Shown here piece by piece: positions 1 through 64,000 of a DNA stretch of 64,000 nucleotides (position 1 is the stretch's first letter; each line of letters opens with the position of its first letter). The translations under genes and the position numbers were made by a program. A model generated the notes under the pieces. The model saw only the letters and a list, made by a program, of their open reading frames with translations. It made no database searches and was not told the origin of the DNA. Origin of the DNA: Nitrospina sp. LS_NOB (GTDB lineage: Bacteria; Nitrospinota; Nitrospinia; Nitrospinales; VA-1); contig LFLA01000007.1 of assembly GCA_001542995.1 (NCBI GenBank), forward strand, positions 1-64,000. The letters are read 5' to 3'.

Positions 1-343
1 GGGGCACGAGGGCTTTGGAACAATATCACGTCTTCACGGAGCCTGTGCTGAGCGAAGTCGAAGTATTCAGAATGACAGGAAACTCCAGTTTGTCATCCTT
101 GTAACAGTCAAAACCCTGTTCCACTTAGAAGCTGGTTTCGGGTTTATAGTCAGTTGATTCAAGTTCTTCAATACAAAGCAAGACATCCTGAAAAGTGCAT
201 CCAAATATCCCAAAAAGGTTGGGGATGGGATTCGCTGGAATAAACGGCATTCCATCGTTAATCCGGGTAAGATTGTATATAGTTCCCCTTTAAAAAGTGG
301 GAGTTTTTAAAGTATTGTCAGCCGGCTGCTACGCTTTTGTCGC
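1..343. other. Intergenic region, no supported gene
   Basis: No reading frame here has family features or a convincing ribosome binding site. Around 44-85 lies the phrase ctgagcgaagtcgaagt followed by a short tgacagg stretch. It resembles a dispersed intergenic motif seen in several unrelated bacterial genomes, but no second copy was found in this window. The 3' end of the minus-strand zinc-ribbon gene lies just beyond the region. Confidence 0.5.
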
Positions 344-778
344 CTACATGCCGACTTTTTCGCGGACTTCGTCCATCAGTTTGGCATCAATGGTGGTGGC
401 ACCTTTTTCCATAGCGAAGTTGATAACCGTTTTCTTGGCCATGCCGCGCACAAAAAATGGAACCCGCTGGATTCTTTTCAGAGCCTCTTCGGTCCAGATC
501 AGATCATCTTCCGGGTTTGCCTTTTGCAGTTCTTCTTTGGCTTGAGCCAGAGAAGAACCAACTGTCGCCATGGGTGCTGTGCTGACACCCGTGGCACCGC
601 CCAACTCGACACCCAGTTTGCTGACAAACTCGGTTTCAAATTTATTGGTGAGCATGGCGATGCTGTGTCCGCATTTTTTACATTTAAATTTCATGACAAG
701 ATTGGTCTTTTCCTCCGGCATGATGCCTTCGGTCTGCACTTCCATCTTGACGTCGCAAGGGATACAAAGGAATTTCAT
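344..778 (-). CDS. Zinc-ribbon / PCP-reductase-domain protein
   Basis: This is a 144-residue protein with two parts. The N-terminus carries two CxxC-type cysteine pairs (CIPC at about 5-8, CKKC at about 33-36), a probable zinc ribbon. The C-terminal 50 residues (from WTEEALKRIQ to the end) match the short PCP_red domain, named after the light-independent protochlorophyllide reductase B subunit but also common in non-photosynthetic proteins linked to Fe-S and Mrp genes. A caggag ribosome binding site lies just upstream of the ATG. It sits downstream of the Mrp ATPase gene on the same strand with a 17-base gap, so the two are probably co-transcribed and may act together in Fe-S cluster handling. 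That role is inferred. No chlorophyll-synthesis genes are nearby. Confidence 0.75.
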   Translation of the reverse strand: MKFLCIPCDVKMEVQTEGIMPEEKTNLVMKFKCKKCGHSIAMLTNKFETEFVSKLGVELGGATGVSTAPMATVGSSLAQAKEELQKANPEDDLIWTEEALKRIQRVPFFVRGMAKKTVINFAMEKGATTIDAKLMDEVREKVGM

Positions 779-795
779 TGGGTCTCCTGTTTGAA

Positions 796-1680
796 CTATT
801 TGGTGATAAAGTTTTGAATATTGTCTACGGCCTCAGCAATGGCTTTGCCCGTAACAGAATCTCTAAATGTGGAATAAAAAAGGCTTCCCGATTGGCTGGT
901 CTGCGACACACGGGTGTCAAACGGGATCTTGCCGATATAGGGAATCTCTTTTCTTTCGGTTAGTTTGTGCACGTCCTCCCCTTCAAACAATTTGCCTTCT
1001 TTATCGCAATGCGGGCAGACATAGGTGGCCATGTTCTCGATCAATCCAATGATGGGCACTCCCATCATATTGTTCTTGGTGATCGATTTGGTCACAATGT
1101 GTTGGGAAAGCGGGGAAGGGATAGTGATCTCCACAACTCCGGCCAGTTCAGGAATCAAGGAACGGATGTTGTCAATGCGGTCACTCCCCGGTGGCATGTC
1201 GATGAGAAGGTAGTCCAGTTCGCCCCAGTTGGTATCTGCCATTAGTTCGCGGGTGGCGGTGGACTCCATGATGCTGACCCAGGACGCCGTGGCGTCGTCT
1301 GCATCGGTCCACATTACTGGAGTGTCGGCACTTTTCAAAAGCATATCCATCGACATGATGCGGATTCCCTGATATCCGATACCCGGTTCCAAGCCATCGT
1401 CTTTCATATCTAGTTGAACGTCATTGCCGACTCCCAAAAGGTGGCCGATGCTGGGTCCGTTCAGGTCAGCATCGAGGATTCCAACCTTATTGCCTCGATC
1501 AGCAAGACAGGAGGCAATATTGGCCGTGATGGAACTTTTGCCGACACCGCCTTTACCGCTCATCAGCGCGACTTTATATTTGATTTTATCGAGTCGGGAT
1601 CGCAATTTTTCGCCTAATTGAACGACCTGCCCGACTATATTGGATCCGCCATCTCCTTCCAGATCCTCATATGTTTTCAT
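796..1680 (-). CDS. mrp: Mrp/NBP35-family P-loop ATPase (Fe-S carrier)
   Basis: The 294-residue protein carries a deviant Walker A motif (GKGGVGKSS, about residues 42-50), followed by the MinD/Mrp signature LDADLNGPSIG and the Walker B region LLIDMPPGSD. A later VCPHCD holds the CxxC pair used by Mrp/ApbC/NBP35 scaffolds to bind a bridging 4Fe-4S cluster. The family carries and delivers Fe-S clusters in the cytoplasm. The reading frame extends 18 codons further upstream, to 1734. I chose the ATG at 1680 because a strong aaggag lies 7 bases before it, whereas the upstream ATG has no good site. It leads a probable two-gene operon with the PCP_red-domain protein. Confidence 0.9.
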   Translation of the reverse strand: MKTYEDLEGDGGSNIVGQVVQLGEKLRSRLDKIKYKVALMSGKGGVGKSSITANIASCLADRGNKVGILDADLNGPSIGHLLGVGNDVQLDMKDDGLEPGIGYQGIRIMSMDMLLKSADTPVMWTDADDATASWVSIMESTATRELMADTNWGELDYLLIDMPPGSDRIDNIRSLIPELAGVVEITIPSPLSQHIVTKSITKNNMMGVPIIGLIENMATYVCPHCDKEGKLFEGEDVHKLTERKEIPYIGKIPFDTRVSQTSQSGSLFYSTFRDSVTGKAIAEAVDNIQNFITK

Positions 1681-1915
1681 GAAACGCTCCTTAAATATTT
1701 CGGCTTTAATGTCTATTGGAATTGAATGTTCCATCTTAAATTAAAAACCTCATGTTTTAAAGGTTTTCTTGGGTCTCCAGTCAGAAAATATTTATGCGTG
1801 AATATTTCTTTCCCCATTTGGTGGTTTTTGGTTGACCGTTGGCGTTTGTCTCATTTATCTTAGCAAGTTTAGCCCTTGCAAACGGTAAGGGTTTTTAAAC
1901 TGGGGAAAGTAAAGC

Positions 1916-4057
1916 ATGGCTTTGACGGAAGAAGACAGGCGGTTGATTGAAGAGGAAGAGAAGCTGCTTGAGGACACTTTGCAGTCGTTGTGTCAGCAGC
2001 TTCCCCTTGTTCAGGAATCGAAAATCAGTGCCAACCTGGCGGCCCGTGAATTGACCAGGCAGGTGGTCAATGAATGGAATCATGAAGAAAGGCAACCTCT
2101 AGTCTCGGATGAGGCTGTGGCCCACCGCGTTTTGGATATCCGCAAGAATAGTGACAAGGCCCTGTTCGCTCTGATCCAGGAACCTTATTTTGGCAGAGTT
2201 TGCACGAAGGAGGAAGATGGCAGTGAAGTGTCTTTCCTGATCGGGAAAAAAAGCAATATCGAGGCGGGCATCGTGGACTGGCGCAACGGTCCCATCGCAG
2301 GGTTATATTTCAACTACAAGCAGGAAGAAGAGTTTTATGAGGTCATCAACCAGAGGGAGCGGAGAGGTCACATTCAGTTGCGGCGCTCCTACCGGGTTGA
2401 GAATGGCCAGCTGGTGCAGATAGATACTTCCGAAGGAGTATTCCGCAGAAACGAAGTGGGTTGGGAGAAACTCGATGTCGAAGATGAAATTGCCGCGCAC
2501 CGATCAAGGGCTGTCCGATCGACAGAAAAACGCCTGCCGAGTATTCTTTCTTTAATCACCAAGGATCAATTTGAACTGATTACCAGCGACCCGGAACGAC
2601 CTGTCATCATTCAGGGGTCAGCGGGTTCAGGTAAAACCACCGTTGCTTTACATCGACTGGCCTGGCTTCTGCATGAAGAAAATTCGTTTGCCAAGCCGAA
2701 GAGCACCCGGGTGCTGGTTATGAACAAGTCATTGCAGATTTATGTCAGTGCCACCTTGCCGTCAATGGGTATTGAGGGCGTGCAAACCTCAACCTTCAAT
2801 AGTTGGGCGTTGTCCATCATTAGCAAAGCGGTTCGCGGACGGCCTTTTTTCAAATTTCTCAATGTTCCGTCATTTGTTGAGGAAATAAAGTTTTCTGAAG
2901 AAATCCTCAAGGCTCTTGAAGGGTGGGTGGACAAGCAATATAGATCCTTAAATGGAGAGATCGAGCGGACTTTTAAGCCATGGCCCGGACTTTTAAAATC
3001 CTGGAAGAAGGCAGAGGATACTTCCTTATTGCCTCGGCTTAAGGATTTTACCCATGAGGTTAAAGAGTCCAGCCTCCCAAAATATGACAAGGACAAATGC
3101 CTGGAGTTTCTGGAGCGTAAAAGCTTCGACCTGAGCGATTATGTTCAGGATGTTTACAACCTCATGGCGGATGCCGGGCATTTGAAAGACTATCTGTCTC
3201 CTCACCCTAAGCTGGATTCTAACCTTGAGTATCTGCAAAGGTTGACGGATAAAAACAAGGCCAGGAATAACCTGGATTATTTCGACATGGCTCTGGTTTT
3301 GCGTCTCATTCAGCTTAAAAATGGGGGGCTGCCGGATGGATCGGGTGGCGTGGTTTCCCTGGACCATCTGGTGATTGATGAGGCTCAGGATTTTGGCCCG
3401 GTTGAGTTTGCCATCATGATGTCTGCAGTCAACGATAAGCGCCAGATAACCATTGTCGGCGATGTGGCCCAGAAGATTCTGTCGGCGAGAAAATTCATCG
3501 GCTGGAACAAGGTGGTGGAAAATCTCGGAATGGAAGAGGATTCCATTATCCGCCTTGAAGTTTCTTTCCGCTGTACGGTACCGATCATGACTTTGGCGCA
3601 TAAGGTGGCAGGCGATCCGAAAAAAGTTGAGGGCAGGGCAGGCCCTGATCCGGAATGGCACAAGGCTGACGACAGGGAGAGTCTGCTGGAACATTTGGTG
3701 AATTGGAGTAACCGTCTGGTCCAGGCCGACCCCTATAAACTCATCGCTATCATTTGCCGCTATCCAAAACAGGCCATGGAATTAAAAGAGGAACTGGAAG
3801 AGTTTTTATCCGGAGAAGTTCGTCTGGGGCACCGCGACCAATTTTCTTTTGAGCCCGGTATCCTGGTGACAAATATTCATCAGGTCAAAGGTCTGGAGTT
3901 CGATTCTGTCGCCATGATAGAACCCGATGAAGAAAATTATCCTGTTAGGAGGGAAGAAAGCAGGAACATGGTTTATGTGGGAATCACCCGAACTCAGGAT
4001 GACCTGCTCTTGACAACCGTTAAACCTTTTTCAAGGGTATTTTTTTATAACCAGTAG
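1916..4057 (+). CDS. HelD/UvrD-like superfamily I helicase
   Basis: This is a 713-residue cytosolic protein. After a charged coiled N-terminus of about 200 residues comes an SF1 helicase core: Walker A GSAGSGKT at 234-241, Walker B IDEAQD at 487-492, motif IV-like SFRCTVPI, motif V HQVKGLEFD, and motif VI YVGITRTQDD near the C-terminus. The coiled N-terminus and the split core (a long insert between motifs I and II) resemble HelD-type RNA-polymerase recycling ATPases more than repair UvrD, but the distinction is inferred. It is preceded by 235 non-coding bases and lies on the opposite strand to mrp, so it has its own promoter. No partner nuclease is nearby. An antisense 222-codon open frame at 3026-3694 is a shadow. 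Confidence 0.8.
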   Translation: MALTEEDRRLIEEEEKLLEDTLQSLCQQLPLVQESKISANLAARELTRQVVNEWNHEERQPLVSDEAVAHRVLDIRKNSDKALFALIQEPYFGRVCTKEEDGSEVSFLIGKKSNIEAGIVDWRNGPIAGLYFNYKQEEEFYEVINQRERRGHIQLRRSYRVENGQLVQIDTSEGVFRRNEVGWEKLDVEDEIAAHRSRAVRSTEKRLPSILSLITKDQFELITSDPERPVIIQGSAGSGKTTVALHRLAWLLHEENSFAKPKSTRVLVMNKSLQIYVSATLPSMGIEGVQTSTFNSWALSIISKAVRGRPFFKFLNVPSFVEEIKFSEEILKALEGWVDKQYRSLNGEIERTFKPWPGLLKSWKKAEDTSLLPRLKDFTHEVKESSLPKYDKDKCLEFLERKSFDLSDYVQDVYNLMADAGHLKDYLSPHPKLDSNLEYLQRLTDKNKARNNLDYFDMALVLRLIQLKNGGLPDGSGGVVSLDHLVIDEAQDFGPVEFAIMMSAVNDKRQITIVGDVAQKILSARKFIGWNKVVENLGMEEDSIIRLEVSFRCTVPIMTLAHKVAGDPKKVEGRAGPDPEWHKADDRESLLEHLVNWSNRLVQADPYKLIAIICRYPKQAMELKEELEEFLSGEVRLGHRDQFSFEPGILVTNIHQVKGLEFDSVAMIEPDEENYPVRREESRNMVYVGITRTQDDLLLTTVKPFSRVFFYNQ

Positions 4058-4094
4058 TAATACAAGGAAAATTTAAAAGTTTTATGATATGTTG

Positions 4095-4303
4095 CGAAAC
4101 CCGGTGGAGGGGTTATATTACCCAGTAAGGGATTTGAGACCAACCTTTAACCAGGAGGTTTTTATAGGAGCTGAGAATCCACCTAAAGAATTGAGTAGAA
4201 CAAACACGAAAGTTCGCATATAAATGTGAACGGACCCGCGTTGTCCAGAAAGCGGGCCAATAAAAAGAGGAAAATACGCGTTGACGAGCTCAACGCGTTT
4301 TTC
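4095..4303 (+). ncRNA. Candidate structured RNA or leader upstream of truA
   Basis: The 266-base gap between the helicase and truA holds an ordered series of hairpins: aaccc/gggtt at 4098-4114, an 8-bp stem gttcgcat/atgtgaac at 4212-4231 (one G-U), cccgc/gcggg at 4235-4256, and then a perfect intrinsic terminator at 4276-4302. A TATGAT -10-like hexamer at 4083-4088 would start a transcript of about 210 nt near 4095. I could not match it to a known family: there is no 4.5S, tmRNA, RNase P, T-box or common riboswitch consensus, and 6S RNA fits only in length. It could be a small RNA or an attenuator for truA. Confidence 0.35.
4271..4303 (+). terminator. Rho-independent terminator before truA
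   Basis: A perfect 9-bp stem (acgcgttga / tcaacgcgt, 4276-4298) encloses the 5-base loop cgagc. An A-rich stretch precedes it and a run of five T follows. It ends 20 bases before the truA start, so it either terminates the preceding transcript or regulates read-through into truA. Confidence 0.8.
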
Positions 4304-4323
4304 ATTTTTAGGCATAGGGTGGA

Positions 4324-5061
4324 ATGAAAAAAAAATATCTTCTCATCGTGGAGTACGAAGGCACCGCCTACCACGGCTGGCAGGTGCAAAAAAACGGTAT
4401 CTCCATCCAGGAAGTGCTGGAAAAAGCCCTGAGTAAAATCACCAATACTCCGACAACTGTATTAAGTTCCGGTCGAACAGATGCGGGAGTGCATGCCGAA
4501 GGGATGCCTGCCCATTTTGTGACCGAATCTAAAATGAAACCTTCCGAATTTCAGTTGGCCTTGAACAGTTTACTGCCACACGACATCACAATTAGGGAAG
4601 TGCGCAGGGTCAAGATGGCCTTCAATGCCCGCAGCTCTGCCAGGCGCAAACTTTACCGTTACACGATTTTAAATCGGGATTACCCTTCTGCCCTCAACTT
4701 CCGCCGCTCCTGGTTCATCCCCCATGAACTGGATGTCCCTGCCATGCGCCGAGCCGCTAAATATCTGCAAGGGATGCACGACTTCACTTCGTTTCAGGCC
4801 GGGAACTGCAATGTGAAATCCCCGGTGCGGTGCATGGACCGTGTTGAAATTATCAAGCAGGACGGTTTTTTGATCCTTGAATTTGAAGGCAAGGGGTTTC
4901 TCAAGCATATGGTGCGCAACTTTGTAGGAACTCTGGTGTATGTAGGACGAAAAAAATTCCCTGCAAGACAAGTGAAAAGCATCCTTGAAGCCCGCAACCG
5001 AAAAGTAGCGGGTCCCACCGCTCCGTCCCACGGCCTTTGTCTTATAAAGGTGGAGTATTAG
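4324..5061 (+). CDS. truA: tRNA pseudouridine(38-40) synthase TruA
   Basis: The 245-residue protein matches the usual TruA length. The signature GRTDAGVHAEG (about 50-60) contains the catalytic aspartate, D53. The N-terminal strand YEGTAYHGWQ and the C-terminal GKGFLKHMVRN segment are also typical. TruA converts uridines 38, 39 and 40 of the tRNA anticodon arm to pseudouridine. The ATG at 4324 follows a gggtgga site. It stands alone: an intrinsic terminator lies 20 bases upstream, another follows its stop, and a gene of opposite orientation comes next. Confidence 0.96.
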   Translation: MKKKYLLIVEYEGTAYHGWQVQKNGISIQEVLEKALSKITNTPTTVLSSGRTDAGVHAEGMPAHFVTESKMKPSEFQLALNSLLPHDITIREVRRVKMAFNARSSARRKLYRYTILNRDYPSALNFRRSWFIPHELDVPAMRRAAKYLQGMHDFTSFQAGNCNVKSPVRCMDRVEIIKQDGFLILEFEGKGFLKHMVRNFVGTLVYVGRKKFPARQVKSILEARNRKVAGPTAPSHGLCLIKVEY

Positions 5062-5076
5062 ATTCTTTTATTGCCC

Positions 5077-5103
5077 CCAGCGGTTCGCTGGACAGTTTTT
5101 TTA
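5077..5103 (+). terminator. Rho-independent terminator after truA
   Basis: A perfect 6-bp stem ccagcg/cgctgg with loop gtt (5077-5091) is followed by acag and a run of seven T. It lies between the convergent truA and glycosyltransferase genes, and its T tract overlaps the last bases of the latter's stop region. The flanking gcccccagcg resembles part of the dispersed GC-rich repeats elsewhere in the window. Confidence 0.8.
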
Positions 5104-5862
5104 GGTCTCTAATCTTTTACCGTTGGGATTGAAGATTTTGAAATGTCCCATGCCGCGTTTGGCCATGGCATATTTCACAGCGGTTTGCATCACTCCCATA
5201 CCATAGGTCACGCTGCGACGAAAGCTGATGGATGAGGCATCGTCAAAATAAAGCGCCGGGCAGGATACTTCCCCCACATCAAAACCAAAATACAGGGTCT
5301 GGCAAAGCATCTGGTTGTCGAATACGAAATCATCGGAGTTTTCCAGCAAGGGTATGGTCTCCAGCACTTTTCGGCTGAAGGCTCGGTATCCGGTGTGATA
5401 TTCGGAAAGTTTTTGCTGGATGAGCAGGTTCTCGGCCAGAGTTAAAACACGGTTTGAAACATATTTATAAACAGGCATTCCGCCCATCATGGCTTTGTTG
5501 CCCAAAATTCTTGAGCCGATCATGGCGTCAAAAATTCCTTCGGCTATCATAGATGCCATGGGAGTAATGAGCCTGGGTATATATTGGTAGTCGGGGTGCA
5601 ACATGATAACAATGTCGGCGCCACTATCCAGCGCCGCCTGGTAACAGGTTTTCTGGTTGGCCCCGTATCCCCTGTTTCTGGTGTGTACAAGGGTTTTGAT
5701 CCCCACTTCCCGGGATAGCCTGACCGTTTCATCCTGGCTGGCGTCATCCGCGAGAATGACACCATCGACAATATCTTTGGGGATTTCGTCGTAAGTTTTT
5801 TTGAGAGTTTTTTCGGCGTTGTAAGCCGACATGATTACGCAGATGCGTTTGCCATTTAGCAT
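5101..5862 (-). CDS. Family 2 glycosyltransferase (dolichol-P-mannose synthase type)
   Basis: The 253-residue GT-A fold protein has the N-terminal nucleotide-binding strand CVIMSAYNAEKT, an ADDASQDET acidic motif (about 38-46), a MLHPDYQY metal-binding stretch (about 87-94) and the TGYRAFSRKVL segment of DPM1/WcaA-like enzymes. It has no C-terminal membrane helices, so it is a soluble or peripheral enzyme that probably transfers a sugar from an NDP-sugar to a polyprenyl-phosphate or a cell-surface glycan; the substrate cannot be read from the sequence. The gene is monocistronic and convergent with truA. The ribosome binding site is weak. Confidence 0.85.
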   Translation of the reverse strand: MLNGKRICVIMSAYNAEKTLKKTYDEIPKDIVDGVILADDASQDETVRLSREVGIKTLVHTRNRGYGANQKTCYQAALDSGADIVIMLHPDYQYIPRLITPMASMIAEGIFDAMIGSRILGNKAMMGGMPVYKYVSNRVLTLAENLLIQQKLSEYHTGYRAFSRKVLETIPLLENSDDFVFDNQMLCQTLYFGFDVGEVSCPALYFDDASSISFRRSVTYGMGVMQTAVKYAMAKRGMGHFKIFNPNGKRLET

Positions 5863-6022
5863 AGGCTTGCTGGGTATGATCGGTTGATTCAGAGTTTCGT
5901 CAAGCGTGTATGATAATGTAAAAATAAATATTTACAACGAAATTTATGCCCGTATACTTGCGAAAATTCATATTACGAATCTGGGCAGATTTTAATTAGT
6001 CTAAGGAAGTTTTAAATTTATT

Positions 6023-7117
6023 ATGAAAACTGAATTCAATATTACAGTATTTCCCGGTGATGGAATTGGTCCGGAAGTGATACAGGAAGCGTTGAAAACT
6101 CTGAAGATCATCGAGTCCAAACTGGGTTTAAAGATGAATATCAATGAGGCGCCGGTAGGAGGCGCGGGTTATGAAGCTACCGGTCACCCTTTGCCGGAAG
6201 CATCCCTGAAAGCGGCGCAAAATGCCGATGCAATATTGTTAGGTGCGGTCGGCGGCCCTAAGTGGGAGAATATTGACTTTTCCCTCAGACCAGAACGTGC
6301 CTTGTTGGGACTTCGGTCCAGCTTGGGGCTTTATGCCAATCTTCGTCCGGCGCGTATCTTTCCGGCTTTGGTTGATGCGTCCACGCTGAAGCGTGAAGTG
6401 ATCGAAGGTTTGGATCTTCTTGTAGTGCGTGAGTTGACCGGCGGGATTTATTTTGGCCAGCCGCGCGGGGTCGATACGCTTGCAGATGGTACCCGTCGTG
6501 GATTCAACACCCTGGTTTATACCGAGCCGGAAATTGAGCGCATCGCCCGTATCGCCTTTGATGTGGCCCGCAAGCGTAACAAATCTGTTTGCTCGGTGGA
6601 TAAGGCTAACGTGTTGGAGTCGACCGGTTTCTGGCGCGAGGTGGTGACCAACCTGCATTCCGATTATTCAGATGTGAACCTTTCGCATATGTATGTGGAT
6701 AACTGCGCCATGCAATTGGTGAGAAACCCCAAACAATTTGATGTCATCCTGACGACCAATATGTTCGGTGATATTTTAAGTGATGAGGCATCCATGCTCA
6801 CCGGATCAATAGGTATGTTGCCATCTGCAAGTCTTGGTGAAAAATATGCCATGTATGAACCTATACATGGCAGTGCGCCGGATATTGCAGGTCAGGAGTT
6901 AGCCAATCCGCTGGCTACAATTTTATCCGTAGGCATGATGTTCAAGTATTCTCTGGAGAATGAGGAGCCGAATATTTGGATAGAACAAGCGGTTGAAGCG
7001 GTGTTGGCCAAAGGGGTCCGCACCCGAGACATCATGTCTACGGGCATGAAAGAGGTGGGAACCCAGGCAATGGGTGATCTGATTGCTGAAGAGCTGGAGA
7101 AAAAGAATGCTGGCTAA
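6023..7117 (+). CDS. leuB: 3-isopropylmalate dehydrogenase
   Basis: The 364-residue enzyme of the isocitrate/isopropylmalate dehydrogenase family catalyses oxidative decarboxylation of 3-isopropylmalate in leucine synthesis, using NAD and Mg or Mn. It shows [10 protein letters not shown] at the N-terminus, the substrate-loop arginines in [10 protein letters not shown] and [20 protein letters not shown], and the metal-binding [15 protein letters not shown] single aaggaag site lies about 12 bases before the ATG. Its stop overlaps the start of asd by 11 bases, so leucine and aspartate-family synthesis genes are translationally coupled here. No other leu genes are in the window. Confidence 0.96.
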
Positions 7118-8126
7118 GAAGAAACTATACAATGTCGCGGTAGCTGGCGCTACCGGTGCGGTAGGAAGAAAAATGCTCGAAATTCTTGCAGAGCGGGACT
7201 TCCCTGTCGCTGACCTGAAGGTTCTGGCATCGGCCAAATCGGCGGGGCAAACCCTTACCTTCAAAGGAAACCCTGTCACCGTTGAAGAGTTGAGCGAAAA
7301 TTCGTTTGCAGGGGTAGATATCGCCCTGTTTTCGGCAGGAGCCAGTGTGAGCCGTCAGTTTGCCCCTTTTGCCGTGAAGTCCGGTTGCATCGTGATTGAT
7401 AACAGCAGTGCGTTTCGTATGGAACCAGGTATCCCGCTGGTGGTGCCGGAGGTGAATCCGGAAGCAATTGGCTCTGACCCTGGTATCATTGCCAATCCCA
7501 ATTGTTCGACCATTCAAATGGTGGTGGTGTTAAAGCCGATCCATGACAAATTTAAAATTAAACGGGTTGTGGTTTCCACTTATCAGTCTGTTTCCGGTTC
7601 CGGTCAAAAGGCTATAGAAGAACTGCGAACCCAGACTAAAAACCTGCTGGACGGCAAACCATCTAAACCTGATGTATATCCACATCAAATAGCATTTAAC
7701 TGTTTGCCACACATAGATGTTTTTTTAGATAATGGCTACACCAAGGAAGAGATGAAGATGGTGGATGAGACTCGAAAGATTCTCGGTGATGCATCGATTC
7801 AGGTCTCACCCACCACGGTTCGAGTGCCGGTATTTTATAGTCATTCTGAATCCGTGAATGTGGAAACCGAGGAACCTATCAGTGCTGTGGATGTTAAGAA
7901 AATATTGTCAGGACAACCTGGCATTCGAGTGGTTGATAATCCTGAGACCAACGAATACCCGTTGGCGATTGATGGGACTGGCAGGGATGAGGTGTTTGTG
8001 GGCCGAATTCGCGATGATATTTCCTGCAAGAATGCCATCAACTTCTGGGTGGTGTCCGACAACTTGCGCAAGGGGGCGGCGCTCAATGCTGTTCAAATTG
8101 CAGAATGGCTGATTCAAAAAGCCTAG
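7107..8126 (+). CDS. asd: Aspartate-semialdehyde dehydrogenase
   Basis: The 339-residue enzyme reduces aspartyl-4-phosphate to aspartate semialdehyde with NADPH, feeding lysine, diaminopimelate, threonine and methionine synthesis. It has the Rossmann motif GATGAVG (14-20), the catalytic cysteine in NPNCST (C133), and the [15 protein letters not shown] substrate segment. The frame is open for 8 more codons upstream (to 7083). I chose 7107 because ctggagaaaaag lies directly before it and [12 protein letters not shown] matches the family N-terminus. It overlaps leuB by 11 bases. Confidence 0.96.
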
Positions 8127-8216
8127 CGGCTTAGGTCGAGGCAACTCTTTGCCAGCAAACAGGACTTTTTCCTGGTGGCCACTTTGGAGTCCAGCGTCAC
8201 GATGGCGCCGAGTGGC
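8127..8216 (+). other. Hairpin-rich intergenic segment after asd
   Basis: Three inverted repeats follow the asd stop: ggcaa/ttgcc, cagga/tcctg with a T-rich loop, and gccact/agtggc enclosing ggcgcc. None has a T tract of terminator type. The segment ends exactly where a consensus promoter begins. It may be a terminator or attenuator remnant, or a degraded copy of the window's dispersed repeats. No gene is seen. Confidence 0.35.
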
Positions 8217-8245
8217 TTGACATTTATTGCCCATAAGTATATAAA
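8217..8245 (+). promoter_or_regulatory. Consensus sigma-70 promoter
   Basis: A perfect -35 hexamer TTGACA (8217-8222) is followed by a 17-base spacer and TATAAA (8240-8245). Transcription would start near 8252 and give a leader of about 60 bases to the ATG at 8312. It is the best promoter match I found in the window, yet it drives a frameshifted small gene. Confidence 0.75.
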
Positions 8246-8311
8246 ACATAGTACCTTATGGTATTTGGCTCTTTGCCAAAAAACATTCCTCTTTGATACA
8301 GGACTTTTGTT

Positions 8312-8562
8312 ATGGCTGAAGATTTCAAACCTGAGACTCCGCAGATGCAGAATCAAAAATTGATCTGCTGAACAGTAAAATCAACACACTTGGTGAGGTG
8401 GAAAAACGATTGAGCTCACTGAACTTGTTGGCGGAGGATGTGAATATCAAGGTTCAAAACCTCAAGAAAGAGGAAGCTGTAATCAGCAAGGCTGGAGAAC
8501 ATATCTCGGAGTTGAAATTTTTGTTGGGCGAAGTAGAAAGAAAAAGAGAGGACTCGGCTTAG
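8312..8562 (+). pseudogene. Small coiled-coil protein gene with one frameshift
   Basis: The ATG at 8312 has a caggac site 8-9 bases upstream and a consensus promoter before it, but its frame stops at 8369-8371 after 19 codons. A second frame, open from 8335 to the TAG at 8560-8562, encodes a charged heptad-rich helix (for example LLNSKINTLGEVEKRL, then LKFLLGEVERKRED) with no start codon of its own. Adding one A to the A5 run at 8355-8359 joins the frames into a protein of about 83 residues. The alternatives are a sequencing error, recent inactivation, or programmed slippage at the A run. The product family is not recognised. Confidence 0.6.
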
Positions 8563-8595
8563 CCGGGTTGAACCAACGGGTCAGAAACCAATGAT

Positions 8596-8631
8596 CTCTC
8601 CCTTATAGTGGAGAGTGGGTTATAATTTTTT
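8596..8631 (+). terminator. Possible weak terminator before mtnP
   Basis: A 6-bp stem ctctcc/ggagag with an 8-base loop (8596-8615) is followed, after a 9-base gap, by a run of T (8625-8631). The gap makes it a weak candidate. It would end the short coiled-coil transcript before the mtnP operon. Confidence 0.4.
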
Positions 8632-8731
8632 CAATCGGATAGGCTTTCTGCTTGTCCAGTATTTTTTCCTTACTTAAACTCAACGGTCTTTGAGCTAAAT
8701 CCCTTTCAAATAATTAGTGGAGTGAATTTCC

Positions 8732-9582
8732 ATGGCGGAGAAATTGCTGGGTGTGATCGGCGGAAGCGGATTATACCAGATGAAAGGCCTTGAGGTGATC
8801 GAGAAGGCAGCGGTAGATACTCCGTTTGGTGCGCCTTCGGATAGCATCGTTATCGGGAAACTGGATGGGGTTAAATTGGCTTTTCTTCCCCGTCACGGGG
8901 TAGGGCATGTCATTCCACCCTCTGAGATAAATTTCAGGGCGAACATTTTTGCCATGAAAAAAATTGGCGTTGAGCGGATTATTTCCGTAAGCGCTGTGGG
9001 AGGCATGAAGGAAAATATGCCCCCTGGCCATTTTGTGGTGCCGCATCAATTTATTGACCGCACGTATAAGCGCATCAGTACATTTTTTACCCAAGGGATG
9101 GTTGGTCATGTCAGTCTGGCTGATCCGATTTGCCTTTCTACTGCGGGAACACTCTTTAAGGCCGCCCAAAAGGCTGGCGCAGAGGTTCATGAAGGGGGAA
9201 CTTATATTTGTATTGAAGGCCCCCAGTTTTCCACCCGAGCAGAGTCGCTGTTATACCGCCAGTGGGATGTCGATGTTATAGGAATGACCAATGTCACCGA
9301 GGCTAAACTGGCCCGTGAAGCGGGATTATGTTATTCAACTCTGGCTTTGGTGACAGACTTCGATTGTTGGCATGTGGAAGAAGAGCCTGTCACTCTTGAG
9401 GCGGTATTGGAAATCATGCATAAAAATGTGGAACAGGCGCAGAAAGTTTTAAGAGAGTTATTGCCCATGCTGGAAGGCATTGAACCTTGCTCCTGTTGTG
9501 ATGCTGCCAAATTCGCTGTGGTCACCGATCCTGAAAAAATTCCGCCAACTCTAAAGGATGAACTTTCAATTTTATTCGGTTA

Positions 9583-9583
<1 letters not shown>
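8732..9583 (+). CDS. mtnP: S-methyl-5'-thioadenosine phosphorylase
   Basis: The 283-residue purine-nucleoside-phosphorylase-family enzyme cleaves methylthioadenosine with phosphate in methionine salvage. Visible motifs are VIGGSGLYQ at the N-terminus, the phosphate-binding FLPRHGVGH, ICIEGPQFSTRAES, and IGMTNVTEAKLAREAGLCY with the substrate-discriminating region after it. The aspartates of VTDFDCWH are the residues expected for 6-amino purine recognition, which supports MTA rather than guanosine or inosine as substrate. A ggagtg site precedes the ATG. It is the first gene of a run with hemL, eno and an ftsB-like gene, and its stop overlaps the hemL start. Confidence 0.93.
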
Positions 9584-12173
<2,590 letters not shown>

Positions 12174-12217
12174 CTGCGGTGACTTTCGAGTTGTTATCTG
12201 AAAATAGATGCAGTTTT

Positions 12218-12532
12218 ATGACTGAAAACTCACGATACCAGAAAATATTTTTGTTGAGCCTCGGTTTTTTCTTGCTGTTGGGCATGATGGCGGTCTTTCA
12301 TGAGAATGGAATTTTGAATGCTTACAGGTTGGAGCAGGAACAACTTAAAATGAAAAAGGAGAATGAAAGTTTGCGGGCTGGGAATGAAAAAACTCGCTTG
12401 GAAATCACCGCTTTGAAGTCCGATCCTTACGAAATTGAAAAAATTGCCCGCGAAAAATTGAATCTGATCAAACCCGGCGACCAGATTTATCACATCGTCC
12501 AAACGCATAAATCCTCACCTCTGTCCCCATAA
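12218..12532 (+). CDS. FtsB/DivIC-like septum formation initiator
   Basis: The 104-residue protein has a short cytoplasmic N-terminus, one membrane helix (about 12-29, LLSLGFFLLLGMMAVF), a leucine-zipper-like coil (LEQEQLKMKKENESLRAGN) and the DPYEIEKIAREKLNLIKPGD segment typical of FtsB/DivIC. In this family the protein bridges FtsL and FtsQ in the divisome. Position next to eno is the classic ftsB context in many Proteobacteria, which supports the call. The frame is open back to a GTG at 12179, but the ATG at 12218 gives the usual N-terminus. Neither start has a strong ribosome binding site. Confidence 0.82.
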   Translation: MTENSRYQKIFLLSLGFFLLLGMMAVFHENGILNAYRLEQEQLKMKKENESLRAGNEKTRLEITALKSDPYEIEKIAREKLNLIKPGDQIYHIVQTHKSSPLSP

Positions 12533-12908
12533 TTATTTTTCCTGTTGATTTCTGATTGCTAATGCCCGTTAATTTGGCATTTCCATAACCCTTTTTAAAG
12601 AAAGGGTTATCCGGGCCTCCTATTTTGGTCTTTTTGGAACTTTGTCAAGTGTGAAATTTGAAAAACTTCAATGACAGGAAAATACTGCTAAATTCTTGAA
12701 TTAATTATTGATATTTTTAATTTAAGTGATAAAGTAATGCCACCGATGCAAGTATTAGGAGGTTATTCTATAGCCGTGGAGATTCCCGGTTTTACCTTGG
12801 TGATGTTACAGGCGAAATACGGATTTTTATCAAGGTGTGAATATAGAAATTACTATTTTGGCCAATTCAATTTTTAAAAATATCATTAGTTTGTTTTGAG
12901 GAGGGAGT
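12533..12908. other. AT-rich intergenic region with a perfect hairpin
   Basis: This gap of 376 bases holds a perfect 9-bp inverted repeat ataaccctt/aagggttat (12585-12610) without a T tract, possibly a weak terminator for the mtnP-to-ftsB run. An orphan aggagg at 12759-12764 sits 13 bases before a GTG that opens a 33-codon frame with no recognisable product. Several AT-rich hexamers near 12700-12735 could form the promoter of the downstream HU gene, but none is convincing. Confidence 0.4.
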
Positions 12909-13193
12909 ATGACCAAACAAGATATCATAAACCAAGTCTCATCTCGTGCTAGTTTATCAAGAGCTAAGGCTGAAGAGGCTGTGGAAACAGTGATCGAATT
13001 GATTAAAGAATCTCTCGGTCATGGAGAACCGGTTATCTTGCGTCGGTTTGGAACATTCCAGGTCCGTGCAAAAACCAAGCGTATTGGCAGAAACCCCAAA
13101 ACCGGGGAGGAAGCTGAAATTTCTGCGCGGAAGGTGGTTCGTTTTAAATCGGGTAAATTTTTTAAGCAAGTGGTGGATGAGGGTAAGGCTTGA
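12909..13193 (+). CDS. HU/IHF-family DNA-bending protein
   Basis: The 94-residue protein has the family layout: helical N-terminus (MTKQDIINQVSSRASLS), and the beta-arm signature GRNPKTGEEAEISARKVVRFKSGK with the DNA-intercalating proline in RNPKTG. It bends DNA as a homo- or heterodimer. The RFGTFQVRAKTKR stretch is IHF-alpha-like, but an HU/IHF distinction cannot be made from one subunit. A strong gaggaggg site precedes the ATG. Convergent with queA. Confidence 0.93.
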   Translation: MTKQDIINQVSSRASLSRAKAEEAVETVIELIKESLGHGEPVILRRFGTFQVRAKTKRIGRNPKTGEEAEISARKVVRFKSGKFFKQVVDEGKA

Positions 13194-13219
13194 TCAAATC
13201 TTGGCCAAGGGCCTTATTT

Positions 13220-14266
13220 TCAAAGTATTAGCATGGCATCACCGTAACTGAAAAAGCGGTATTTTCGCTTAATAGCCTCGCTATAGGTGGATTTCGCCAT
13301 TTTATCACCCATGAAAGCGCATACCAGTAAAAACAGCGTTGATTTGGGCAGATGGAAATTGGTGAGTAGATGGTCCACATTCCTGAATTTCCATCCCGGA
13401 TAAATAAAGCAATTGCTCCAACCGGATAACGTTTTTTGGATAGTTTTCTCAAATCCCTGGGTTTCCAGGACCCGGGTTGATGTTGTTCCCACCGCCAAAA
13501 TGGCTTGTCCCTTCCTCTTTGCTTGAGTGATCTTGTTCCAGTTTCCAGGCGAAATTTGAAAATATTCTTCCTGCATTTTGTGGTCAATAAAATTTTCATC
13601 ACGAATGGGAACGAAAGTTCCTGGTCCCACATGCAGGGTCAGGCGGGCGGTGTTAACAGTTTTTTCCCGCAGACTTGCTAAGTGTGACTGAGTGAAGTGT
13701 AGTCCTGCTGTCGGGGCGGCTATGGCCCCGGTATGCGAGGCAAAAACAGTTTGGTACCGCTTTCGGTCCAACTCCAGGGTTTGTGAACTCGTGTCAAGGG
13801 GTCTACGAATATATGGAGGCAGGGGCATTCGCCCGTTTTTATTTAAATGGGCTGAAAGCTTTCTTGCGGAGGAGAACCTTATAACAGCCCGATCATCCTG
13901 TCGCCTGAGGAATTGGGCGCTTAGACCACTATCTTCAAATTTGAGCAAGGTTCCCGGTTTTAACCGGCCCAATCCCTTCATCATGACTTCCCACACCTCA
14001 GATTCCAATTCACGAATGAGCAAAATTTCTACTTGTTTAGATTCCAGCTGGGCTAGAAGTTTTGCTGGAATGACACGGGTATCATTAAAAATCATCAGAG
14101 GATGATTTTTAAGATGGTTTTTTAGATTGGCAAAGGTGTCGTGCGTCAGGGTTTGTTTTTCCCGGTTCACCACCAGCAAACGTGATTGGCCTCTGCGTTG
14201 GGTTGGTTTTTGGGCAATCAGGTCGGCTGGTAAAGCAAAATCGTAATGGGAAAGCTTATGGTTCAA
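13220..14266 (-). CDS. queA: S-adenosylmethionine:tRNA ribosyltransferase-isomerase QueA
   Basis: The 348-residue protein matches QueA in length and motifs: DFALPADLIAQKPTQRRGQSR at the N-terminus, FNDTRVIPAKL, PPYIRRPLD, TGAIAAPTAGLHF, LTLHVGPGTFVPIR, AVGTTSTRVLE and TNFHLPKSTLFLLVCAF. It transfers the ribosyl part of SAM to preQ1-modified tRNA, giving epoxyqueuosine. The only usable start is a TTG at 14266 with no clear ribosome binding site; no ATG or GTG precedes it in frame. Convergent with the HU gene. No other queuosine genes are in the window. Confidence 0.95.
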   Translation of the reverse strand: MNHKLSHYDFALPADLIAQKPTQRRGQSRLLVVNREKQTLTHDTFANLKNHLKNHPLMIFNDTRVIPAKLLAQLESKQVEILLIRELESEVWEVMMKGLGRLKPGTLLKFEDSGLSAQFLRRQDDRAVIRFSSARKLSAHLNKNGRMPLPPYIRRPLDTSSQTLELDRKRYQTVFASHTGAIAAPTAGLHFTQSHLASLREKTVNTARLTLHVGPGTFVPIRDENFIDHKMQEEYFQISPGNWNKITQAKRKGQAILAVGTTSTRVLETQGFEKTIQKTLSGWSNCFIYPGWKFRNVDHLLTNFHLPKSTLFLLVCAFMGDKMAKSTYSEAIKRKYRFFSYGDAMLIL

Positions 14267-14649
14267 GGGGGTATGCCGGGATAGATTTGATATTGTCAGT
14301 CTATAAATAAAGGAGAGCAGGATTTACGCAAGAAATTTACCCACTCCCGTGGGAGGATGTGATATCCCCAACATTGATTTCATGCCCAAGGGTAAATATA
14401 GCAAGAGCCTATTAAGCCGTCTATACTTCTTTGTTTGGGAAGCAAGTAGTTTTGGAGGCTCAACGGGCTCTTACTTGTTGGCTCCAGCCAAATGGGCGGA
14501 GGTACTCCGCTATTGACCCGGTAAAGGATTTATATTATCCTTCCCCTGTCGTGCGAGGGGCATTGAATCAATGGTTTCCCTCGATCAGGATTGTTGTGTA
14601 AACATAGCCTCAAATACACGGAGGGTTTGTGGAAAACAGGGAGTGGAAA
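14267..14649. other. Intergenic region between queA and the c554-like gene
   Basis: No gene was found in these 383 bases. The part from about 14440 to 14512 belongs to the dispersed repeat family described separately. Upstream, cccac/gtggg near 14340 forms a small inverted repeat. The promoters of queA and of the cytochrome gene must lie here because the two genes diverge, but no hexamer pair stands out. Confidence 0.4.
14440..14512 (+). repeat. Dispersed GC-rich repeat, copy near 14.4 kb
   Basis: The phrase ggctcaacgggctcttac, preceded by a gcaagtagtt-like stretch and followed by ttgttggctccagcc, parallels the copy at 50.6 kb (ggctcaacgagccattac, then ttgcccccagggc). It ends in the palindrome gcggaggtactccgc, which recurs as gcagaggtactctgc near 26.89 kb. 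Confidence 0.55.
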
Positions 14650-15567
14650 ATGGGACGATTTGTGAAAGTTCTGAGTTTGGTTTTGGTTTCCTTGGTTCTG
14701 GTCTTTGGTACAGGTATTGAGGCGGACGCTAAAAAGAAGAAGAAAAAGAAAATTGAATTGACCGCAGAAGAAACGGCTATGTTTGACAAATGGGAAGTCA
14801 AACCCAAAAAACGGGCCAAGACGGTCAAGAAAATGAGGAAAAAACCAAAATTTGTTGGCGCCGTTAAATGTAACGGAAGTTGTCATGATGCATACTATCA
14901 GGCTTGGATAAAATCACCTCATGGCAACACCTTTAATTTGTTAAAGGCAGGTATTCGTAAGGAAGCGAAAGAACGGGTAAAACTGGACCCGGAAAAAGAT
15001 TACACCACGACACCCCTTTGCTTGCGATGCCATACCACTGGTTATCGTCAAAAAGGCGGATTCAAACCGGCTGGCAGCAAGAGTAAAAAAGGCAAAGACA
15101 CGGCTAGTAAGATAGATCCTGAGGAGCCGAATAAGGAGCAGGTCGGTTGTGAAATGTGCCACTCGGTGGCTGGGGGTTCCCAATTCCGTGCGGTGATGAA
15201 AGCCTCCAAGGGTAATTTCACTAAAGCGGAGACGGAGCAATACGGACAGCGCTGGGATTATGCCAATGTCTGCACCCGGTGTCATACGCATAAGAACACT
15301 CCTTTTAAACCTGAGGTCCACGATAAGTACAAGTTCAACTTTGAAGAGCGGAAGTTGAAAGTCCACAAATTCGAGGATTACTGGAACGAGGACAATGCGG
15401 ACCAGAAACTGGAAAAAAAGGACGAGCGTGCTAAACAAGTCGGCCAGACGGAGAAAACTCCCCTGTCGATCGAAGACTTTAGGATCAATGATAAAGGTAA
15501 GCTAAAATTTATAAAGGGCACTAAGCCTTATAACAGCAAGAAAAAAACCTTCAATTATAAAAAGTGA
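14650..15567 (+). CDS. Tetraheme cytochrome c554-family protein
   Basis: The 305-residue exported protein has a signal peptide (hydrophobic 8-22, cleavage near EADAK), a lysine-rich linker, and four haem sites: CNGSCH at 74-79, CLRCH 124-128, CEMCH 167-171 and CTRCH 208-212. Spacing and flanking phrases (AWIKSPHGNTF after the first site, KLDPEKDYT before the second, TPFKPEVHDKYKFNFEE near the end) match cytochrome c554 of ammonia oxidisers, a periplasmic electron carrier. The first site has three residues between the cysteines instead of two. The ATG at 14650 has agggag 6 bases upstream; a GTG 7 codons earlier has its purine run too close. It is followed by a strong terminator, so it is probably monocistronic. 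The electron partner is unknown. Confidence 0.85.
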   Translation: MGRFVKVLSLVLVSLVLVFGTGIEADAKKKKKKKIELTAEETAMFDKWEVKPKKRAKTVKKMRKKPKFVGAVKCNGSCHDAYYQAWIKSPHGNTFNLLKAGIRKEAKERVKLDPEKDYTTTPLCLRCHTTGYRQKGGFKPAGSKSKKGKDTASKIDPEEPNKEQVGCEMCHSVAGGSQFRAVMKASKGNFTKAETEQYGQRWDYANVCTRCHTHKNTPFKPEVHDKYKFNFEERKLKVHKFEDYWNEDNADQKLEKKDERAKQVGQTEKTPLSIEDFRINDKGKLKFIKGTKPYNSKKKTFNYKK

Positions 15568-15590
15568 TTTTCCCTGATTCCTAAATAAAA

Positions 15591-15623
15591 AGGTCTGGTC
15601 CCTCCAGGGCCAGGCCTTTTTTT
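15591..15623 (+). terminator. Rho-independent terminator after the c554-like gene
   Basis: An 11-bp stem with G-U pairs (aggtctggtcc against gggccaggcct) and a 5-base loop is followed by a run of seven T. It lies 24 bases after the cytochrome stop codon and before the UDP-glucose dehydrogenase gene. Confidence 0.85.
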
Positions 15624-15660
15624 CTTCAAGCCTTACTTCGCATTTACCGAAAAGTTCCTA

Positions 15661-17046
15661 ATGGCATCAAAAAACTTCAAAAAAAATATTCTGTGTATCG
15701 GAGCGGGTTATGTCGGAGGACCGACCATGACCATCATCGCTAACAAATGCCCCGATTATAAGGTGACGGTTGTCGATATTTCCGAGGAAAGGATCAATGC
15801 CTGGAACTCAGACAAACTGCCCATTTTTGAGCCAGGATTGCAGGAACGGGTGCTGAGTGCTCGTGGGAAAAACCTGTTTTTCTCTACGGAAATTGACCGC
15901 TGTATTGATGAGGCAGATATCATTTTTGTCAGCGTCAACACTCCCACGAAGACGTTTGGGGAGGGGGCAGGAAAAGCTGTTGACCTACAATTTATTGAGC
16001 AAACTGCGAGACGTATAAAAGAAAACTCCAAATCCAACAAAATCGTTGTGGAAAAAAGTACGATTCCTGTTCGCGCCGCAGAGACGCTGGAAACCATTCT
16101 TCATTCCGGCAACAACTCGGTCCAGTTTGAAATTTTATCCAACCCTGAGTTCATGGCAGAGGGGACGGGGATCAGTGATATGGAAGACCCGGATCGGATT
16201 CTGATCGGTTCAATGGACACTCCGTCCGGAATTGCAGCTCGCGATACTTTGATGGATATTTATCTTCATTGGGTCCCAAAGGAACGCTTGATCACCACCA
16301 ATCTATGGAGTAGCGAGCTCTCAAAACTAGTAGCCAACGCTTTCCTCGCTCAGCGAATCTCTTCCATCAACAGCATCGCTTCCCTGTGCGAGGTGACAGA
16401 GGCCGATGTAACGGAAGTTTCCCGCGCTATCGGGATGGATTCGAGGATCGGTTCCAGATTTCTGAATGCCGGGCCGGGATTTGGCGGGTCCTGCTTTCGC
16501 AAGGATATTTTGAGTCTGGTCTATTTATGTGAGCATTATCAGTTGAATGAGGTTGCCGCTTTCTGGGAGCAGGTGGTCTCGATCAATGATTACCAGATGG
16601 AAAGATATGTCCGGCGTATTTTGCAGGCCATGTTCAATACGCTGGCTGGAAAGAAACTGGCGGTCTTTGGTTTCGCATTCAAGCCGGATACGGGAGATAC
16701 CCGGGATGCACCGGCGATTTATATTTGCAAGCGGCTTCTTGAGGAAAAAGCCTGCCTGAAAATTACCGATCCCTATGCTTTGGATAATGCCAGGAAAGAC
16801 CTTCAAGGCGCTGAAGAGAAAGTAGACTTTATTGAAGATCCCTATCAAGCGGCTGAGGGGGCGCATGGAATCGCGTTGATCACCGAATGGTCTTCATACA
16901 AGGAACTGGACTACCAGAAAATTTTTGATACGATGGAAAAACCCGCTTTTATTTTTGATGGAAGAAATCATCTGGATCACCATGCACTCTACGAGATAGG
17001 GTTCAATGTTTATCCCGTAGGGAAACCTGCCTTGACACATCTGTAA
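15661..17046 (+). CDS. ugd: UDP-glucose 6-dehydrogenase, animal-type
   Basis: The 461-residue enzyme oxidises UDP-glucose to UDP-glucuronate with two NAD. It has GAGYVGGPT (14-22), VDISEERINAWNS, the EKSTIPVRAAE loop, SSELSKLVANAFLAQRISS with the catalytic lysine, and the catalytic cysteine C278 in GFGGSCFRKD. The phrases VNTPTKTFG, SNPEFMAEGT, DTGDTRDAPAIYI and KPAFIFDGRN resemble vertebrate UGDH far more than the shorter GSC-type bacterial Ugd, and the length is in between. This form is known in scattered bacteria. The upstream terminator makes it independently transcribed. UDP-glucuronate probably feeds surface polysaccharide; no other genes of that pathway adjoin it. Confidence 0.93.
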   Translation: MASKNFKKNILCIGAGYVGGPTMTIIANKCPDYKVTVVDISEERINAWNSDKLPIFEPGLQERVLSARGKNLFFSTEIDRCIDEADIIFVSVNTPTKTFGEGAGKAVDLQFIEQTARRIKENSKSNKIVVEKSTIPVRAAETLETILHSGNNSVQFEILSNPEFMAEGTGISDMEDPDRILIGSMDTPSGIAARDTLMDIYLHWVPKERLITTNLWSSELSKLVANAFLAQRISSINSIASLCEVTEADVTEVSRAIGMDSRIGSRFLNAGPGFGGSCFRKDILSLVYLCEHYQLNEVAAFWEQVVSINDYQMERYVRRILQAMFNTLAGKKLAVFGFAFKPDTGDTRDAPAIYICKRLLEEKACLKITDPYALDNARKDLQGAEEKVDFIEDPYQAAEGAHGIALITEWSSYKELDYQKIFDTMEKPAFIFDGRNHLDHHALYEIGFNVYPVGKPALTHL

Positions 17047-17071
17047 TTATCCCGCCTTGTATAAACGAGAT

Positions 17072-17105
17072 AGTTCCCGTTTCCACTGTCCAGCGGGAGT
17101 TTTTT
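17072..17105 (+). terminator. Probable terminator after ugd
   Basis: Arms agttcccg and cgggagt flank a 14-base loop and are followed by a run of T (17100-17105). The 5-bp core tcccg/cggga is short but the T tract is good. It lies between the convergent ugd and mini diheme cytochrome genes. Confidence 0.55.
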
Positions 17106-17158
17106 CGCTCTATAGCTGTGTGCCGTTATTCAAACTAGTTCTCAGCATCTAACCTTTA

Positions 17159-17410
17159 TCAAATGTCTGTAGGGGTGTGGCACATGGTGCAGGTTCCCAT
17201 AGGACGATGAGGCATGATGGGGATTTTTTCCACCCCTTGTATGTGGCATTGCATGCATTGCACCGCCGGAGTCGTGGCCTGATGATACTCCGATTTCTTA
17301 AAGTCCGGTGCGGCCCTCATGAATGAATAGCCCAGGCTACCGATTACGGCAACCCCGATCAGCATCATGAACCGATAAAAATTTCTTGTTCCGTCTGATT
17401 TTTTTGCCAC
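17159..17410 (-). CDS. Membrane-anchored mini diheme cytochrome c
   Basis: This 83-residue protein has one N-terminal membrane helix (about 13-31, FMMLIGVAVIGSLGYSF) and a periplasmic tail with two haem sites, CMQCH at 52-56 and CTMCH at 74-78. The tail also has histidines (H43, H68) that could be distal ligands. The layout resembles the N-terminal half of NapC/NrfH-type quinol-oxidising cytochromes or a NapB-like carrier, but it is much shorter than either. It lies downstream of ridA on the same strand, 29 bases away, which does not indicate function. It probably carries electrons between the membrane and the periplasm. Confidence 0.75.
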   Translation of the reverse strand: MAKKSDGTRNFYRFMMLIGVAVIGSLGYSFMRAAPDFKKSEYHQATTPAVQCMQCHIQGVEKIPIMPHRPMGTCTMCHTPTDI

Positions 17411-17439
17411 AACTATTTTCCGGGTTGGGGTGAATTGTT

Positions 17440-17820
17440 TTAGGAGTGAGCAATTGCATCAATCTCTACTTTTGCTCCCTTAGGGAGTGCCGCAACTTGC
17501 ACACAGGCTCGGGCAGGTTTGGTTTTTGCAAAAAAATTTTCATAAACCTGATTCATTCTGGCAAATTCACTGAGATCGGTCAGGTAAACCGTGGTTTTGA
17601 TAACATGGGCCAGGCTCATGCCGTCGGCTTCTAAAATCGCTTCTACATTTTTCAGAACCCATTCGGTCTCTTCCTCAATTTCGCCGTTCATCATCTCCAT
17701 GTTATCAGGGTTAAGGGCAATTTGGCCGGAAGTGTACAAGAAGTCACCTATACGAATGGCTTGGGAGTAGGGACCTATTGCTGATGGGGCTTTAGATGTT
17801 TGAACCGGTTTCTTTTCCAT
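17440..17820 (-). CDS. ridA: RidA/YjgF/UK114-family enamine deaminase
   Basis: The 126-residue protein spans one full Rid domain: APSAIGPYSQAIRIGDFLYTSGQ at the N-terminus and ARACVQVAALPKGAKVEIDAIA at the C-terminus, with the substrate-binding arginine and the final glutamate of VEIDAIA present. RidA hydrolyses reactive enamine or imine intermediates released by PLP-dependent enzymes, protecting other PLP enzymes. It lies 9 bases after recO in a minus-strand run. Cytosolic, probably a trimer. Confidence 0.94.
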   Translation of the reverse strand: MEKKPVQTSKAPSAIGPYSQAIRIGDFLYTSGQIALNPDNMEMMNGEIEEETEWVLKNVEAILEADGMSLAHVIKTTVYLTDLSEFARMNQVYENFFAKTKPARACVQVAALPKGAKVEIDAIAHS

Positions 17821-17829
17821 AAGGACTTC

Positions 17830-18585
17830 CTAAAGTTCTGCCATATTTTTAATAAAAGGGTAAGACTTCAACTCACGGCCTAAATGGGAAAGAATCAGGC
17901 GATGGGTCACCTTCTCGATTTCATCCGTTTGGCCTTTAGGAAATTTTAACCTTTCACAGGTTTTGATTTCCACCTCTAATAATTTTTTTATGTAATTTCT
18001 TGTTCCCGTGCTGAATTGTATGTCACTCCCTGCCCTGCGGCAGCATGAATTGCAAAGGATTCCATTATGGGCATAGCTGAAAGAAATCAATCCGTTTTGG
18101 GGTGCCTTTCTACAAAGGACACAATGCTCCAGTTGTGGTTGATATCCGGCTAATGAAAGCAGGCGAATTTCAAAAAGCCGACGCAGAGGTTCTAATTCGC
18201 TCTGTTGATTGAGTGCTGCCAGCGATTGGTGAAGCAGACTGAAAACTTTTACTTCCCGGTGGCCTTCAAGAATCATGGCGTCGATCAGGTCGAGAAAATA
18301 GATGCCTGTATAGAGTTTGTCAAAGTCATCGCGGATTGTTTGAAAGGACTCTATGATGTCTGAGTGATTTAGCCGGAAAAGGCTCTGGTGCTCCTTGCCA
18401 AAATAAATTAGATGGATCAGGGACATAGGTTCCAAGGCAGCCCAGAACTGGTTCTTAATTTTTCTGGCTCCTTTGGCGACGCATTTAACTTTGCCGTGAT
18501 TCTCTGTCATGAAAGTGACTAACCGGTCTGACTCCGAAAGGTTAATGCTTTTAATCGCTATGGCTCGGGTTTTATAGAGGGCCAT
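17830..18585 (-). CDS. recO: DNA repair protein RecO
   Basis: The 251-residue protein has the N-terminal OB-fold start (YKTRAIAIKSINLSESDRLVTFMTENHGKVKCVAKGARK) and a C-terminal helical part with the family zinc site (CVLC, then CNSCC). RecO loads RecA onto SSB-coated single-stranded DNA with RecR. Its ATG overlaps the ogt stop codon (TAATG), so the two repair genes are translationally coupled. Ribosome binding site information is limited by the overlap. Confidence 0.93.
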   Translation of the reverse strand: MALYKTRAIAIKSINLSESDRLVTFMTENHGKVKCVAKGARKIKNQFWAALEPMSLIHLIYFGKEHQSLFRLNHSDIIESFQTIRDDFDKLYTGIYFLDLIDAMILEGHREVKVFSLLHQSLAALNQQSELEPLRRLFEIRLLSLAGYQPQLEHCVLCRKAPQNGLISFSYAHNGILCNSCCRRAGSDIQFSTGTRNYIKKLLEVEIKTCERLKFPKGQTDEIEKVTHRLILSHLGRELKSYPFIKNMAEL

Positions 18586-19118
18586 TAAATAGCCCTTTCC
18601 AGTTTCAGAAGGTAACGTTTTATCTGTACGCCTCCTGTATATCCTCCCAATTCACCATTTTCGCGGACCACCCTGTGGCATGGGATGATGATGGAAAGAG
18701 GATTCTGAGCATTGGCGTTGCCAACGGCTCTGGCTGAATCAGGGTTTTTAATGGATTGGGCCAGCCATTTATAACTTCGGGTGAAACCATATGGTATGGT
18801 GAGAAGACTTTTCCAGACTTTTTGCTGGAAGGGAGTCCCCAGCCGTAAATCCAAGGGAAATCGAAAGGATCTGAGCTCGCCTTTAAAATAACTTTGAAAC
18901 TGTTCGATGAGGTCTTTGAAATGATTTGGATTCTTTATAATTTGAAATTTTAGTTCCTTAACTAAAAGTTTTTCAAAATATTTTTCGCTGGGAACCTTGT
19001 TCGCAAGTCGGATCAGTCCTTTTTGTGTTGCCGCAAGACCCGTTAATCCAATAGGACTTTTAAAGACGGTGTAAGAAACCGTTTCATTCTTCAGGCTAAG
19101 GCCATACTTTTTTTTCAT
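18585..19118 (-). CDS. ogt: Methylated-DNA-protein-cysteine methyltransferase
   Basis: The 177-residue suicide repair protein has the acceptor-cysteine motif IIPCHRV, followed by GELGGYTGGVQIKRYLL, and the helix-turn-helix region FQQKVWKSLLTIPYGFTRSY that inserts the recognition helix in DNA. It moves the alkyl group from O6-alkylguanine to its cysteine. The N-terminal domain is basic and weakly conserved, as usual. It heads an ogt-recO-ridA run, 64 bases downstream of the dctM stop. Confidence 0.93.
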   Translation of the reverse strand: MKKKYGLSLKNETVSYTVFKSPIGLTGLAATQKGLIRLANKVPSEKYFEKLLVKELKFQIIKNPNHFKDLIEQFQSYFKGELRSFRFPLDLRLGTPFQQKVWKSLLTIPYGFTRSYKWLAQSIKNPDSARAVGNANAQNPLSIIIPCHRVVRENGELGGYTGGVQIKRYLLKLERAI

Positions 19119-19182
19119 GTCATTCGATAGCTTGTAATTATTCTCGGCAGAATAACATAGGTGTCAATAAACAGAAATGCTA

Positions 19183-20439
19183 TTACCGGGAAACCCAATC
19201 CACCAAAAAGAGGCTGATTGCAGGCACATAAGTTATCAGAATAAGACCGATTAGTCGTAATCCTAGAAACGGCAAAACAGCTTGGTATAATTTTAATACG
19301 GGCTTGTTAAAACGGGTGGCGGCTATAAAAAGGTTTATTCCTACCGGAGGTGTTGAATAACCAATTTCCAGGTTGGTCAGGAAAATGATTCCAAGATGTA
19401 TCATATTCACATCAAAACTCTGCGCAATCGGGATAATCAACGGGACGACCACGATGATTGCGGAAAATATATCCATCATACAACCCACGATGAGAAGGAA
19501 AACGTTTAACACCATCAAAAACGTTAGAGGATCATGGATGTATTGTTTCATGGTTGCCAGTAGGGTCATGGGTATTTGTTCATCTACAAGGTAGTTGGTG
19601 AATCCCATTGCGGTTCCCAGAATGATGAGGATGGTGCCGACCAGTATCATGCTTTCTTTCATCAAGCCCGGCAAATCTTTGAAAAGGTCGAGATCTTTGT
19701 AGATGACCGTTTCGACCAGAATCACATAGACCACGGTCACGGATGCGGCCTCAGTCACGGTGAAGAACCCGCCATATATTCCCACCAATATAAGGAAAGG
19801 CAGGGGCAATTCCCAAATAGCATCGATCAGGGCTGATTTGGCTTCGGGCCAGTTAAAGTTCTCGGATGACCGGGCACTTCGAGTGATGGCGAAGGCCGAT
19901 ATGATCATAATCATGATCAGGCCGGGGACAATGCCGGCAATGAATAGCTTGTCGATACTGACCTGAGCGACCAGGCCATATAAAATAAGTGGCAGGGAAG
20001 GGGGGAATAAAAGCCCCAGACTCCCTGATGAGGTGATCATCCCTAAGGAAAAGTTTTCACCATATTTTTCCTTTAATAAAAGCGGATAGAGCAAACCGCC
20101 CAAGGCGATGATTGTCACTCCGGAAGCTCCAGTAAGGGCCGTAAAGAATGCGCAAGCCATCAGGATAGCCAGAGGGATGCCACCGGGAACGCCTCTCAAA
20201 ATGGTTTGTGAGACTCTCGTCAAACGCTCGGGGGTTTTTCCATGAGCGAGAATAAATCCGGAAAAGGTGAACAGCGGAATGGCGATGAGTGTCGGGTTAC
20301 TGGCCACCCGGTAAAGCTCAACAAATATGGCTGCCGAATCTATCTCGGCATTGTAAAAAGAAGCGAGGGCTGAGAGGCCAATGACAGCAAACAGGGGGAC
20401 ACCCAGCAAGGCCAGTAGAATGATCCCTAAGGCGATCAT
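19183..20439 (-). CDS. dctM: TRAP transporter large permease (DctM)
   Basis: The 418-residue protein is almost entirely hydrophobic, with about 12 membrane helices, and carries the DctM motifs IPLFTFSGFILAHG, ALTGASGVTIIALGGLLYPLLL and GSLGLLFPPSLPLILYG. It forms the transport channel of a sodium- or proton-coupled TRAP carrier for dicarboxylate or other organic acids. It overlaps dctQ by 4 bases. No DctP-type binding protein gene adjoins the pair, so the substrate cannot be inferred. Confidence 0.95.
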   Translation of the reverse strand: MIALGIILLALLGVPLFAVIGLSALASFYNAEIDSAAIFVELYRVASNPTLIAIPLFTFSGFILAHGKTPERLTRVSQTILRGVPGGIPLAILMACAFFTALTGASGVTIIALGGLLYPLLLKEKYGENFSLGMITSSGSLGLLFPPSLPLILYGLVAQVSIDKLFIAGIVPGLIMIMIISAFAITRSARSSENFNWPEAKSALIDAIWELPLPFLILVGIYGGFFTVTEAASVTVVYVILVETVIYKDLDLFKDLPGLMKESMILVGTILIILGTAMGFTNYLVDEQIPMTLLATMKQYIHDPLTFLMVLNVFLLIVGCMMDIFSAIIVVVPLIIPIAQSFDVNMIHLGIIFLTNLEIGYSTPPVGINLFIAATRFNKPVLKLYQAVLPFLGLRLIGLILITYVPAISLFLVDWVSR

Positions 20440-20930
20440 TTGAGCGCTTGCCCCGAACTGTTTTCAAAAAAAACAGCACCACTTATTATAAAGCGTATGG
20501 CGATAATCATAAAACTGTAGGGCAGAATGGTCTGAAAAATCCAGACGGGAATATTCAGGAAAAGAACGGATTCCGCATCTTTTTCAAATAGCATGAATGA
20601 CCAGGCCGCCCAGGCCAGAAAGCCGCTGATAATGCCAGCTGAAAATCTCGTAAAAGCTTTAATAATCCGTTTCCAAAAAAGCGACGATAAACCGGAAAAA
20701 ACCTCAATAGAAATATGCTTATCATGTCGAACTGCTATAGAGGCCCCTAGAAATCCCACCCAGAGAACCCATTGTCGGAGCAGGGTGTCTCCCCATACAA
20801 TTCCCATGTCAAAAAAATTTCTCAGCAACATTTGGCCGAACGAAAGTACAATCATAAGGCTCAGGATCAAGACAATCAGGTGGCCTTCAATTTTTTCCAG
20901 AAACCGGTCAACTTGTTTTAAGATATGCAT
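20436..20930 (-). CDS. dctQ: TRAP transporter small permease (DctQ)
   Basis: The 164-residue protein has four membrane helices and the DctQ signature region QWVLWVGFLGASIAVRHDKHISIEVF between helices 2 and 3. It pairs with DctM to form the membrane part of the carrier. The ATG at 20930 opens the minus-strand run. The next gene upstream is divergent and is not a solute-binding protein, so a DctP must be encoded elsewhere. Confidence 0.93.
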   Translation of the reverse strand: MHILKQVDRFLEKIEGHLIVLILSLMIVLSFGQMLLRNFFDMGIVWGDTLLRQWVLWVGFLGASIAVRHDKHISIEVFSGLSSLFWKRIIKAFTRFSAGIISGFLAWAAWSFMLFEKDAESVLFLNIPVWIFQTILPYSFMIIAIRFIISGAVFFENSSGQALK

Positions 20931-21038
20931 GAATCAAAAGATCGGGAAAAATGGAAATGGAGAATTTGTGGGATCACTGCTTCCATTTGGTACTTTATAA
21001 TAAGCTTTTAAACTTTCAGGCTCAATAAATATCGGGTC

Positions 21039-21827
21039 TTGAACATAAATAATAAGATTGTGAGACAGTTTTTATTCATTTGGGTCATATTGATCGTGTT
21101 TTCCCAGGCTGAAGCCAACCCCTATCCCGAGATGGCTTATATCTCTGCAGGAGAATTTGAGATGGGCAGTCCTGAAGGAGAAGGGAAATCTAATGAGCAC
21201 CCCAGTCATAAAGTTTATCTGGATGCTTTCTATATAGACAAATATGAAGTGACTTTTAAGGATTTTGAGAAATATTTGGCCGCCAACTCAAGACAATATC
21301 CAACCATAACCGGCTGGATCGACCGCAAGACACGGCCTGATATGATAAACAAGCCTGTATTTGGTTTTCAATGGAAGCGTTGCAAAAAATATTGTGAATG
21401 GAAAGATAAGCGCCTACCCACGGAAGCAGAATGGGAACGCTCTGCAAAAGGTATTGAGAAACGGACCTATCCCTGGGGTAACGAGCCACCCAATGACAAA
21501 CGGGCCAACTTTGGCAATTGTTGTTTTATACAAAAAGGGACCGTGCTTTCCCCAATCGGTAGTTTTGAGCAAGGCAAAAGCCCTGAAGGAGTGTTCGACC
21601 TTGGGGGCAATGTTGCCGAATGGGTTTATGACTGGTATGATAAAAAATATTATAAGAAAAGCCCCTATAAAAACCCCAAAGGTCCAGAAAAAGGAAAATA
21701 CCACGTTATTCGTGGGGGGGCCTGGAACAGCCTTCCCGTTTATCTCCGATCCTCCAGCCGCTATGGAGATAGTGACGCCAAGGATTATTATGGAATAGGG
21801 TGTCGTTGTGCCAAAAGCGCGGATTAA
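21039..21827 (+). CDS. Formylglycine-generating-enzyme-like (SUMF1) exported protein
   Basis: The 262-residue protein has an N-terminal signal (hydrophobic about 11-24, cleavage near AEA-NP) followed by one FGE-sulfatase domain: MAYISAGEFEMGSPEGEG, HKVYLDAFYIDKYEVTF, RLPTEAEWERSAKG, YPWGNEPPND, GNVAEWVYDWYDKKYY and a C-terminal VIRGGAWNS and GIGCRCAKS. Most bacterial members are not true sulfatase activators; several are lipid- or surface-anchored proteins of unknown role. I see no sulfatase in the window. The start is a TTG at 21039 or a GTG at 21060; neither has a good ribosome binding site. Confidence 0.8.
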   Translation: MNINNKIVRQFLFIWVILIVFSQAEANPYPEMAYISAGEFEMGSPEGEGKSNEHPSHKVYLDAFYIDKYEVTFKDFEKYLAANSRQYPTITGWIDRKTRPDMINKPVFGFQWKRCKKYCEWKDKRLPTEAEWERSAKGIEKRTYPWGNEPPNDKRANFGNCCFIQKGTVLSPIGSFEQGKSPEGVFDLGGNVAEWVYDWYDKKYYKKSPYKNPKGPEKGKYHVIRGGAWNSLPVYLRSSSRYGDSDAKDYYGIGCRCAKSAD

Positions 21828-21869
21828 CAGTTCAACTCATCCCACTAACATTATTTTTGAAATTTAATT

Positions 21870-22778
21870 ATGGAAGATCTGGATAAAACCCTGGACATTA
21901 TGGAACGGGATAAATGCACGTTCCTCTTGGCCGAAAATTCGGTTCGCTTAAAAAAGAACAATATTAAATTCACCAAATCCAACTTGAAGCATTCTCAAGA
22001 ACACCTGGATGCCCAGTATATTTCTTATGAGCGATTGATACGTACCCTTATAAAGGGACTTGTCACCATTGAAAGAAAGGTGAGGCTGAAATATCTTGTG
22101 CCCCTTGAAAGCGCGAGGGCTAATAAACTGATGGCCAATTGGAATACGGAGGTTGAACTCATCCTGGAGGATTTCAAGAAAAAATACAGGGATGTTCATT
22201 CGCAGAGAAGGAGCGTGGAAGAATTTGATGAAAAGATTTCACAAACTCTTGAGGCGGCTAAAATATCGGTGGATACGGAAGTTGCAAAATTAAAAGATAC
22301 GTTGGGGGATGATATTGGAGGCTCTGAAAGACTTCAGCCGTCTGAGTTGAGTAAAATGTATGATGTGGACGAGTCGGTATTGATTGATTTGCAGGTTATT
22401 GATCCTCTGCAGAACCTGCATATTTTGTGCAAAAAACTGAAGGACTCTGGTTGTGATAGGGTGGCTTTAGCCTCTTTAAATGAGATCATCCCAATGTATG
22501 TCAAGGATATCAAGGCTGTGGAAAGTACAGTTTGGTCCGGCCGTTCCGTTGATCAACGCAAGGAAACTAAAATGCGCGCCGCAAAATTAAATTTAAATCT
22601 TAAGGAAATCATTCTCTGTTTGTACGGCTTGGTTAAGCAGGCCTTGCTGGAAAAAGAAAGGCGCAATGAAGATGTCATTTTGAAGATTCGCAATAATCTT
22701 GATAAAATTTTTAAATCCCAGACGGATTTCGAATCCTATCAGAACAAACTGGCACCTTTTTGGGGTGTTTTAACCTAG
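21870..22778 (+). CDS. Coiled-coil protein, unknown function
   Basis: This 302-residue soluble protein is highly charged and mostly helical. Heptad-like segments are at about 20-120 and 240-300, and no cysteine motif, signal or membrane helix is present. I do not recognise a family. It lies between the FGE-like gene (42 bases upstream) and sppA (29 bases downstream) on the same strand, and may be co-transcribed with them. ATG at 21870; the upstream site is weak. It has no sign of disruption. Confidence 0.6.
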   Translation: MEDLDKTLDIMERDKCTFLLAENSVRLKKNNIKFTKSNLKHSQEHLDAQYISYERLIRTLIKGLVTIERKVRLKYLVPLESARANKLMANWNTEVELILEDFKKKYRDVHSQRRSVEEFDEKISQTLEAAKISVDTEVAKLKDTLGDDIGGSERLQPSELSKMYDVDESVLIDLQVIDPLQNLHILCKKLKDSGCDRVALASLNEIIPMYVKDIKAVESTVWSGRSVDQRKETKMRAAKLNLNLKEIILCLYGLVKQALLEKERRNEDVILKIRNNLDKIFKSQTDFESYQNKLAPFWGVLT

Positions 22779-22807
22779 CTTTAAATATCTTTTTTAAATA
22801 TCTGGAA

Positions 22808-23782
22808 ATGTTGAAAAATACTAAATTTATCAAGCAAGGGCGGATGCTAGTTCTTGCTGTTTTTTTTGGTACTGCCTGTGCGACTATTCAGCTTGGTCCG
22901 ACTATGGGCCCTCTGGAAGAAACCGTGCTGGAAGGGGAAGGGCCGGAAAAAGTACTCCTGATAGATTTGCAGGGTGTGATCAATAACCAGAAAGATTATG
23001 CCTTCACAGGCGCTACGACAGCATTGGGCATGGTGGAACAGGTACGCGAAATTATTGCCAAAGCGGAGAAGGATGATGATATCAGGGCCCTTTTAATCAA
23101 GATCAATAGTCCTGGTGGTACGGTGACCGCCAGCGATATCATCTTGCATGAACTGGTGACTTATAAGAAGAAGCATGGGATTCCGGTTTATGTTCAGATT
23201 ATGGACCTTGCCGCTTCCGGTGGCTATTATGTAGCCCTCGCGGGGGATGAAATTGTTGCGCATCCTACCTCATTGATTGGCAGCATTGGTGTGATAGCGT
23301 TAAAAGTTAATCTGGAAAACCTGATGGAAAAAATAGGTGTGAATTGGGAAATTGTGAAATCCGGCGATAAAAAGGATTTCATGTCCCCGTTTCGATCTTT
23401 CACCGATGAAGAGCGAAAACTTTTTCAAAATACCATTGATAATTTTCATACCCGATTTATTACCATTATCGCTGAAAACAGAACAGAACTTGATTTGGCA
23501 GCAGTGAAACCTCTTGCCGATGGCCGTATTTTTGACTCAAATCAAGCCATAGACCTCAAGCTTATTGACCGTATTGGTTATATCTCGGATACTATGGAGC
23601 GGATTAAGCTTAAACTTAAAAAACCTGATCTAAAAGTTGTTACCTATCAGCGCCAAGGGGATTATAAATCCAACCTTTATTCCATTTCTCCGCAACCCCC
23701 TGCCTTTAACCTGATTAATTTGAATCTTGGCCTGGATAAAAGCACCCTAAGTCCATATTTCTTATACCTTTGGATGCCATAG
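22808..23782 (+). CDS. sppA: Signal peptide peptidase SppA (36 kDa type)
   Basis: The 324-residue S49 protease has an N-terminal membrane anchor (about 15-27) and a crotonase-like catalytic core. The serine of the Ser-Lys dyad lies in MDLAASGGYYVALAGD, and the general-base lysine in the segment VNWEIVKSGDKKD. It degrades leftover signal peptides or membrane-associated polypeptides. The cysteine in FGTACATIQ at the end of the anchor could be a lipid site, but the -3 residue is glycine so I do not call a lipoprotein. The frame is open back to 22760; I chose 22808 because ctgga precedes it. Confidence 0.9.
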   Translation: MLKNTKFIKQGRMLVLAVFFGTACATIQLGPTMGPLEETVLEGEGPEKVLLIDLQGVINNQKDYAFTGATTALGMVEQVREIIAKAEKDDDIRALLIKINSPGGTVTASDIILHELVTYKKKHGIPVYVQIMDLAASGGYYVALAGDEIVAHPTSLIGSIGVIALKVNLENLMEKIGVNWEIVKSGDKKDFMSPFRSFTDEERKLFQNTIDNFHTRFITIIAENRTELDLAAVKPLADGRIFDSNQAIDLKLIDRIGYISDTMERIKLKLKKPDLKVVTYQRQGDYKSNLYSISPQPPAFNLINLNLGLDKSTLSPYFLYLWMP

Positions 23783-24091
23783 CTCCCGTATTGATATTCG
23801 GGGATATTTGGACTATCGTGTCGTGATAAGATGAATCTATCCTTGTTTTCTAAAAGTTGTTTTCTGCAAAATCTTTTTCTAATTTGCCATGAAAAATCAC
23901 CCATTGAGAATACTGAGGGGTCCAATTTCCCAGGTGAAATATTCAAACAATTAAATATATGGTAGAGATTGCTATCAATACTATAAACCGCCCGCATCGC
24001 CCAAGTAACTGATATTGGTTTTCCTGCTTTTAATTGTCCAATAAATTATATTTGATCTGTTTTTGTAACTAAGAAGTGGAGGCGTACCGAT
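23783..24091. other. Intergenic region, nothing recognised
   Basis: In these 309 bases no open frame on either strand has a plausible start and family match. Only AT-rich stretches and a possible ribosome binding site for the MOSC gene (gtggagg at about 24077-24083) are seen. Confidence 0.5.
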
Positions 24092-24739
24092 TTGAAAATT
24101 GTTTCCATTAATACTACTTCTCCCGCCCGCGTTTCCCTTGATGGTGGCCCCAGAAAAATCAGGTCAGGAATTTTTAAGATTCCCATTTCTCAATCGGTAT
24201 TTCTGGGTGGTCTTGGGTTTGAGGGGGATGGTGTTGGCGACACCCGAATTCATGGCGGAAAGGATAAGGCTGTATGCGCCTACTGTGTTGAACATTTTCC
24301 TTATTGGAGTGAAAAACTGCAGCGTAAAATCTTGCCAGGTGCTTTTGGAGAAAATCTTAGTTTGTCCGGTATGCCTGAAACAGTTATTAATATTGGCGAT
24401 ATTTTTGAGATAGGGTCGGTTCAGGTTCAAGTCTCTCAACCCCGCGAGCCTTGCCATAAGCTGAATAAAGTGTTTAACGACCAGAGTATGGCCTGCAGTG
24501 TTAAAAAATCCGGTTTCAGCGGTTATTACTTAAGGGTTCTTAAACCAGGTTTGGTAGAACCTGGAGCCCCTATAAAAAGAATTCATAAAGAGAAATTTTC
24601 TATTGAAAAGGCAAATGCTCTGTTGCGGAAGGGCGGGGCGAATATTCAACACATGAAAGAATTGGTTTCTCTTGCTGCTTTGTCAGACGAGTGGAGGGAG
24701 AAGCTTCAAAAGCGTTTGATTAAATATCAAGATGTATAA
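24092..24739 (+). CDS. MOSC domain protein (YiiM-like)
   Basis: The 215-residue protein has the MOSC core FGEN, a conserved cysteine in QPREPCHKL and a distinctive C-terminal alpha-helical extension, as in YiiM-type proteins that bind a pterin-molybdenum cofactor. Family members take part in molybdenum-cofactor-dependent reduction of N-hydroxylated compounds. The start is a TTG at 24092 with aagtggaggcg just upstream. No molybdenum cofactor genes adjoin it; the cofactor link is from the family. Confidence 0.83.
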   Translation: MKIVSINTTSPARVSLDGGPRKIRSGIFKIPISQSVFLGGLGFEGDGVGDTRIHGGKDKAVCAYCVEHFPYWSEKLQRKILPGAFGENLSLSGMPETVINIGDIFEIGSVQVQVSQPREPCHKLNKVFNDQSMACSVKKSGFSGYYLRVLKPGLVEPGAPIKRIHKEKFSIEKANALLRKGGANIQHMKELVSLAALSDEWREKLQKRLIKYQDV

Positions 24740-24790
24740 CTAGTATTCGCGCCCTGCTTGTCCAGCTATATAGTTGCAAAGGATGGGTTT

Positions 24791-25381
24791 ATGAAAAAAA
24801 ATTATTCGGGCAGAATGAGTTTGGCCGATTGGACAAGTTTTTTTATTGAATTCATCGTTTCTGATGATTTGAGCGAGGAGGTCGCTGAATCTTTTTTAAG
24901 ACATCTTACTGATCTTGGAGCATTGGTCCCGCTTGATGGGGATATATGGCATTGGAGTGGTTGCGATTCCCAGATAGATTCTAAAAGTTTGCTTGCCAAG
25001 GTTCAAAGGGATCTTGAATCATTAAGTGATTCAGAATCTGGTTTCGCACTGGCTTATTTTATTGGTTATAAAAACTTGAACAAGAAATCGCTAGTTGCTG
25101 AGAGCGATAGCTTCGACTCTAAAAATATTGATCGAAAAGGCAGCGAGCCTTCCTCTGCGGTTAAACCTGCTTCAGACCTCAGCAATCTTCAGATTGTGAA
25201 GAAAGTGGGAAAGCAGTTGCAACCATTTTTACAAATAGAGGAGGCTATTGTTTCCCGGCTTGTTGGTAAGCATGCTGGTAAGCAGGATGCACAAAGACTT
25301 TTTCATTATATGTTTGGCAAGGTGGGTTCAAAAGCCGAGCCGCGGGTTTGGGAACAACTTAGTCGAAAAAGACACCGTTAG
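24791..25381 (+). CDS. Hypothetical protein
   Basis: The 196-residue soluble protein has no recognised family. It is serine- and lysine-rich in the middle (about 85-125) and ends in a basic tail (EQLSRKRHR). No signal or membrane segment. The frame is open 11 codons upstream, to 24758; the ATG at 24791 has an agga site about 8 bases before. It lies between the MOSC gene and the lpd homologue on the same strand, with short gaps, and could be co-transcribed. Confidence 0.55.
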   Translation: MKKNYSGRMSLADWTSFFIEFIVSDDLSEEVAESFLRHLTDLGALVPLDGDIWHWSGCDSQIDSKSLLAKVQRDLESLSDSESGFALAYFIGYKNLNKKSLVAESDSFDSKNIDRKGSEPSSAVKPASDLSNLQIVKKVGKQLQPFLQIEEAIVSRLVGKHAGKQDAQRLFHYMFGKVGSKAEPRVWEQLSRKRHR

Positions 25382-25409
25382 TTTTAGTTTGCGAAAATGA
25401 TTTGATGTT

Positions 25410-26828
25410 ATGAATAAAAAAAGAGTAATCGTTTTGGGTGCTGGCCCGGGAGGCTATAGCTCCGCTTTCCTGGCTGCTGACCGAGGAATGAGCGTTACCC
25501 TGATTGATGAGAATCCCAAGCCGGGTGGGGTGTGTCTGCATCGAGGTTGTATTCCCTCAAAATCTTTGCTTCACCTTGCGCGATTGATAGAGGAAACCAG
25601 GAATGCAGAGGCTTGCGGGTTGAAGTTTCAACCTCCTGAAATTGATTTGAACCGGATCCGCGAATGGAATCGTGAAGTCATCAAAAAAATGGCCAACGGC
25701 CTTAGCTCCCTTTGCAAACAGCGCGGGGTTGAATTTGTAAACGGGAGAGCCCGATTTCTCGATGGTAATCATCTTGTCATCGATGACAAAGAGCCATTGA
25801 CCTTCGATCATTGCATTCTTGCAACGGGTTCTCAGCCTGTTTGCCCACCGTTATTTGCAGAAATTGGCGAGCGGACCCTGACCTCGACATCGGCGCTGGA
25901 GTTGAAGGAAATTCCCGAGAGTTTACTGGTGGTCGGAGGTGGGTATATAGGATTAGAAATGGGAACGGTGTATGCCTCGCTGGGTAGCCGGGTGACGGTG
26001 GTGGAAATGACCGGTGATTTATTGCCGGGAGTGGATCGAGACCTGGTTCGTCCTTTGCATTCCAGACTTAAATCTCAATTTCAGGCTATTTATTTAAATA
26101 CCCAGGTTGTTTCCTGTGAGCTGAAAGAAAATCAGGTTGCGGTGCAATTCACGGGTGATATAAAGACGGGCAACTATGACCGGATTCTGGTCGCTGTAGG
26201 CCGAAAACCCAACACCGTGGGCATTGGCCTGGAATCCACCGGAATCAAAACAGATGGCAATGGGTTCATTCAGGTGAATGAACAGTTTCAAACCGGTGAG
26301 CCTTCCATCTCTGCGATTGGGGATGTGATTGGTGGAGTGATGCTCGCTCACAAAGCATCGGCGGAAGGCAAAACGGTTATCGATATTTTGGCTGGCGAGA
26401 ATTCCACTCAAAAAACACGCAGTGTTCCCGCTGTGGTTTTTACCGATCCGGAAATAGCCTGGTGTGGTTTGACGGAAACTGACGCCCAAACCAGCAACAG
26501 GAAAGTTCAAGTGGTCAAATTCCCCTGGGGGGCGTCAGGAAGAGCCCAGACACTGGGTCGGCCGGATGGCGTGACCAAACTGATTCTTGATCCGGATACG
26601 GAGCAGGTTCTGGGAATGGGAATATCCGGGGTTGGAGCCGGGGAGTTGATAGGGGAAGGTGTTTTGGCCATCGACAATGACTTAAACGCTAAAGACCTGG
26701 CGCATTCTATTCACCCGCATCCGACGCTTTCTGAAACGATCATGGAAACCGCCGAGGCGTTTTACGGCGAGGCCACACATATATACAAAAGACCTCGAAA
26801 ATCCACTGAGCGTGGGAATAGCCAGTAA
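25410..26828 (+). CDS. lpdA: Dihydrolipoyl dehydrogenase-like flavoprotein
   Basis: The 472-residue pyridine nucleotide-disulfide oxidoreductase has the FAD site GAGPGG (10-15), the redox disulfide in GGVCLHRGCIPSK (C42, C47), a second NAD Rossmann motif VGGGYIGLE, and the C-terminal HSIHPHPTLSE with the active-site histidine-glutamate. It should reoxidise dihydrolipoyl groups with NAD. No E1 or E2 gene is beside it. A stand-alone lipoyl-like domain is encoded about 33 kb away but lacks the modifiable lysine. Intact; the ATG at 25410 follows a weak site. Confidence 0.92.
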   Translation: MNKKRVIVLGAGPGGYSSAFLAADRGMSVTLIDENPKPGGVCLHRGCIPSKSLLHLARLIEETRNAEACGLKFQPPEIDLNRIREWNREVIKKMANGLSSLCKQRGVEFVNGRARFLDGNHLVIDDKEPLTFDHCILATGSQPVCPPLFAEIGERTLTSTSALELKEIPESLLVVGGGYIGLEMGTVYASLGSRVTVVEMTGDLLPGVDRDLVRPLHSRLKSQFQAIYLNTQVVSCELKENQVAVQFTGDIKTGNYDRILVAVGRKPNTVGIGLESTGIKTDGNGFIQVNEQFQTGEPSISAIGDVIGGVMLAHKASAEGKTVIDILAGENSTQKTRSVPAVVFTDPEIAWCGLTETDAQTSNRKVQVVKFPWGASGRAQTLGRPDGVTKLILDPDTEQVLGMGISGVGAGELIGEGVLAIDNDLNAKDLAHSIHPHPTLSETIMETAEAFYGEATHIYKRPRKSTERGNSQ

Positions 26829-26899
26829 GAGCTGGTTGAGCCGAGAATGCTGTTGTTTGTAGTGAGAGCCATTGCAATCTACATGCAGAGGTACTCTGC
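26826..26899 (-). repeat. Dispersed GC-rich repeat, copy near 26.8 kb
   Basis: Read on the minus strand, attctcggctcaaccagc and the following tcttac align with atctcggctcaacgagcc and attac of the 50.6-kb copy. The palindrome gcagaggtactctgc at about 26886-26900 recurs as gcggaggtactccgc near 14.49 kb. It directly follows the lpdA stop. Confidence 0.55.
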
Positions 26900-27168
26900 T
26901 AAATGTCTATGACGTCGTCGTCTTTGTTGTTCCGGGGGGCAGAATAGGGCCGGGTTTGGAAATCGGGATTGGGGATGGAACCCGGCTGCTTTTTCTTCTG
27001 GAACAGGCTGGTGGTGAATAAAACCAGACCCACCATCAATGCGATTATAAAAATGCTGAATGCAAAAAAGAATAACAGGACCAAACTCAGTATGATCCAG
27101 AAAACCATGGCCAACTTGGTCGTGAAGGGTATTTTCTGGCTGGGGCCGATTTGTTGGAAGAAAAACAT
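26899..27168 (-). CDS. Small membrane protein, unknown
   Basis: The 89-residue protein has one long or two close membrane helices (about 17-57, rich in F, L, I), then a basic and proline-rich cytosolic tail ending in DDDVIDI. No family recognised. It is divergent from the zinc-ribbon gene at 27228, and the 59 bases between them hold both promoters. Coding status is supported by the clean membrane-protein pattern and the absence of a competing gene. Confidence 0.55.
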   Translation of the reverse strand: MFFFQQIGPSQKIPFTTKLAMVFWIILSLVLLFFFAFSIFIIALMVGLVLFTTSLFQKKKQPGSIPNPDFQTRPYSAPRNNKDDDVIDI

Positions 27169-27227
27169 ATTAAAGAAAGATTGTAAGTACTCTTTTAATT
27201 TTCGATGCGGGTTTGTTATGATGAATC

Positions 27228-27443
27228 ATGACTGATCCCGGTTTAGCCATCATACCTTGCCCGCAATGCGGAGTCAAAAACAGGATTCGCAACTACGATT
27301 CTGATAAAATACCGGTTTGTGCCCGTTGCCGGGCAAAACTGATGGACGAAAAGGAACACGAGGCTTTTCAGAAATTCCAGGATAACCTCAACAAGTTTAA
27401 AGACTTCCCGGATGTGGGACTGCGCTCCAAGCCTCCTGAATAA
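27228..27443 (+). CDS. Small zinc-ribbon protein
   Basis: The 71-residue protein has two CxxC pairs (CPQCG at about 10-14, CARCR at about 31-35), a probable single zinc ribbon. The sequence around them, IPCPQCGVKNRI and KIPVCARC, resembles the N-terminal zinc domain of thioredoxin-2 (TrxC), but the thioredoxin domain is absent, so it is a free zinc ribbon. It lies 32 bases before the bolA gene on the same strand. Confidence 0.6.
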   Translation: MTDPGLAIIPCPQCGVKNRIRNYDSDKIPVCARCRAKLMDEKEHEAFQKFQDNLNKFKDFPDVGLRSKPPE

Positions 27444-27475
27444 TAACTAATAACCTAAAAAGACTTTAAAATTAT

Positions 27476-27760
27476 ATGGATACCACTGAAATTATCAATA
27501 ATAACCTTAAAGAAAGAATCGCTGCCAAACATGTGGAGGTCATCGATGAGAGCCACCTTCATCGTGGTCACAAAGCCGCTGGAGGCGGGGGTCATTATTC
27601 CATCGTTGTTGTTTCACCCCAATTCGAAAACCTCAATGTCATGGAACGAGTCAGGCTGGTCCACAAAGCGCTCGATCAGGAAATGACAGGCACTCCAAAA
27701 CTCATCCATGCGCTGCAGGTCAAGACCTTTGATACCACACAATGGACTGATAAGGGCTGA
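27476..27760 (+). CDS. bolA: BolA-family protein
   Basis: The 94-residue protein matches BolA: VEVIDESHLHRGHK with the conserved histidine, GGGGHYSIVVVSPQFENLNVMERVRLVHKAL, and a C-terminal helix HALQVKTF. BolA proteins bind Fe-S clusters with monothiol glutaredoxins, and some act in iron signalling. No glutaredoxin gene adjoins it, though a zinc-ribbon protein precedes it. Convergent with the LRR gene, 7 bases apart. Confidence 0.9.
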   Translation: MDTTEIINNNLKERIAAKHVEVIDESHLHRGHKAAGGGGHYSIVVVSPQFENLNVMERVRLVHKALDQEMTGTPKLIHALQVKTFDTTQWTDKG

Positions 27761-27767
27761 AGCCGGG

Positions 27768-28247
27768 TTAATCCCGATAGACTTCCAGCTCTTCACAGTT
27801 TTTCAAGTTCTCTGATTCGGTGAGAGCTTTATAACCGATCTCGGTATACTGGTTTTTAAAGAGATCCAGTTTGACGTATTTCTTGCTCTGGGGCGAATTA
27901 GCAAAAGCCTGAGCTCCTGTATCTCCTACCACATTGCCGAACATAGTGACTATCTTCAATTTGGGTAAACTTTCCGAGTTTGCCAAGGCGATTGCTCCAT
28001 CGTCCCCAATATCATTGTGATTGATGTTGAGAAGTTCCAAGTTTTCCAAATGTGGGGATTCAGCAAGAGCCTCCAAGCCTTCATCCAAAATCTGGTTTCC
28101 TGGAACAATAAGTTGTTTCACGCTTTTTAATGCTTCTTTCGTGGCAAGCTCCATGCAACCACGGATGCCTATGTATTTATCACGAAGAAGAAGGATGGTT
28201 CCATCTTCCAGCAGGTTTTCTTTTATCAAGTCATCAATTTTACTCAT
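27768..28247 (-). CDS. Leucine-rich-repeat protein (RanGAP-like repeats)
   Basis: The 159-residue cytosolic protein has about four repeats of the type GLEALAESPHLENLELLNINHNDIGDDGAIAL, each with the LxxLxxxxNxI core. These are protein-interaction modules. The frame is open four codons upstream at 28259; I chose the second ATG at 28247 because tttggag lies 6 bases before it. It sits downstream of the bd-oxidase terminator and convergent with bolA. Confidence 0.75.
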   Translation of the reverse strand: MSKIDDLIKENLLEDGTILLLRDKYIGIRGCMELATKEALKSVKQLIVPGNQILDEGLEALAESPHLENLELLNINHNDIGDDGAIALANSESLPKLKIVTMFGNVVGDTGAQAFANSPQSKKYVKLDLFKNQYTEIGYKALTESENLKNCEELEVYRD

Positions 28248-28320
28248 TGCAATCTCCAAAGAATCACGAACTGTAACAATACAGTTATTCTAGCAAACCT
28301 GCACTGGGTTTGTCGAATAG

Positions 28321-28360
28321 GCAAAAATAAAGCCGACCTCATCAAACGAGATCGGCTTTA
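28321..28360 (-). terminator. Rho-independent terminator of the bd-like operon
   Basis: An 8-bp stem aaagccga/tcggcttt (28329-28359) with a further ctc/gag pairing is followed on the minus strand by a T-rich tail (ttatttttgc, 28328-28319). It lies 17 bases beyond the stop of the diheme cytochrome gene. Confidence 0.8.
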
Positions 28361-28375
28361 TGATTATAAATTTTT

Positions 28376-29635
28376 TTAGAGCAATGGGTCGAGGAACAGT
28401 CCTTTGGTTTTCCAGCTTTCGATTTCTTCTTTGGTAGGAACGGGAGGCACAGGCCGTTTGGCGGTGCGTTTGTCCAGAGGATCGTGGAATGTCCGGGCAT
28501 AGGCCTCAGCCTTCCAAAGATAAAGATGCGGGAAAATCATACCCCAAGCAGCCATGGGTGTTTCGGGAATACCACGGGTAACCCGGCGATACCAAAGGGC
28601 ATCCGGCCAGTCTTTTAAAAGCTTATCCGTATGGTCCCCTTCGATTTTTGTGGTATCAGGATTATTTTCATTTCTGAAATCGAGAGCTCCGGTCATCATG
28701 GGGATGCCATCCTTGCCGTGACAGACAGCGCAGAGGAGCCCTTCTGTTTGCGGATGAGTCCCTTCGAACACCAGCTTACCCTCGGCAATGGCATCTTTAT
28801 CGTCCCACCAGGTCCATTGATTGGGGAATTTGCCTTCAACCGGCATATGGGTCGGGTCCCGCAGGGTTTTTAAAAAAGAGATCAGGGCGGACAACTCGTC
28901 TTCACTTAAGTCATCGCCATAATAAGTCGGCATGGCTTTTTTGGATTTTTTGTCCTCAAAACCTGGAGCTTGGTTTCTTCGAGGATTGAGGATCTGATCT
29001 TTAATATAATCCTCGGTATAAAGGCCGATCTGTTTGGTACCCAGGTTGGGACCACGATCTGAGTTGCCTTCCCAGAATACTTTATGGCAGTTGAAGCATT
29101 TATTATTTTCGAACACTTCGCGTCCCGCGGCGATAACCTCGGGACCTGCTAGTCCTGCTAATTTAACGGGAGGCTTGTTGAGTTTTGCAAGTTCAATTTC
29201 CGGATCAAATTGGGGTAGCTGCGCTGTCACTCCGATAAATATACCGGAGGCAAGGGCGTAGGTAGCCAGAATCCGTTTGATCCAGTCAAAATGCGATTTT
29301 TCCAGCTTGAGAGTTTTCCAGTCCAGAAGCGTGAAGAAAGCAAAACCCACAAAGGCGAAGGCAACAAACTCTATCTGCCACCAGACGGGAAAATTGAATT
29401 TGCCTGCCAAGACCCAAATGATTCCTGCTAATACTGCGATGACAGGAAGCTTAAACCGGATATTTTGGAAAAGTGTTTTCTCCTCCACTTTTTTGGGTTT
29501 GATTTTGAGAAGCAAAGCATAAGTTACCATCACTGCGAACCCGGCACCGGCCCCTATAATCCCAAAAGTGCCGTATAGGGCGAACAGACCACTTAACCCG
29601 GCAATAACGCCAATAATGATTATGTCAATTTTCAT
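28376..29635 (-). CDS. Membrane diheme cytochrome c, partner of the bd-like oxidase
   Basis: The 419-residue protein has four N-terminal membrane helices (about 4-24, 25-44, 64-80, 84-104 with a further one near 127-143) and a large periplasmic part with two haem sites, CFNCH and CAVCH, each in a mono-haem cytochrome c domain (FENNKCFNCHKVFW and GLLCAVCHGKDG). The axial methionines are probably in KAMPTYYGDDLSEDEL and PETPMAAWG. It probably passes electrons from periplasmic carriers to the neighbouring bd-like protein, 24 bases upstream on the same strand. Terminator follows. The exact partner and direction of flow are inferred. Confidence 0.8.
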   Translation of the reverse strand: MKIDIIIIGVIAGLSGLFALYGTFGIIGAGAGFAVMVTYALLLKIKPKKVEEKTLFQNIRFKLPVIAVLAGIIWVLAGKFNFPVWWQIEFVAFAFVGFAFFTLLDWKTLKLEKSHFDWIKRILATYALASGIFIGVTAQLPQFDPEIELAKLNKPPVKLAGLAGPEVIAAGREVFENNKCFNCHKVFWEGNSDRGPNLGTKQIGLYTEDYIKDQILNPRRNQAPGFEDKKSKKAMPTYYGDDLSEDELSALISFLKTLRDPTHMPVEGKFPNQWTWWDDKDAIAEGKLVFEGTHPQTEGLLCAVCHGKDGIPMMTGALDFRNENNPDTTKIEGDHTDKLLKDWPDALWYRRVTRGIPETPMAAWGMIFPHLYLWKAEAYARTFHDPLDKRTAKRPVPPVPTKEEIESWKTKGLFLDPLL

Positions 29636-29659
29636 TATTCATTCTGCTCCTGAAAAATC

Positions 29660-31723
29660 TTATTCTGCCATTTGCGGTGATGCCTGCGTTGGCTCGATTT
29701 CTTTCTTCTTAGTTTTTGGATATTTGATTCCAATCCAGATGATGGCTGTCATCAGGATAAAAAAGAGCCAGACAATCATTGTAACGTGAAAGCCCGACTC
29801 AGCCAGGCTCGGTGCAAATTTTTCCGGGGTTACATCCTTGAACACTTTGTAAATATGCCAATTCATCCGCGACAGTTCCCGAATGGTCCCCATCCAGCTC
29901 ATCAGCCAGATGTCGGAGAATCCGAGGAAAATAAGAACGTAAGGTCCGAGCGGATTGATCTTGCCATAATGCACTTTTCCGGTTTTGGTGGCGATAGTAT
30001 AGAAAATATAGTTGATGAAAGTGACGGTCACCAAACAGAACGCCGCCGTATTCTTGGAAACCATCAAAGCCAGGAAGGCTAAATTATCCGGCAAAACCAT
30101 ATTTGGATCCATGCCAGGTTCAGGGAGCATAGTGGCGAAAAACCGTCTGGGAGTGAACCAGATTGTGGCGGAAATAACAATCAACACAAATCCAAACTTC
30201 ATGGCCGGAAAAAATCTCTCAGCGTTTTCAATACGCTTCATACTAACCCACATATAAATATTACTGGCGCTGAACATGGTTCCTACCAAAAGCCCTTGCA
30301 CCAACATGAACATGGATTCTCGGTCGGACATGATGTACATACCAATGGTGGCGTCATATCGGTAAATTTCGGCGACAAAAATGTAACCCATTGCCGGCAG
30401 GGGAATCATGATGGCAACGCCGATGAGGTTGCCGATATAACCGACCCAGTCATAATATTCCCGCTCTTCTTTTTTATCCGACCACAGGTACATATATGCA
30501 CCGATGATACAAACCATATAACCGCCAAAGGTTCCGTTGCCCACTAGCCGGTGATAGTTCAGGGGCATCCAAATCGAAGTGGTAATTTTATCCCACTCGC
30601 TCATAGTGAGCAGATCAGCAAGAGGTTTTGTCGGGGCCTGCATAAAGGTTGCAGGTCCATCCAAGGCCATCAGAAGTGTGAGACCAAAGACATTCAGCAT
30701 TATGCCCGTAACAATATGCCGTCCCTTTTTATTGGCCTTGTTGAGTGGGTCCCATGAGTAGACATAGATGTACATGATCACCGTTTCCAAAATAAACAGG
30801 GTGGGGTAGGCCACCATGAAAAGCATGGGAAACGAGGATATCAGATAGGTGATGAAGTCTTTATAGGCCACCAGCATGACAAAGAGGAAGAGACCTCCCG
30901 TCAGCGCGGTAAAACTGTAACAAATGCCAATTACCTTAGTGATCTCATGCGCCAGACGCTCAAATTTAAAATCTGCCTGGGCAAACATGATACCGTTGGA
31001 GAGCAAGCCGCCGACGGCTCCATTAATCAAAGCAAGAATAATTGCGGAAACTTCGTAATGCTCGACCGGTGTCAGTGGCATGGCGATCAGGGTTCCAAAC
31101 ACTGCTCCGACAAAGGCGGATGCCCGGATATTCATCAAACGGTGGAAATAATTCAGGAAACTGACTATTAGAGCCCCGAACGCGCAGGCCCATAGGCCAT
31201 ACAAGACACCGTGATGGATCCCGATTATGATTTCGCCGGTGATTCCTATGACAACGCCTATAAGAACCGCTAAAAACACGTTTGAGAGGATAATCGCTTT
31301 ACGAACCCCCTGTGTCCGTCGGGCGCCCATAACCTCCATGATGACCACGAACATGGGGCACCCTAGAATGAATGAGGCGAATAGTATATGAAGTTGAGCC
31401 GCCGCCCAGGTAAACTTGCGGTTACTCATGCCCAGGAACGAGAATTCTTCAAACTCGTGGTCTGCGGCCGGTCCGATATCTGTTAAGTATGAGAGGTCTT
31501 CTTCCTCAGCTTCTCCTTCTTCATCTTCGTCTTCTTCGTCCTCATCTTCTTCTTCGTCATCTTGGGCGTATGCAAGAGTCTGAAAACTCAGATTCGTAAA
31601 AATGGAGTTAGAAGAAGCAGGAAGGAAAGGACTTAAATGTCCCAACATATAAATAAAAAGCAGGCAGAGAAGGGTTTTAAAAAAAGTGTTTTTCAAAGGA
31701 CTTTGAGATTGTTTCATCATCAA
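29660..31723 (-). CDS. Cytochrome bd oxidase subunit I-like membrane protein
   Basis: The 687-residue protein has a signal peptide (cleavage near AYA-Q at 54), an unusual acidic stretch (about 55-76, mostly D and E), and then about 14 membrane helices. H112 in AQLHILFASF is placed like the haem b ligand of CydA helix 1. Later segments MPLNYHRLVGNGTFGGY and WMGTIRELSRMNWH resemble CydA-type quinol and haem sites. The length exceeds CydA by about 150 residues and no CydB gene adjoins it; instead it is paired with a membrane diheme cytochrome c. Such bd-like oxidases are known in nitrite oxidisers. Oxygen reduction and electron donor are inferred. Confidence 0.72.
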   Translation of the reverse strand: MMMKQSQSPLKNTFFKTLLCLLFIYMLGHLSPFLPASSNSIFTNLSFQTLAYAQDDEEEDEDEEDEDEEGEAEEEDLSYLTDIGPAADHEFEEFSFLGMSNRKFTWAAAQLHILFASFILGCPMFVVIMEVMGARRTQGVRKAIILSNVFLAVLIGVVIGITGEIIIGIHHGVLYGLWACAFGALIVSFLNYFHRLMNIRASAFVGAVFGTLIAMPLTPVEHYEVSAIILALINGAVGGLLSNGIMFAQADFKFERLAHEITKVIGICYSFTALTGGLFLFVMLVAYKDFITYLISSFPMLFMVAYPTLFILETVIMYIYVYSWDPLNKANKKGRHIVTGIMLNVFGLTLLMALDGPATFMQAPTKPLADLLTMSEWDKITTSIWMPLNYHRLVGNGTFGGYMVCIIGAYMYLWSDKKEEREYYDWVGYIGNLIGVAIMIPLPAMGYIFVAEIYRYDATIGMYIMSDRESMFMLVQGLLVGTMFSASNIYMWVSMKRIENAERFFPAMKFGFVLIVISATIWFTPRRFFATMLPEPGMDPNMVLPDNLAFLALMVSKNTAAFCLVTVTFINYIFYTIATKTGKVHYGKINPLGPYVLIFLGFSDIWLMSWMGTIRELSRMNWHIYKVFKDVTPEKFAPSLAESGFHVTMIVWLFFILMTAIIWIGIKYPKTKKKEIEPTQASPQMAE

Positions 31724-31888
31724 TTGAATGAATGGCCTGAAGAAGGCGATAAATACCTGTTCCCAAACTATGGAAAACCTCTATTCCTTCAAAGCTTTTA
31801 ACCTGTTTTGGGGTTAAAAGGACTTAAAGAAAGTAGAGAAATATCATACGGGTTGGGTAAAGTCAAGGACTTTCAAAACTGTTGCTAA

Positions 31889-32162
31889 TTAAAGACTTGC
31901 CTTACTTTTTCGACAGGAAAAACAAGCTGTTTTTGGAGGAGTGGAAGCAAAAAAGAGAGGGGTCAGTCGGATGTGGGACCATTCATGTAAATCCAGTGGC
32001 ATGATGAGAAGGGCAAATCCCATGGCTGTGCTGAACACAGAGAGCAAACCGACAAAAATCTGCGGCCATTCGGCCTGAATATACTTCACCGACCAGACAA
32101 AAAGGAATCCGCCCAGTATCATTGAGAACCAAACCGCCGATTCTAATTTTCCAGTTACTCAT
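31889..32162 (-). pseudogene. Small membrane protein gene after LABN, one frameshift
   Basis: Right at the LABN stop, a minus-strand ATG at 32160-32162 (overlapping it as ATGAGTAA) starts MSNWK, but continues into a short meaningless frame. Moving one base in the AAAA at 32147-32150 joins it to a frame reading ESAVWFSMILGGFLFVWSVK and a second membrane helix (FVGLLSVFSTAMGFALLIM), to 31889. The joined product is about 90 residues with two membrane helices. The frame after about LHEWSHI looks poor in pattern, so a second lesion is possible. It would be the third member of a GT2-LABN operon. Confidence 0.6.
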
Positions 32163-32445
32163 TATCAACTCCCATTGACGCCAGGGATTTTCTTTTGCGG
32201 TCTATCAGTATCAGGTTGCGGATATAGATAATGCTTCCCAAGCTTTGCCCTACAATGAATACGGGGTCCTGCCTGTGAATGGCATATGTCAAAAGCACCA
32301 TTGCACCCCCAATGCTGCAATACCAGAAAGCGATGGGAATTGTGCTTTCGCCTTTTTTCTCGGAAACAAGCCACTGGATAATAAAACGGGCGCCAAAAAA
32401 GGCCTGCCCTACAAATCCAACGATCAACCATTGGTTTGTTGTCAT
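32155..32445 (-). CDS. Lipid A biosynthesis N-terminal (LABN) domain membrane protein
   Basis: The 96-residue protein has three membrane helices and the LABN features GFVGQAFFGARFIIQWLVSEK, IPIAFWYCSIGGAMVLLTYAIHRQDPVFIVGQ and IIYIRNL. The domain occurs at the N-terminus of some LpxB proteins and alone, next to GT2 and dolichol-phosphate-mannose-like enzymes, where it is probably a carrier or flippase component. The ATG follows the GT2 stop directly, with agggagg 4 bases before. Its stop overlaps the next gene's start. Confidence 0.85.
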   Translation of the reverse strand: MTTNQWLIVGFVGQAFFGARFIIQWLVSEKKGESTIPIAFWYCSIGGAMVLLTYAIHRQDPVFIVGQSLGSIIYIRNLILIDRKRKSLASMGVDNE

Positions 32446-33177
32446 TTAATCCTCCCTGATAATATCATAGTTAATCTGTCGCTTTTTCATCCAGCGGATG
32501 GCCAGCAAATCCTGAAAAGAAGAAAACAGGCGGTTTCGGATATTGTATTTTGATTCCCCATGAAGTCGGGGATGGTGGCTGACCTTGACCTGGGTGACCC
32601 GGAACCCTTCCATTTTCATTAAGGTGGGGAAAAACCGATGCATTCCTTTAAAAAATTTAACATTGTCAAAGCATTCCCGGCGAAATGCTTTCAAGGAGCA
32701 ACCGGTATCGGCAATTTCCTCCTCACTCAATTTATTCCGCACCGCATTACCTATTTTTGAAGAAACCCTTTTGATCCAAGGATCATTCCTCTTATGACGC
32801 CAGCCGCACACCACATCATAGTCCTGCATCTTTTCAAGAAGCAGGGGGATGTCGGCGGGGTTGTTCTGCAAATCAGCATCAAGCGTGACGAAAATTTTCC
32901 CCTGGGCCGCTTTGAACCCGGCCGCGAATGCCGCTGACTGTCCATGGTTATGACCGAACTGGATAAGCCTGATGCGTGGATTGTGTTTCTGCATGGATTT
33001 GATCAAATGCGCGCTGCCATCGCCACTTCCATCGTCAATGAGAATGATTTCATAACTCAGGTTGATTTTTGCAAGTTCTGCCTCGAGCTTGTCTTCAAGG
33101 GGGATCAGGTTGTCCCTCTCATTGTAAACAGGGATAATAATTGACAGCTCGGGATTTTGAGAATCAGGATTATTCAT
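32446..33177 (-). CDS. Family 2 glycosyltransferase (GT2, DPM1-like)
   Basis: The 243-residue protein has the GT-A fold: SIIIPVYNERDNL, ILIDDGSGDGSA, VTLDADLQNNPADI with the DxD metal site, and GCSLKAFRREC plus the HRFFPTLMKMEG loop. It probably makes a polyprenyl-phosphate sugar donor, for use by the LABN-linked partner in lipid A or envelope modification. The sugar cannot be read. There is no C-terminal membrane domain. It leads a three-gene minus-strand operon with zero-base gaps. Confidence 0.88.
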   Translation of the reverse strand: MNNPDSQNPELSIIIPVYNERDNLIPLEDKLEAELAKINLSYEIILIDDGSGDGSAHLIKSMQKHNPRIRLIQFGHNHGQSAAFAAGFKAAQGKIFVTLDADLQNNPADIPLLLEKMQDYDVVCGWRHKRNDPWIKRVSSKIGNAVRNKLSEEEIADTGCSLKAFRRECFDNVKFFKGMHRFFPTLMKMEGFRVTQVKVSHHPRLHGESKYNIRNRLFSSFQDLLAIRWMKKRQINYDIIRED

Positions 33178-33209
33178 GAATGTTTTGGAAAAAGTGTTGG
33201 CTTAACTCA

Positions 33210-34325
33210 CTAAGGTATTGCGCTTGAGGGCTCTGTCTGCTCTTCGGGTAATGCAGTGCTGGCCCCACGCCTAGTGGGCGTCACGCTGGCTGCGAGTTGC
33301 CCGCAGGCACCGAGTATATCCGTGGCCCGGTTTTGTCTAATAAAGGCAGAAAAATTCTGTTCGATCAAATAATTTTGAAACTTTAAAACTCTCTGTTCGG
33401 AGGGAGGCCTGTATTCTGACGGATCAAAACCGTTAAAAGGAATCAGGTTGATCTTGCAGGGAACATCCCTCAACCATTTTGCCAGCCTCTGCGCATCTTC
33501 ATCCGAATCATTGATGCCTGCGAGTAGCACATATTCGATGGTATGCCTCCTTTGCGGTTTTAAAGGATATTTTTTAAGGCAATCTATCAAGACTTCAATG
33601 GGGTATTTTTTATTGATAGGCATCAACCGGTCGCGGGTGGCATTGTCGGAAGCGTTGAGAGAAATAGCCAGGTTTATCGGCAGGTTTTCATCTTGAAACG
33701 CTTTCATTTTTTCAACCAGCCCCGAGGTAGAAACGGTGACCTTTCTTGTTGAAATCTTCATGGCTTCTGGAGAGATCATGAGACGCAATGCATCGACAAC
33801 CGGCTCATAGTTGTCCAGGGGTTCGCCCATTCCCATAAAAACGATATTGGTGATCTGGTCTTTCTCTTTGAGTTCCTGATTGATGGCGATGTGCTGGCCG
33901 ATGATTTCACCTGCCGTTAAATTTCGTTTCAGTCCCAGGCTTGCCGTTAAACAGAACGAGCAATTCAGACGACAACCCACTTGCGTGGAAAGGCATAAAG
34001 TTTTCCTGGACTCCGAAGGCATCCAGACACTTTCCACCACCTCTCCATCATTCATTTCCAATAAATACTTTATCGACCCATCCTTGGAGTGGGTCCGGTT
34101 TTGAATTTTGGGAAGTGAAAAATGAAAATGCTCCGCCAACTGAGACCGCAAAGATTTAGAAAGATTGCTCATCTCATTAAAGTCGCGGCAATGATAATGA
34201 TAGACCCAGGTGAAAACCTGGTGAACCCGGTAGGCTTCAATACCCCAATCAAAAAAAATTTCTCTGAGCGCGACTTCCGAGGTGCCAAAGAAGTTTTGTG
34301 TGCTTAATTTGTGAGAGGGATTCAT
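33210..34325 (-). CDS. rlmN: 23S rRNA/tRNA A2503/A37 methyltransferase RlmN
   Basis: The 371-residue radical SAM enzyme has CX3CX2C at C118, C122 and C125 (VGCRLNCSFCLT), the acceptor-methyl cysteine at C341 (LGACGQL), and the N-terminal AdoMet and substrate-loop features RVHQVFTWVYHY. It methylates A2503 of 23S rRNA, and often A37 of tRNA. The protein does not end after GACGQLAAS as typical; a 24-residue tail (VTPTRRGASTALP and on) is encoded by the dispersed GC-rich repeat at 33.24-33.30 kb. Whether the tail is tolerated is inferred. Confidence 0.92.
   Translation of the reverse strand: MNPSHKLSTQNFFGTSEVALREIFFDWGIEAYRVHQVFTWVYHYHCRDFNEMSNLSKSLRSQLAEHFHFSLPKIQNRTHSKDGSIKYLLEMNDGEVVESVWMPSESRKTLCLSTQVGCRLNCSFCLTASLGLKRNLTAGEIIGQHIAINQELKEKDQITNIVFMGMGEPLDNYEPVVDALRLMISPEAMKISTRKVTVSTSGLVEKMKAFQDENLPINLAISLNASDNATRDRLMPINKKYPIEVLIDCLKKYPLKPQRRHTIEYVLLAGINDSDEDAQRLAKWLRDVPCKINLIPFNGFDPSEYRPPSEQRVLKFQNYLIEQNFSAFIRQNRATDILGACGQLAASVTPTRRGASTALPEEQTEPSSAIP
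33240..33302 (-). repeat. Dispersed GC-rich repeat inside the rlmN 3' end
   Basis: On the minus strand, cccactaggcgtggggccag and the following cactgcattacc match cccactaggcgtggggctaa and cgagcattacc of the copy at 43.43 kb over about 34 bases. It overlaps the last 20-odd codons of rlmN. A 16-base perfect match gives strong support that the two are copies. Confidence 0.75.
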
Positions 34326-34597
34326 CTTCGCGCAAGCAGGAAAAGCTTCAAAACATTGATTGATGTTAAATTGTCGGGGGAATTATTGCCGGTCTAATGC
34401 CCATGACCCGGTCAAACAATTTTAATAGTAGCTAATATAACCCATTGAAAAATAATAAACTATAAATTTCCAGAGACTTCGGTAGTTTTTTCCTGGTTGC
34501 AACAGCCTCTAAAAGAGGATATTTTTATATCTTCTTGATATTTAAGGCCTCATTAATATTTCAGGGTTTGGCACAAATCCTGAAAACAGGTAATCCT

Positions 34598-35371
34598 ATG
34601 CAAATCGCCGAGTGCTATAAAATTCTCAACGTATCCCCCAGGGAAGAGTGGCTCAGGGTGCGGAAATCCTATCATTCTCTTGCCCGGAAATTTCATCCCG
34701 ACATCAATCCGGAAAAGGCCGATACCCAATGGGGTGACACCCGATTGAAAGAAATCAACCAGGCTTTTGAAAAACTGGAAACTTATTACAGGGCTAATAT
34801 TGGCCATCAGGAATTCCATTATCCAAGGCCAGAGAAATCTGAATGGGGAGTTCTGTTCAAAGTTTTGGGTGAAAACCCTGTTGTTCAAGCGGCAGTTCGT
34901 TCCGGGCTTAGTTTCTTGGAGGGTCTGGACAGCAAAATTTTCCAGTTGGATATTCAAAAGAATATAAAAGTATCCCAATCAATTCGCAAAATGGGTGGCC
35001 GTCTCCATTTAAAATCTGGTAAGGAACGTTTTGAAGTCAAAATCCCTTCCGGGGACTGGAATCAGATGCTCCTAAGAATTCCGGGGAAAGGCGAGACCAG
35101 TCTATTTTCTAAACGGCGCGGGGATCTTTTATTGAATCTAAATGTGCCCCTTGAGGAAACTGCAAAACCCGAGAACTCTCGCTATTCTTATGAGATGAAA
35201 ATACCGTATGATAAAATTTCAGGTCGAAGGGTTATGACTTTGAATTCTTCAGAGGGACCCATCAAGTTCATACTTCCCGCCAACACCCATGATGGTCAGA
35301 GTTTTACCCTTCGGTCGCAATGGGCGAGTGAATCAGAAACTCTTCACATTCTTACCGTTTGGCTGGGCTGA
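34598..35371 (+). CDS. DnaJ-like J-domain protein (CbpA type)
   Basis: The 257-residue protein has an N-terminal J domain with HPD at 33-35 (ARKFHPDINPEK), then a linker and a C-terminal domain with the beta-rich substrate-binding repeats of DnaJ (VKIPSGDWNQMLLRIPGKGE, RRGDLLLNLNVPLEE, MKIPYDKISGRRVMTLNSSEG). There is no zinc finger and no G/F-rich region, so it is CbpA- or DjlA-like rather than DnaJ. It stimulates Hsp70 ATPase. The frame is open back to 34535; I chose the ATG at 34598 because the J domain starts there. Confidence 0.85.
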   Translation: MQIAECYKILNVSPREEWLRVRKSYHSLARKFHPDINPEKADTQWGDTRLKEINQAFEKLETYYRANIGHQEFHYPRPEKSEWGVLFKVLGENPVVQAAVRSGLSFLEGLDSKIFQLDIQKNIKVSQSIRKMGGRLHLKSGKERFEVKIPSGDWNQMLLRIPGKGETSLFSKRRGDLLLNLNVPLEETAKPENSRYSYEMKIPYDKISGRRVMTLNSSEGPIKFILPANTHDGQSFTLRSQWASESETLHILTVWLG

Positions 35372-35375
35372 TTTT

Positions 35376-36140
35376 TCAGCTGAAGGTTGTGAGCATATAC
35401 CCCATAACTCCGGCACTCAACAGGGATATGAGTAGTGTGCATACCAGCAAGCTAATCAAGGGGGCCGGAGGTTTTTTATTTTTCATCAACCAGCTACTTC
35501 CCAGTGCCAAAGCCAATAAGGCCATTGCCATGCCTACCCAGGTGGCCTGGGCTATAGCGCTGGTGAACACCACATCGGCTTCGATGTTTCCCAGAAGGGC
35601 GACGGCCCATCCCATAGCCGGCAAACATAAGATATAAGCCCAGATAGCAGTATTATTTTCTGGAGATCGATGACGGGCAAAAAAGCGCAATCCCAGAAAC
35701 GCCATTCCTCCCATTAATATCCAGCCAGTCAGTTCGTTTAAATCTTTTTTATGTTTTTCCTCGCGAATATGTCGCAATGCTCCCAGAACATATCGTGAAA
35801 CCTCGTCCTCGGCCATTTCATAGAACCCGCCCTGATCGCTGTCATAAGCAAATACCCTCGCGGTGGTCGATTCGGCAGGAAGGGAAACAGCCCTGTATTT
35901 ATCTTTTCCTGCCGACTCTATTTCAAGGTAGACAATGCCGGAATGGTATTTCAGATTGTATTTTTCTATTTCCGCATGGCCGGTAGCATATCTCTGGTTT
36001 TCCTGATAAAACTTATCCTGTATTTCCATCAGGTCCCACAGAGCTTGCCGGGCCTGTACATCTGCGTCCACCTCAAAAATCTGGCCGCATGAAGTGAGGA
36101 ATAATAGAAAAAATGAATAAGCGAAAAGTTGTTTCATCAA
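35376..36140 (-). CDS. Hypothetical lipoprotein with membrane helices
   Basis: The 254-residue protein has a lipoprotein signal with lipobox FLTSCG (C18), a polar domain of about 130 residues and then four membrane helices (about 139-157, 168-186, 196-215, 226-248). The combination of lipid anchor and C-terminal membrane helices is unusual. No family recognised. It is convergent with the DnaJ-like gene (5 bases apart) and stands divergently from rdgB. Confidence 0.6.
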   Translation of the reverse strand: MMKQLFAYSFFLLFLTSCGQIFEVDADVQARQALWDLMEIQDKFYQENQRYATGHAEIEKYNLKYHSGIVYLEIESAGKDKYRAVSLPAESTTARVFAYDSDQGGFYEMAEDEVSRYVLGALRHIREEKHKKDLNELTGWILMGGMAFLGLRFFARHRSPENNTAIWAYILCLPAMGWAVALLGNIEADVVFTSAIAQATWVGMAMALLALALGSSWLMKNKKPPAPLISLLVCTLLISLLSAGVMGYMLTTFS

Positions 36141-36227
36141 TTTTAATTGTTTGGATATGGTGGTCTAAGGGAAAAAGCCAATGTATAACACAGGATACCA
36201 TGCCGGACAAGGGCAGGGATGGTCTTC

Positions 36228-36773
36228 ATGTTGAGTCAATTCAAATTTGTGACGGGAAATCCTAATAAGGTCCGAGAAGCGGGCGAAATCCTTAGCCTTG
36301 CTCTTGAACCGGTTCAGGTTGAAGGTCTCTTTGAAATCCAGTCCCCGGATCTGGATGTAGTGGTTCGGCACAAAGCCCGACAAGCATACTCAGCATTACA
36401 GTGTCCGGTGATGGTGGAGGACTCAGGATTGCTGTTCCATGCCTGGAAAGGGTTACCCGGCGCCTTGGTGAAATGGTTTGAAGAAACGGTCGGCTGTCAG
36501 GGCATGCTGAAGATGATCAACGACTTTGATGACCGGGGGGCGACGGCAATATGTTGTTTCGCTGTTTATGACGGACAAAATATGAAGATTGCCCGGGGTG
36601 AAGTGAACGGAACCTTGGCAGACAGCATCCGGGGAGGAAATGGTTTTGGCTGGGATGTAATTTTTATCCCGGAAGGTTATAAGCAGACCTATGGGGAAAT
36701 GTCTTCCAAACAGAAAAATGCCATTTCCCATAGAAAAAGGGCGTTGGACGAGTTGAAAAAAGTATTAAGTTAA
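36228..36773 (+). CDS. rdgB: Non-canonical purine NTP pyrophosphatase RdgB/HAM1
   Basis: The 181-residue enzyme hydrolyses XTP, dITP and ITP to monophosphates. It has the start VTGNPNKVREAGEIL, the metal-binding VEDSGLLFHAWKGLPGALVKWF, and the C-terminal GWDVIFIPEGYKQTYGEMSSKQKNAISHR. The frame is open three codons further upstream, at 36219; I chose 36228 because gcaggg lies about 10 bases before. The C-terminal 9 bases overlap the convergent HI0074-like gene. Confidence 0.93.
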   Translation: MLSQFKFVTGNPNKVREAGEILSLALEPVQVEGLFEIQSPDLDVVVRHKARQAYSALQCPVMVEDSGLLFHAWKGLPGALVKWFEETVGCQGMLKMINDFDDRGATAICCFAVYDGQNMKIARGEVNGTLADSIRGGNGFGWDVIFIPEGYKQTYGEMSSKQKNAISHRKRALDELKKVLS

Positions 36774-37163
36774 GTTCTGCAAGTGGGAATATAGACTTTT
36801 GAAAGCTTGTTGATAACGCGGCAGTTTCTGGTAGATGGTTTCTGTCTCTTGTTCATTGGGCTTTTGATTGATACGTTGATAGTCCGCGATCATTTCCTGC
36901 CATTCGGGCTGGTCTTGAGTCCAACCGTTTTGCATGGCTAATGCAATACATTGTTTGTCATCCGGTTCTCTGAGGGTCTCTTCGGGCGCACCAAATCCGC
37001 GAATGGTTTTCATGGCCATGGTATAAGTATGGCCAAACCGTTGCAGGGCGGCACCCTTGAAATAGTCGGTGTTTTCCTGCTTCAAGGCTTCATCCAACCT
37101 TTGCAGGTTCCAGTCAAGATGGGTCAGTAAAACTTTTTTCTGTGGTGTTGGAGATTGAGACAC
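36765..37163 (-). CDS. HI0074-type nucleotidyltransferase substrate-binding (HEPN-like) protein
   Basis: The 132-residue all-helical protein matches the HI0074 family pattern (AALQRFGHTYTMAMKTIR, then WQEMIADYQRINQK and IYQKLPRYQQAFKSL). Members usually pair with a small nucleotidyltransferase (HI0073) as a HEPN-MNT toxin-antitoxin or tRNA-modifying unit. Here no nucleotidyltransferase adjoins it, and the RxxxxH-type active residue of toxic HEPN is missing (DYQRINQKPN has no histidine). The frame extends upstream to 37310, but that overlaps the DUF1566 gene; the GTG at 37163 gives the family length. Confidence 0.65.
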   Translation of the reverse strand: MSQSPTPQKKVLLTHLDWNLQRLDEALKQENTDYFKGAALQRFGHTYTMAMKTIRGFGAPEETLREPDDKQCIALAMQNGWTQDQPEWQEMIADYQRINQKPNEQETETIYQKLPRYQQAFKSLYSHLQNLT

Positions 37164-37241
37164 GTAAATTTTTGAACCGGTAAATGGTTGATTATGGTAT
37201 TTTATCTTAATTTTTAAATCCAGGTCGAGTTTTATAATATT

Positions 37242-37673
37242 ATGAGTTCCGATAGCATAAAAAATGTTTTTATTGATAATGGCGATGGCACCGTCACCTC
37301 CAAAGCGCATAACCTGATGTGGTGCAAGACCGACTCTATGATCGATTTGAAGAAATGGGTCAATTATCAGGACAGCGCCGATTATGTGCGGGAGATGAAC
37401 GAAAATAAATTTGCCGGGTATGATGACTGGAGACTCCCGGGAAGAGATGAAATGTTGACCCTATTTGATAAAAGCTTTGAAAATACGGATCAGTTTGGCA
37501 CGACGATTCATATTAGCGATCAATTCGCCTCGGGTGGAGGATTTTCCATGATCGCACAACAGGTATCTGGCCGTATGCGTGTATTTGTACTTAATATTCG
37601 CGATGGTGAGTTTAGCCAGCCTGATGGACTCTGGACCTTGACCGAAGCGGCCAGGGCTGTCCGGTCTCTCTAA
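37242..37673 (+). CDS. DUF1566 (Lcl C-terminal domain) protein
   Basis: The 143-residue protein is one DUF1566 domain: FIDNGDGTVTSKAHNLMWCKTD, DYVREMNENKFAGYDDWRLPGRDEMLTLFD, and WTLTEAARAVRSL. The domain is common in secreted and cell-surface proteins of unknown role; this one has no signal peptide. ATG at 37242. It lies 35 bases before acs on the same strand, but a link is not implied. Confidence 0.78.
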   Translation: MSSDSIKNVFIDNGDGTVTSKAHNLMWCKTDSMIDLKKWVNYQDSADYVREMNENKFAGYDDWRLPGRDEMLTLFDKSFENTDQFGTTIHISDQFASGGGFSMIAQQVSGRMRVFVLNIRDGEFSQPDGLWTLTEAARAVRSL

Positions 37674-37708
37674 AAATACACCACTAATGGTTTGGTTGGA
37701 GAAATATT

Positions 37709-39694
37709 ATGAGTGAGGAAATTTACTATCCCTCTGAATCCGTTTCCGCCAAAGCATTGATCCAAAGTATGGATCAATACCGGGAAATGTATGAGCGTTC
37801 CATCAGTGACCCCGAAAAATTCTGGGCCGATGAGGCGGAAAAGTTCACATGGTTCGAGAAATGGGATCAGGTGCGTGACTACAACTACGACATCCGTAAC
37901 GGCAAGATACGCATCGAATGGTTCAAGGGTGCAAAAACCAATATAACGGTCAATTGCCTGGATCGTCATCTGGGAAAAAGGGGTGACCAGACTGCCATAT
38001 TATGGGAAGGGAATGAACCCGGTGAAAACCTTCGCTTGACCTACCGGCAACTCCATGAAGAGGTTTGCAAATTCGCCAATGTTCTGAAAAGTCATGGGGT
38101 GAAAAAGGGCGACCGGATTTCTATTTATATGCCCATGGTGGTGGAGTTGGCGATTGCAATGCTGGCTTGCGCAAGGGTAGGAGCGATTCATTCCATCGTT
38201 TTTGGCGGGTTTTCTCCTACCGCTCTGGCGGATCGAATTGTGGACTCGGCCTGCACGATTCTCATCACCACCGATGGAGGATTTCGTGGCGCCAAACCGG
38301 TACCTTTAAAAACCAATGCCGATGAAGCCATGGAGCGGGCTGCAAAAGACGGGGTTGTGGTCAAAGCCTGCATTGTGTCTCAGCGGGTGGGCGATAAGGT
38401 TGCTGTGGAAATGCAGTCGGGCCGGGATACATGGTGGCATGAAGAAATGCGAAATGCCGACCCTGTTTGTGACGCGGAAGTCATGTCGGCGGAAGATCCT
38501 CTGTTTATTCTCTATACTTCCGGCTCAACGGGGAAGCCCAAGGGGGTTCAACATAGTGTCGGTGGATATATGGTCTACACCGCGCTGACCCACAAATATA
38601 TTTTTGATTATCAGGACGGTGATATCTGGTGGTGCACGGCAGACATCGGCTGGGTCACGGGCCACTCCTATATCATCTATGGTCCGTTGGCCAATGGCGC
38701 GACAACGGTCATGTTTGAAGGTATCCCGACGTATCCGAATTATGGAAGGTTTTGGGATGTGGTGGATCGACTCAAAGTCACCCAGTTTTATACGGCTCCA
38801 ACGGCGATTCGCGCACTCATGGCCCATGGGGAGGACATACCCGCTCAGTATGATCTTTCAACGTTAAGGGTTTTGGGTTCGGTCGGCGAGCCGATCAACC
38901 CGGAAGCTTGGCGGTGGTATTACAAAAATGTCGGAAGGGAACGTTGCCCCATTGTCGATACCTGGTGGCAGACCGAGACCGGTGGCATTTTGATCACGCC
39001 TCTACCCGGTTGCACTCCGGCAAAACCGGGCTCGGCAACCCTGCCTTTTTTTGGCGTGAAGCCCGTGATGATCGAAGCGGAAACCGGCAAGATACTCGAA
39101 GGCAACGGGGTGGCAGGCGTGCTGGCGATTTCCGAACCCTGGCCGGGGCAAATGAGAACGGTTTATGGCGACCATGAACGTTTTGAGGAAACTTATTTTA
39201 AACTTTACCCGGGTTATTATTTTACTGGAGACGGTTGCCGTCGTGATGAAGACGGTTATTACTGGGTCACCGGCAGAGTCGATGATGTTATAAACGTATC
39301 CGGACACAGGATGGGAACCGCTGAGGTGGAGTCGGCTCTGGTGCTCCATGAAGCCGTGGCCGAAGCCGCAGTTGTAGGATTCCCGCATGAGATAAAGGGC
39401 CAGGGAATCTATGCCTACGTTTCCCTGATGGATGGGGTGCAACCGGATGATGCGTTGAAGAAGACTCTGGTGCAGTTTGTCAGAAAGGAAATCGGGCCTA
39501 TCGCCACGCCGGATGTCATACACTGGGCTCCTGCGCTTCCTAAAACCCGTTCGGGGAAAATTATGCGGCGCATATTGCGGAAAATTGCCGCCAATGAAGC
39601 CGATCAACTTGGGGATATCTCGACGTTAGCAGACCCTTCCGTTGTCGATAACCTGAAGTCTTCTTATGTAGAAATGTTTTCTGGGAAAAAGTAG
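37709..39694 (+). CDS. acs: Acetyl-coenzyme A synthetase
   Basis: The 661-residue AMP-forming enzyme activates acetate to acetyl-CoA. It has [14 protein letters not shown] (P-loop), [26 protein letters not shown] with the A5 motif, [32 protein letters not shown], and the C-terminal [11 protein letters not shown], where the lysine is the known acetylation site. A full, intact gene of the normal length. Its stop runs into a copy of the dispersed repeat. Confidence 0.97.
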
Positions 39695-39971
39695 GCGGCC
39701 CACTCGCGGCGTGGGGCCAACCGGCGAGACGCCGGGAGCCAATAGGAACAACTTTTGTAGGATAGTGGTGGAACCGGGACCATGGAGTCGAATCAAGATT
39801 CAACTCCATGATTTCTCACCCCTACAGTGAAAAGAGAAAGGTACCCCTCCCTCCCCAAATGTTTGAGCGTCTTAATATATAAACAACCAGTGGGATATTA
39901 ATATACTATAAGCGAATTCTGACAGGAGTCAATTGAAAGTTTTGTTTTTTCGCTGATAAATCATTAATAAG
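39695..39971. other. Intergenic region with a repeat copy
   Basis: In these 277 bases, 39690-39740 holds gcggcccactcgcggcgtgg and ggccaaccggcgagacgccgg, similar to cccactaggcgtggggctaa of the 43.4-kb copy. A perfect inverted repeat tggagt/actcca-type arm pair occurs at 39782-39808 (catggagt, then actccatg). No gene is seen. The TPR pseudogene's stop follows. Confidence 0.5.
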
Positions 39972-42319
39972 CTAATTCGGACTTGTTCGAAGGAAATCGA
40001 AAGGAGAGGGGGCCTTGGCTTTCAGGCGCTCTTCGGTGATGGCATGTTTGGCCTTCATCAGGCCTTTATGTGCTGAATTATTAAGCGGTTCCAGGCGTAT
40101 TGCGGTTGTGAAAGCGGTTCTGGCCTCCAGAGAACGGCCTTGTTTTAGGTAAGCCCACCCCAATCCATCATAGGCATCGGGTTGACTGGGGTTACGGAGG
40201 ATTTCTTCGTTATCACATTGATGGCTTCGATAATATTATCCTTGATAAAGTGGGTCCTTCCCAGTTTGGTTCGGGCTGTTGTCTGCATCAGGAACGGGGC
40301 AATGGCATTGGAACCGGTTAGCTGTTCAAATACCGGGTTGGGATCGGGATTTAAAGCCAGACATTGTTCCAGCATGGTGATGGCAGAATTATGTTTGCCC
40401 TGTCGAAAGTAGACATAACCCATCCCTTTGCGGGCTTCGGATTTGTTAGGTTGGATTTTTAGAGAATGCCTGAACATTTGCATGGCCTGGTCATCCAACT
40501 GATTTTGAAAGTAGGTCCAGCCCAGGGAATTATAGACCTGCCAGCCAAAACGTTCCTTTTTCAGCAATTTCAGAAACTCGGGTGTCAGCGCAAAATCCGG
40601 ATCGAGAGAAATGGCTTTGAGAAAATATTCCACTCCGAGATCAGGGTTGCGCCAGTTGTAGTGAATCCAACCGAGAGCCATATAGGGCGAAGCGCGGAGA
40701 GGATGATTTTTTAAGACATCTTCAAAATATTTTTGGGAAACGCCCAGAGACTCACTTCTCAGAATGCTCCAGTCGAGTTTATAAGCCAGATCTTTGTTTT
40801 CGGGGTCACTCTTCAAGGCTGTTTGCAGATAGGGAATGGCATCCGAATAATTTTTTATAGCAAACAGGGAGAGGCCGAGTCCTTTGGCAGAAGATATTTT
40901 ATAATTCTCATGCTCAATGGATTTTAAAAACTTGTCAATGGCATACTCATACTGTTTTTTGTAGAACTGACTCCAGCCAAGCCCGTTATAGGCGTGGGCC
41001 AGGCTAAATTTGGGCGACGGCCATTCATCTTCTCCTACATAGTCATGATAAATCAGGGTTGCTAATTTGTAGTCCCCTTTTTTAAAAGCCTGATCGGCTT
41101 TATATAATTGTTTGTCCAAAGCCCGTTGTACCTGCTCAAGGCCGAGTTGTGAGGGGCTGTCATTGGGCGAAAACTTTTGCGCATCAAGAAAATACTCCCG
41201 GGCCTTTTCATAATTTTTACGGGCAAGAAAAATCTTTCCATACTGGTTATAAAGGTGAGCCCAATCGTCGTAGCGATTTAGTAAATCATCGAGTTTGTTT
41301 GCGGCAAGCTGATATTTACCAAGATCAATATAGTTTTGTACATAAACGGCCTGACGCTTCTTGATTTCTTCAATTTCCCGCAGGCCTTTGAAGGCTCCAA
41401 TGAAACGCGGGTAGAGTTCCAGGATTTCCTTGAATGTTTTTTCCGATTTATTGATTTGTTTTGCATGCATAAGGCTCCATGCAAGCCTGTTCACCGCATC
41501 CAGGTTTGGAGAATTTGATCGGGCCAGTCCGCCAAACAGGTTGGCCGCTTTGGTGTACTTACCCTGATAATAGCTTTCCCATGCTGAGTCCAGAGCTTCT
41601 ATATCTTCTGTGGGCATTCCAAGGAGAAGGCTACGGTACCGGGGAAACTCAACCGGTAAGGTAAATATCGAATTGGATTCAGGGTTGGAGGGAACGATCT
41701 CCCAGCGAACGATGTTGTCATTGCGGTTCGACGCTTCCCAATGTTCCAGCAACTCATTCACCTTGGCGGGTGGAAGAATTTTTTCCAGCTCTTCTCTTGC
41801 AAGTTGGCTTCGCCGTTGTTCCAAGTGAATGAAGGCCTTCCCTTTGCGGATTTCGTAGGGGTGCGAGGCAAACCTTTCGGCGCGCTCAAAACTATCCAGA
41901 GCTTTCTGGTATTGCTTCAAGCTGAAATAAGACCAGCCCATACCCAATAAGGCAGTTGGATCTTTTTTGTGCAGAGTGTGAGCTTATTTGAAGGATGCTA
42001 ATGCCTTGTCAAAACGTTTTTGGAAAAAATACGCCTAGGGTAGAAGTTGGATGGCTTCTCGATTTTCCGGCTGATTGGCCAGTGTCTTTTTTAAATAAAA
42101 TTCCGAAACGGCATATTCTCTGCGATTGAACTGGTGTCTGGCAAATTGCAGGTCGATATCCCTGTCCAGCCCCAAGGCAGGACGATAGGTATCCTCGGCG
42201 GCATTAAGAAGGTTCGCCATTGTCTGGCGCGTTTTTTGATAGGTTTTTTCCAGGGTGCTGCAACCCGTCCCCAGTAATAGGAAAGAGACAAAAATGATGG
42301 ATGGTTTTATAAATCGCAA
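39972..42319 (-). pseudogene. TPR lipoprotein gene broken by two stops and one frameshift
   Basis: Read from 42319 on the minus strand, the product starts with a lipoprotein signal (LLLGTGCSTLEK) and runs on into about 18 tetratricopeptide repeats. Two in-frame stops interrupt it: TAG at 42035-42037, where the repeat pattern calls for tryptophan, and TAA at 41984-41986. Coding similarity continues in the same frame past both (AYFFQKRFDKALASFK between them). Near 40213-40217 the frame moves by one base and the last TPR (GLGWAYLKQGRSLEART) continues to 39972. The restored protein would have about 782 residues, a periplasmic or outer-membrane TPR scaffold. Longest intact piece: 40145-41947. Confidence 0.8.
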
Positions 42320-42537
42320 AGTCCGGCTCCGTAATGAGGTATTCCTCTTATTTATCGGTATTTGGACAAAAAAAATTTAAGCTATTTATTGGATAATATT
42401 GGGATGCAAGGGTATTTTTTAACCGATTTGAGGATTATTTCAAGAAAAACCGCAGCAATTTTTTAAAGTGCAGAATTTTTTTTGTAAAACCTCATTAAAA
42501 TGGTATTATTCGCCTTTTCCCAACTCCTGTTAAAACA

Positions 42538-43434
42538 ATGCGTTTTTATAGATTTTTTATCATCCTAAGTCTTTTTTCTCTGCTTTCTGCCTGTGGCGAT
42601 AAAGTCGAGAACCAGGGCAGTGACGAGATTCATCCCAGTTTTTCCGAACTGCCAGAGGTGTCGGAAGAATCTGCTCCTCTCTCTAATCAGCGGGTTGCAC
42701 CGGTTCAGTTTTCTCCCGAAGATCAGGCGAAAGCCGACAAAGCTCCTGAAGGAATGGTGTTCATAAAGGGTGGGTGTTTTATCATGGGCAATGATTATAC
42801 CCAGGAAGATGAAAAGCCGGAGCATGAAGTGTGCGTCGATGATTTCTATATGGATAAATATGAAGTGACTCAGGCGCGTTGGGAAAAGCTGAGAGGATAT
42901 AATCCCTCCAGGTTTACTGGAGCAGACTTGCCCGTTGAACAGGTCAATTTCCTGGATGTGCAAAAATTTATCAAGAAATCACAAGGCGCCTGCCGTTTGC
43001 CTAGCGAAGCGGAGTGGGAATACGCGGCGCGGGGTGGGGCGACGACCCGTTACTTTTGGGGCAATATGGTGCATGAAGACTACACCTGGTATGAAGATAA
43101 CTCAGCAGAGACCACACACCCCGCTGGGAGTAAAGCCCCAAACCAGTATGGTCTTTATGACATGATGGGGAATGTCTGGGAGTGGGTCAATGACTGGTAT
43201 GAGCCCTATTATAAAGTCCGCTCGAAAAACAACCCTCAAGGTCCGAAAGCGGGAGAATCGAAAGTCGTGCGAGGTGGTTCCTTCGACTCTTCAGCCGGCG
43301 CATTACGCATCACTAATCGGGTCTGGCTACATCCCAAAAATAAAGTTTTCCCGAAAGTGACCACCTATGGTCAAGTGATGAACGAAATTTTCAACTATAT
43401 CGGATTTCGTTGCGCCCAATCCCTCCCCCACTAG
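42538..43434 (+). CDS. Formylglycine-generating-enzyme-like lipoprotein
   Basis: The 298-residue protein has a lipobox (LLSACGDK, C19) followed by a low-complexity linker and one FGE-sulfatase domain: MVFIKGGCFIMGNDYTQEDEKP, YMDKYEVTQARWEKL, CRLPSEAEWEYAARGGATTRYFWGN, YDMMGNVWEWVNDWY and VRGGSFDSSAGALR. It is the second such protein in the window (first near 21 kb) with about half the features different in the linker. No sulfatase is visible. Its last codons and TAG stop lie inside the dispersed repeat (cccactag). Confidence 0.85.
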   Translation: MRFYRFFIILSLFSLLSACGDKVENQGSDEIHPSFSELPEVSEESAPLSNQRVAPVQFSPEDQAKADKAPEGMVFIKGGCFIMGNDYTQEDEKPEHEVCVDDFYMDKYEVTQARWEKLRGYNPSRFTGADLPVEQVNFLDVQKFIKKSQGACRLPSEAEWEYAARGGATTRYFWGNMVHEDYTWYEDNSAETTHPAGSKAPNQYGLYDMMGNVWEWVNDWYEPYYKVRSKNNPQGPKAGESKVVRGGSFDSSAGALRITNRVWLHPKNKVFPKVTTYGQVMNEIFNYIGFRCAQSLPH

Positions 43435-43532
43435 GCGTGGGGCTAACGAGCATTACCTCCGTTAAGCCGAGATAACTTTATGTTGTCGGCCAAGCAAGCT
43501 ATGGCTCACTGCCATCGGCGGCTCGCCGATTA
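43428..43532 (-). repeat. Dispersed GC-rich repeat, full copy near 43.4 kb
   Basis: Reading on the minus strand, this copy runs as cggcgagccgccgatggca, then agttatctcggcttaacg, then gccccacgcctagtggg. The same three blocks in the same order and spacing form the 50.58-50.69 kb copy (cggcgggccgccggtggca, agttatctcggctcaacg, gcccccagggctagtgg). About 100 bp. It separates the FGE-like lipoprotein gene from fur. Confidence 0.8.
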
Positions 43533-43958
43533 GCGGCATTCGTTACAAAGGCCAAACATATCCAATTTGTGGGAAGTGATGGTGAACCCGTTTCGGCTGG
43601 CGACTTCTTCCTGAAACTTTTCGATGAGGGGATGGTTGAATTCGATGATTTTTCCGCACTCGGTGCAGATCATGTGGTCGTGATGACTATGCATGTATTT
43701 ATGTTCATAGCGTTTTTGTCCGTCGCCAAAATCCAACTCCGAGGCCAAGCCGCTTTGGGTTAACAACGCCAGAGTGCGATACACCGTTGCCAGCCCCACT
43801 CTCGGATCGGTGATGGTGACCTGATTATAAAGTTCCTCAGCGCTGACATGCTTTTCGCATTCTATAAAAGCATTAAGAACAGCACGTCTTTGCTTGGTGA
43901 TCTTCAGCTTGTTTTGAACAATATAATCTTCAAGAACTTCTAATTCTTTACTAGCCAT
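43530..43958 (-). CDS. fur: Fur-family transcriptional regulator
   Basis: The 142-residue regulator has the winged helix-turn-helix (TKQRRAVLNAFIECEKHVSAEELYNQV, VGLATVYRTLALL) and the metal-binding region HSHHDHMICTECG with a second CNEC near the end, so both structural zinc CxxC pairs are present. The HHDHMIC element is shared by Fur, Zur and PerR. Fur is the likeliest by general length and sequence. No Fur box could be confirmed in its own promoter. Confidence 0.9.
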   Translation of the reverse strand: MASKELEVLEDYIVQNKLKITKQRRAVLNAFIECEKHVSAEELYNQVTITDPRVGLATVYRTLALLTQSGLASELDFGDGQKRYEHKYMHSHHDHMICTECGKIIEFNHPLIEKFQEEVASRNGFTITSHKLDMFGLCNECR

Positions 43959-44088
43959 AATTTTTTTAAGTAGCGCTTATGTCGGGTTAACTTAGCACGG
44001 TCATTAAGAGGGGTCAATCATTCAGGCTTTCCCGACCCCTGAAGTTAGGATGCTAAATTTCGGGAAAAGTTTTGCCTAACAAAAACTA

Positions 44089-45354
44089 TTACGAATCGAC
44101 GGAGAGTTTTGCGATTTCTGTGGCCAGTTCCTCGGCAGGACATTCTGTTTGTTCGCCGGTTTCCATATTTTTCAATATAAGTTTACCGGAACGGATTTCA
44201 TTTTCTCCCAGAATAAGGGTCAACCGGCACTGGGTTTTGTTGGCCTTACGCATTTGGCTTTTCATGCTCCCCATTTCATAATCTCTCTCGACCCTGAATC
44301 CCTTCAAGCGTAGTTCGTGCGCAATTTTAAACCCGGTGGTTTTGGCTTCCTCTCCCAGGCAGACGATAAAAATATCAGGATTTTTCTTTAGCGTTTTTGC
44401 TTCATCAAACGGTACCAGGGAAACCAGGCGTTCGAGACCAAGTGCAAAACCGAAACAGGGTGTCGAGGGGCCATCCAGTTCTTCCACCAGAGTGTCGTAA
44501 CGTCCGCCTCCGCAAATGGCATTTTGAGCGCCCAAATTTTGTGAGGTGACTTCAAACGCGGTGCGGTTGTAATAATCCAATCCTCGAACCAGGTTTGGAT
44601 TGACGGAGTAGGAGCTTTCTGCAGAGTCTAGAAGTGAACGCACTTCCGAGAAATGTTCGGCGCTGGAGGGGTCCAGGTGGTCAATAAGTTTTGGCAGTCC
44701 TTCAGCAATCTTACCGCATTGCTCCGTCTTGCAGTCGAGGACCCGCAAGGGGTTGCGCTGGTATCGGTTTTTGCAGTTGGAACAAAGTTGGTCCAGGTGC
44801 TGTTCTATTTCTGTTTTTAAGAGCTTGCGATATTTGGGGCGGCATTCCTGACTGCCCAAGCTGTTGATCTCAAGTTTGATGTCGGTGAGTCCCAGTGCTT
44901 TGAAAAATTCCATGAGCATGGTCATCACTTCTGCATCCACGACCGGACTGGCTGAGCCCATAGCCTCGACTCCAATTTGATTGAATTGCCTTAACCGACC
45001 GGCCTGCGGTCGCTCATAGCGAAACATGGGGCCGATATAAAACATCTTGAGCATCGAAGGGGGATTGTACATCTTGTGCTCCACATAGGCGCGAACCACC
45101 GAGGCAGTTCCCTCGGGCCGAAGCGTGATGGAGTCACCGCCTCGGTCTTGAAAGGTATACATTTCCTTTTCGACGATATCGGTAGTTTCGCCGATACTAC
45201 GGGAAAATAGCCGGGTGTCTTCAAAAATGGGGAGGCGGATTTCCTTGAAGCCGTATCGTGGAAAAATATTATGGGCGATGGACTCGATGTACTGCCATTT
45301 CCAGATTTCATCGGGCAGGATGTCTTTAACACCGCGTATGCTTTGAATTTTCAT
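44089..45354 (-). CDS. hisS: Histidyl-tRNA synthetase
   Basis: The 421-residue class II enzyme has motif 2 (TLRPEGTASVVRAYVEH, with the ATP arginine), the histidine-binding VRGLDYYNRTAFEV, motif 3 with GFALGLERLV, and the C-terminal anticodon-binding domain. Start ATG at 45354. It is followed by a spacer of about 130 bases before fur on the same strand. Intact. Confidence 0.97.
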   Translation of the reverse strand: MKIQSIRGVKDILPDEIWKWQYIESIAHNIFPRYGFKEIRLPIFEDTRLFSRSIGETTDIVEKEMYTFQDRGGDSITLRPEGTASVVRAYVEHKMYNPPSMLKMFYIGPMFRYERPQAGRLRQFNQIGVEAMGSASPVVDAEVMTMLMEFFKALGLTDIKLEINSLGSQECRPKYRKLLKTEIEQHLDQLCSNCKNRYQRNPLRVLDCKTEQCGKIAEGLPKLIDHLDPSSAEHFSEVRSLLDSAESSYSVNPNLVRGLDYYNRTAFEVTSQNLGAQNAICGGGRYDTLVEELDGPSTPCFGFALGLERLVSLVPFDEAKTLKKNPDIFIVCLGEEAKTTGFKIAHELRLKGFRVERDYEMGSMKSQMRKANKTQCRLTLILGENEIRSGKLILKNMETGEQTECPAEELATEIAKLSVDS

Positions 45355-45374
45355 AATAAATAGACCGGACTATA

Positions 45375-45452
45375 CCCAGTGGGAACAGGCGCTTTCGGCT
45401 GTCGCGTTAACGTCCGTTTCATTGCCACCGGCGGCTCGCCGGTCATCCGCTC
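45375..45452 (-). repeat. Dispersed GC-rich repeat, partial copy near 45.4 kb
   Basis: On the minus strand, ccggcgagccgccggtggca and the following atgaaac match cggcgagccgccgatggca of the 43.5-kb copy. The rest of the element is diverged or absent. It lies between the fbp and hisS genes. Confidence 0.6.
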
Positions 45453-46471
45453 AGCCATTTGAACCAACCGCCCTTTTTTACTGTGGCCGCGAGACGTTCT
45501 TCCGCCAGTTCGACATCTTTCTTGCTACCGATGAAGAGAGGCAAACGGTCATGAATGCCGCTGGGGGTAATGTCCAGAATCCGTTGGCTTCCTGTAGAGG
45601 CCTTACCTCCGGCCTGCTCAACAATGAAAGCCAGAGGAGCAGCCTCAAAAGAAAATCTTAATTTTCCATTAGGGCTTTTCGTGTCTTTGGGATACATGAA
45701 GAGCCCGCCTTTTAACAAAGTCCGGTGGAAATCCGCGACGAGAGAGCCGATATAACGCAATTTATAGGGGCGCCCGGTTGCCGGAGCGTCTTCCTTTAAA
45801 TAAGCGACCAGATCCTTTTGGGGTTCATCCCAATTTCCCCAGTTGCCTTCGTTGGTGCTGTAAGTAGAACCCTGCTCAGGGATGACCAAGTCAGGGTGGG
45901 AGAGAAAAAATTCACCCAGCGCCGGATCAAGCGTAAACCCATGAACACCTTGCCCGGTTGTGTAGACAAAAATTGTGCTGGAACCATATACGATATAACC
46001 GGCGGCAATTTGCTCGCCTCCTTTTTGCAGGAGATCCTCGTCTGTTACTTTATTGCCCAGGCTTTTCTTGCGGTAAATAGAAAATATCGTTCCTATGCTG
46101 ACATTGACATCAATGTTTGAAGATCCATCAAGAGGATCCATCATGAAAATATATTTTCCGGGATTGTCCTCAATGATCAGAGCTTCTTCTCTTTCTTCGG
46201 AGGTGATGGCACATACCGTGCCCGACTGGCCGATAATTTTAGTGAATGTGAGGTCAGAAAACTCATCCAGCTTTTTGACTTCTTCCCCCTGGACATTTAT
46301 TTTTCCGGTAAGCCCAAAAACATCTTCTCCTATACCTGCGCTGTTGACTTCAAGAGAAATGATCTTGCCAGCCACCATGATTTCATTCATGAGGCTGGTG
46401 AACTCTCCGGTAGCTCCGGGATTGGCTTTTTCCTGTTGCCGGATGTGTTGAACGAGGGTTGTGCGCTCCAT
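45443..46471 (-). CDS. fbp: Class I fructose-1,6-bisphosphatase
   Basis: The 342-residue enzyme releases phosphate from fructose 1,6-bisphosphate in gluconeogenesis or the Calvin cycle. It has FMMDPLDGSSNIDVNVSIGTIFSIY with metal-binding aspartates, the substrate segments YIGSLVADFHRTLLKGG, and the C-terminal AAPLAFIVEQAGGKASTG. Full length. Transcribed on the minus strand between typA and hisS, with repeats downstream. Confidence 0.96.
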   Translation of the reverse strand: MERTTLVQHIRQQEKANPGATGEFTSLMNEIMVAGKIISLEVNSAGIGEDVFGLTGKINVQGEEVKKLDEFSDLTFTKIIGQSGTVCAITSEEREEALIIEDNPGKYIFMMDPLDGSSNIDVNVSIGTIFSIYRKKSLGNKVTDEDLLQKGGEQIAAGYIVYGSSTIFVYTTGQGVHGFTLDPALGEFFLSHPDLVIPEQGSTYSTNEGNWGNWDEPQKDLVAYLKEDAPATGRPYKLRYIGSLVADFHRTLLKGGLFMYPKDTKSPNGKLRFSFEAAPLAFIVEQAGGKASTGSQRILDITPSGIHDRLPLFIGSKKDVELAEERLAATVKKGGWFKWLSG

Positions 46472-46655
46472 ATGAATCCCATTCCCGGATAAATTTTGAT
46501 CCGGCTTATATTTTAAGGTGGACTTGTTTGTCGAAAAAGTCTTAGGGGTTTGAAAAACGATATAATGTTTTTCAAAAACAATTCTCTTCCCCTAGTTTAT
46601 GAAAGGTTGTTGATTCTACAACATTTCAAATTTCAGGGCAATGAAAATGGAACTA

Positions 46656-48494
46656 TCAGGACACGGAAACAGGAATGGTGTTCCGTGTTCTACCAAATCT
46701 TTTCCTGTCGTTTTCGTTCAGGATTTTTTTCCGCAAGCGTATGCTTTTCGGGGTGACCTCCGCCAACTCGTCTTCGTTTAGAAAACCAAGAATCTGTTCG
46801 AGACTCATTATTACTGGAGGTGTGAGAATGATATTCACATCGGACCCGGATGCGCGCATATTGCTCAGCTTTTTTTCCTTGCAGATATTGACCACCAGGT
46901 CATTATCTTTTTTATTTACGCCGACAAGCTGTCCGGTATAAATTTCTTCACCTGGTCCGAGAAACATGGAGCCTCTTTCCTGCAAATTGAACAGGGAGAA
47001 ACCGGTCGATTTTCCATTTTCCATGGCAATTAAAGCGCCATTGATGCGCTGGGCGATCTCACCGCAATGCGGGATGAAGTTATGGAAAATGCGGTTAATG
47101 ATTCCTGTGCCTTTTGTTAACGTTAGAAATTCAGAACGAAATCCGAAAAGTCCGCGTGTGGGAATGACGAATTCAAGCCTCGCCGTGGTTTCTCCTTGGA
47201 TCATATTCTTCAGGGTGGCTTTGCGTTTTCCCATGGCTTCCATAACGGAGCCCATATGAGAGTCGTCAATATCGAGAATGACAAACTCTTCCGGTTCGTG
47301 TGGAGCGCCGTCAATATCTTTGATCAAGACCTCCGGGCGGGAAATGGAAAACTCATAGCCCTCACGGCGCATGGTCTCTATTAAAATAGTTAAATGCAAT
47401 TCCCCGCGTCCGGAAACCTTGAAGGTATCCTGCGTGTCGGTTTCCTCCACTCGAAGAGAAACGTTGGAGCGGATTTCCCTGAATAAACGATCCCGCAACT
47501 GCCTTGAGGTGACAAGGTCGCCTTCACGACCTGCAAAGGGTGAAGTGTTGGAAGAAAAATGGATCGATAGAGTAGGTTCGTCAATTTCAATAACTGGAAG
47601 TGGTTCCGGGCAACTGGAGTCCGCAATGGTTTCGCCGATTTCCACTTCCTTCATTCCAGCAATGCCAATAATATCTCCCGTGGTCGCTGAGGGTGACTCT
47701 ACCTTCGTCAACCCTTGGAAAGTGTATAGCTTGGAAAGACTAAAGGTTTTCATATCTCCCTGATGATCGATCTGGGTATAGCTACTTTTTGCATGGATAT
47801 GTCCACGTGTGATTGTGCCGATAGCGATCCTTCCAACGTAGTCATCATAATCCATGGAGGAAACCAGCATTTGGAAAGGACCTTCAGCATCACCTTTGTA
47901 GGCTGGGACTTTTTCGATGACCAGATCCAAAAGGGGGGTGATGTCATCGTTTGGGCCCGTGGGGGTTTGCCTGGAAATACCCTGCTTGGCTGATGTGTAT
48001 ATGACAGGAAAGTCCAGTTGTTCATCATTTGCATTCAGTTCAACGAACAAATCAAAAACTTCATCGACGACCTTTTCCGTCCGCGCTGCAGGGCGGTCGA
48101 TTTTGTTGATAACGACAATGGGCTTGAGTCCAAGTTCGAGGGATTTCTTCAAAACAAACCGGGTCTGCGGCATGGGGCCTTCGACAGCATCGGCCAGAAG
48201 CAGAACCCCGTTGACCATTTTTAAAATCCGTTCCACCTCGCCGCCAAAATCAGCATGCCCGGGTGTGTCGACAATATTGATCTTGTACCCTTTGTAATTT
48301 ATCGCCGCGTTTTTTGAGAATATAGTGATTCCCCGCTCTTTCTCCAATTCGTTGCTGTCCATGATGCACGTCTCCGAGAGCTCGCTGTCCCGGAACATTC
48401 CACTCTGCTTAAGAAGGCAATCGACCAAGGTGGTTTTCCCATGGTCAACATGAGCAATGATTCCAATATTTCTGATAAATTCCTGATTCAACAT
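46656..48494 (-). CDS. typA: Translational GTPase TypA/BipA
   Basis: The 612-residue ribosome-binding GTPase has G1 [13 protein letters not shown]3 [12 protein letters not shown]4 [11 protein letters not shown], and the TypA C-terminal domain ([32 protein letters not shown]). It is related to EF-G and acts in ribosome assembly and cold or stress responses. The stop codon is within a perfect 8-bp inverted repeat (acacggaa/ttccgtgt at 46660-46688) which may act as a terminator. Start ATG at 48494. Confidence 0.97.
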
Positions 48495-48777
48495 AGTTGT
48501 CTGTAGTTTTTAAAGTTTAATTGTGAATGAATAAATGCGAAAAACTGCGATGACTCGATCTAAAAAATAAGCGGGCAGTGGAAAAGCGACCTGCCACGAG
48601 GGAGAGGTCAGGCGATCCGAAGCTTATGGAAGGGTAAAAACCAGTAAGGGTGTAATTTCATTGTGTTAACAATTCATCCTCTATGATTCGACTGTTAAGC
48701 TTAACAGATTGAGCAGGATATACCTAATAAGAAAAATAATAATTGTAACTTATTGAATTTTATACCATAATTTTAGT
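48495..48777. other. Divergent intergenic region typA / xerD
   Basis: In these 283 bases a short inverted repeat gacct/aggtc (about 48590-48610) is near the typA side. The strongest signal is the xerD promoter described separately, whose -10 box lies just 6 bases before the xerD ATG. No other gene is seen. Confidence 0.5.
48743..48771 (+). promoter_or_regulatory. xerD promoter, probably giving a leaderless mRNA
   Basis: TTGTAA (48743-48748), 17-base spacer, CATAAT (48766-48771). With a normal start 7 bases after the -10, transcription would begin on or next to the ATG at 48778. The 25 bases before the ATG have no purine-rich ribosome binding site. Confidence 0.5.
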
Positions 48778-49659
48778 ATGGATGCATTAATTAAAGAGTT
48801 TTCCGAATATTTGCGCATTGAGAAAAGACATTCGCCGCACACAGTGGCAGGGTATTGCCGGGATCTGCGGCGTTTTGCCCGGGCTTTTCCTGACACGGAA
48901 GTGGCAGGCCTGACAACGGCGGATATTCGTAGTTCTCTTCTGATATTGCGTGATGAGGGCTTGTCGCCGTCTTCCATTGGGCGAAGTCTGTCTTCGATCA
49001 AATCCTTTTTTCGTTATCTATGTGAGGACAAACAACTCAATGATAACCCGGCCGAGATACTGGAAACCCCGCGGCGGTGGAGAAAGCTTCCCTATATACT
49101 GTCGCTGGCCGATGTCGATAAACTTTTGAGTTGTCCGGATATGGGCACCACCCGTGGTCTCAGAGATCAGGCCATGCTGGAGGTTTTGTATGCAACCGGA
49201 ATGCGGGTCTCTGAACTGATATCGGTGAAGGGGCATAACCTCGATCTGGTAGCTGGTTGCCTGAGAACTATGGGGAAAGGATCTAAGGAGCGCATTGTCC
49301 CTATAGGCATGGTTGCGAGAAATGTGTTGGAGGACTATTTGTTAAACTCCCGGCCTGTTCTGGCCAAGGGGCAAAAGGTGGAAGAATTGTTCCTGACCCG
49401 AAGGGCTAAGGCTATGACCCGGCAAGGATTCTGGAAGCTGTTAAAAGGATATGTGCGCCAATGCGGTATCAAAGCCAATGTGTCGCCGCATACCTTGAGA
49501 CACGCTTTCGCCACGCATTTATTGGATAGGGGAGCCGATTTGAGATCGGTCCAGCAGATGTTGGGTCATGCCGATATCTCAACCACACAAATATACACCC
49601 ATGTGCTTGAGAAAAAAATGCTCGAAGTCCATGACCGGTTCCACCCCCGAGCGGACTGA
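48778..49659 (+). CDS. xerD: Tyrosine recombinase XerD/XerC
   Basis: The 293-residue protein has the N-terminal SAM-like core-binding domain and the catalytic set R143, K167, H238-x-x-R241, H264 and Y273 (GMRVSEL, GKGSKER, HTLRHAFATHLL, LGHADIS, QIYTHV). It resolves chromosome dimers at dif with its Xer partner. Length and the HADIS region favour XerD. No dif site was recognised in the window. There is no ribosome binding site before the ATG; the promoter is placed so that the transcript could be leaderless. Confidence 0.93.
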   Translation: MDALIKEFSEYLRIEKRHSPHTVAGYCRDLRRFARAFPDTEVAGLTTADIRSSLLILRDEGLSPSSIGRSLSSIKSFFRYLCEDKQLNDNPAEILETPRRWRKLPYILSLADVDKLLSCPDMGTTRGLRDQAMLEVLYATGMRVSELISVKGHNLDLVAGCLRTMGKGSKERIVPIGMVARNVLEDYLLNSRPVLAKGQKVEELFLTRRAKAMTRQGFWKLLKGYVRQCGIKANVSPHTLRHAFATHLLDRGADLRSVQQMLGHADISTTQIYTHVLEKKMLEVHDRFHPRAD

Positions 49660-49806
49660 GCGGACACCCCTTGCCGGTGGAGGCACTCCACAATTATTTG
49701 CTTGACTGAAATTGCTATAAAAGATAACATTCTCCCTCCATATCCCTCCTTCTGAATTGAGCTTCCGGAAATGCAAAGGATTTGAATTCAAGGGTTTTTT
49801 CAAGCC

Positions 49807-50337
49807 ATGATTTTTGATATTGAGGAAATTTATGAAGAGGGTCTGAATTTTGATGTGCTTGAACCGAAAGAGCGCTTCAATATGGACTCCCCCGACTGTG
49901 TTTTAACGGAAGATGTTAAAATTCAGGGGAAGCTGGAAAAATCTGGTCAGGAAATCCTGTGCCAGGGCAGTCTTGAAACGGGACTCTCTGCCACCTGTAC
50001 CCGATGTTTGGGTGATTTCAGTTTTGCGGTGAAAGCCAAGCTCAGTGTTCACTTCATCCCTCGAGTTGAGAATGACAAGCTGGCCGATGAAATTGAGCTG
50101 ACGGGTCTGGATGTGGAACAGGAATTTTATGAAGAGGGCCGGGTTGACCTGTCCCATCCTGTTCGGGATTTGATATTATTGAGCCTGCCACAAGTTATAT
50201 TATGCTTGGAGAATTGTGCAGGCTTATGCCCCCAGTGCGGGATAAATCTGAATGAGAATAAATGTGGTTGCAAAAGCGAAGAGTCTTGCGATCCACGATT
50301 GGCAGTTTTACAACAATTAAAAGACAAGTTGAAATAG
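49807..50337 (+). CDS. yceD: YceD/DUF177 family protein
   Basis: The 176-residue protein has the YceD zinc-like cysteines CTRCLGDF and C-terminal CAGLCPQCG plus NENKCGCK. In bacteria and chloroplasts this protein acts in 23S rRNA accumulation, usually encoded before rpmF and plsX, exactly as here. It lies 10 bases before rpmF. ATG at 49807. Confidence 0.9.
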   Translation: MIFDIEEIYEEGLNFDVLEPKERFNMDSPDCVLTEDVKIQGKLEKSGQEILCQGSLETGLSATCTRCLGDFSFAVKAKLSVHFIPRVENDKLADEIELTGLDVEQEFYEEGRVDLSHPVRDLILLSLPQVILCLENCAGLCPQCGINLNENKCGCKSEESCDPRLAVLQQLKDKLK

Positions 50338-50346
50338 GGAGATATT

Positions 50347-50529
50347 ATGGCTGTCCCAAAGAAGAAAACATCTAAATCCAAACAAGGAATGCGTCGATCT
50401 CACGATAGCTTAAGCGTTCCTTCCTATGTTGAGTGCCCTCAGTGCCATGAGATGGCCCGCCCGCACCATATCTGTGTGCATTGCGGCTATTACAAAGGCA
50501 AAGAAGTGATGGAAGTCGAAGCGGTTTAG
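50347..50529 (+). CDS. rpmF: Ribosomal protein L32
   Basis: The 60-residue protein has the basic start [19 protein letters not shown] and the zinc ribbon [18 protein letters not shown] (CxxC...CxxC). Structural part of the 50S subunit near the peptidyl transferase. In the order yceD-rpmF-plsX-fab; a gggagatatt site precedes the ATG. A repeat copy lies between it and plsX. Confidence 0.97.
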
Positions 50530-50574
50530 TACCTCCGTCACTGTTTAGCTACTCGTATTCCTCTCGATAATCCC

Positions 50575-50693
50575 CAACGCTCTTTGGCCGGCGGGCCGCC
50601 GGTGGCAAAGTGCAACAACTTTTTTGGGCTAGCAAAGAGTTATCTCGGCTCAACGAGCCATTACTATTTGCCCCCAGGGCTAGTGGAAAGGAG
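50575..50693 (+). repeat. Dispersed GC-rich repeat, full copy in the rpmF-plsX gap
   Basis: The blocks cggcgggccgccggtggca, agttatctcggctcaacg and gcccccagggctagtgg occur in order, matching the full copy near 43.5 kb on the other strand. It fills most of the 174-base gap between rpmF and plsX, inside a normally tight operon. The plsX ribosome binding site (aaggag at 50688-50693) sits at its end. Confidence 0.78.
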
Positions 50694-50703
50694 CCAGATC
50701 CAA

Positions 50704-51825
50704 ATGAAAATCGTGGTTGACGCCATGGGGGGCGATCATGCTCCGGAAGCCGCTGTAGAAGGCGCGGTCATGGCGGCGAGGGAATATGAAACGGAAATCA
50801 TTCTCACCGGTTTGTCCGAACCGATTCAGGCGGTCTTAGACCGGCTCGATCCCGATCATAACCTTCCTATTAAGATCGTCCACGCCGATGAGGTGGTGGA
50901 AATGCATGACAGTCCCGGTAAAGTCCTGCGCTCCAAACGCAAGTCCTCCATGAAAATTGGTTTGGACCTGGTTAAAGAGGGGACGGCATCGGCTTTTCTG
51001 AGTGCCGGAAATACCGGCGCAGTTCTGGCTTATTCGACGGTTATATTGCGGCCATTAAACGGTGTCGACCGACCTGCTATTGCTATTCAATTACCAACTT
51101 TAAAAGGCAATGCCATTCTTCTGGATGCCGGCGCAAATGTTGACTGCAAAACCAGCCAGTTGTTTCAGTTTGGTATTATGGGCCATGTTTTTGCGGAATA
51201 TATTCTCGGCAAGGAAAATCCCCGGGTAGGTTTGCTCAGTATTGGCGAAGAGGACGGAAAGGGCAATGAAATCGTCAAGGAGGCTTTTCAAATGCTCAAA
51301 TCCAGCCACATCAATTTTATCGGCAATATCGAAGGCAAGGAAGTCTATCGGGGAAATGCGGATGTGATTGTTTGTGATGGGTTTACCGGGAATATTGCGC
51401 TCAAAATAAGTGAGAGTCTGGCCGAAATGATCGGAACCAATCTCAAGCGTATGTTTCAAAGCAGTTGGCTTAGTAGATTGGGCTATTTGTTTTTAAAGCC
51501 GCAGTTAGACCAATTTAAGAAGAAGGTCGACTATTCAGAGACTGGCGGAGCCCCATTATTGGGGGTGAACGGAGTGGTTATCATCGCGCATGGAAGCTCT
51601 TCGCCGAAAGCGATAAAAAATGCGATCAACCGGGCTCGTGAATTGAGTGAGAAGAACATCAATGCACATATTCGGCAAGGCATTGAATCCAACCTGGCCG
51701 ATATGGAAGCATCCAAAGGGACAATTTGGAAGCAGATCAAAGATATGGCGTTTGGTGCAGAGTCCGCAGAAGCTAATAAGGAAGAACCCGATAAACCAGC
51801 CAATAAAAGTTCTGACGAAACCTGA
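50704..51825 (+). CDS. plsX: Phosphate acyltransferase PlsX
   Basis: The 373-residue enzyme makes acyl-phosphate from acyl-ACP for phospholipid synthesis. It has MKIVVDAMGGDHAPEAAVEGA, FLSAGNTGAVLA, GLLSIGEEDGKGNE and GGAPLLGVNGVVIIAHGSS. The C-terminal 30 residues are polar and poorly conserved. The frame is open 40 codons upstream, through the repeat, but the ATG at 50704 with aaggag 10 bases before gives the family N-terminus. Part of yceD-rpmF-plsX-fab. Confidence 0.96.
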   Translation: MKIVVDAMGGDHAPEAAVEGAVMAAREYETEIILTGLSEPIQAVLDRLDPDHNLPIKIVHADEVVEMHDSPGKVLRSKRKSSMKIGLDLVKEGTASAFLSAGNTGAVLAYSTVILRPLNGVDRPAIAIQLPTLKGNAILLDAGANVDCKTSQLFQFGIMGHVFAEYILGKENPRVGLLSIGEEDGKGNEIVKEAFQMLKSSHINFIGNIEGKEVYRGNADVIVCDGFTGNIALKISESLAEMIGTNLKRMFQSSWLSRLGYLFLKPQLDQFKKKVDYSETGGAPLLGVNGVVIIAHGSSSPKAIKNAINRARELSEKNINAHIRQGIESNLADMEASKGTIWKQIKDMAFGAESAEANKEEPDKPANKSSDET

Positions 51826-51840
51826 TAATTTCATATTTTA

Positions 51841-52842
51841 ATGACTTCTCAAAATACCTTCAGGGCTGTAGTCGCGGGAACTGGCGCTTACTTGCCGGAA
51901 AAAATCCTCACGAATAAGGATCTCGAAAAAACCCTTGATACTTCCGATGCGTGGATCACTGAGCGGACAGGAATCCGCGAGCGCCGAATTGCTGCTGACG
52001 ATGAGTCTGCCTCCACGATGGCGGCTAAGGCCGGGAAGCTGGCATTGGAAGCGGGGGGGATTGGTCCTGAGGATGTGGATTTAATCATTGTCTGCACTTC
52101 CAGTCCGGATGTGCTATTCCCTTCCACCGCCTGTTTTGTGCAAAACGAACTTCAGGCTTTCGGATCTGCTGCTTATGACATTTCCGCCGTGTGTTCCGGA
52201 TTTGTTTTCGGCCTTTCCATTGCCGAGCAATATTTGAAAAATGGGCGTTACAAAAATATCCTGGTCATCGGTAGTGAGGTCAATTCCAGAATCATTGATT
52301 GGACTGACAGGTCCACCTGTATTCTTTTCGGCGATGGGGCAGGGGCTTTATTACTGAAACGGGTGGAGCAGGAAAAACCTCTGGGAATTTTATCCACGCA
52401 TATTTATTCGGACGGACGCTTGTCTGATCTGATTAGCGTTCCGGGTGGAATTGGCAGGACGGGGATTAATAAACAAGATGTTGATGACAAAAAATATTTC
52501 ATCAAAATGTCCGGCAATGCGACGTTCAAGGTCGCTGTTAAAAGAATGACGGATGTGATTCGTGAAGCTTTGGAGTTTAATGGTTTGAGTGTGGAGGAGG
52601 TGGGGCTTTTAGTTCCGCATCAAGCCAACCAAAGGATTATCAGCGCGGTTGCTGAAAGGTTGAACTATCCCATGGAAAAAGTATTCATGAACATTCATAA
52701 ATATGGCAATACCTCTGGCGCTTCCATCCCGATCGGGATTGATGAAGCGAAACGAAGTGGACGCATTCAACCCGGTGACATCTCCGTCCTGGGAGTGGTT
52801 GGGGCAGGTCTGACCTGGGGATCGGCGGTGATCAAATGGTAA
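51841..52842 (+). CDS. fabH: 3-oxoacyl-ACP synthase III
   Basis: The 333-residue initiating condensing enzyme of type II fatty acid synthesis uses acetyl-CoA and malonyl-ACP. Catalytic residues: C118 in ISAVCSGF, His in VPHQANQRI, Asn in HKYGNTSGAS. ATG at 51841, 15 bases after the plsX stop; its stop region overlaps the fabD start. Confidence 0.97.
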   Translation: MTSQNTFRAVVAGTGAYLPEKILTNKDLEKTLDTSDAWITERTGIRERRIAADDESASTMAAKAGKLALEAGGIGPEDVDLIIVCTSSPDVLFPSTACFVQNELQAFGSAAYDISAVCSGFVFGLSIAEQYLKNGRYKNILVIGSEVNSRIIDWTDRSTCILFGDGAGALLLKRVEQEKPLGILSTHIYSDGRLSDLISVPGGIGRTGINKQDVDDKKYFIKMSGNATFKVAVKRMTDVIREALEFNGLSVEEVGLLVPHQANQRIISAVAERLNYPMEKVFMNIHKYGNTSGASIPIGIDEAKRSGRIQPGDISVLGVVGAGLTWGSAVIKW

Positions 52843-53777
52843 AAATTGCTTTTGTTTTTCCCGGCCAGGGTTCCCAGTTTGTTGGCATGGGCAAAGACTT
52901 TTATGATCATGTCCCCTCGGCTCGAGAACTGTTGGAGGAAGCCAACGAGGTTTTGGGATATGATCTTGCAAATATTTGTTTTAATGGCCCTGAAGAAACA
53001 TTGAGGTTGACAGAAAATACCCAGCCCGCACTGCTGGCGCATAGTACAATGGCCTTGAAAATATTAAGGGAAAATGGTATAGATTCGGTAATTGCGGCAG
53101 GCCATAGCCTGGGTGAATTTTCGGCCTTGGTTTCTGCAGGGGCTCTTCAATTTAAGGATGCGGTAAGGTTGGTCCGATTGCGGGGCCAGTTTATGCAGGA
53201 AGCAGTTCCGATTGGAGTGGGGACAATGGCCGCCATTATAGGATTGCCGATTGATACGCTTCAGAAATTGTGCGATCAGGTTTCTGAAGAGTCCTGTATT
53301 GTTCAGCCTGCTAACTTAAACAGTCCTGTACAGACGGTCATTGCAGGTCACAAGGAGGCCGTATTACAGGCTTCTGAAAAGGCGTTGCAGGCAGGCGCAA
53401 AAAAAGCCGTACCCTTGCCGGTAAGTGCTCCGTTTCACAGTGCTCTTATGAAACCGGCTGAGATCAAGCTTCAAAAAGAATTAGAGCAGACCGAGTTTCA
53501 CGACTTGTCCTTTCCTGTAATCACAAACATCGAGGCAAAACCCATCACCAAAGGAAGCGAAGCCAGATCCGCCCTTGTTAAACAGGTTTGTTCTCCTGTG
53601 CGTTGGTCGGAGACGATGCAGGTGCTGATGGATCAGGGTATTGATACAGTCATTGAGTTGGGATCGGGAAAAGTTTTATCCGGCCTGATAAAAAGATTTA
53701 ACAGAAACATCAATTGCTATCAGGTTGGAGACCGCGAAAGTTTATCGCAAACTCTGGCCGCTTTAAACGCCAATTGA
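52836..53777 (+). CDS. fabD: Malonyl-CoA-ACP transacylase
   Basis: The 313-residue enzyme loads malonate on ACP. It has FPGQGSQFVGMG, the nucleophile S91 in GHSLGEF, and the catalytic histidine in SAPFHSALM. The first 7 bases overlap fabH, so translation is coupled. Full length for the family. Confidence 0.97.
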   Translation: MVKIAFVFPGQGSQFVGMGKDFYDHVPSARELLEEANEVLGYDLANICFNGPEETLRLTENTQPALLAHSTMALKILRENGIDSVIAAGHSLGEFSALVSAGALQFKDAVRLVRLRGQFMQEAVPIGVGTMAAIIGLPIDTLQKLCDQVSEESCIVQPANLNSPVQTVIAGHKEAVLQASEKALQAGAKKAVPLPVSAPFHSALMKPAEIKLQKELEQTEFHDLSFPVITNIEAKPITKGSEARSALVKQVCSPVRWSETMQVLMDQGIDTVIELGSGKVLSGLIKRFNRNINCYQVGDRESLSQTLAALNAN

Positions 53778-53801
53778 CTTAATCGTTCGAACAGGATTTT
53801 A

Positions 53802-54542
53802 ATGGAACTGAAAGATAAAGTGGCTTTGGTCACTGGAGGGGCCCAGGGAATTGGTAGAACCATCGGTGAGGAACTGACCCGGGCCGGAGCTCATGTAGTG
53901 CTGGGAGACGTGAACCTGGAAGGGGCCCAGGCTACGGCAGAAGCTATAAATAATAACGGCGGGTCGGCTTCCGCAATTAAAATTGATGTCTCAAACGCTG
54001 CCGAGGTAAAACAGGTTTTTGATTTCATCCTGAAGGATAAAAAGCCGGTGGATATCCTGGTCAATAACGCGGGAATCACTCGCGACGGTTTGATGATTCG
54101 GATGAAAGAAAGTGATTGGAACCTGGTTCTGGATATTAACCTGAAGGGAAGTTTTCTTTGTAGCCAGCAGGCGGCAAAGCAGATGATGAAACAAAAGAGT
54201 GGGGCGATTGTTAATATCGCTTCAATCGTTGGGGTGATGGGTAATTTTGGCCAGGCCAATTACTCGGCATCCAAGGCCGGGGTGATCGGTTTGACAAAAA
54301 CTCTGGCCCGGGAAGTAGCATCCAGAGGTATCAGAGTGAATGCAGTGGCACCCGGTTTTATTGATACAGAAATGACACGGGTTTTAGATGAGGCGGTGCG
54401 GCAAAAATTGATTGAGCAGATTCCCCTTGCCAGACTGGGGCTGCCTGAAGATGTAGCGCGGTGTGTTGCTTTTTTAGTTTCCGATAAGTCCAGTTATATT
54501 ACAGGACAGGTCATTAATTTAAACGGTGGTATGTTGATGTGA
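53802..54542 (+). CDS. fabG: 3-oxoacyl-ACP reductase
   Basis: The 246-residue short-chain dehydrogenase reduces 3-oxoacyl-ACP with NADPH. It has [22 protein letters not shown], the Ser-Tyr-x3-Lys triad in [21 protein letters not shown], and [12 protein letters not shown] at 53802, 24 bases after fabD. Standard position between fabD and acpP. Confidence 0.97.
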
Positions 54543-54567
54543 TTCCAAACAAGGAGTTTTAAAAATT

Positions 54568-54801
54568 ATGTCAGTTGAAGAAAAAGTTAAAGAAATTATT
54601 GTTGACCAGTTAGGCGTTGATGAAAAACAGGTGACTGCAGAAGCGTCTTTTATTGATGACCTTGGGGCCGATTCTCTCGATACGGTGGAATTGGTGATGG
54701 CTCTTGAGGAGGAGTTTGATATTGAAATTCCCGATGAGGAGGCTGAAAAAATAGCCACGGTTCAAGATGCTACAAATTATATAACAAGCCGAACCAACTG
54801 A
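54568..54801 (+). CDS. acpP: Acyl carrier protein
   Basis: The 77-residue acidic four-helix protein carries the phosphopantetheine serine, S36, in [12 protein letters not shown]. It follows fabG by 25 bases, with aaggag just before its start, and precedes fabF. It carries the growing acyl chain for fatty acid and lipid A synthesis. No holo-ACP synthase is in the window. Confidence 0.97.
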
Positions 54802-54830
54802 TTGGTCATCATAATCCCCAGGGTGCATGC

Positions 54831-56072
54831 ATGAAAAGACGCGTTGTTGTTACTGGATTGGGGATCGTTTCACCTTTGGGTCTTGGGGTGAATGAAAACG
54901 AAACGGCTTTGTTTGAAGGCCGTTCAGGAGTGGATTTTATTAAAACCTTCACTCCTGAAGACAACTTTCCTATCAAAATCGCTGGAGAAGTCAGGGGATT
55001 TGATCCAGAACAGTATATAGACCACAAAGATGTAAAGAAGATGGACCGGTTTATCCACTATGCCGTGGCCTGTAGTAAAATGGCGTTGGATGATTCGGGG
55101 ATCGAAATCAATGACCAGAATGCAGAACGGGTCGGCGTTATAGTCGGGGTCGGCCTGGGTGGTTTGCCTACCATTGAAAGATATCACGATATTGTCAGGG
55201 AACGGGGAGTGAAAAAAATCACTCCCTTTTTTATTCCCATGTTGATTGCTAATTTGGCGTCCGGGCAGGTTTCTATCATGGCGGGTGCCAAGGGGCCGAA
55301 CTCATGTGTGGTCACGGCTTGCGCCACAGGAACGCATTCTATTGGAGAAGCTGCCAGGCTTATTCAGTATGGAGATGCTGATGTCATGTTTGCCGGAGGC
55401 ACCGAATCGGTCATCACCCCGCTTTGTATTGCTGGTTTTAACGCATCAAAAGCCTTATCACATCGAAATGATGATCCTCAGGGTGCCAGCCGACCCTTTG
55501 ATAAGGGTCGGGATGGTTTTGTGATAGGTGAAGGATGTGGAGTCCTTATGCTTGAAGAGTTGGAAATCGCTAAAAAACGCGGTGCTAAAATTTATGGCGA
55601 GGTTATTGGTTATGGTCTCAATGGTGATGCCTACCACATTACGGCGACTGCCCCCAGTGGCGAAGGGGCCGCGCGTTGCATGAAACTCGCTCTCAACAAC
55701 GCAGGCATCAACAAAGAAGATGTGGACTATATCAATGCTCATGGGACCTCTACCGGTGCGGATGCAACAGAAACACAGGCTATTAAAACCACTTTTGGCG
55801 ATCATGCTTATAAGCTGGCTGTCAGTTCTACCAAATCCATGACCGGTCATTTGCTGGGAGCCGCAGGGGGAGTAGAAGCAATTTTCACCCTTTTGGCTAT
55901 GCAAAAAGGGGTTATTCCGCCGACTATTAATTACACCACTCCTGATCCGGACTGTGATTTGGATTATGTGCCAAATGATGCCCGTGAAAGAAATTTGAAC
56001 ATTTGCGTTTCTAATTCGTTTGGTTTTGGTGGAACCAACGGAGTTCTTATTTTTAAGAAATTTTTAAATTAA
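54831..56072 (+). CDS. fabF: 3-oxoacyl-ACP synthase II
   Basis: The 413-residue elongating condensing enzyme has the nucleophile in [11 protein letters not shown], the two histidines in [10 protein letters not shown] and [11 protein letters not shown], and the lysine in [12 protein letters not shown] at 54831, after acpP; full length. It extends acyl-ACP in type II fatty acid synthesis. The order acpP-fabF-rnc is classical. Confidence 0.97.
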
Positions 56073-56080
56073 TTTCAGCT

Positions 56081-56800
56081 ATGATCGAAGTCCCTTCTGA
56101 TCGCGCTAATGATATTGCTCCCCTTCAGGAAACACTTGGGTATGTATTTTCCGACCTGAAACTTCTGAATAAAGCCCTGACTCATAAATCCTACGTGAAT
56201 GAAAGAAACGAGTCTCTCAAGCATAATGAGCGATTCGAGTTTCTGGGTGACTCTGTTCTTGATATTCTGGTCAGCGATTACCTTGTGGATAAATTCAGCG
56301 ATTATGCCGAAGGGACCTTGTCGAAAATTCGCGCGGCAGTGGTCAATGAAAGTTGTTTGGCGGACCTTGCCCGGAAACTAGATTTAGGTAAATACCTGCT
56401 TCTTGGAAAAGGAGAAGATTTGTCGGGGGGGAGAGACAAGTCTTCTATCCTGGCGGACGCTTTTGAAGCCGTTGCTGGAGCCTTGTTCAGGGACGGCGGA
56501 CTGGAATCTGCATCCAAAGTATTTCTTCCACTGTTGGAAGTGGAAATATCCAAATTCGCCCACTCCTGGTCTTTCAGGGATTTTAAAAGTGAGCTTCAGG
56601 AATACACACAGAATAAATGGGTGTGTACTCCCTCCTACAAAGTGGTCAACGAACTGGGGCCCGATCATGCAAAGGAATTTGAAGTCGCGGTGATGGTCAA
56701 GAATATAATTAAAGGGCAGGGTTCCGGAAAAAGTAAAAAGGAAGCGGAACAGGCGGCGGCTAAAATGGCCATAGACAGTTTTTCGGATCCTTCCAAATGA
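56081..56800 (+). CDS. rnc: Ribonuclease III
   Basis: The 239-residue double-strand RNase has the signature ERFEFLGDSVLD with the catalytic Glu and Asp, SILADAFEAVAGALF with the second catalytic Glu, and a C-terminal dsRBD (LQEYTQNKWVCTPSYKVV onward). It processes rRNA precursors and structured RNA. It lies 8 bases after fabF, the end of the fatty acid cluster, with no strong terminator visible. Confidence 0.97.
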   Translation: MIEVPSDRANDIAPLQETLGYVFSDLKLLNKALTHKSYVNERNESLKHNERFEFLGDSVLDILVSDYLVDKFSDYAEGTLSKIRAAVVNESCLADLARKLDLGKYLLLGKGEDLSGGRDKSSILADAFEAVAGALFRDGGLESASKVFLPLLEVEISKFAHSWSFRDFKSELQEYTQNKWVCTPSYKVVNELGPDHAKEFEVAVMVKNIIKGQGSGKSKKEAEQAAAKMAIDSFSDPSK

Positions 56801-56881
56801 TGTAGCGGGGGTCCTTTTTTCTTGAACTGTTTTTATTGAAATAGCATCCTAAAGCTAACAATTCCTTGGATATTATCGAGC

Positions 56882-57289
56882 ATGCTGGAAGATTGGATTT
56901 TAAGGAAAAAGGAAATTGAGTCCTCCAAAGATAAGTTGAAGGGGGTAGACCTCAGTAACGCCAAGTTAATGGGGGCTAAACTTGATGAGGCAGATTTGAC
57001 CCAAGCAGATTTAACAGCCGCTTATTTGATCAAAGCGGATCTTCGCAAGGCAACCTTGGTAGGGGCAGATTTAACCCAGGCGATTTTAAGCGAAGCTGAC
57101 CTTTCAGATGCCGATTTGGAAGGGGCTGAGCTCATGGATTCCTTTTTACACGGAGCGAACCTTAAAGGGGTTGTCAACTTGACCTGCGATCAGATAGAAT
57201 TGGCAAACTTTGACAAAGAGACGATTTTCCCTGACTATATAAATATTCTTTGGACTGAAGATGGGTATTGTGAGTGTGAGGAAATATGA
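56882..57289 (+). CDS. Pentapeptide-repeat protein
   Basis: The 135-residue protein has about ten A(D/N)LxX repeats (ADLTQADLTAAYLIKADL, then ADLSDADLEGAEL), which form a right-handed quadrilateral beta-helix. Members are mostly of unknown role; some mimic DNA to inhibit gyrase, but nothing here supports that for this short protein. A cysteine-containing acidic C-terminus (DGYCECEEI) is unusual. It is followed by a cyclic-nucleotide-binding-domain protein on the same strand, 59 bases away. Confidence 0.8.
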   Translation: MLEDWILRKKEIESSKDKLKGVDLSNAKLMGAKLDEADLTQADLTAAYLIKADLRKATLVGADLTQAILSEADLSDADLEGAELMDSFLHGANLKGVVNLTCDQIELANFDKETIFPDYINILWTEDGYCECEEI

Positions 57290-57348
57290 AGCTTGTGAGG
57301 TAAAAACATTCTTCCTGTATACTAATTCATCCTTTTGAGATAGTAACA

Positions 57349-57822
57349 ATGCGAAACCAGGACGTCTTAAAGTTGATAAAAGAAATTGCTTTTTTTAAGC
57401 CTTTTACCGCAGGCGAGAAAAAGACCTTGGCGAACCTGGACACCCATATCATCGAACATAAAAAAGGGGATTATGTAATTCGCCAGGGAGAGAAGGATTC
57501 CACGATTTTTATCCTGTTAAAAGGAGTTTTGGCGATCACCAAAGATGAGGTTCCAGATGCTGAACTCAATACTTTGAAAGTTGGTGCTATGTTTGGTGAG
57601 GTTCTATTGATCACCGGGAAAACCAGATCCACCAGTGTGATTGCCAAAAATAGGGTGGTTGTCCTGAAAATGGATGCCTATTTGTTAAAAACACCGGATC
57701 CTGCCATCCTGAATAAATTTAAGGACCACCTTTTAAAAATAATTATTAAAAGACTGGATGAAATGAATTCCGCCATGGCGTCTTTCAAGGTTGAATTTGA
57801 AAAAATGTATCGTCGTCTGTAA
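57349..57822 (+). CDS. Cyclic nucleotide-binding-domain protein
   Basis: The 157-residue protein is one cNMP-binding beta-roll (YVIRQGEKDSTIFILLKGVL, MFGEVLLITGKTRSTSVIA with the phosphate-binding cassette in altered form) plus a C-terminal helix, and no DNA-binding domain. It is a free sensor domain; the partner is unknown. The GEVLLITGKTRST segment keeps the conserved G-E and R, so ligand binding is possible. It precedes a small frameshifted membrane protein gene. Confidence 0.82.
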   Translation: MRNQDVLKLIKEIAFFKPFTAGEKKTLANLDTHIIEHKKGDYVIRQGEKDSTIFILLKGVLAITKDEVPDAELNTLKVGAMFGEVLLITGKTRSTSVIAKNRVVVLKMDAYLLKTPDPAILNKFKDHLLKIIIKRLDEMNSAMASFKVEFEKMYRRL

Positions 57823-57840
57823 ATTTAAATTGAGCCCGCC

Positions 57841-58040
57841 ATGTTCAATAAAAGATTACCCTATGAAAGGGGTCCTATTCCCCGGGATAAAGAGCCTCCG
57901 CGCTTTGAGCCGGAAACCAGCGCAGCGAAAATTATATTTGGTTTCAGCATGGCATTGGGATGCTTTTTTTAGTCCTTGTAGTAATAGGTATCTGGAAATC
58001 TTTTAACCAGTTTCTCTACTACTTGTCCGGCTTACTTTGA
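57841..58040 (+). pseudogene. Small membrane protein gene with poly-T frameshift
   Basis: ATG at 57841 opens 43 codons ending at TAG 57970-57972, directly after a T7 tract at 57964-57970. One more T continues the frame through a membrane helix (FLVLVVIGIWKSFNQFLYYL) to TGA at 58038-58040, for a total of 66 residues: an acidic and proline-rich N-terminus, one membrane helix and a short tail. The stop and the helix both sit at the T tract, so this is a sequencing error, a contingency locus or recent decay. Family unknown. Confidence 0.6.
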
Positions 58041-58053
58041 TTTCTTCCGCTTA

Positions 58054-59085
58054 TTGGCTTCTTATCCAGTGAAAAAGAAAAAACATTTGATCGTTCCGGT
58101 TTTTGTGTCACATGAGGGTTGCCCTTACCGGTGCTCGTTTTGTGATCAAGTTAAAATAACGGGCACGGAAAAAAAGACAGATAGAAATAAGCTTAGAGAA
58201 ACCCTGCGTACTCATCTAGAAGGTTTGGACCGGAACCAACTTCCGGAGAGAAGAGAACTGGCTTTTTTCGGCGGTAGTTTTACCGGCATTCCTCTGGAAC
58301 GCCAGGAATATTTGTTGTCCTCGGTTCAGCCATGGATTTTATCTGGAGAAATCCAATCGATCCGGGTTTCCACCCATGCTTTGTTCATTGATGATGTCAG
58401 ACTATCAATGTTGACTAAAAATCACGTTGAAACAGTGGAGTTGGGAATCCAGTCCACAGATCATGAAGTCCTGAAATTAGTGGGACGCGAATGTCCCTTT
58501 GACGTGATTCAATCTGCCGTCAGCAAGATTCGGGAGAGGGGATTTCGCTTGGGTTTGCAATTGATGCCCGGTCTTCCCGGCGATAATGAACACAAGTTCC
58601 AAAAATCGGTGAAGGATGTCATAGGCCTCGGGCCAGATTTTGTCAGGATTTATCCCACTCTGGTTATTAAAAATACGGGATTATTTGATATGTACCAGCA
58701 AGGAACCTATACTCCCTGGAACTTGGAAAGAATGATTGAAGCTGTCAAGGAAGCTGTTGTCCAATTTGAAAAGGCCGGTATTACCGTTATCAGGGTTGGT
58801 TTGCATCCCGATCAATCCTTGTTGCAGAATTATATTGCTGGGCCTTTTCATCCTGCATTTCGCTATCTGGTGGATAGCCGTATTGCCCGGGAGCGAATGA
58901 TAAAGATGATCCGGGCATTGAAACAGGTTCCATTATCGGTTACTTTCAGGGTGCCTGCCAGAAGGGTATCTATTTACCTTGGACATAAAAGAGAGAATCT
59001 TTCTGTCATTAAAAATATTTTTGGATTGGATTCGATAAAATTGCAACAAGATACCACCGAGAATCACCTGGAACTTGTTGCCTGA
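58054..59085 (+). CDS. Radical SAM protein (Elp3/HemN-like)
   Basis: The 343-residue protein has the 4Fe-4S cysteines C23, C27 and C30 (CPYRCSFC), FFGGSFTGIPLERQ, VELGIQSTDHEVLKLVGR and LGLQLMPGLPGDNE, typical of bacterial Elp3-like or YhcC/YtqA-type radical SAM enzymes. No C-terminal HAT domain, so it is not Elp3 itself. Substrate unknown; related proteins modify tRNA. The start is a TTG at 58054 or a GTG at 58069. It lies just after the frameshifted membrane protein gene. Confidence 0.82.
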   Translation: MASYPVKKKKHLIVPVFVSHEGCPYRCSFCDQVKITGTEKKTDRNKLRETLRTHLEGLDRNQLPERRELAFFGGSFTGIPLERQEYLLSSVQPWILSGEIQSIRVSTHALFIDDVRLSMLTKNHVETVELGIQSTDHEVLKLVGRECPFDVIQSAVSKIRERGFRLGLQLMPGLPGDNEHKFQKSVKDVIGLGPDFVRIYPTLVIKNTGLFDMYQQGTYTPWNLERMIEAVKEAVVQFEKAGITVIRVGLHPDQSLLQNYIAGPFHPAFRYLVDSRIARERMIKMIRALKQVPLSVTFRVPARRVSIYLGHKRENLSVIKNIFGLDSIKLQQDTTENHLELVA

Positions 59086-59121
59086 TAAATTTAATTATTA
59101 GTTTTTACAAAGGAGAAAGAT

Positions 59122-59406
59122 GTGGTTACGATAGGAATGAACTATAAAATGATTCCGGGAAAAGAAAAGATTTTTGAAGACGCTTTTGTTAACGTCATAA
59201 AAGTGATGAATGAAATAGAAGGCCATTCTAAATCTTTTTTATACAAAGATGTCAGCGATGCCCAGTCATACCTGATTGTGTCAGAGTGGAACTCTGAGGA
59301 TGCCTATAATGAATTTATACAATCTGATAAATTCAAAGGGGTGGTGAACTGGGGTAAGGAAAATATTCTTGCGGGTCGTCCTTCTCACACTGTATACAAA
59401 CATTAA
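59122..59406 (+). CDS. Antibiotic biosynthesis monooxygenase (ABM) domain protein
   Basis: The 94-residue protein is one ferredoxin-like ABM domain: NYKMIPGKEKIFEDAF, SKSFLYKDVSDAQSYLIVSEWNSEDAYNEFIQSDKF. Members include haem-degrading IsdG-like enzymes and quinol monooxygenases. The haem-binding signature of IsdG is not clear here, so the activity is open. GTG start at 59122 with aaaggagaaag just before. No antibiotic pathway is implied. Confidence 0.8.
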   Translation: MVTIGMNYKMIPGKEKIFEDAFVNVIKVMNEIEGHSKSFLYKDVSDAQSYLIVSEWNSEDAYNEFIQSDKFKGVVNWGKENILAGRPSHTVYKH

Positions 59407-59409
59407 GAA

Positions 59410-59631
59410 TTACTTTATTGGGTCCTGTTTGGGGGTATGTTCGTAGTATCCGTCCCGAACAGCTCTTTGAATCTTTTTGTAGAATAGTTCCGTATCATGG
59501 GGTAGTTCGCCCGGAATTCGCCAACGAACCTTGACCACCTTTCCCTCGGGGTGCTCGATGATGGAAGTGATCTCTCCGGTATTTCTGGAAAGCGGTTCGT
59601 AAAGATTATCGCCTGTTCTTAGTTTCATCAT
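59410..59631 (-). CDS. Small hypothetical protein
   Basis: The 73-residue protein (MKLRTGDNLYEPLSRNTGEITSIIEHPEGKVVKVRWRIPG, in two parts) looks like a small beta-barrel or SH3-like fold: short strands, a GEITSI turn and charged residues. No family recognised. It is convergent with the ABM gene, with 3 bases between their stops, and divergent from the lipoyl-like gene. Confidence 0.55.
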   Translation of the reverse strand: MMKLRTGDNLYEPLSRNTGEITSIIEHPEGKVVKVRWRIPGELPHDTELFYKKIQRAVRDGYYEHTPKQDPIK

Positions 59632-59733
59632 TTAGGTTGGGTTAAGAATTTACTCATTATACTGTTTAATATCCTGATAATGGATTATTTTTAATACGTC
59701 CTTTACAAATATCTCTGAGTTGGAGGAAGTTTA

Positions 59734-59991
59734 ATGGAGGAATATATTATCATGGCCGCTATGTACCCCACCATGACTTCGGGTAAGGTGGATAAATACC
59801 TGGTCCGAAAAGGGGATAAAGTGTCGCCCGGCACTGCTGTGGCTGAAATCATTTCTGAGGGCTATTTCACCTTGTTATCGGAAGTGAAGGGAAGAGTGAA
59901 AGAATTTTATGTCATGGAAGGGGATTATGTTGAGGTGGATACCGCTTTAATCGAAATTGAACTGGCTGAGGAGGAGGAGTTAAAGGGTTGA
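59734..59991 (+). CDS. Stand-alone lipoyl/biotinyl-like domain lacking the lysine
   Basis: The 85-residue protein aligns over its length with a single lipoyl domain: YPTMTSGKVDKYLVRKGDKVSPGTAVAEI, then GRVKEFYVMEGDYVEVDTALIEIE. In true lipoyl domains the hairpin has DK(A/S) with the modified lysine; here the place reads ISEGYFTLLSEV, with glycine, tyrosine and phenylalanine and no lysine. So it cannot be lipoylated or biotinylated at the usual site. It could be a structural or regulatory domain. GTG not needed; ATG at 59734 with ggagg about 8 bases before. Overlaps the convergent mgtE by 12 bases. Confidence 0.7.
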   Translation: MEEYIIMAAMYPTMTSGKVDKYLVRKGDKVSPGTAVAEIISEGYFTLLSEVKGRVKEFYVMEGDYVEVDTALIEIELAEEEELKG

Positions 59992-61332
59992 GAAAAAATA
60001 AGCCGCTGTTGCAAGATAAATGGCCAATCCGACAATATCGTTGATGACAGTGATAACAGGGCCGGTACTAATGGCAGGATCAATGTCCAGGTTTATAAAC
60101 AGGATCGGGGCTAAAGAACCCATCAGTGATGCAACGGAAACAGCAAGGATTATTCCCGTCCCAACCACCAAACCCAGCACCGGATTGGTGTGCAAAATGG
60201 ATTCAGAAGCCAGATAGACAAGGCCTCCGCACAGTAATCCAAAAATCCCACCGTTTAATATTCCAACAGATAGCTCACTTTTGACCACCGTAGCAAGATT
60301 GTCATCTTGAATATCCCCCGTTGCCAAACCCCTTACAATGACAGTGGCACCCTGAATTCCGACATTGCCCGCCAATCCAATTACAAATGGAATGAAAAAT
60401 ATGACCGCGGCAAAATCGGCAAGGGTTGTCTGGTAAGACCCCAGTATCCAAGCACTGATAAGTCCTCCTACAAAAGTTGTGAACAACCAGGGTGCCCGAG
60501 CGATAATTTTGTTGCCTATTTTCTTTGCGAAAGGATCCACCTTGGCGGTTCCCACCATGGTGTATATGTCTTCACTGGCGCTGTCCTGCATGGACCGAAT
60601 GACATCATCGAAAGTGATGATTCCCTGTATCGTATTGTCATTGTCAACAACAGGCAAACTGCTTAAATGTTCCTGACCCATAATTTGGGCAACCTTTTCA
60701 CAAGGATCATTCAGGTGTACTTTTGGAGTTTCAGGGCGGATGAACTCTTTTGCCATTGCCGAAGTCTGAATATTCAGCAAATCCCTCAATTTAAAAAAGC
60801 CTATTAGCTGACCGATTTCATTGACCACATAATAATAAGGAATGGTCTCTTTACTAACGTCTTTCCTTATTTGAGCAAAGATATCTCCAGCTTTGTCGTC
60901 AAAGCGGATTTTGTTGAATTCAGGAGTCATCAAACCACCTGCGGTTTCCTCTTCATAACGAATCAGGTCCTTAATGACCTCAGCGTCCTGAACCTCCATT
61001 TTGCTCAGGAGTTCTTCCTGAGCAGCATCAGGAAGTTCTTGAATGATATCTGTGGCTTCATCTTCCGGCATTTCATCCAGAAGAGCGGCTAAATAGTTCC
61101 GATCCAGCGTTTCCTGGATTTCAAGACGGCTATCCATATCAGTTTCATAAAGGAGTTCCTGCCTTTTTTCATCATCCTCAAGAAGATGAAAAACCTGTAT
61201 CTTCTGCTCCAGATTCAATTCGTGGAGCCTCCGGGCAATTTCAAAGTGATCCAGATCGGTAATGAGAGCACGCAATGAAGCCTCTTGAATATCTGAATCT
61301 TTGAAAGCTTTCTTTAATTTTTCAATAGGCAT
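59980..61332 (-). CDS. mgtE: Magnesium transporter MgtE
   Basis: The 450-residue protein has the N-terminal MgtE superhelix (DEMPEDEATDIIQELPDAAQEELL), two CBS domains (about 130-255), and a C-terminal membrane domain of five helices with GLAGNVGIQGATVIVRGLATGDI and the acidic IDPAISTGP. It is a Mg2+-gated channel with Mg sensing in the CBS and N domains. No M-box riboswitch was recognised upstream. Start ATG at 61332. Convergent with the lipoyl-like gene. Confidence 0.95.
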   Translation of the reverse strand: MPIEKLKKAFKDSDIQEASLRALITDLDHFEIARRLHELNLEQKIQVFHLLEDDEKRQELLYETDMDSRLEIQETLDRNYLAALLDEMPEDEATDIIQELPDAAQEELLSKMEVQDAEVIKDLIRYEEETAGGLMTPEFNKIRFDDKAGDIFAQIRKDVSKETIPYYYVVNEIGQLIGFFKLRDLLNIQTSAMAKEFIRPETPKVHLNDPCEKVAQIMGQEHLSSLPVVDNDNTIQGIITFDDVIRSMQDSASEDIYTMVGTAKVDPFAKKIGNKIIARAPWLFTTFVGGLISAWILGSYQTTLADFAAVIFFIPFVIGLAGNVGIQGATVIVRGLATGDIQDDNLATVVKSELSVGILNGGIFGLLCGGLVYLASESILHTNPVLGLVVGTGIILAVSVASLMGSLAPILFINLDIDPAISTGPVITVINDIVGLAIYLATAAYFFSTL

Positions 61333-61437
61333 AAAAATAGTTATAAATTCGGTAGAAAGTGAAGTATCCTGAGACTTGCTAGATCGATTTTACAATCCCG
61401 AAATGCGAATTTTCAACGGTGCAATATGATCCTGAAT

Positions 61438-61668
61438 ATGTCCCATGAGGACAAAAAAAGATATCAAAAAACATTTAACAAAAAGAAAACCCGCGTTCGA
61501 AAACAGAGGACTTCAATCCTATCAGATAAAACTAAAGATCTTATAGAAAAAAAATTCGATGCGGGTCATCCAGACGGTAAAGAGCAGAATGCTCCTCAAA
61601 TCGATATCCATGTGAAAATGAACGACAACTACCTTCGAACCGGACCCTATAAACCCAAAAGCAAATAA
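61438..61668 (+). CDS. Small basic hypothetical protein
   Basis: The 76-residue protein is rich in lysine and arginine at the N-terminus (KKRYQKTFNKKKTRVRKQR) and lacks hydrophobic segments. No family recognised. The frame is open four codons upstream, to 61426; the ATG at 61438 is chosen without strong evidence. It lies between the divergent mgtE and the convergent broken HD-GYP gene. Confidence 0.45.
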   Translation: MSHEDKKRYQKTFNKKKTRVRKQRTSILSDKTKDLIEKKFDAGHPDGKEQNAPQIDIHVKMNDNYLRTGPYKPKSK

Positions 61669-61710
61669 CGTATCCTGAAAAATGGGAAGGGGAAATTTCT
61701 TAATTGTTTG

Positions 61711-64000
61711 CTAATGGATAGGGGAGGGGTACTTGGGTGGGATGAAAGTTAAAATCCTTGTTTTTCTTTGGAACCGTTTTCGTGTTTTCTGATAAATTTT
61801 GTAAACTTCTTTGTCGATGAATAAGTTAACCAGATTGGGGTCCAGTTCTTCTTTTTCGGCCATGGATCTGAGAATTCGATAGACCGTTTCCAAGGGCATT
61901 GCTTTTTTTATAAGGTCTATCAGATGCGGTCAGGGCTTCAGCAATATCAGTGACAGCCATCAATCTTCCCTCAAAAGAAATTTCGTCCCCCTTCAGGCCA
62001 GAGGATAGCCTTTTCCATTGATAAACTCGTGATGGGCTCCGGCAAAATCAGGAATGTTCCTCAGTTTTTTGGTAAAGGGGATTTGTTTTAACATTTTCAG
62101 GGTCACTGCGGCATGGTCCTGCATCTTTCTTCTTTCTGCTTCAGTAATACTTCCCCGCCGGATGGACAGGTTGGTCAACTCATCTTCGGTCAGGTAAGGT
62201 TGTTGCTCCCCTTCAGCATCAATAAAGGTCAATTCAGATATTTCCTTTAACCTTACCAGGATTTCATCATCAAGAAACTCGCCCGGCTCATTACATTTAT
62301 CAATGAATTCCTCTATTTCTTTTATTTCTTCCAACTTGTCGAGACTTTGCTTTGCAATGGCCTTCAATTTTTCAGGGTCAGAACCATTTTGTAATAATTC
62401 TATCTTGGCATTCTGGCCCTCCAGAATGATTTTCTGGCTGATGTAAGCCCATCTCAAACGAATATATTGGATACGGTCAAAAATAGTTTGCAATTTTTTA
62501 GCCTTTTCCACAATTTCAACTGGAGACGTAACTTTTCCTATATCGTGCATATAGGCGGCAATTCTTAATTCATACATCTGATCCGGTGTAAACGTTTTAT
62601 CCTTAAAATGTCCCTCTTTTAAGTCATGAATGACCTCGGCCATGGTCAAGGTCAGGTCTGCCACCCTGCGAATATGACCGCCGGTAACAGGAGACTTTTC
62701 ATCAATGGCGGTAGCCATGACTTTAACAAATGCTTCAAACAATTCCGTCATGTTGGCAATCAGTTTGGCGTTAGTGATGGAGACAACCGCTTGTGAAGCC
62801 AATGATTCGGAAAGGTTTTCATAATCCTGTGAAAATGCAATCACCTGCTTGGTGATAGGATTAGTAGCATTCAAAAGTTGCAAAACACCAATCACATCGT
62901 TTTCGTGATTGCGCATTGGAACGACCAGCATGGATTGAGACCGGTATCCGGTGGATTGATCAAATTTTTTGGGACCGGTGAAATCAAAAAGGTCGGTATC
63001 ATAAACATCAGGAATGTTTACGGACACCCCTTTCAAGGCCACGAAGGCGGAACATTAGATTCTTTTAACTCAACCGGTGGAAAGGGAATCGATTCTCCAG
63101 TTTTACCTCCCATTCGGATTTTCAAGCTATCGTTTTGAACGATTTGGAAACGAAGGGTGTTGTCTTCGACAATGTATAGCGTCCCAGCATCTGCATTCGT
63201 GAAATTTCGGGCCGGGTCAACAATCATTTCAAGAAGAGTGTTTAAATCTAAAACCCCGGAGAGGGCTCGGCCAATATCCGATAGCTTTTTAATCTATCCA
63301 CCAAGCCGTTCAGCGTATGCGCTCACTTCATCAACCACGCTACAGAGATGTATGTCTCTGATCGCCTTTTCCACTGAAAAATCGCAGTTACCCGACAGAA
63401 AATGAGGGTTACAGATAATCCTTGAGGAGCAGAGGTGTGTCAGAAAGCCAGATTCGTTTGCCACAAACATTGACAAAGACAGGTTCCTTGGAATCGAATA
63501 GTTTCAAATGGGATTGATATAAGTCGTCAGCAGTTGTTCTGCAATCGCCATAGGCTTCTTGTTCTTCTTTAAAGATGCCTTCTTCAAATTTCTTGATGCC
63601 TTCCTTGGAGCTTTTCCCCTCAAAATAGGACCGGAGCAGGGGATCTCTCAGGTTTTCTGGATTTTTTGCGGTTTTTCTCAAAAGCAGTTTAATGCCCCGG
63701 GACGATTGCGATTCAAACAGTCCGGCTCGAATACAAATATGCTGGGCCTTGCCTTTCTCAACTGTCCATTTCTCAATAGCTTCTTTTGAATGGCCCATCG
63801 CTCCGTAAGTGGCAAGCTGATGTCTGATAACATAAAAGGTGGAATAGGCGACAATGGTTTTAACATTAAGTTGTGCTTCCAATTTCAGGATAGGATCAAA
63901 TGAAAGCAGGTTGGACTTCGTGATCGATTCTGGGGTCGCCTCTGCAATGGGCACTCCAACCTCACCCAGGGCTGTGGCGTAGAATAAAGTATCGAATTGT
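61711..64000 (-). pseudogene. GAF / HD-GYP phosphodiesterase gene, multiply broken and cut by the window end
   Basis: On the minus strand from the window end, pieces read in order: an N-terminal region of unknown type (63409-64000), a coil, a GAF domain (from about 63280 down to 62800), and an HD-GYP domain (AAYMHDIGK, later [11 protein letters not shown]). Breaks: a frame change near 63410, in-frame TAG at 63294-63296, frame change near 63045 (ccgcc), frame change near 62005, and another at an A7 tract near 61905. The last piece ends at 61711. HD-GYP proteins degrade cyclic di-GMP; with this many breaks no full product can be made. The 5' end lies outside the window. Confidence 0.75.

Follow-up and report, generated by a model that had tools for sequence, protein, structure and literature searches.

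The window, as we call the whole 64,000-nucleotide stretch analysed here, comprises positions 1-64000 of contig C26 in a 2.65 Mb genome (G000, 98.8% complete) whose close relatives are assemblies named Nitrospina and Nitrospinaceae. A preliminary description had placed two open reading frames on its reverse strand, for a bd-like oxidase subunit and a diheme cytochrome c, and both are present at those coordinates and on that strand. We refer to the products as P0001 and P0002.

29660..31723, (-): P0001, bd-like (CydA-related) membrane protein, 687 aa as listed
28376..29635, (-): P0002, membrane diheme cytochrome c, 419 aa, two CxxCH sites
28327..28361, (-): terminator-like hairpin, 16 pairs then TTTTT, directly behind the P0002 gene

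The listed start of P0001 is a TTG codon followed by two ATG codons (at 31720 and 31717), so the real protein is probably 685-686 residues long. The position of the hairpin suggests that P0001 and P0002 form a two-gene unit. Directly downstream of the hairpin we observed a 163-residue leucine-rich-repeat open reading frame (window 27768-28259, -) and, beyond it, a BolA-like gene (window 27476-27760, +).

The bd-like protein, its inserted domain and its cytochrome partner

P0001 has an export-like, acidic N-terminus, a CydA-type core and, between the first two core helices, an inserted domain. The positions that we compared with Escherichia coli CydA are included below.

31562..31723, (-): signal-like hydrophobic N-terminus, residues 1-54, ending AYAQ, from the sequence; helix 10-29 in the model
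31496..31561, (-): acidic patch D55-E76, from the sequence; acidic in relatives of the same order
31388..31390, (-): H112, at CydA H19 (high-spin haem ligand); 36/36 bd-like proteins
30977..31315, (-): inserted domain, residues 137-249, four predicted helices (138-167, 172-192, 199-217 and 225-246)
30785..30787, (-): E313, at CydA E107; 35/36 bd-like proteins
30716..30718, (-): H336, at CydA H126; 36/36 bd-like proteins
30551..30553, (-): H391, at CydA H186 (haem b558 ligand); 36/36 bd-like proteins
30062..30064, (-): M554, invariant (36/36 and 41/41); candidate counterpart of CydA M393, inferred from topology
29855..29881, (-): R615-E616-L-S-R619-M-N-W622-H623, profile-aligned to CydA E445-Y-G-R-Q-P-W

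P0001 scores 24-25.6 bits against the PF01654 profile, just short of the gathering cut-off of 26.2 bits. When the insertion was deleted in silico (approximately residues 137-249), the score doubled to 48.6 bits; it is therefore the 113-residue insertion that brings the protein under the Pfam cut-off. Orthologues score 30.7, 58.4 and 68.3 bits, and together with the restored score they bear out the CydA ancestry proposed in the preliminary description. A fold search with the AlphaFold model, which is poor (mean pLDDT 47.6) and cannot place haems, returned CydA as its top matches (Z 10.4-13.2 over the nine best rows). Searches of P0001 gave no match among PDB sequences and none to the haem-copper oxidase family PF00115.

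The export-like N-terminus and acidic patch reported earlier are both there: the 60 residues preceding the first core helix contain 25 aspartate or glutamate residues and no lysine or arginine, and the stretch is acidic throughout the alignable relatives of P0001. In an orthologue outside Nitrospinales (G016, L097 6212-8137), a long acidic N-terminus occurs with no insertion, and the two features thus need not co-occur. Docking of the patch onto P0002 was considered and dropped, as charge gives it no support: the soluble part of P0002 is itself acidic (pI 5.7).

Alignment with orthologues from other classes of the phylum and with a paralogue on contig C5 placed the insertion, about 113 residues long, between helix 1 and helix 2. 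This membrane domain, which the preliminary description had missed, is confined to Nitrospinales proteins and absent elsewhere, and it is the best, moderately confident part of the otherwise poor model. In a 41-row alignment, every row has E164, H170, C180 and H194, and 97% of the rows have H171. Searched alone, the insertion had no match in Pfam; the matches listed by the phylum search included no stand-alone match to the segment, and we found no description of it in the literature on Nitrospina and Nitrospira bd-like oxidases. An assembly or gene-calling error might be invoked for these oddities, and the low PF01654 score, though nothing else, speaks for one; we regard it as refuted, at a probability close to nil, because the same insertion with its invariant residues recurs in the 41-row alignment across independent assemblies.

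The preliminary description held that haem and quinol-site segments are kept. The positions of H19, E107, H126 and H186 are conserved in 35 or 36 of the 36 bd-like proteins, but E99 is lost (alanine in P0001, and glutamate in none of the 36 bd-like rows). A profile comparison of the C-terminal halves aligned GRQPW of CydA with R619-M-N-W622 of P0001 (P 1.1e-5, all bd-like rows), and R615, R619 and H623 are invariant. E616, at the position of CydA E445, is glutamate in 35/41 and serine in 6/41 Nitrospinales, and for that reason we dropped it as a firm ligand. We likewise dropped a placement of E445 at R526 (W522+4; histidine in other types), since the profile puts the motif at R615-W622 (P ~1e-5). 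M554 is possibly the counterpart of CydA M393, and by inference both M554 and H623 are candidate ligands. With E99 lost, the M393 counterpart insecure and the E445 counterpart serine in 6/41, the active-site ligand set is only partly matched.

The quinol-site segments did not hold up. The profile alignment to canonical CydA ends at about residue 212 of the E. coli protein and does not reach the Q-loop; no quinol residue can be placed, and only a short loop lies between helices 6 and 7 of P0001. The absence of CydB, in contrast, stood: there is no CydB (PF02322) in the genome and none adjacent to a P0001-type gene in any relative, and the 5 relatives' genomes that carry CydB never have it nearby. 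P0001 thus shares with canonical CydAB a homologous first half and four key ligand or structural positions, but it has no CydB or Q-loop, has lost E99 and is not strict at E445. A reading of P0001 as a conventional subunit I of a quinol-oxidising cytochrome bd whose partner has diverged would agree with its CydA ancestry; the lack of a Q-loop match, the absence of CydB from genome and neighbourhood, the extra helices and a fully separate clade make this very improbable.

P0002 matches the earlier account of a two-haem cytochrome c anchored by several helices.

29216..29635, (-): N-terminal membrane part, residues 2-138, five predicted helices, from a low-confidence model (mean pLDDT 58.6)
29084..29098, (-): first haem c site, CFNCH (180-184), from the sequence
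28718..28732, (-): second haem c site, CAVCH (302-306), from the sequence

The sixth ligands are likely to be the invariant M235 at the first site and the nearly invariant M361 at the second; the AlphaFold model is too poor to place haems. Domain 1 scores 57 bits against Cytochrom_C and also hits CcoP, at a score far under the cut-off, and in this P0002 resembles CcoP-like and other membrane diheme cytochromes c. P0002 differs from these in its five predicted helices, in a second c domain that is unmatched and in its partner, which is a bd-like protein rather than CcoN.

Relatives, paralogues and gene neighbourhoods

In a tree of bd-like proteins, the P0001 type separated as one clade with a support of 100/100, spanning Nitrospinota and one genome of another phylum (G138). 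That this clade stands apart from the bd-like protein of the nitrite oxidoreductase (NXR) cluster known from the literature is new here. The genome also encodes a second bd-like protein, overlooked in the preliminary description: a 657-residue paralogue on contig C5, about 31% identical to P0001 over the core. It has the same conserved histidines and glutamate as P0001 but no insertion, exceeds the PF01654 cut-off (74.7 bits) and has different partner genes, namely two cytochrome c genes and a gene for an EB_dh-domain two-haem protein that follow it. This gene set resembles the published NXR-cluster bd-like set (PMC3578206, PMC8026999). Nothing useful came from scanning viral contigs or from searching plasmids for the C5 paralogue. 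Elsewhere, the other bd-like type was observed near NXR-like alpha and beta genes (G071, L105 1-3366 and 7429-9372) and, in G245 (L154 574-1620 and 4046-8298), after a beta-like gene and one for a 16-haem cytochrome.

The OR-N-type bd-like oxidases of Nitrospina and Nitrospira (putative CydAA'; PMC3578206, PMC8026999, PMC6606698, PMC10839748) are like P0001 in their CydA-type N-terminal half with H19, E107, H126 and H186, the lack of a quinol loop, extra helices, neighbouring c-type cytochromes and the absence of CydB, a likeness of features and not of placement in an OR-N1/OR-N2 tree. P0001 differs from them in its own 100/100 clade, away from the NXR-type cluster, and, in Nitrospinales, in the 113-residue insertion; it also carries R526 and P545 where other bd-like types have extra conserved histidines.

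OR-N1 and OR-N2 subunits have been proposed to pair in Nitrospinota (PMC10839748), and good-quality Nitrospinales genomes generally hold both paralogues, as would be expected if P0001 were half of a CydAA' heterodimer with the C5 paralogue and neither worked alone. Against this, P0001 and the C5 paralogue are encoded on separate contigs, and each gene is accompanied by cytochrome c genes of its own. Moreover, G138 (100% complete) has the P0001 type alone and several other genomes have the C5 type alone, so the two need not act together, and we consider an obligate heterodimer unlikely.

P0002-like genes lie behind P0001-like genes wherever the contig extends far enough, with few exceptions, and the adjacency persists outside Nitrospinales. 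Two Nitrospinales relatives (L073 7881-10385 and L074 3326-5897) carry tandem duplicates of the P0002-like gene behind the bd-like gene, and these copies are 59-67% identical to P0002. In G018, G071 and G138, all outside Nitrospinales, the P0001-type gene, together with P0002 if the contig is long enough, stands behind genes for a Tat-type Mo enzyme (PhsA/Fdh-like), a 4Fe4S protein and a monohaem cytochrome c, with DsrO/DsrP-like genes nearby in G018 and G138. In G075 the pair follows genes for both subunits of a type II DMSO reductase, the family to which NXR belongs; the alpha subunit scores 923 bits and the beta subunit 523 bits, above the cut-off. G016 is an exception and has no Mo-enzyme neighbours. 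From these operons, the pair looks like an electron-transfer module that is often used with periplasmic Mo enzymes, a link of which we found no description in the literature on Nitrospina and Nitrospira bd-like oxidases.

Oxidase inventory and the proposed route of electrons

No match to the haem-copper oxidase family PF00115 was found anywhere in the genome, an absence that the preliminary description had missed. A true NXR is present: a 1,175-residue open reading frame on contig C10 scores 1729 bits against NxrA of PDB 7b04 (7b04_B), and genes for the beta and gamma subunits lie behind it. We tallied oxidases by hand in 28 Nitrospinales genomes that are at least 90% complete. P0001 is present in 28/28, in two of them only as a short fragment. 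Full-length haem-copper oxidases were found in 5/28, as open reading frames of 933-949 residues like that for the fused cbb3 in N. gracilis, and CydB in 4/28; 21/28 have neither. In many Nitrospinales genomes we also observed partial, sub-cut-off PF00115 matches of 100-160 residues in open reading frames of 130-330 residues (for example, G035:C72:49699-50088 and G039:C1:816956-817327). Genomes of the other classes, and G138, have the pair alongside haem-copper oxidases.

The reading that we favour, at a probability of roughly 0.5, is that P0001 and P0002 together make up a membrane complex of the bd-like superfamily, coupled to cytochrome c, that passes electrons from NXR to the reduction of O2. 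Electrons from periplasmic NXR would arrive at the two haems c of P0002, perhaps carried by a soluble cytochrome c, and would move on to the CydA-type, haem-binding core of P0001, where O2 would most likely be reduced to water. We infer the direction of electron flow, O2 as the acceptor, docking at the acidic N-terminus and a role for the inserted domain. Coupling to cytochrome c is supported more firmly than O2 as the acceptor. A cytochrome c donor, rather than a quinol, fits because there is no Q-loop, a diheme cytochrome c is encoded next door, the pair occurs in Mo-enzyme operons of the outgroups and a monohaem cytochrome c is present at three of those loci. On this point the preliminary description was sound, but the idea is not new, as cytochrome c-coupled bd-like enzymes (OR-N, CydAA') have already been discussed for Nitrospina and Nitrospira (PMC3578206, PMC8026999, PMC6606698, PMC10839748), and OR-N CydA found by automated annotation is listed in PMC10839748. 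Reduction of O2 is favoured because these aerobes have no known alternatives and because the other bd-like cluster is reportedly shared with anammox bacteria, which are strict anaerobes (PMC3578206, PMC6606698). That leaves P0001 as the likelier oxidase, by an elimination that rests on literature about the C5-type paralogue. The loss of E99, the insecure counterpart of M393 and the serine in 6/41 at the E445 position count against P0001 as an O2 reductase.

Periplasmic Mo enzymes usually have quinone-reactive membrane partners, and the pair might be a cytochrome c:quinone oxidoreductase rather than an oxidase, with P0001 meeting the quinone pool at a new site, P0002 providing the link to Mo enzymes and the complex serving reverse electron transport in nitrite oxidisers. 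We treat this as a serious rival because the Mo-enzyme operons outside Nitrospinales occur in genomes that keep haem-copper oxidases (other classes and G138), an arrangement that would also fit quinone chemistry. The missing E99 and strict E445 point the same way, and such a role has been proposed for the NXR-cluster bd-like protein (PMC3578206). The known quinol site is absent, however, and 21/28 near-complete Nitrospinales would then need the C5-type paralogue or an unknown enzyme for O2; we hold quinone coupling to be possible, if doubtful. It is also possible that some unrecognised type of oxidase reduces O2 in these Nitrospinales. Within the favoured reading of a cytochrome c-coupled oxidase, a bolder version is that the four-helix insertion rebuilt the bd-type core into a cytochrome c oxidase in Nitrospinales, with E164, H170, H171 and H194 providing a cofactor site or a path for protons; nitrite respiration free of haem-copper oxidases would then run through a new, possibly energy-conserving, bd-derived enzyme. 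We offer this as speculation that is more probably wrong than right by a wide measure.

The electron route to O2 in Nitrospinae that lack haem-copper oxidases was left open in PMC8026999, and the enzyme behind their high O2 affinity was unidentified in PMC8115632. What is new here is the distinct clade, the Nitrospinales insertion, the presence of P0001 in all 28 genomes with 21 lacking the known oxidases, and the Mo-operon link outside Nitrospinales. Judged from its sequences, the pair is a candidate for the missing last respiratory step of a marine nitrite oxidiser. P0001 is universal in the near-complete Nitrospinales checked, its insertion hides it from the standard family model, and a cytochrome c is dedicated to it, so that open question becomes a two-gene hypothesis. 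Its association with operons of Mo enzymes elsewhere suggests in what way electron-transfer modules of this kind are reused.
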